A stretch of 64,000 nucleotides of DNA, from assembly GCF_963678975.1 (NCBI RefSeq), contig NC_089274.1:25767053-25831052 (forward strand), written 5' to 3'. Below are positions 1 through 64,000 of this stretch, one piece after another. Source of the stretch: Dysidea avara (lineage: Eukaryota; Porifera; Demospongiae; Dictyoceratida; Dysideidae). A program made the translations under genes and the position numbers. Every line of letters starts with the position of its first letter. The first letter of the stretch is position 1. Under the pieces are notes generated by a model, which saw nothing but the letters and a program-made list of their open reading frames with translations, ran no database searches and was not told where the DNA came from.

Positions 1-1640
1 ATCGGTGGCTGAGTTCAGCCATCCAGCATCTTTTAAAGTTGATAACTAGCTAGGGCAGTCTAAGGAAATTTTAGCTAGTTATCCAATTAAAATTGAAATT
101 TGCCTCTTTTAAAGACTATTTTTAGGAAATGTAAAGGCAATTATAGAGTAGCATTAGCATAGTACATTCAAGCATTGCCCAGTGAAAATGTGTTGGGGGA
201 CCTCCCCCTGCTTATGATTAAGTTACTAATAATTAAGACCTTAGTGACAGCTTTTGAATATTTGCATAACTCTACTGATATAATTGCCAAGTAACATTGT
301 ATACTATCATCACTAGCATGCAGAGGATGCATGTACATAAACAATTATTATGCATTAATTTTGATGATGTCTCATGGGTCATATTATATACACGAACATT
401 TAAAGCCAATTTAAGTTGAATGAGTCTACAAATTTAAACATGGCCATATCGACTGATAGCTATCAGCTAACAGAAAAGCAAATAGTATTTGAATTCACTT
501 TCATTACGTACCCACATTGTGATTCCTATAAGTAAAGTACATCTTCTGATTTCTAGGAATCTATTAGGCTAGTCTGATTGCATAATATTATAACAAAAAG
601 TGGACGCACCAATATTTCATGACTTCTGCGTATTAGAATTACCACTATACATGACTTTATTCCCAGACAGCTTGTAATCTATAGGTGAGTGCACACAGCC
701 ATGGAATTACCTTTGTCATGTGAAAAATATTGGTCTTGTTCTGCATCTTTTAAATATATAATGCATATCGCGGCTTGCATACTAGGAGCCATGCTACATT
801 ATTACATAGCTACATAGCTCAGAACTTACTATAAAGCACAATGTTCCAGCTCTATTGTGGTTTAATTTTTGTACTAATAAAGTTTGAAACATGTTGCCAT
901 AGCAGCCATAAAATATCACAAGATAACATGCCACACCCATATTGAACAAAAAGTGAAAGCATCCCAACTGTTTTCTTCCTTTCAACATTAACTTATAAAT
1001 TCTCTAGAATGAATACTTACCAGGTAACAAGGTACTGTCTGGTACATAGCTACATGAATACTTGAAAAGTCATTAACATGTAACAAACATATTGGTTGAT
1101 TGTCTGCAGTGGGTGGCTTCTGAATAACAGAACTTCTAAGTCTTGTGGTGAAATACTATACTTCAACATACATATCATGCATGTCATTTCTGTATCAACA
1201 GTTATGTAGCATATAGTACAGCAGATTTATGAAAAAATTTCTTTTGATGACTATGATAAAAGTACAAAAGTTGGCACAAAACTTGTTATAAACTTGAAAC
1301 AGTTTGGTTTTTATTTAAGGTGAATTCATCCAAAATATACTAAGACTACTTTGCCATTCATCATTTACTCATTTAAACATGGTATGGCTAAGGTACGTAG
1401 GAATACACTGCACCCATAGATGTTTATCTGTTACCGTAGAAACCAAACAGTACTAAAGAAATAAAATTACAGTAGGCTATGGTACTTTGTTGATTATTAC
1501 TATTTAAACAATATTTAGTTTGCTAAAACACCTCCAAACTCTTGTGCCAGTAATTATATTAGCCATGTCCATTTAGCTCTAAACTTATCACCATTTGGAC
1601 TTGTCACACAACCCAGAAAGATGGTACCAGTCCCAATTAG
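1..1640. other. AT-rich stretch without a recognisable gene
   Basis: I read no protein with recognisable family features, no tRNA and no clear inverted repeat here. Short open frames are AT-rich and lack conserved motifs. Confidence 0.5.
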
Positions 1641-2503
1641 CAGGGGCGGATCTAGGATTTATAAAAGGGGGGGGCTAACTCAAGGTACTAATCTCTTGGG
1701 TAGAGGTGTGCAAAGCACACTTCCCAGCATGCGAAGCATGCTGGAACTAGGGGGGTCTGGGGGCATGCCCCCCCAGGAAATTTTGAAAAATAGATGTTAA
1801 AATACTGCAATTTGGAGACATTTCCACATAAAATTCATACCTGTAGATATTTTATATACTGCCTTTAAATTATAGGTATGGCTCTCTGAAGCATTTTGCT
1901 AATGGAAAAGTTTGGGTAGGTACAGACAACCAAGTACACGATGCACCCCTCTCACAATTGTACAACACTGAATAGGTGCATGTTAGAATAATAATGTTGA
2001 AAGTGGAAAATTTTGAAATTTGAACAATACAAGATTGAATCTGAGAGCATTTTCAATGGAAATTGTGTACCTGAATTAAGTATTGCCATACATAATAGCT
2101 ACACAAGTAGATGCATGAATGAAGCCCTTTAAACAGACTAATGCACTTCATTGTATGTATAAGTGCAGGCAGATTTGGAAAAATTCCATAACAGAACCAA
2201 CTACATGTTTCCAGTGAATGCTCTATTAGAGTAGTTAGCTGACTGCTCTATTAGAGTATCTCGATCTTGTACACCTCCAATGCTGATCCGGGTCCTTGTT
2301 GCATAAACTTTAGCATAAATCCACTGATAATACCTTGGAAAGATGTTTATAAGGTGGTTTTATGAGTATTTGTATTATTAGTGATCATATAATTATGCTA
2401 AGACAAAATTTCATTATAATACTCAGCATATTGATCAAGTAAAGCCTAAAATATGAAGGGGGGGGCTTCAGCCCCCAAAGCCCCCCCCCTGGATCCGCCC
2501 CTG
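1641..2503. mobile_element. Non-autonomous TIR transposon, CAGGGGCGGAT family, 863 bp
   Basis: The left end reads CAGGGGCGGATCTAGG and the right end is its near-perfect reverse complement, CCTGGATCCGCCCCTG. Both ends continue into G/C runs. The flanking 5-bp direct repeat ATTAG (1636-1640 and 2504-2508) is the probable target-site duplication. No transposase frame is present. An internal block near 1750 (ggggtctgggggcatgc followed by a C run) recurs in the element at 49292-49590. The termini resemble hAT-type ends, but the 5-bp duplication differs from the usual 8 bp. Confidence 0.75.
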
Positions 2504-3260
2504 ATTAGTATGGGTAAACAAGGAAAGGTATATGTGTAATGCAAGTGGTGTACAAGGCAGGTTTAGGGAGGGCTGAAGTACAAATTTTTACTATGTACAT
2601 ACTTACTAGCTAGAGCTAGTGGAAGCTACACTACAGGTGCAATCACATCTTAAGCACATGTGGGAAATAAAAAGATGGAAAGAGTAAGAAGGGAAGAGCT
2701 AATCTTTTTAAGAATATCAGAGGTTAAAAAGTTGAAATACTCTAATACCACTACCCTCGTTCACTTAGTTAAAGTGGCTTACAATGCTTGTGCTCATTCA
2801 ACAAAATTCTGTCGAAACTATTTCTATATTCAATCTCATTAGGCTAAATTTGTAAAAAAATTCCTGTGGGCAATGCTTTAAGGCCTGACTTGGAAACATC
2901 CATTGCATATAGGTTAGTTACATGCTATCATTACACAACATTTAAAAACTGTGTACTTCCATAAATGAATATTAAGGTCACAAAAATTATTAACATGATA
3001 CATATTCAGTAATGGAGTCTATGAAGCCCCCTCTCCCACTTTACTAAGCAGAATTTCATTCAAGATCAAAAAATACTCACTCTAATAGAACAGTAGCTGT
3101 TGAGAGTGACACTATCCAGCTAATTGATGTATAGTATAACTGTCACTCTATGAATATATAAATTAATGGTAAAATTAAATTGAACGTTTAGGAAATATTT
3201 GTAAAACCACATTGTCCATAATGTATAGGTAATTTGTGGTCCTGAAATAATATAGTTGTT
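2504..3260. other. No gene seen
   Basis: This is AT-rich sequence with two copies of the dispersed TCTAATAGAACAGT-type motif (near 2737 and 3079-3094) and no coding signal I can support. Confidence 0.4.
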
Positions 3261-3722
3261 ATGATTTACAACCCCAAACATCTTGCAGACATCTTCAAAT
3301 TACACGTGCAGACACGTGTAGATATCTTCAAAAGGAAAATTGCTGACCAATACTATATACCACCCAAGCTGAGCAGCCTTCCACTCACTGTAGCGGCATT
3401 CAAACTCCACTTCCAACATGCCCACTTCCAAACAGCATTGTGGAAGGCTGCAGGCACGTCCTCGCTCCCAAATTTGGACCCACTGGATCAGAACTTCTAC
3501 CAGTTTTTAACCCACCAGGGCAGTTACCTGCACCGGATGAGGTGCTCAACCTCATCAGTTGTGAAAACTGGACACTTTGCTCTTGTGTTAAATTCACCCT
3601 TATACCTGCTTAGTTTATTTCAAATGTATGCATGGGACAAGCTAGCTGCCAAAACCCAAAGAAAGCAGACAGTGATGACAGTGGCAATGAAGAATCTGCA
3701 TAGCCAAGCAAGAAAGAACTGA
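3261..3722 (+). pseudogene. Decayed ORF of possible mobile-element origin, 153 codons
   Basis: The frame has the ring of real protein in its first 90 codons (PPKLSSLPLTVAAFKLHFQH, then TALWKAAG and LPNLDPLDQNF). This recalls the LPPT..L..H..RA.YQ...W pattern seen in repeated, uncharacterised proteins associated with mobile elements in cnidarians and sponges. The C-terminal third looks unrelated. No catalytic motif, neighbouring exon or repeat boundary was identified. It may be a chance frame; a decayed fragment is my preferred reading. Confidence 0.35.
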
Positions 3723-6600
3723 GCATGTAAACCATGGGATACCTCAGTTTTCTGAATTTCAGTATATTTTTTGTTCGTAATGTAATCATCTTGGCTTCTG
3801 CATTACCTTTGCAAGCATAAAATTGTTTAAAATTCCGATGTATCTATAATTGCATAGACTTTCAGTATTAGTATTATTAATGGTCATTACATAATAGCAA
3901 CAGTTATAGGCTCAAGGCCTTTGAATTTGTCCATATCCTGTTATACATAGTCCAATAATTATCAAGTCTATTCTTAAATGGCTGTCACTACATAATTTGG
4001 GAGGTTGTTCCAAGGGTTAATCACATGGTTCGAAAAGTACTCTGCCTTATTTGTAAATATGAGACAGTAAAAAATGTGTCCTCTGGTTGGTAAGTCTTTG
4101 TTTAGAGTAAAGAAGGAAGTGCAATTAACATCACTCACATCATTCACTTTTTGAATGCTACATCAAAATGCTCAATGTTTCACATCTGGCACTCTCCAGA
4201 TTTAGAATCAACACAAAAAATTAGTCTAGAAAAAGGTAAAAACTTATGTTATACTCTAAAACAAGGTCATCTGAGGCCGGTATAGCCTGGACCATATAAG
4301 GAAGTTAAATGTAAAAATGAAAATACTGCAAGGCAAGTTTTGGTCCAAACTGTTTGTTGCTATCACAAATCTATGAGTATAAAACTGGACTCACCAAAAC
4401 AATTTTATCACAATTCCCTAATAACATGAGCCACAAGTGATAATAATGATGCTCAAGATGTTCTTAGCTCTATATGAGATGTCTCTTTATAAAATCACTT
4501 GATAGTACTGCTGAGTCTTCAATATAAGGCTAACACATTATTTACTTTCCTTCTACATATATGCTGCAAAATGACTGTTCAATTAGAGTGGTTTACAGTG
4601 GAATCTGACACTCAGGACACTTGAAAATGTGGACAACTGCATAATCTGGACAGTTTGTAATGATCCTAAAGCATCCTACTGATAATCAGGACACCTTGAT
4701 AATCAGGACACCTTGATAATCAGGACACTTTTGGTTGGTCTCAAGGTGTCCTTAATATACAAGTTACTATACAAACAAGATTTAGTTATACTAAATACTT
4801 CACAAAATCTGCCCTGGCAAAATCAAATCAATAATTACTGTAATGTCTGTCCAGCTGCATTTTAAATTCATTTACAGAAGGAATATACAATAGATTGGGG
4901 TAGTGATTTCCAGTCATTGATTACTGTTACTATAGAAATTAGATTTTGTGTATGAATTAGTATGAGACTTGAACAATTTCTTTGTGTGACCACTTATTGC
5001 AAGTTAAAAAAATAATGATTATGAGTTTAATGCAAGTACATACATCAAATCATTCCTTTGTTGACAGTGTTGTAAAGATGGTATAGGTTTAGAGATGTCT
5101 TGATCTGTTATAAATTAATGTATATATAGATGCTGGGGCTTTTATGCTGTATTCTTTCAAGTTTATGATTGTATATAATTATTTCAAACATTTCAGTGCA
5201 CAAGTTAAAATAGTCTAATGGTTCATGTAGTATATCATGATGAAGAAAAGAAATGTTCAATTTTTAAGAAGATTATGTTCAAAAGATCTTCAAAAAGTTG
5301 ACTAATGTGCATGAAGGGTGCTCCTGACAACTGTTTAACATAAAACTTTCTCAATTAGAATGATACTGAAAGGGGAAATATGCTAGTCATTCGAAGGTAA
5401 ACTATCTATCCACTCCATTTGTAGTGTCTGTCCCATATACACTGAGGATATATGACTTGTGATAATTCACCAACAATTTCCCACCTGTTGTGGGGTAGGT
5501 GGGGCAGGGCATATTATAAACACTGATTTTTAATTGTACAATTAATTGGGATTTGCATAGCATGAAATTGCTCCCAGGAGTTTGGTTAAATCACGGGGTG
5601 GTAGACATTGTGCTAACAGTGCTGTTGTACAAAGTTGTGCTTGTATATTGTCTTTTTAGACCAGTATCTCTCTATATAGTTAAGCATGCATACATGTATC
5701 TTACTGGTGCAATAGGGTTGGGTGGTATGTTAATCGTCTAATAGTGTTGTGAAGTATAATGGCTCTTACATCATCCTGGGGCTCGTGAAGGGTAGTATAT
5801 ACAGTGCTTTGAGGGACCATTTTTTTGTTTGATGTCTTTTAAAGATTGTCCAAAGCAAATTACAGATGGTATATACTGCTTTGATGTTCTGGTTTCACAT
5901 TGAATGTGTTGTGGAATACAAACAAATTTGGATATCTTGTCTTCATCCTGGATACATTATCATACAAAACGGTAGTACTGTATATTAGGGATCATGTAGG
6001 TTTGCATTTTCTGACAAAACAATACAATACTGACCTGAGACTAGCCTTGCAATACTTTCGTGGTGCCTTGGCAGTATTGGATAGGCATACCCAAGCCCAA
6101 AAGTGCCTTCAGAAACTCTTCCAATGAGTTGCTACAAATTTTTTTAAAAAAATTATAGAATTTTCTACTGATTGACTTACTAATGCCTTCAACCAAGTAA
6201 CTGCTAAGGCTATGGGCTTGAAATTTTCACTGTTAAACGTCACTTCAGCCTGACAGGTACCTTTTGGCATATGTATGCACAATGGGCTTTATCTTTGTCC
6301 TCCTTTATGTCCCATTCATAGCTCAAGGTGTTGATTTGTGGTAGCACATAGCTAGTCGATTCACTATTTTTGTAATGGAACTATTCATCTTTTCAGTAGT
6401 AACTATAGATCTAGATCGATTGCAGAGGCGCTTCTCAAACTGCTCTTCATTTGTAACGCTGTGTAACAGACTGAACATATAGCTAAAAACGAAGTGTAAT
6501 GGTCACTTCACTTTAATTTTTAACCAGTAATCATGATTTAATGCTGACCTATATCTAAATGTCAATTTGACTTATCTACACATATTTTTGTAGTGTCTGA
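3723..6600. other. Non-coding, AT-rich; only the short tandem repeat noted separately
   Basis: No exon-like coding stretch with family features was recognised on either strand. One dispersed-motif copy (GACTGTTCAATTAGAGT) lies at about 4573. Confidence 0.4.
4680..4730. repeat. 17-bp tandem repeat, three copies
   Basis: TGATAATCAGGACACCT is repeated head to tail at 4680, 4697 and 4714, the last copy ending in TT. A related single copy occurs at about 17548-17572 in intron 11 of copine A. The surrounding text (CAGTGGAATCTGACACTCAG at about 4597) resembles the ends of pogo/Tigger-type elements, but no matching right end was found. Confidence 0.6.
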
Positions 6601-6715
6601 GGATTTCAAAGAATGGTCAACTCTATCTTATATGTCTAGTCAGACTGGGACCCTGTGTTGCTGGTGCCAGAGCCAGTGTCTAGTCACTATAGTATCTACA
6701 ACTTCTATGCGCATA

Positions 6716-7376
6716 CATTAGTGGTACTATACCAAATCAAGACACATGGTAGTGTGTCGTGTGGCCAAGAAAGCCAGCACACCACACCATGAGTATATTG
6801 ACAGGAAGAAAGAAAACAGCCTTTTCATGCGTGCATAGCTCCATGACCCCTTCTCCAAAGCACACCATTTTTGCATTATAACTGTCTGCCGCCATACAGT
6901 AAATTTGATTAAATTCGCAACAGCCATTTGCGAGATAAGGACATTCAAAGTTCCGTTTTAATTTTTTTGTTTTTTTCTTCTTATGCCGTATTGGGGCTAT
7001 GGGGCTTCAATTTATTTTTGCACACTTTGCTAAAATTACTATAAAACTCAAACATGTAACTTGATTGCCTCGATCTTTGGCACAAATAAAGAGCGTGTAA
7101 TGGTGGATTCATGTACCAAGTTTGCTGTGAATCTGAGGAATATTCAAGGAGTTATGAGCGTTTATTCATGTAAAAAAAAATCTAACTTCTGTCGCGGCTA
7201 CAGGGTAAACTGAGTATAGGAATAACTTTAATATCGGTGTGTAGATAGGCTGATCATTGTAGCAGTGCCTTTCACAACGGGGTAAAAACGGTGTACAAAA
7301 AGTGTCGGAAAAAAAATCTCACCAGGGGCCTCCATACCTAACACCTGCATCCTTAACTACTGAACCATTGCTACCT
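6716..7376 (-). mobile_element. Possible tRNA-derived SINE, antisense
   Basis: Read on the - strand, 7376-7315 has an A-box-like TGGTTCAGTAGTTAAGG and then CCCCTGGTGAGA, as in the 3' half of a tRNA whose B box has decayed. It is followed by a T-rich stretch and about 550 bp of non-coding body ending near a symmetric block around 6740-6790. There is no second copy in the window to define the limits, so they are approximate. Confidence 0.3.
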
Positions 7377-7684
7377 TGGCCGATCACCTCACTTAATTTT
7401 TGCTTTATAAATGAAATTTCTAGTTGAAATCTGCTTATAATCAAACATTTGTAATGTCATAGATCTACCAATAGAAGTACTAGATTGTGTTTCAGAATAT
7501 TCTATGTATGTTCTATTGAAGTCTTCAAAAAAATGTGCACTCTATTAGAGTATTACAATAACATTATCAAATATTGAATTAAATCATGCAATGAAAAACG
7601 TGTATAAGTCTGTCTTCAATAACCATCATTGTATCTGCATAGAAAAGAAGAAATGTGAGTAAAAACAAACCTCAAAGTCAGCAA

Positions 7685-7855
7685 AGCCTGGATGAAAAAA
7701 GTTGTAAATCAAAGGTGGCAGCCAAGAAATGGCTGCAATGATGTTAATGATAATTTTTTTTAATAATGGCTGTGTGCATTGTTAAAATTTATTAGCATTA
7801 ACATCATTGCAGCTATTTCTTGGCCGCCACCTTTGATTTCACAACTTTTTTTGTG
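7685..7855. mobile_element. Hairpin MITE with arms of about 65 bp
   Basis: The left arm (about 7700-7760, AAATCAAAGGTGGCAGCCAA and onward to GATGTTAATGATAA) pairs with the right arm (about 7795-7850, containing CATTGCAGCTATTTCTTGGC and ACCTTTGATTTCACAACTTT). The loop is AT-rich. A diverged relative lies at about 40785-40930, sharing CATTGCAGCCATTTCTTGG and GATTTCACAACTTTTT. Confidence 0.65.
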
Positions 7856-7859
7856 TGGA

Positions 7860-8995
7860 TTATCAGTTACATGCCTGTATGAAGGCATTGGACAAACTGC
7901 AAATGTCCGTAATATTGGTACCAATTTCATATGTCATGTTGTACTGCTCCAAAGAACCATCATAACATATTTGGCATTACGAAACAATCCACATCTCACT
8001 TGGCTAGTTATCCCAATCAGTCTTCATACCAAACAACCTCAGCTCACAAACTGGACCTGATTGTGTGTGAAAACTACACAGCCATTGACCATGGCCGGAC
8101 AGCAAACTTGGGATGCAGGCTGGTACATATGCTATACACTCAGTTGGATGACCAGTACCACCAGTAAGAACTCATGTGTCACTACAAACTTCTACTAGTC
8201 ACTTCTTCCTAACAGCCAGTAACTGTTCTGTCGAACCCCTAGCCTGCAGTACTCAGTAGCCTCTTTCAATATTCTTCTGCTATTATCTTAGTAAGGCCAA
8301 CAATTGTAAATGCCTTGTTTCCTGTCCTAATCAGACAAAAAATACCATGCTGGCGGGCAGTTATATTGTTAAAATAATATCAAGAATATTAAAGGAAGCC
8401 CATTAACTCCAAATAGCTTCTCTTTTTTTTTGTCTTAAATTCAGGAGACTAAATTCAAGGTTAGCTGTAATTTGAAAGATTTTACTAAGATTCAAACCTC
8501 TAAAAAGTTAGATTTGAAGTGTTGCAGTGTTTCCTGAGCAGCCAGAAAGGCGGCATTTACATAGAGAGCTGCTGGGTTTGCCATGCTCGTGGTGACACAT
8601 GCTATATAGCTACAGTACTGTACTTACTAGCCTGACTCTATACCATCAACTTCAACAGTATGAATTTTTCAAATGTTTTACACATTACAGTACTAAGCTA
8701 ATAACAGATTGAGAATGGGACTCGTGTTCAGTTTACCAATGGCTACTTGAAGGATTCACTGCTAGTATTAGGCCGGATGCAATGCACTAAATAACATCAG
8801 AAACTCACATCAGAGTCCACCTATCCAATAACTTAGTCTTCATCCCAATAACATGACCACACAACTGAACTCCCTGCCAGTATTAACTGTTTCTCATCCA
8901 GATTTAGTTCCATGCAGGCAGGTGGCCATTTATTATTAAAGAAAATACTCAAATTGAAAAATAAATTTTTAAAACTCCAAATCAAGCTGTCTAAT
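7860..8995. other. No gene seen
   Basis: Two overlapping short open frames around 7931-8167 lack recognisable domains. No repeat boundary was visible. Confidence 0.35.
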
Positions 8996-8998
8996 ACT

Positions 8999-9398
8999 TT
9001 TCTCACGTCAAAGATAGACCACTTCCATACTGCCAGTTGATACACTTGCGACCAGGATCAGGAAGTTTGATCGTCGAAATCTCGCCTTGATCGCTTGATT
9101 TCATCTATAAAAGAGCCTTGATTCTTGATCGTCTACCGTAAAATCTCGTGTTTGGTAAAAGTTAGCTTTCAAAGGTGCTTGGTCGTCACTTTTAGTTTTA
9201 CGGACATCTTGATTGCTTGAGTCACTGTACAAAAAAGCCTTTTGATCGCTTGATTGAATCTTGATCCCGGTGTTTCAACAGACAGTATTGAAGCATAGAA
9301 TTGAAGTGACTACCCCTTGATAGACGACTTGCTCAAGTCTGTGCTAGCACAGACGAGAGCACAGACTTGAGCAAGCCGTCTATCTTTGACGTGAGAAA
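8999..9398. mobile_element. TIR element of about 400 bp upstream of copine A
   Basis: The left end TTCTCACGTCAAAGATAGAC (from about 8999) is repeated as its reverse complement GTCTATCTTTGACGTGAGAA (to about 9397). The right side includes a second, tighter hairpin (9319-9384). The interior repeats TTGATCGCTTGATT-like words (about 9095, 9215, 9243). The right end is about 265 bp upstream of the copine A ATG, so it may contribute to the promoter. Confidence 0.55.
9319..9384. repeat. 27-bp arm hairpin upstream of copine A
   Basis: The arms 9319-9345 and 9358-9384 are reverse complements with one mismatch (GATAGACGACTTGCTCAAGT against its partner) around a 12-nt loop. Confidence 0.8.
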
Positions 9399-9663
9399 CC
9401 CGTCGATACTTTTAATTAATAAGGGAACGACTCTCCTCTACGCATGGTATCAGAGTTGTTCACCCTTTAGATAGCTACTTACTGGTCATGCTCACCCTTC
9501 ATGAACTGCATCCGAGTCCTCTATTAGAGATTACGTGCTGAAAACTGTCCGCGCTCCGTAATCTAGATAATGCGGCGAGATCACGCCACAACAAAGTAAA
9601 TAGGATGTAGGCGAGTAATAAATGACGGTGTAAATAAATATTTATCAAGGCCTATCTTCGACA

Positions 9664-23166
<13,503 letters not shown>

Positions 23167-23326
23167 CTGGCTGTATACCAATCAGTGTATGTCTGTAAAT
23201 TTTGTGTTATTTTTGTATACAATTTTTATTATCACAATTATTTTTCTATAATTATGTTACATGTCACGTAAGTATACGGATAAATCATTATTAAAGGTGT
23301 GTGCGTGTGCAGGCGGTACAAAAATT

Positions 23327-30657
<7,331 letters not shown>

Positions 30658-32715
30658 TTTTAAAGCAGCTAGTTTATTGTGTTGTGTGTATGTGCATAGA
30701 ATTTTAAAATATAGTTGTTAATCATTTATCCTTAAGTCTATTAGTGAGTGAATACAACCAACCAATATAGATTTAATATTCAAAGCTTACCACTCTCTAG
30801 AACCACAAGTTTGAAATTCCATACATTTCCGGTGACAGTTGGTCAGTGTTACATATGGAAAATGGTGGTAATTATGCATTCATTGCTTTCCACTCTTCGA
30901 TGTGTTTGTGGTAAAATTATCTGTTGTACTGACTTGTTGGTTTACTTTTTAAGCCAAAAAAGAAATTTACACAGTCTAGTTTTAATCTAACTCCATAGTT
31001 GTAATTCTATGCATAGTCTTCAAATTTTGTAAACAAGATATTCCATACTTCTGTTATACACTTGCAAGTGTATTCTATGGAAGTAATTATCTTCCTTAAA
31101 TGAGTGCAGGGGGAGGAGTATTCACTTAATTTCTAAGATAAATTGCAGCAATTTTGGTCTGCAGGCATATAGCAACATCATCTTCAAATCTGTTTCCATT
31201 GTTTTTGAAGATACACTGTGCAACAATCCATTGCAAGAGGAGTTCACAAAATTGCTGTGCATGCAAGAAGACTATAATATTTAATGTACAATGACAAAAG
31301 CTTTGTAATAGCACCAAAATTTGTGCATGCATGGTTTTCACTGAGATTAATACCAAACAAGTTCAATATCACAACAACTACAATGTATACATATATTATA
31401 TTATACGTTTTTGTCATTGGCTACATGAGAGGAAGCAGTACTTTATGGCAGTAACTATGTGTACTGTGATTAACAGATTCTCAGTTGTGCTAGAGGTCAA
31501 GCACTATCTACTGTAGTGGTCAAGTCCATGCAAAGCCACTATATAGTCAGAGTTTGGAACAGTTTTCCAAACCAGTTAAGTATCTGCATAATACACATTG
31601 ATTAATGTTTAGCTTATTATATTGAACTCGTATAGTGCATGTTGTACAGTGTCATAACAAGTTAGTAAAAGATTCAACAGTTCCTACAACTGCAGCTGAT
31701 AAATTGTTCCATTTTGAAACGATGTCTGGAAAGAATCAAAGCTGTGTTTGTAAGTATTAATTCTTGAAAATGGAATGGATCAACAGAAACACAATACCGT
31801 GCATGCTGGAAAATAAACCTGTAGTGTGCCACATGTTAGAACTAATGTTCTTCCAGCACACATAATAGCTCTCCAATTTTCTGCTTGATAGCTATCTTCT
31901 TTATGATTATGCACTGGTGTATTATGTCATGAACTTGAAGATCTAGAGAAATGAAAATTTAGTAAGGATATGTCAACTTGATTAGTTGTTTCACAGGCCA
32001 CCCTTTTCATAGGTTAAATAAGTTAAAAGGGAAGCTACAATAGACCCTGAATTATATTACATATGTGACTGGATAACTGACTCCTGGCAAGCTGTCTGGG
32101 AATTACTGCAATTCAATATGGTTTCAGTATCAAAATTCTGACTCCTTATTTTCGCAGGCTCATGGGTCCTCAAAGTGGGATGAGTAATAACGATTACTCC
32201 TTCTGTGTAGTCATGCAGTTCAATTAGTTATGGGTTGAATGTACGTACAGTAGTAGGAATTGCATATTCCAGGCTGTGTGACTCCCTTAAGACATGTCTA
32301 TAGACCAAAAGAAATTTGAGGATGAAGTCTCCACTGGTCTCATTTTTTAATTCTGCATTTTATAGTTCGTTTTGATGCACTGCATTTACAGGATTGTCCA
32401 TCTCTTAATACAACGATAACAGAACATAACCTGTTGATAAAAAGTATCATCAGAAGATTTATGAATAATATCAGCAGAATCTACGGAGGGAATATTGATG
32501 GCACTTCAAGCAACATACTGTACATAACATGTTTAAGAATCTCAGCAAGTGCTGGATTATTGGTTACTATGATAGATGTACTGAGCTAAAACTGAAACTT
32601 CTATCACCTTCTGAATCTGATAGGTTAATGTAGACACTTATACCTTGTGACGCCATCACATTCTTCCACAAAACCATATACTGGATATGACATATTAGTG
32701 CATTCATTGTGGTAC
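30658..32715. other. Copine B 3' flank; no further gene seen
   Basis: This is AT-rich sequence. The open frames here show no family features. No AATAAA was found close behind the copine B stop. Confidence 0.4.
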
Positions 32716-32722
32716 TATAAAA
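32716..32722 (+). promoter_or_regulatory. TATA-like box of the short-chain collagen gene
   Basis: TATAAAA lies 51 bp upstream of the ATG at 32773. The spacing leaves room for a start site about 30 bp downstream and a short leader. This is inferred from position only. Confidence 0.5.
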
Positions 32723-32772
32723 TGCATCTTTGTTGTCTCCATTGCTACTATTATCAAATTTATTGAGTAAAA

Positions 32773-33869
32773 ATGACTGCTACAAACAGTGGCTTGATCA
32801 TTACTTTGGTTTTAGTTCTACTGTGTTTGGGAAGTGCAATTGTGTTTGTGGGTGGCTGGTATTTCCAGTCATCACTGGTTGAATTGAGAGAACAGTTTGT
32901 GGCTCAACAACAAGAGCAGAAGACACAGATGGTAGAAGAGTTTGCACAGCAGAGGATAAAAATTGAGATACAAGCTGAAAAAATACAACAACTCAACAAA
33001 CAACTTAACCTGCTGCAACTACAAATTATCCAACATCAACCAACAGTGAGTTGGCTTATACCAGTAACTATGTACATTAGTAACTCTATATGTATTTGCT
33101 ATAGAGTAATGACCAGTTCACCAATGAACCTCTCAATACTAACTATACCACAAAACAACATACTGTAATGAAAAGATCTACCAGTTACACTGATAGTACA
33201 GTTGAAATCCTTAGAGGAAGAGATGGCCGAGATGGTAGGGATGGAGAAGCAGGTCCCAGGGGACTGACTGGACCTCCTGGACCTAAGGGAGACACAGGAG
33301 CTGCTGGTCCTAAGGGAGAAGGAGCAGGTGGAGTGGTGTATGTGCGTTGGGGCCATAACTCTTGTCCAGACAGTGGAGCACAACTAGTATACTCTGGCAG
33401 AGCTGGTGGGTCACATTATACTCATCAAGGAGGTGGTGGTAATCCACAGTGTCTACCACTTGACCCAAACTACCTCAAGACAATTAGTGGAAATCAAAAT
33501 CATGCCTATATTTATGGAGCAGAGTATGAACACACAAATGGACTAGTAACAAATTCACACAGTACAGATGTAGTATGTGCAGTATGTTATGTTCCTACAA
33601 GAAATGTTGTTTACATGTTACCAGCTAAGTATACTTGTCCAACAGGCTGGACCAGAGAATATTACGGTTACTTGATGAGTGAACGGCATGTACATCACCG
33701 ATCAACATTCTCCTGTATTGATCACAGTATCACATCAGTAATTGGTTCAACTGATAATCACAATGGTTTCCTGTTCTATCCAGTAGAAGGAGTATGTGGA
33801 TCACTACCATGTACTAATGGTCATTATGATCGATCTAAAGAACTTTCTTGTGCTGTGTGCACCAAGTAG
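32773..33869 (+). CDS. Membrane-anchored short-chain (spongin-type) collagen-like protein, 2 exons, 345 aa
   Basis: The exons are 32773-33045 and 33105-33869, with a 59-nt phase-0 intron (gtgagt...atag). The N-terminus has six residues, then a hydrophobic segment (about 7-31, rich in Leu/Val/Ile), so a type II membrane anchor or uncleaved signal is likely. A Gln/Glu-rich heptad-like stretch (about 35-87) should form a coiled coil that could trimerise the chain. About twelve uninterrupted Gly-X-Y triplets follow (about 129-164, starting GRDGRDGRDGEAG). The C-terminal domain of about 180 residues has VYVRWG, SCPDSGAQLVYSG, AGGSHYTHQGGG, CAVCYVP, CPTGWTREYYGYLM, PVEGVCGSLPC and CAVCTK. That pattern matches the C-terminal domain known from freshwater sponge short-chain collagen C4. 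The product probably sits at the cell surface or in the matrix. The ATG at 33168 is internal. A TATA-like box lies about 50 bp upstream of the start. Confidence 0.87.
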
Positions 33870-34254
33870 ACTTCAATGATGATACTTGACAATGCCAAGA
33901 TTACACATTCACTCACACAGTATAAAGTTTGCTAAATAGCTATTGGCCTTCTAATTTTATGATATATATGCATAATACATGTATATGCGCATGTGTAGTC
34001 AAGTGCCATTGTAACTTTATGAACCAGGAAAAAACGTAATTGACAGTATAAATTATAATTATAAATCTGCACGTGCAGCTTTACTGTGTATCAAATAATA
34101 AGGCATCCATGTGCATTGATTGTATATATATAAACTGCTGATGTAATGCACATATTTATCCCATGTGCACATCATTCTCTTGTGTGTGTGTGTGAGGCAG
34201 CACCTTGTCTCATTTAGTGGTGTTATATAGAATCGTTGTGAACATTTAGTTCTG

Positions 34255-38880
<4,626 letters not shown>

Positions 38881-38904
38881 TGTATGTGTGTCAAAGGTCA
38901 GTTT

Positions 38905-39165
38905 GTATCCAACTGTGTCTGCTGTGTCCTCTATGTTAGCTGTTTTCACTGTGCCTGCCATGTCCAACTGTATCTGCTGTGTCTGTTGTGTTAAATAGTG
39001 TCCACTGCTGTATCTTCTGTTTCCACTGTGTCTGCTATACCCAACTATAGCTATCTGTTGTATTTACTATGTCAACAATATCTGCTGTAACTACTGTGTC
39101 TGCTGTGTCCACTGTGCCTGTTGTATCCAGTGTGTGTACATATCCACTGTGTCTGTTGTGTTACA
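38905..39165. repeat. Degenerate 9-bp-period repeat
   Basis: Variants of TGTGTCCAC/TGTGTCTGC recur about every nine bases (38905-38995 and 39000-39165). The open frames across it are by-products of the period. Confidence 0.6.
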
Positions 39166-40115
39166 GAAGACATAATGGACATAGAATGGGTCTGCATTGT
39201 GAAGAGAATATTCAGGCAAATATAATAAATTGGTGTTTCATTATTGCTTTGTGTTTCTCGTTTCAATGTTAATCAGAGGTTGAATCTTGGTCACTGATGC
39301 CCTTGGGACCAGATGCTTTTCAAATAGCCATAATTCTGAAGGAACACATGTAAATTGAGGCATAAAAGCATAACTAAAATAATAAGTTTCAGTTACTCTA
39401 ATAATACATTCAACCTCTCTAATAAAATGGTCACTTTGCCATTAACACTGTTAAGATAAATTTCTGACACAAATAAATGATGCTGTGGTGTAACTGCATG
39501 GTGACATCATTATCAATGACCTAAACATATATGCTGGTAGGGATATTGATTGGGATATCTAAAGGTTATGGTTGTCTACAATTCTGATGCTAAAATAATG
39601 ATTCTAAGCAAAAACATTTTGTGATAATTTAGGAAAAGAGTTATAAGCTCTGTTGTAATATGTTAACTGCATACTAAGATCTCTAATAAACAGGGTTTGA
39701 TTATTTGTTGTGAAGCAAAGTGACCCGTTTCAATTAGAGCATTAATTGTTAGATGCATGTTCTATTAAAATAAATTGTATAGCACTCACTGAGTTTACTA
39801 TGTAAGCTGGATGTTGGGAATATTGGTGTACACATATATCATTTCACAAATACTGATATTCATGTAATTTATTAACTTATAGCTGATCTGTATATGCATG
39901 ACTGGATTTCAACCATATGAGCATATTTAATGTATCGAGTATTTAGTTTCTGAATGAAGCATTTAATGATGAATGGCTACCTATTTATGAATTGTAAATA
40001 GCTTCAATTGAAATCCATACCACAAATATAGCAGTTAAAATTTCCTTAATTAAGTCATGGTTATAGACTGCATGAATGAGAGATTGAATGTCCACTAATA
40101 TATTTGCTGGTGTAG

Positions 40116-40560
40116 AGAGCTAGTTCATTACAACTCACCTTGTAGGAAAGTTTAGATACAGTATACAAGTCACTCAGTATAGATTTCAGCTACATTACAA
40201 GTCTATAGAGCTCAGCTATGTAGTAAGTCTTGCTGTGGAAAGTTCAGCTATGTAACAAGTTACCTAGCAGAAAGTTCAGCTGCATTACAAGTTACCCAGT
40301 ATGCTAAGAATTCAGCTATATTACAAGTATCCCTGTAGAGACAACACAAGTCACTCAGTAGGAGAGTTCAGCAGCTATAATTACGTCAAGTCACCATGTA
40401 TAGAGAGTACAGAGTTCATCTGCATTACAAGTGACTCAGCAGTGAGTTCATTTGAGCTGCTACATTACAAGTCACCCTGTACAGAGTCCAGCTGCATTAG
40501 AAATCTCCTGATAGAGAGTTTAGAAGTCACCCAGTATATAGAGTTCATTATGAGCTCACT
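40116..40560. repeat. Degenerate minisatellite, unit about 35-45 bp
   Basis: A unit like GAGTTCAGCTACATTACAAG followed by TCACCCAGTATAGA recurs about ten times with many substitutions and indels. Confidence 0.7.
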
Positions 40561-40784
40561 CTGGAGTGAGTTCCACATGAGTTGTATAATGAATTGCCTT
40601 TTTGGCACATGAGGTAATATTTCATATTAACAATTAGCTAAAGTTCAAATTAAAAAAAAATCTCCTCTTTTCCCTACAGTAAAGAGAGAGAGAGAGAGAA
40701 AAAATCAGTCCCCAGTTTTGGATAATTACCAAAAGGAGTGATATCCAGCTATACCAAACACAGCCTAGCTGTGGAAAAAGGATG

Positions 40785-40930
40785 CAGCCTCCAAGAAAGC
40801 CAGGAAATGTCAATTATTTTTAATGATCACTCGTCATTAAAAAATTATAGACATTAGGATCAGTCATTGCAGCCATTTCTTGGTCACCATGATTTCACAA
40901 CTTTTTGGAGGCCACACTTTATAGAATAAA
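40785..40930. mobile_element. Diverged relative of the hairpin MITE at 7685
   Basis: It shares the right arm CATTGCAGCCATTTCTTGG...GATTTCACAACTTTTT with the first copy. Its ends GCCTCCA(A) and TTGGAGGC are short inverted repeats. Confidence 0.5.
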
Positions 40931-41439
40931 GTGAGAATATTTTGATGGTATGTGCCACCCATAAGTTCATTCCAGGAAACTTTTTTAAAACTACGTATAG
41001 AGATTCTCTCATATTGAAGCTAAGAATATTTCTGATGGTTGCATGCTGTGCCATTTTAAAAGCATTTAGACTTTTCTATGAAATTTAACAGAGATTAATA
41101 GGCCGCTGCAAGTGGTGTCCCCTTCGGAGTATATCTGATTAATGGGCCATACAACAACCACAATTTTAGTTACCTGCCATGTGGTTTACTGCATTGTTTA
41201 GTTCTGATGTTGGTGGTGCAAAATACCCTCACCAAGATAATGTGGTGAAGATAATTTGGTACTGAAACTTGGGCACAGGAAGCCATCCAAGGTTTGCCCT
41301 ATATTGTGACACATGGTCATACTTCTGCAAACCACAAGTTAGACGCACAGCTTTACTTTGCATACGCCTTTTTTGAGCAGGCGCTTATAATTTCTAATTG
41401 ATAAGTGCCGTGGGAGAAAAAGTGGCCTGTCCATGTGAG

Positions 41440-42112
41440 ACTAGTTTTGGGGGTCACCAACAAAAAATTTATCCTTATAGTCTAATACCATATAGCTTTA
41501 ATGTCTCAAGGGGCAAATTTTTTGAGGTTGAGAAATAGATGAATTTCATAATAAGGAATTTTAAACCGTTGCCCCTAGCAACCTGAATTTTAGGTGCGGT
41601 GAATGTCAACAGTAACGTCTCCAATTTTTAAATGGATAGCATATATATAGGTCATAATTTAAAGTTTGCAGTTTTCCCATACATTATCTATGGGAGGGGT
41701 TAACAGTTGCCCCTTCTGGGAAATCACATGGATAATGTATGGAAAAACCACAAATTTCAAAATGTCATAGCTATCTCATGACCTATATACTCTATCATAT
41801 TAATTAAATTTGTTGTTTCTCCATACATTATTTATGTGATTGACCAGAAGGGGCCCCCTCTCATATACAACGTAGCTATGGAAAAGCGACAAACTATAAA
41901 ATGTTATATCTCATGTAAAATTGGAGATGTTACTATTGACATTTACCCCTACAAATATTGTAAAATTCAGGTTGCTAGGGGCAACTTTTGTTATTATGAA
42001 ATTCATCCATGTTGCTTTTTTTTTTTTTTGCAGATTTGCAAACACTCCCAAAATGGTATAAATATAGAGGTCTAAAGTTTCAAGGATAAGATTTCGCTGG
42101 TAACCCCCAAAA
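41440..42112. repeat. Foldback element, arms of about 300 bp, upstream of copine C
   Basis: GGGGGTCACCAAC...CTTATAG at the left pairs with the right end near 42060-42110. Inside, GTTGCCCCTAGCAACCTGAA pairs with TTCAGGTTGCTAGGGGCAAC (the right partner begins near 41966). Further inward, the CCATACATTATCTATG-type words also pair around a centre near 41750. No coding frame is seen. The right edge is about 100 bp from the TATA box of copine C. Confidence 0.75.
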
Positions 42113-42212
42113 AAGCGAAATCAGGGAAAATGCCCCCTCGAAATATTAAGGCAATCAGTGTCACCATAGGGTGTCTATTATCTATGGTGTCACGTGAGAA
42201 TGTCAAATTTGA

Positions 42213-42220
42213 TATAAAAG
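42213..42220 (+). promoter_or_regulatory. TATA-like box of copine C
   Basis: TATAAAAG lies 53 bp upstream of the copine C ATG. A CACGTG E-box sits about 20 bp further upstream, at 42191-42196. Copines A and B show no equally clear TATA box. This is a positional inference. Confidence 0.5.
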
Positions 42221-42272
42221 ACGTAGCGCTTGCGTAACCTGTGCTTAAAACTAAAACTCTAGTCTACAAACC

Positions 42273-55424
<13,152 letters not shown>

Positions 55425-55571
55425 TGTGATGAAATGTTTTGTTTGATTAAATACGTACAGGTGTGTGTATGAGTGAAGAAGATTTATATTATAAATAATG
55501 GTCATGAGTATGTAAGTGTATATTGATCAATTGTTGACTGTAGCAAGCAACTTTTAACCATAATCTTTCAG

Positions 55572-55577
55572 AATAAA
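55572..55577 (+). terminator. Candidate polyadenylation signal of copine C
   Basis: AATAAA lies about 150 bp after the copine C stop codon. An ATTAAA at 55446-55451 is an alternative. No comparably clear signal was seen for copines A or B. Confidence 0.4.
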
Positions 55578-55842
55578 TCCTCAGACCTCTACAAATGTAT
55601 CCAATACAACTTTTCTACGTTTGCAGATGCTAGTAATGCAAAATGCATGATAAATTCTGAGCGTTCAATTAGAGCATTTCCAATTGTCTGCAGTCCCAGT
55701 TTGGCCCACCACAACGTGGTAATTTAAAAAAAAATAGCTGTCCGTGAAACTGTAGCTGGGCAACTCGATAAGGTTAGTGCTCGTCTATTGTTCGGTGCTA
55801 CAATCATTATCCATCATTTAGTGAACCAACTATATAGTTGAT

Positions 55843-56254
55843 GGTCTCGCGGCGCCCGACCCTAAAAAGAGGGTCTGGTGAAACTACAAAAAGTTTGGCG
55901 CTGCCGGAATGTTGGAAGCTTCCAATCAGATCGCTCCATTTCAAATTGATTATGTAATGCGTACATTTCAAAAGATTCGCGGCTTACTGTTAATTACATC
56001 CGGTGACTCTGCCGCTTAAACTCATTGAGAAAACAGCCATACAATTGTGTTGGGTTCGTTTTAATGTTGAATAAATAAAGTAGCGCTATTAGTTTGGTGA
56101 TGCTGTAAGTGGATCTGGTTGAATGGATGTCGTGACGTAAACAGTGCACTTACGTAGCACGTAAAACGTCATCCAATAAACATTCCAGAGCTCAAACTTT
56201 TTGTACAGAGTTTCACCAGACCCTCTTTTTAGGGTCGGGCGCCGCGAGACTAAC
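55843..56254. mobile_element. 412-bp TIR element with 8-bp target duplication
   Basis: The arms begin GTCTCGCGGCGCCCGACCCT and run on through AAAAAGAGGGTCTGGTGAAA. The right arm is the reverse complement over about 41 bp. TAGTTGAT flanks both sides (55835-55842 and 56255-56262). The interior is non-coding and relatively GC-rich. Confidence 0.8.
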
Positions 56255-56305
56255 TAGTTGATAGATAGGCCTACTCAATTGAAAGTGATTAGTACTAGTC
56301 ACTTC

Positions 56306-56348
56306 ATGATGGCGTCGTCTTCAATCAAAATACCCGGCGGAAAAACCA
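56306..56348 (+). CDS. Candidate first coding exon (partial gene)
   Basis: ATGATGGCGTCGTCTTCAAT and onward encodes MMASSSIKIPGGKT, followed by a consensus donor GTAAGT. The composition and donor look like a gene start, but no continuing exon was recognised downstream. It could be the 5' end of a gene whose other exons I did not recognise, or chance. Confidence 0.3.
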
Positions 56349-56349
56349 G

Positions 56350-58160
56350 TAAGTATCCAGCTATACGCCTATAGATGTCATCATACACCACCTGTCATAT
56401 GATGTCATTGTCGTGCTACCATAGACCCGGAGGTGTACTATTATCTATGGTGCTACATGCCAACCTTAGTCGGCATCTAAGTATAGGTGCCGGGAATGGA
56501 ATTCACTGCCACCGCAACTAATTGAACTGAACACTTTAGGCCACTCCAATTGGTAATTATGTTTCTGGTCCACTGCCTGCATTCTTTTTTGGAAAATGTG
56601 AAATTTCAGAAATGCACTGGGAAAATGCCCGCATCAGATTTTTTTAAAAGCCAGATTTCAGAAACAAATATTGGGCTGCAACAATCAAACTATCATAATT
56701 TGCCTTTTATCAGTGAAAACCTGCAAGAAATGGGCATAGTGCAGTAGTGCATAGTACAGATCGATATACTCTAATAGAACAGTCAGTAAATCACAAAAAT
56801 ACTCTAACTGAGCATTCACTTCATTGTTGCTTTGTTGCTCGCCTACATCTAAAACTAAACTTCAAATGACCAGAAACATAAAAACAAATTGGAGTGGCCT
56901 TAGCTACATTTTCAAACTTGATTGTACAGCACTTATAATTTGTAATTGTTTGGCTTTGCTGTCTGCCCTCCCCCCCCCCCCCCCCCCCCTCCAAAAAAAA
57001 ACAATAATAAACAAACAAACAAAAAAAGACATGCAGTGCTAGGATTTTTCAGTGAATAAAGAATGATGTAATAATTACCGAGATTATTATATCATTCCTT
57101 AGGGGTGTTTACCCACTGAAGAATCTTAGCAATAGCAATGCTGTCTGTCTGGCCAGCTAAAACTCTGTTTTGATGATTTTTCAGGGACAACAGCTTCAGC
57201 TGTGCATGCCACCATAGATATTAGAGCCTACGTAGGCTCTAATATCTATGGTGCCACTGCCCTGATATAGACAATATGTTTCCAGTTTAGTAGTTTCTCA
57301 TCCTCAAGCAATGCGGAGGAGGGGGGAGAGGCTTACATTAATTAAAATTAAGGCAGGTTATATAGAGCCGGTACCTGTTACACTATTTCGCCGGCTATTT
57401 TGCTGGCAGTGGAGGCTAATGAGAATGATGCCTTGTGATGTCATTCAGCAGTAGTGCTGGCACTGCTGCTCACTCACTACTGGATGACGATTTGTGACGT
57501 CACCCATCAGCAGCTGTGAGCATGATGTACCCGCAATGCATTATGGTCCACGTGATTGTTTGTATACTGAAGGTTGCTGCTTTCGCGTGTGATAATAAAA
57601 AAGACGTTCAGCCAATGTCGGAATGGAAGTATCACGGAAACTTCCGGAGAAACATCGGAGAAGTAATCATGCTTTGTGACACATGATACATGGTGAAAAA
57701 CCGATCCTTCAACAACTGCACCGCAAAATTTAATCAAAATTGCTACCTAACTCAATGTATCTAGGTGAAAATGGTGGACAGGTGTAGTGCGAAAGACCAT
57801 GCAAGAAAGAATAACGGGTAGTGATTTCTGTACTCAATGTTGTTGAACACAATAAACCAGCTTAAGCACTAAAGGGATTTTTACAGTAGTAAATGAAGAT
57901 GTGAGCTGAGATTGGGCGAACCCTTTGAAAACTTAGTACAGTGAATAATATATAGCTACTCTCATAAGCATCAAGGCATTTTAAGTGGGTGAAATCAATC
58001 GATCAAGACAAGTTTAAACGATCAAAAGTTTTATCCTAGTCACAAGAGTATCAACAAGCAGTGTGAGAGCTGGACATGATAGTACTTAGCTAACACCAGT
58101 TCCTTTAACAAGACAAACATCAAACATTATTTTTTAGTACAAGTATTACATAAACTCAAT
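56350..58160. other. No firm gene; short palindromes and a poly-C tract
   Basis: It contains a C run at about 56969-56989, paired dispersed motifs at 56767 and 56799, and CpG-containing sequence at 57400-57760 that might be promoter-like. I found no exon I can defend. Confidence 0.35.
57205..57255. repeat. Near-perfect 46-bp palindrome
   Basis: CCATAGATATTAGAGCCTAC is followed by its reverse complement, GTAGGCTCTAATATCTATGG. It is the longest member of the CACCATAG...CTATGGTG group described in the findings. Confidence 0.85.
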
Positions 58161-58165
58161 ATTTT

Positions 58166-58519
58166 TTACCACTGACAGTCTTGGAAAAACCAGTTCCTTG
58201 ACGTGGGAGCTCTCTTGACAGCAGCACAATGGTAGTGCCTCCATTTCAGGCAACCATCACAACCAATTTGATTATCATCTAGTGGTTGCCTGCAGCTGCT
58301 ACACAGCCATCCCATTTCTTGAACCCTTTCTACAGAACTGAGAATTGCTGACCAACCAGTTGAGGTAAAGTAGGATTTGATTCGTTTCAGTTCTATGTTT
58401 TCATCTAAGCAAGAATTAGAAATATACTTTACTGCAAGCAGGCTCAGCTTCATTCCATCCAGGGCAGCTGCAATTGAAGACTCCTTGATAAACCATGATA
58501 GTATCACTATATAAAACAT
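58166..58519 (-). pseudogene. PHD-finger-like C-terminal fragment, 117 codons
   Basis: The last 50 codons read WLCSSCRQPLDD, then IGCDGCLKWRHYHC and NWFFQDCQW, ending in TAA. The C-x2-C, C-x2-C and H-x2-C spacing fits a PHD zinc finger, which usually reads histone tails or occurs in transposon-linked proteins. The final pair is broken: the usual W-x-C-x2-C has Phe for the first Cys. The first 65 codons have no recognised domain. The true 5' end may be an acceptor (ATTGCAG) inside the frame. It could be the terminal exon of a gene or a decayed element. Confidence 0.45.
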
Positions 58520-60350
58520 GGTGATGACAAGTAGTTCTTACACGACAATAAATCTGCATGAGAAAATTTTGTGTAAAGTTAGAGAGTGATTTGATGGGTT
58601 AAAATCTTTCACACACAACTGGGACTTCCGCTTGTTTTAAGTTGTTGCACAAGAACATTAGAACCTCTGTATCAGATCATTGTGGTTACATTTAAAATAA
58701 TATAATTAATCCAGGGTTCAGTGTTAGGAATGATATGGAAAATAAGTGAAGTGCAATAGAAAGGGGTCAACAATATTTAAGAAAAAACATTCAGGGTTCA
58801 GTGTTAGCAGTGATATGGAAAATAAGAGTACAATTGAAAGGGGTCAAGAGGGAAGACATATTTAGTGGACGCTAAATATAATTTGGCATGCTAAATTGGT
58901 ACAACCCAGTACACACTTATATTTGACACTGATGATCTGAATCCAAATAATGCACATTTATCCCATGCACTTAAATGTGGTACTTTTAGGGCAGCCGCAG
59001 CCCAAAACACACTACATATGGCATATTGCATACCATATTGAAAGGGCTTTCACATGAACACCCATGTAACTCCTAAGAGCTTTATTTATTCAACATTGAT
59101 ACTCAAACCAGTCACTCGTGTATACTCTCATAAAGTACTGTATACACTGACCCGATATCTACCAAAGTTAACAAAATTACCAACCTCTTTAATTATTTTT
59201 TGTTCTAAACTTTCTAGCCATATAGCACAGCCAAGAAGCAAACTGTTTTGCAGCATTCTTGCTGGCCAGTACATTGCTTAAGTAGCATAAGCGCTACATT
59301 AAGCATGTCATGTAATCTAAAACTAACCCTTTTCTTTTTCAAGGGGTGTTCTTCTCATAAATGGAGTCAGTTTTGACCCTTTATTTGCCTGTTTCTTTCA
59401 AGGGACACCAATCACTGTCTGACATATACCCTTAGGCCTTCCACGAATCGCCTGACTAGCATGTAGGAGGTCATTAGTTTGAATCCATGTGTTGGCAATT
59501 TTTTTCTTTCTAAACAATACCTTTTGTACACACCTTTTAAAAATATTATCTTGGCATGCAAAGCATGTGTTGATGCGTGATTTTAACAAAATTTAACACC
59601 CATCATCTGGAAAACTTAAAGTGCATAGCATAGGACAAATTCTGAACCTTTGCTTGCCATGCAGTAACTATAATTGCAAATTGTACATGTATTGGCTTTA
59701 AATTATGCACAAGTTCATTTCTCTTGACAATAAGGTAAATGTCATGTAGAAACTGAAACTGTGCTATGTGTACACCACCTGTCACGTAGGTACTGCCTTA
59801 GCTTGCATGTAGTTTAACTAACCCTGCATGTTTATTATTTCACTATACGTAGTTGAAAGATGGTATAAAGATTATAATACTTTAAAGCACTATCAACATG
59901 CATGCTACACAGCAATATAGGACACTGATATTTATGCTTGGTTCCCAACGCATTATTGTCACATTGGTTGTCCTGCATGTAAAGCAGGTACCAATGCTTT
60001 TGTTTGTTCTTTACAGCATGTTGAAGAAAGGAAGACTCGCAGAGCTACATTCCTGTCAAACCCACAGACAAACAACTTGGGTGTTTTGCATCAGTATACT
60101 TGCAGGATGGCATAAGTTCTATAAAAGTTACATCACCATGCATGTTACATAGCTACATGGTGTTTAATGCTTGGTCTCTGTTTCCAGCGTAAAACATTTA
60201 ATGTGGATGGAGACAGTCCTACACATAGGGCAGGTACCAATGCTAGTTAAATATAAATTTGAAAAAAATTGGGCAGGTTTTTAGTTCATGCTTCCTCTAG
60301 CTAAAGATATCGAAACCAGTTTTTGGTCATCAATAGCTAATGAACACAGG
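58520..60350. other. No firm gene; two diverged direct repeats
   Basis: 59895-60000 and 60135-60245 share CATGCATG.TACA, TTATGCTTGG and GCAGGTACCAATGCT in order. A short acceptor-bounded frame at 60017-60118 was considered and not accepted. Confidence 0.35.
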
Positions 60351-60354
60351 TATA

Positions 60355-60997
60355 TTTTATGTGACCCAGTCTGGAAAACCAGTCTTATTGCCTATTTAAA
60401 AGTATCGAGGAATGCCAGTTTTAAGTATTTAGTGTGTTGTAGCTCGCCAATGGTTTGAAGCTATGTGTACCAAATTTTCATGTGTTTTACACCAATTCCT
60501 TACCTTCCAGAGCATCCACTATGCAAGTAGCCAACAGCTAAGTTTCCTGCCATTTTACATAGTTTTATACTGAGGTTGACTGTGTCAAGTGAGCTCCAAA
60601 AGGGGAGGGAGGCAGAGCCCGGAAGGAGGGCAAGAGGCTGTTTAAAAATTGAAAAGGAAGGCGAAGGGATGAACTAGGCCAAGTTATGGATCATTAAGGT
60701 ATCAAAACTGGCTTAAATAGAAAGAAATTCAGTCTTTCTTTATTCAACACATGGAGCTGTACAGCCACATACATACAGCCATCCACAGGCTGACCACAGC
60801 TCCATTAAGGTCCCACACCACATGTAGGATTGCCACTGGGCTTGGGAAAAGCAGCCAGCAAAAGCAGACCACTCAAGTCTAGCTGATTTTGATTGTGAAA
60901 TTAGTTAGTTTATTTATGTAGCTTTGTGTTCTTGGTGAAAAATCGAACCTGCTGACATGGGCAATAAGACCAGTTTTCCCAGATCCAGTCACATATA
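60355..60997. repeat. Inverted-repeat pair about 640 bp apart
   Basis: TATGTGACCCAGTCTGGAAA followed by ACCAGTCTTATTGCC (60358 on) recurs inverted at 60958-60995 (GGCAATAAGACCAGTTTTCC, then AGATCCAGTCACATA). It is probably the ends of a non-autonomous element. No coding region is seen between. Confidence 0.55.
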
Positions 60998-61177
60998 TAA
61001 ATTTGATAAAAATTGGGCATTGTTTTCTGGTAGTAAAATGTGGTGTTCAAAAATCGATGGTTTTGTTCGAACATTGCATTTATCAGAACAGGGATACAAT
61101 TAGCTGCACCTCTCATGCTATTAATCCAACTGATTATTGGAGGATAATTGCTGCTCAATAACCCAAGTTGTTCTTGT

Positions 61178-61349
61178 GTAGTGACATTCGTTACTAATTT
61201 TGTAGTAACCATCACTACCATGTAGTGACCTTCACTATACTGTGTAGTGAGGATCACTACAAGAGTAATGAAGGTCACTACAAAAGTAGTAAACGTCACT
61301 ACTTGAAAATAGTGAGTATTGTGGCAGAAATTAGTAGTGAAATTCACTA
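61178..61349. repeat. Array of 17-bp palindromes, GTAGTGANNNTCACTAC
   Basis: Seven recognisable units start at 61178, 61202, 61222, 61244, 61265, 61286 and 61334, with a degenerate one near 61309. Spacing is 20-25 bp. Each is a near-perfect palindrome with variable centre bases. Confidence 0.8.
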
Positions 61350-61358
61350 TTTCCTCTT

Positions 61359-61670
61359 TTGATGACAACTCACATGTCCAGAGACATAATCCATCCTGAT
61401 TATCAACTTGGTCATCCTGCCTATTTTGATGTCTCTGTCCACATTACTACTCACCCTGCTCATATTTCTTCCTTCACTTCATGTGCTGGGATGGCTGCTG
61501 CAGCTGGAGAGGTGGCTAAGGATGCAAAGCACCTTGCCATTGTGGAGAAGGCAGGAGGTGATTTCATCCCACTAGTTGTGGAATGTTTTGGAGTCTGGAT
61601 ACCTTTTGCTTTGTGGATTCTTCATTCTATTGCTGATCATACCACTACCTGGAGTGGTATTTCACCTTAA
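61359..61670 (+). pseudogene. Retroelement-type C-terminal fragment, about 100 codons
   Basis: HPDYQLGHPAYFDVSV, AGMAAAAGEVAKDAKH and GDFIPLVVECFGVW fit the C-terminal segment repeatedly seen in uncharacterised retroelement polyproteins of sponges and cnidarians (general form RPAyFDV.V ... F.PLvvE..G.W). The FDVSV and PLVVE blocks suggest a restriction-endonuclease-like fold, which is inference. No upstream RT is present, so it is a truncated copy. Confidence 0.5.
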
Positions 61671-61874
61671 GTGGCCAGAAGAAATTTACTTCAACAACTT
61701 TCTGTGTGTTTATGGATGAATAATGCTAGAATAATTTATGGGCTATGCAAGGTGGTGATGATGACTTTCCCCTTTCCCCATAGTTGTACTTTCTTCATTG
61801 TATAGTTTGTTTTGTACACTCTAATTGTAGTATTTGTTGTCATGTATTTTTTTTACTTAAAAAAACCCTAGCTC

Positions 61875-62285
61875 AAAAATTAATGCCTCGATATGGTTTC
61901 ATTGCATGAAGATGACTGAAGACAAAAGAAAGGCAGGGCACAAAGGGCACAGACTCGTTGGAACCCCAAAAGACACTTCCCATGCACTGGTGAGTTTGTT
62001 ATTGTGACGTAAAATGGTGGCCGTATGCTGCTTTGTTTGGCCGTGGTCAGGCAGGTGGGCAGACAGGCAGGCAGACAAAAATTGGAATTTGGGAGATTTA
62101 CTTTAAAATCCTATATCCGCCTATAAGTGTTTATCGTTTTTAGTACTGTATTTGATGTTAGATGGACTAATATTATTCCGTAAAGGTGGATTTGTCACAT
62201 AAGATGTTTTTTAAAGGCAGCATATTAGGTGGCACACATCATTTTAGGGGGATCCCTACTTAAATAGTACTACCGTACTGTTTGA
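61875..62285 (+). mobile_element. CAGG-containing dispersed repeat, sense copy
   Basis: It shares with the - strand copy at 20848-21225 the order ATTAA..CCTC.ATATGGTTTC, TTGCATGAAGA, TAAAATGGTG, GCTGCTTTGTTTGGCC, GACAGGCAGGCAGA and GGATCCCTACTT...GTACTG. Only a few CAGG/CAGA units are present. Confidence 0.65.
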
Positions 62286-62751
62286 TAAACATTCATTGTG
62301 GCTTAGGTATATGGACGGTTGATTAATTTTGTGTACACACAGATTTGGTATCATTTGTAAGCAGGCCATTCTATACTGAATCTTGATGACAAGCAATTCT
62401 CCAGTTGTTATCTAATACCCTGAAAGGTCTTAGAATGCAATGCATGGATATTGATTCAACACAGCATTCTACCAGCTCCTTTGCTTTTGTAAGAAGATAA
62501 TATAATAGACAATTAATTTCAATCCATTGTAACTTGTTGAAAACCATCTTCATTATTTCTCACAGTATAAGCCTATACATTGGTTAAGATCCAGAGTATA
62601 GCTATTTAGTGCTTTCTTTCTGTTTGAATTCAGTTTGTTACCATGTCAAATGATTAGATATTATGGGGACTATCTCAAATACCCATTTGACTGGGTGATG
62701 CATGTGATCTGATTAGTCTAAGTAGTTCAAGTGTGAGGAAAATTTTATATT

Positions 62752-62887
62752 CGAGGGAGGTCATCTACACCTGCAGCTATACTAGCAGTTAATTCTTACT
62801 TCAGTCATATACAGAGCATATAGCCATGACCAAAGTAGGGATTAAATATCCACTATAATATATATAGCTGCAGGTGTAGATGGCCTC
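62752..62887. mobile_element. Palindromic MITE, about 136 bp
   Basis: GGAGGTCATCTACACCTGCA followed by GCTATA pairs with TATAGCTGCAGGTGTAGATG followed by GCCTCC. The interior (TTAATTCTTACTTCAGTC, ATAGCCATGACCAAAGTAGG) is shared with 16403-16530. Confidence 0.75.
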
Positions 62888-64000
62888 CTTGTGTCATTGC
62901 TTTTTATTTCTGTGATGCTTGTTCGTTTACTTTTTTGTAAACTGATAAACCAACACATACAGCATCAAAGGTGCCAACCAGATATATAGCTATTGGGTCA
63001 TTCCATGTCAAATCAACAAGGAATTTAGAGTCACCTCTCGGATTTTGACGAAACTTGGTGTGTTTGTAGTACCTGTGGTGCTTATCACTCATGCAAATTT
63101 TTAGCTCCATACATTCCATAGTTTCTAATTTATGACCACAAATATTTTGAATATTTCATGAAAATTTGGTCCATCTCCAGTTACAAAATTGACTGCAACT
63201 TTGTACTGTGTAAATATTTTTAAACACAATTTTCACAGATTGAAGACTGTTGACTGATCTTTCCAGTGATCCCTAAATTATGGGATATCTACTTAATTAT
63301 GGTTCAAAAGTACTTCATTGAAAACTTTAATCCTTTATATTTTGAAAAATGCAGCTTGAAATTTTTCACATTCTTTTGTGAATAATGATTGGGTCATTGT
63401 CTATGTTTGCTAACATTTTTGTGGTGGGACCACAATGTGCTCAAGAGATATTATGAATTATGTTGTGGTCTGCGGTGGAATTTGCTGTCTATTATTGCTG
63501 TATTGGAGTGTACAACTCCAGTAACCACTCATAACAAGGCCATGCCAAGTTTGTCTTAGAGAGTGAAGGTGTCTAGGTACATTGCAACCTGTATTAGTGA
63601 CCGCCTGTACTGAAAGACCATCTATAAGCTGCAGTTAATTTATACTTTAACTGGATCTTAATGTATAGCACCAAACCATCAATCTTTTCTAGCAAATCCA
63701 AAAATGGTCCTTATTAACAGGTTGACTAAAAATGAGATCATCATGCATCCATAAAGACATTAATGTTGTACCATCTCTTCAGTTATACCTTATTTATTAG
63801 GTAAAATCTTGCCATAATGCACTTACATACATATCCCAACTCTACACTATTCAAGTTACGTACATGGCTGCATAGGTACAACAGACCTCCTCAAAAAGGA
63901 TATCTGGGTACCTTATTAATAGCCTCATGATCTTACTTTATAGCTGTACATACATTTTGGACCCAAGACAAGTCTGTGGTTTCTCAAAAATGAACACTTC
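62888..64000. other. No gene seen
   Basis: The sequence is AT-rich. GGGTCATTCCATGTCAAATC near 62995 looks like a repeat end, but no partner was found in the window. Confidence 0.4.

Follow-up and report, generated by a model that had tools for sequence, protein, structure and literature searches.

A module of about 28 bp is present at roughly 10^5 places in the genome of Dysidea avara. It is carried within MITEs of several terminal repeat (TIR) and target duplication (TSD) classes, and is common to families with no other detectable similarity in their interiors. We favor, at a probability of about 0.6, the reading that it is a module for protein binding that many MITEs captured, exchanged with one another and dispersed. 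A host protein would bind its palindromic core, to the advantage of the elements that carry the module. The central puzzle is the occurrence of the same 28 bp in so many unrelated MITEs.

A 15-nt word had been listed in a first-pass annotation of the window, the 64-kb stretch of DNA analyzed here (C3:25,767,053-25,831,052, in an assembly of 550.8 Mb). A recognizable copy was found at all 26 of the full-length positions given, each within 6 bp of its coordinate. The weakest of them, 39412, corresponds to a copy at 39415 that has 5 mismatches yet scores 22.5 bits by position weight matrix, and another weak one, 9519, to a copy at 9517 with 3 mismatches. Using three consensus variants and a background of 20 simulated Markov-2 sequences, we counted 14 window copies at ≤1 mismatch (0.0 expected), 23 at ≤2 mismatches (0.95 expected, simulated maximum 3) and 34 at ≤3 mismatches (9.15 expected, simulated maximum 14), so that chance may account for part of the copies with 3 mismatches. 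The literal word was found 16 times at ≤2 mismatches, as compared with 0.32 expected from 100 dinucleotide shuffles, and CTCTAATAGA was the top over-represented dispersed 10-mer in the window, at 11 loci vs. 0.12 expected. The motif is thus far above chance by Markov-2, shuffle and 10-mer counts alike, as had been claimed. Copies and enclosing repeats, in window positions, are as follows.

1641..2503, no strand assigned: MITE family F25 with module pair; TIR CAGGGGCGGATC, 5-bp TSD ATTAG, 863 bp
2219..2258, plus strand: module pair, 25 bp apart, within F25
3078..3092, minus strand: module copy, 1 mismatch
4576..4590, plus strand: module copy, A6 variant; Tigger-like end TACAGTGGAATC starts at 4594
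7509..7552, plus strand: module pair, 29 bp apart
9517..9531, plus strand: weak copy, 3 mismatches, may be chance
15616..15630, plus strand: module copy upstream of copine exon
16547..16561, minus strand: module copy, A6 variant
21470..21501, minus strand: module pair, 17 bp apart
26979..26993, minus strand: module copy
28385..28424, plus strand: module pair, 25 bp apart, in an apparent decayed Tigger-like MITE (about 28352-28514, judged by eye)
28751..28765, minus strand: module copy immediately upstream of copine exon; duplicate at 53009
30021..30035, plus strand: module copy, A6 variant, in copine intron; half copy at 30051
about 37994..38172, no strand assigned: old dispersed repeat enclosing a seemingly solitary copy (whole-genome BLAST)
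38023..38037, minus strand: exact module copy
39394..39429, minus strand: degenerate module pair, 21 bp apart
39727..39772, plus strand: degenerate module pair, 31 bp apart
47614..47628, plus strand: module copy, A6 variant
53009..53023, minus strand: module copy, paralogous duplicate of 28751
55662..55676, plus strand: module copy, A6 variant
56539..56899, no strand assigned: MITE family E with module pair; TIR GGCCACTCCAATT, 3-bp TSD TTA, 361 bp
56767..56814, minus strand: module pair, 33 bp apart, within MITE E

Frequent doubling, also reported at first pass, is real: the window holds seven pairs, 17, 21, 25, 25, 29, 31 and 33 bp apart, and all seven are head to tail. Contrary to the first-pass view that most copies have no larger element visible around them, larger repeats enclose at least the copies at 2219/2244, 56767/56800 and 38023. 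The copies at 28751 and 53009 are a single copy duplicated along with the copine exon at 98% identity and represent one event, not two. Copine was identified by a Pfam match in the window genes (E 1.5e-16); a collagen repeat fell below the Pfam cut-off. Window copies are decayed to differing degrees.

Genome-wide, the exact 15-mer TGTTCTATTAGAGTA occurs 30,545 times (15,271 and 15,274 on the two strands), far above the single match (0 and 1) obtained with its reversed-letter control in the same assembly. Twenty 10-kb stretches, sampled from contigs 1 to 8 at round-number positions, held 47 matches at ≤2 mismatches, or ~1 per 4 kb, with 5 of the stretches empty. Scaled to the assembly this density gives about 130,000, a figure that includes some chance matches or another repeat. 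Three sample matches of the form TTTTCAACTAGAGTA, in the analyzed genomic loci L017 and L024, are among these.

The full unit, TGACTGYTCTATTAGAGTATCTCGATCT, spans ~28 bp and is built round an 11-bp palindrome, CTCTA-T-TAGAG. Among 67 distinct sites the wider consensus is TGAC-TGYTCTATTAGAGTA-TCTCGATCT, with a sharp 5′ edge (T at −3 and G at −2, each in 62/67) and a looser 3′ tail; the commonest form in the wider sample has TGCTCT or TGTTCT, preceded by TGAC and followed by a looser TATCTCGATC. Exact CTCTATTAGAGT pairs separated by 2-32 bases number 3,584 in the head-to-tail arrangement across the genome, vs. 11 places with a head-to-head arrangement. Pairs within 100 bp in fetched DNA numbered 69 on the same strand and 8 on opposite strands, counts that are not independent, as many come from few families and 60 loci were picked for the exact word. 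In nearly every genome pair listed, the linker closes with TGACTG or with a form differing by one base, which places the start of the unit at TGAC, and a complete 28-bp tandem is present at C1:8435838. A 4-bp periodicity of the spacings (17, 21, 25, 29, 33) was considered and rejected: the pairs belong to few families, and genome pairs are also spaced 20, 22, 23, 27 and 28 bp.

The carriers were delineated by their flanks and ends. When 123 site groups were clustered by masked flanks, 56 components resulted, 10 with at least two members and 46 single, the largest of them chained. Alignment resolved discrete families: F25; F17, which has a ~30-bp minisatellite adjoining the module and no established terminal repeat; and a palindromic family with the module at its center. 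In a first TIR scan around sites, arms scoring ≥14 occurred at 7 of 47 sites vs. 4.5% of 400 control positions. Of 143 motif clusters, 19 distinct ones are enclosed by a paired TIR, the TIR list having been taken from such loci; many of the 143 had only ~270 bp of flank, in which longer elements are invisible. The 20 elements tabulated measure 175-1006 bp, and their flanks are identical over 8 bp in 10 cases and over 5 bp in 4. Carriers with 8-bp TSDs have the TIR TAGGSACCSGCC (L045, L049, L098 and L099) or CAGGGCCGCCCA (L013, L096, L097, L105 and L106); those with 5-bp TSDs have CAGKGGCGKAGC/GATC (F25 of the window, L032, L023 and L094); and family E of the window combines a 3-bp TSD (TTA/TAA) with GGCCACTCC. 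Two Tigger-like elements (L028 and L039) have TACAGTGGAACCTC ends and both begin and end with TA. Exceptions among the 20 are L010 (no TSD seen, doubtful ends), L095 (imperfect TSD) and L057 (cut at its left end). Going by their TIR/TSD patterns, we provisionally class the carriers as MITEs of the hAT, PIF/Harbinger and Tigger/pogo types: they resemble these in their TIRs with 8-bp TSDs, their TTA/TAA TSDs or their TACAGTGGAACCTC ends. The module itself is distinct from the terminal repeats of its carriers.

Whole-genome BLAST indicated that F25 and E are high-copy families and that the 38023 copy lies in a dispersed repeat. For F25, 40 places (window copy included) were scored of 3159 first-look candidates, at 91-98% identity, and the matches mostly stop at 1641 and 2503. 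For family E, 40 places (window copy included) were scored of 565 candidates, with largely common ends; ends were found in 29 of 33 copies and not found in 4, and the flanks are identical TTA or TAA in 27 of the 29. For the old repeat at 38023, 94 candidates yielded 40 scored places (window copy included), and identity in the rest of these is 68-90%. Module copies fall in many repeat families rather than in a single described one, the outcome that the first-pass annotation had set as refuting its observation.

Several counts weigh against the reading that we favor. Only 11 of 58 sites in the 200-kb sample and the 64-kb window lie inside elements bounded by terminal repeats, 10 of them found through the TIR list and 1 (in L015) through a list-free census. 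The elements found with the TIR list hold the module in 6 of 11 cases, and 5 of 11 belong to the same TIR classes and lack it, although the list favors module-bearing elements because it was read off module-bearing loci. Only 5 of 27 candidates from the list-free TIR/TSD census hold the module (the census left out the L013 tandem array, and of 28 candidates, 6 with the module, one was spurious, its arms being module copies). The module is also so common that its random capture by new MITEs is not negligible.

With the module and ends masked, the interiors of most groups had no BLAST similarity to one another, and nine or ten separate groups result. Two groups with TAGGSACC ends have only end-adjacent DNA in common. 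The exception is L095, which matches L096, L105 and L106 over 128-170 bp at 68-76% identity although the TIR classes differ; interiors therefore appear to be exchanged between element types, as these alignments suggest. Unit number changes within a family, as L098 and L093, members of one MITE family, have 2 vs. 3 units of 21 bp.

Conservation of the module was assessed within three carriers. In the 38023 repeat (21 sequences), diversity of the module core was 0.060 vs. a mean of 0.218, rank 1 of 239 windows along the alignment; without the partly unaligned ends the core was still rank 1 of 92-135 windows, with means of 0.16-0.17. These copies were collected by BLAST, which is biased to matches via a conserved stretch, and nearly all span the module. 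For MITE E, 33 of the 40 places scored were compared; unit 1 had a diversity of 0.0225 vs. 0.094, rank 5 of 297, and 624 of 100,000 random 19-column draws were equally low; in a smaller subset of 13 copies unit 1 was rank 1. Unit 2 reached only rank 39 of 297, and a segment, TTTGTTGCTGAATTCCGCC, ranked first, above both units. In F25 (21 sequences, local stretch only), values were 0.010 for unit 2, 0.0195 for unit 1 and 0.039 outside, a weak signal, since 10% of windows were as low as unit 2 and 25% as low as unit 1. Copies of F17 and F25 that had mostly been picked for the exact word were excluded from the test. Both units were kept in 33 of 33 E copies examined and, window copy included, in 21 of 21 F25 copies. 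Taken together, the three carriers favor, without proving, constraint on the module; the equally conserved E segments and the weak F25 signal count against the favored reading.

Much of this could also be produced by a neutral passenger that happened to land in the interior of one MITE or a few, multiplied along with them and reached other MITEs by capture, nesting or recombination, a possibility that we take seriously while leaning against it. Interior similarity across TIR classes and the change in unit number fit such a history, as does the modest conservation in F25 and of E unit 2, which would then be mild and owed to the youth of the families, to gene conversion among tandem units or to sampling. 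What argues otherwise is the same sharp TGAC edge in nine or ten interior groups otherwise without detectable sharing, and the first or nearly first rank of the module in two of the three families tested. It is unlikely that the ~28 bp instead constitute a stand-alone, ultra-short mobile repeat that itself inserts, often into MITEs. Some 10^5 copies in many contexts would be expected of such an element, 47 of the 58 sites lie outside any bounded element found, and alignment of the flanks of window sites gave no similarity beyond the motif above random. However, neither a target duplication of the 28 bp nor a clean empty site was seen in comparisons that included 33 E and 21 F25 copies (apparent empty sites in the compared loci were not clean), the module stands at the same place in all of those copies, the "single" 38023 copy sits in a larger repeat, and pairs are overwhelmingly head to tail. 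The first-pass suggestion of the core of a very short mobile repeat was half right: the copies do belong to mobile DNA, but what was found to move is a MITE of ordinary size with the module inside it, not a free-standing 15-bp element.

Of the three guesses made at first pass, a protein-binding site fits best, given the palindromic core and the conservation in carriers; the binding itself we infer. That such sites are host cis-regulatory or chromatin elements under selection where they now stand, and next to MITEs only by coincidence, seems to us very improbable: the palindromic core and the intronic copies near copine exons are compatible with it, but many copies are in transposons, the uneven decay of window copies speaks against it, and about 10^5 copies are too many for individual selection. 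The remaining guess, an RNA hairpin precursor in which paired copies fold on each other, can scarcely be credited. Two dimers did surpass shuffles in folding (z −2.9 and −4.6), but this is a consequence of having a palindrome in tandem copies; two monomers folded no better than shuffles (z −1.0 and +1.1), and the arms had no covariation, compensatory changes not being found and paired cells being at or below shuffles at 10 of 10 position pairs across the 67 distinct sites.

In the favored account of a captured protein-binding module, the ~28-bp sequence resides in many small, non-autonomous MITEs, each with between one and five units that mostly run head to tail, and these elements, mobilized by their own transposases, have spread it to its present places. 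Decay of the MITEs would leave apparently lone motifs in introns and intergenic DNA. CTCTA-T-TAGAG is a candidate site for a sequence-specific, probably dimeric, host DNA-binding protein, and carrying it may benefit an element through opened chromatin, transcription or better mobilization. That benefit could explain why the module was captured, swapped between elements and retained. A bolder extension, speculative and on balance improbable, is a trans-superfamily "booster": a site for a host factor that would make any MITE capturing it more successful, whichever transposase moves the element, and that would spread between element families by interior exchange. Selection on the 28-bp unit would then act above the level of individual transposon families. 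If a binding site has indeed been repeatedly acquired and kept by unrelated MITEs, it amounts to a natural screen, in an animal genome, for sequence that helps DNA transposons to succeed, and introns and intergenic DNA could in this way acquire some 10^5 near-identical sites for a protein. The case also cautions that short words found in excess in genomes of this kind may belong to transposons as modules and need not be individually selected regulatory sites.

Exact-pattern scans of viral and prokaryote-genome collections returned no matches, or four loci with 1-2 isolated matches; these loci look like phage coding sequence and the matches are taken as chance. In literature on sponges/Amphimedon and on MITEs with shared interiors, with subscription papers mostly outside it, no description of the module was found among the matches listed, and the papers listed for the literal motif were all unrelated by title and start of abstract. 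The nearest precedent, by analogy, appears to be the Brassicaceae, in which E2F transcription-factor sites were amplified by MITEs and Helitrons (Henaff et al. 2014, cited in PMC12595863); according to PMC12595863, the E2F motif occurs in MITEs of the hAT, PIF/Harbinger and MULE superfamilies, mostly far from genes. Both cases involve one short motif in MITEs of several classes, with superfamily names that are provisional in ours. The E2F motif, as described there, is 10 bp long and its binding protein is known, whereas the module is ~28 bp, often arrayed head to tail, and belongs to an animal, with a binder that is only presumed. MITEs with internal minisatellites, such as the Porphyromonas gingivalis MITE reported in PMC4596501, likewise have tandem units within a MITE; here, by contrast, one unit is common to many unrelated MITE families.

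Three copine-like genes lie in tandem on the + strand of the window; Pfam confirmed the copine assignment at one exon only across the three. Exon identity among them is mosaic (72–98%), and this pattern suggests that some exons have undergone gene conversion. The genes and inverted-repeat features of the window are as follows.

9600–20500, + strand: copine-like gene
23250–30660, + strand: copine-like gene
42250–55430, + strand: copine-like gene
54056–54907: MITE-like element inside a copine intron, TIR CAGTGGCGTAGC
55840–56254: inverted-repeat element, arms GATGGTCTCGCGGC, 5-bp flanks TAGTT
7695–7851, 11612–11719, 41535–42010 and 61202–61302: long imperfect palindromes

The MITE-like element lacks the module, and a search for an exact TSD at this element found none. 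A similar AGTCTCG, comparable with the arms of the element at 55840–56254, occurs in arms at two loci elsewhere in the assembly (L027 and L032). The four palindromes, with arm-to-arm identity of 69–85%, are possibly fold-back elements. Spurious inverted repeats were produced in the TIR/TSD census by a tandem array with a period of ~27 bp at another locus (L013, 1–1800).

A long open frame on the − strand (51622–52527) joins a CA repeat without a break; judged by eye it resembles a LINE reverse transcriptase, and a Pfam search of the frame returned no match. Collagen-like repeats occupy an open frame at 33105–33869, where the Pfam Collagen match falls below cut-off. A dispersed repeat, common to window positions 7250–7425 and a further locus (L023, 3600–3760), resembles by eye a tRNA-derived SINE with a GGTTCGAACTC-like box.
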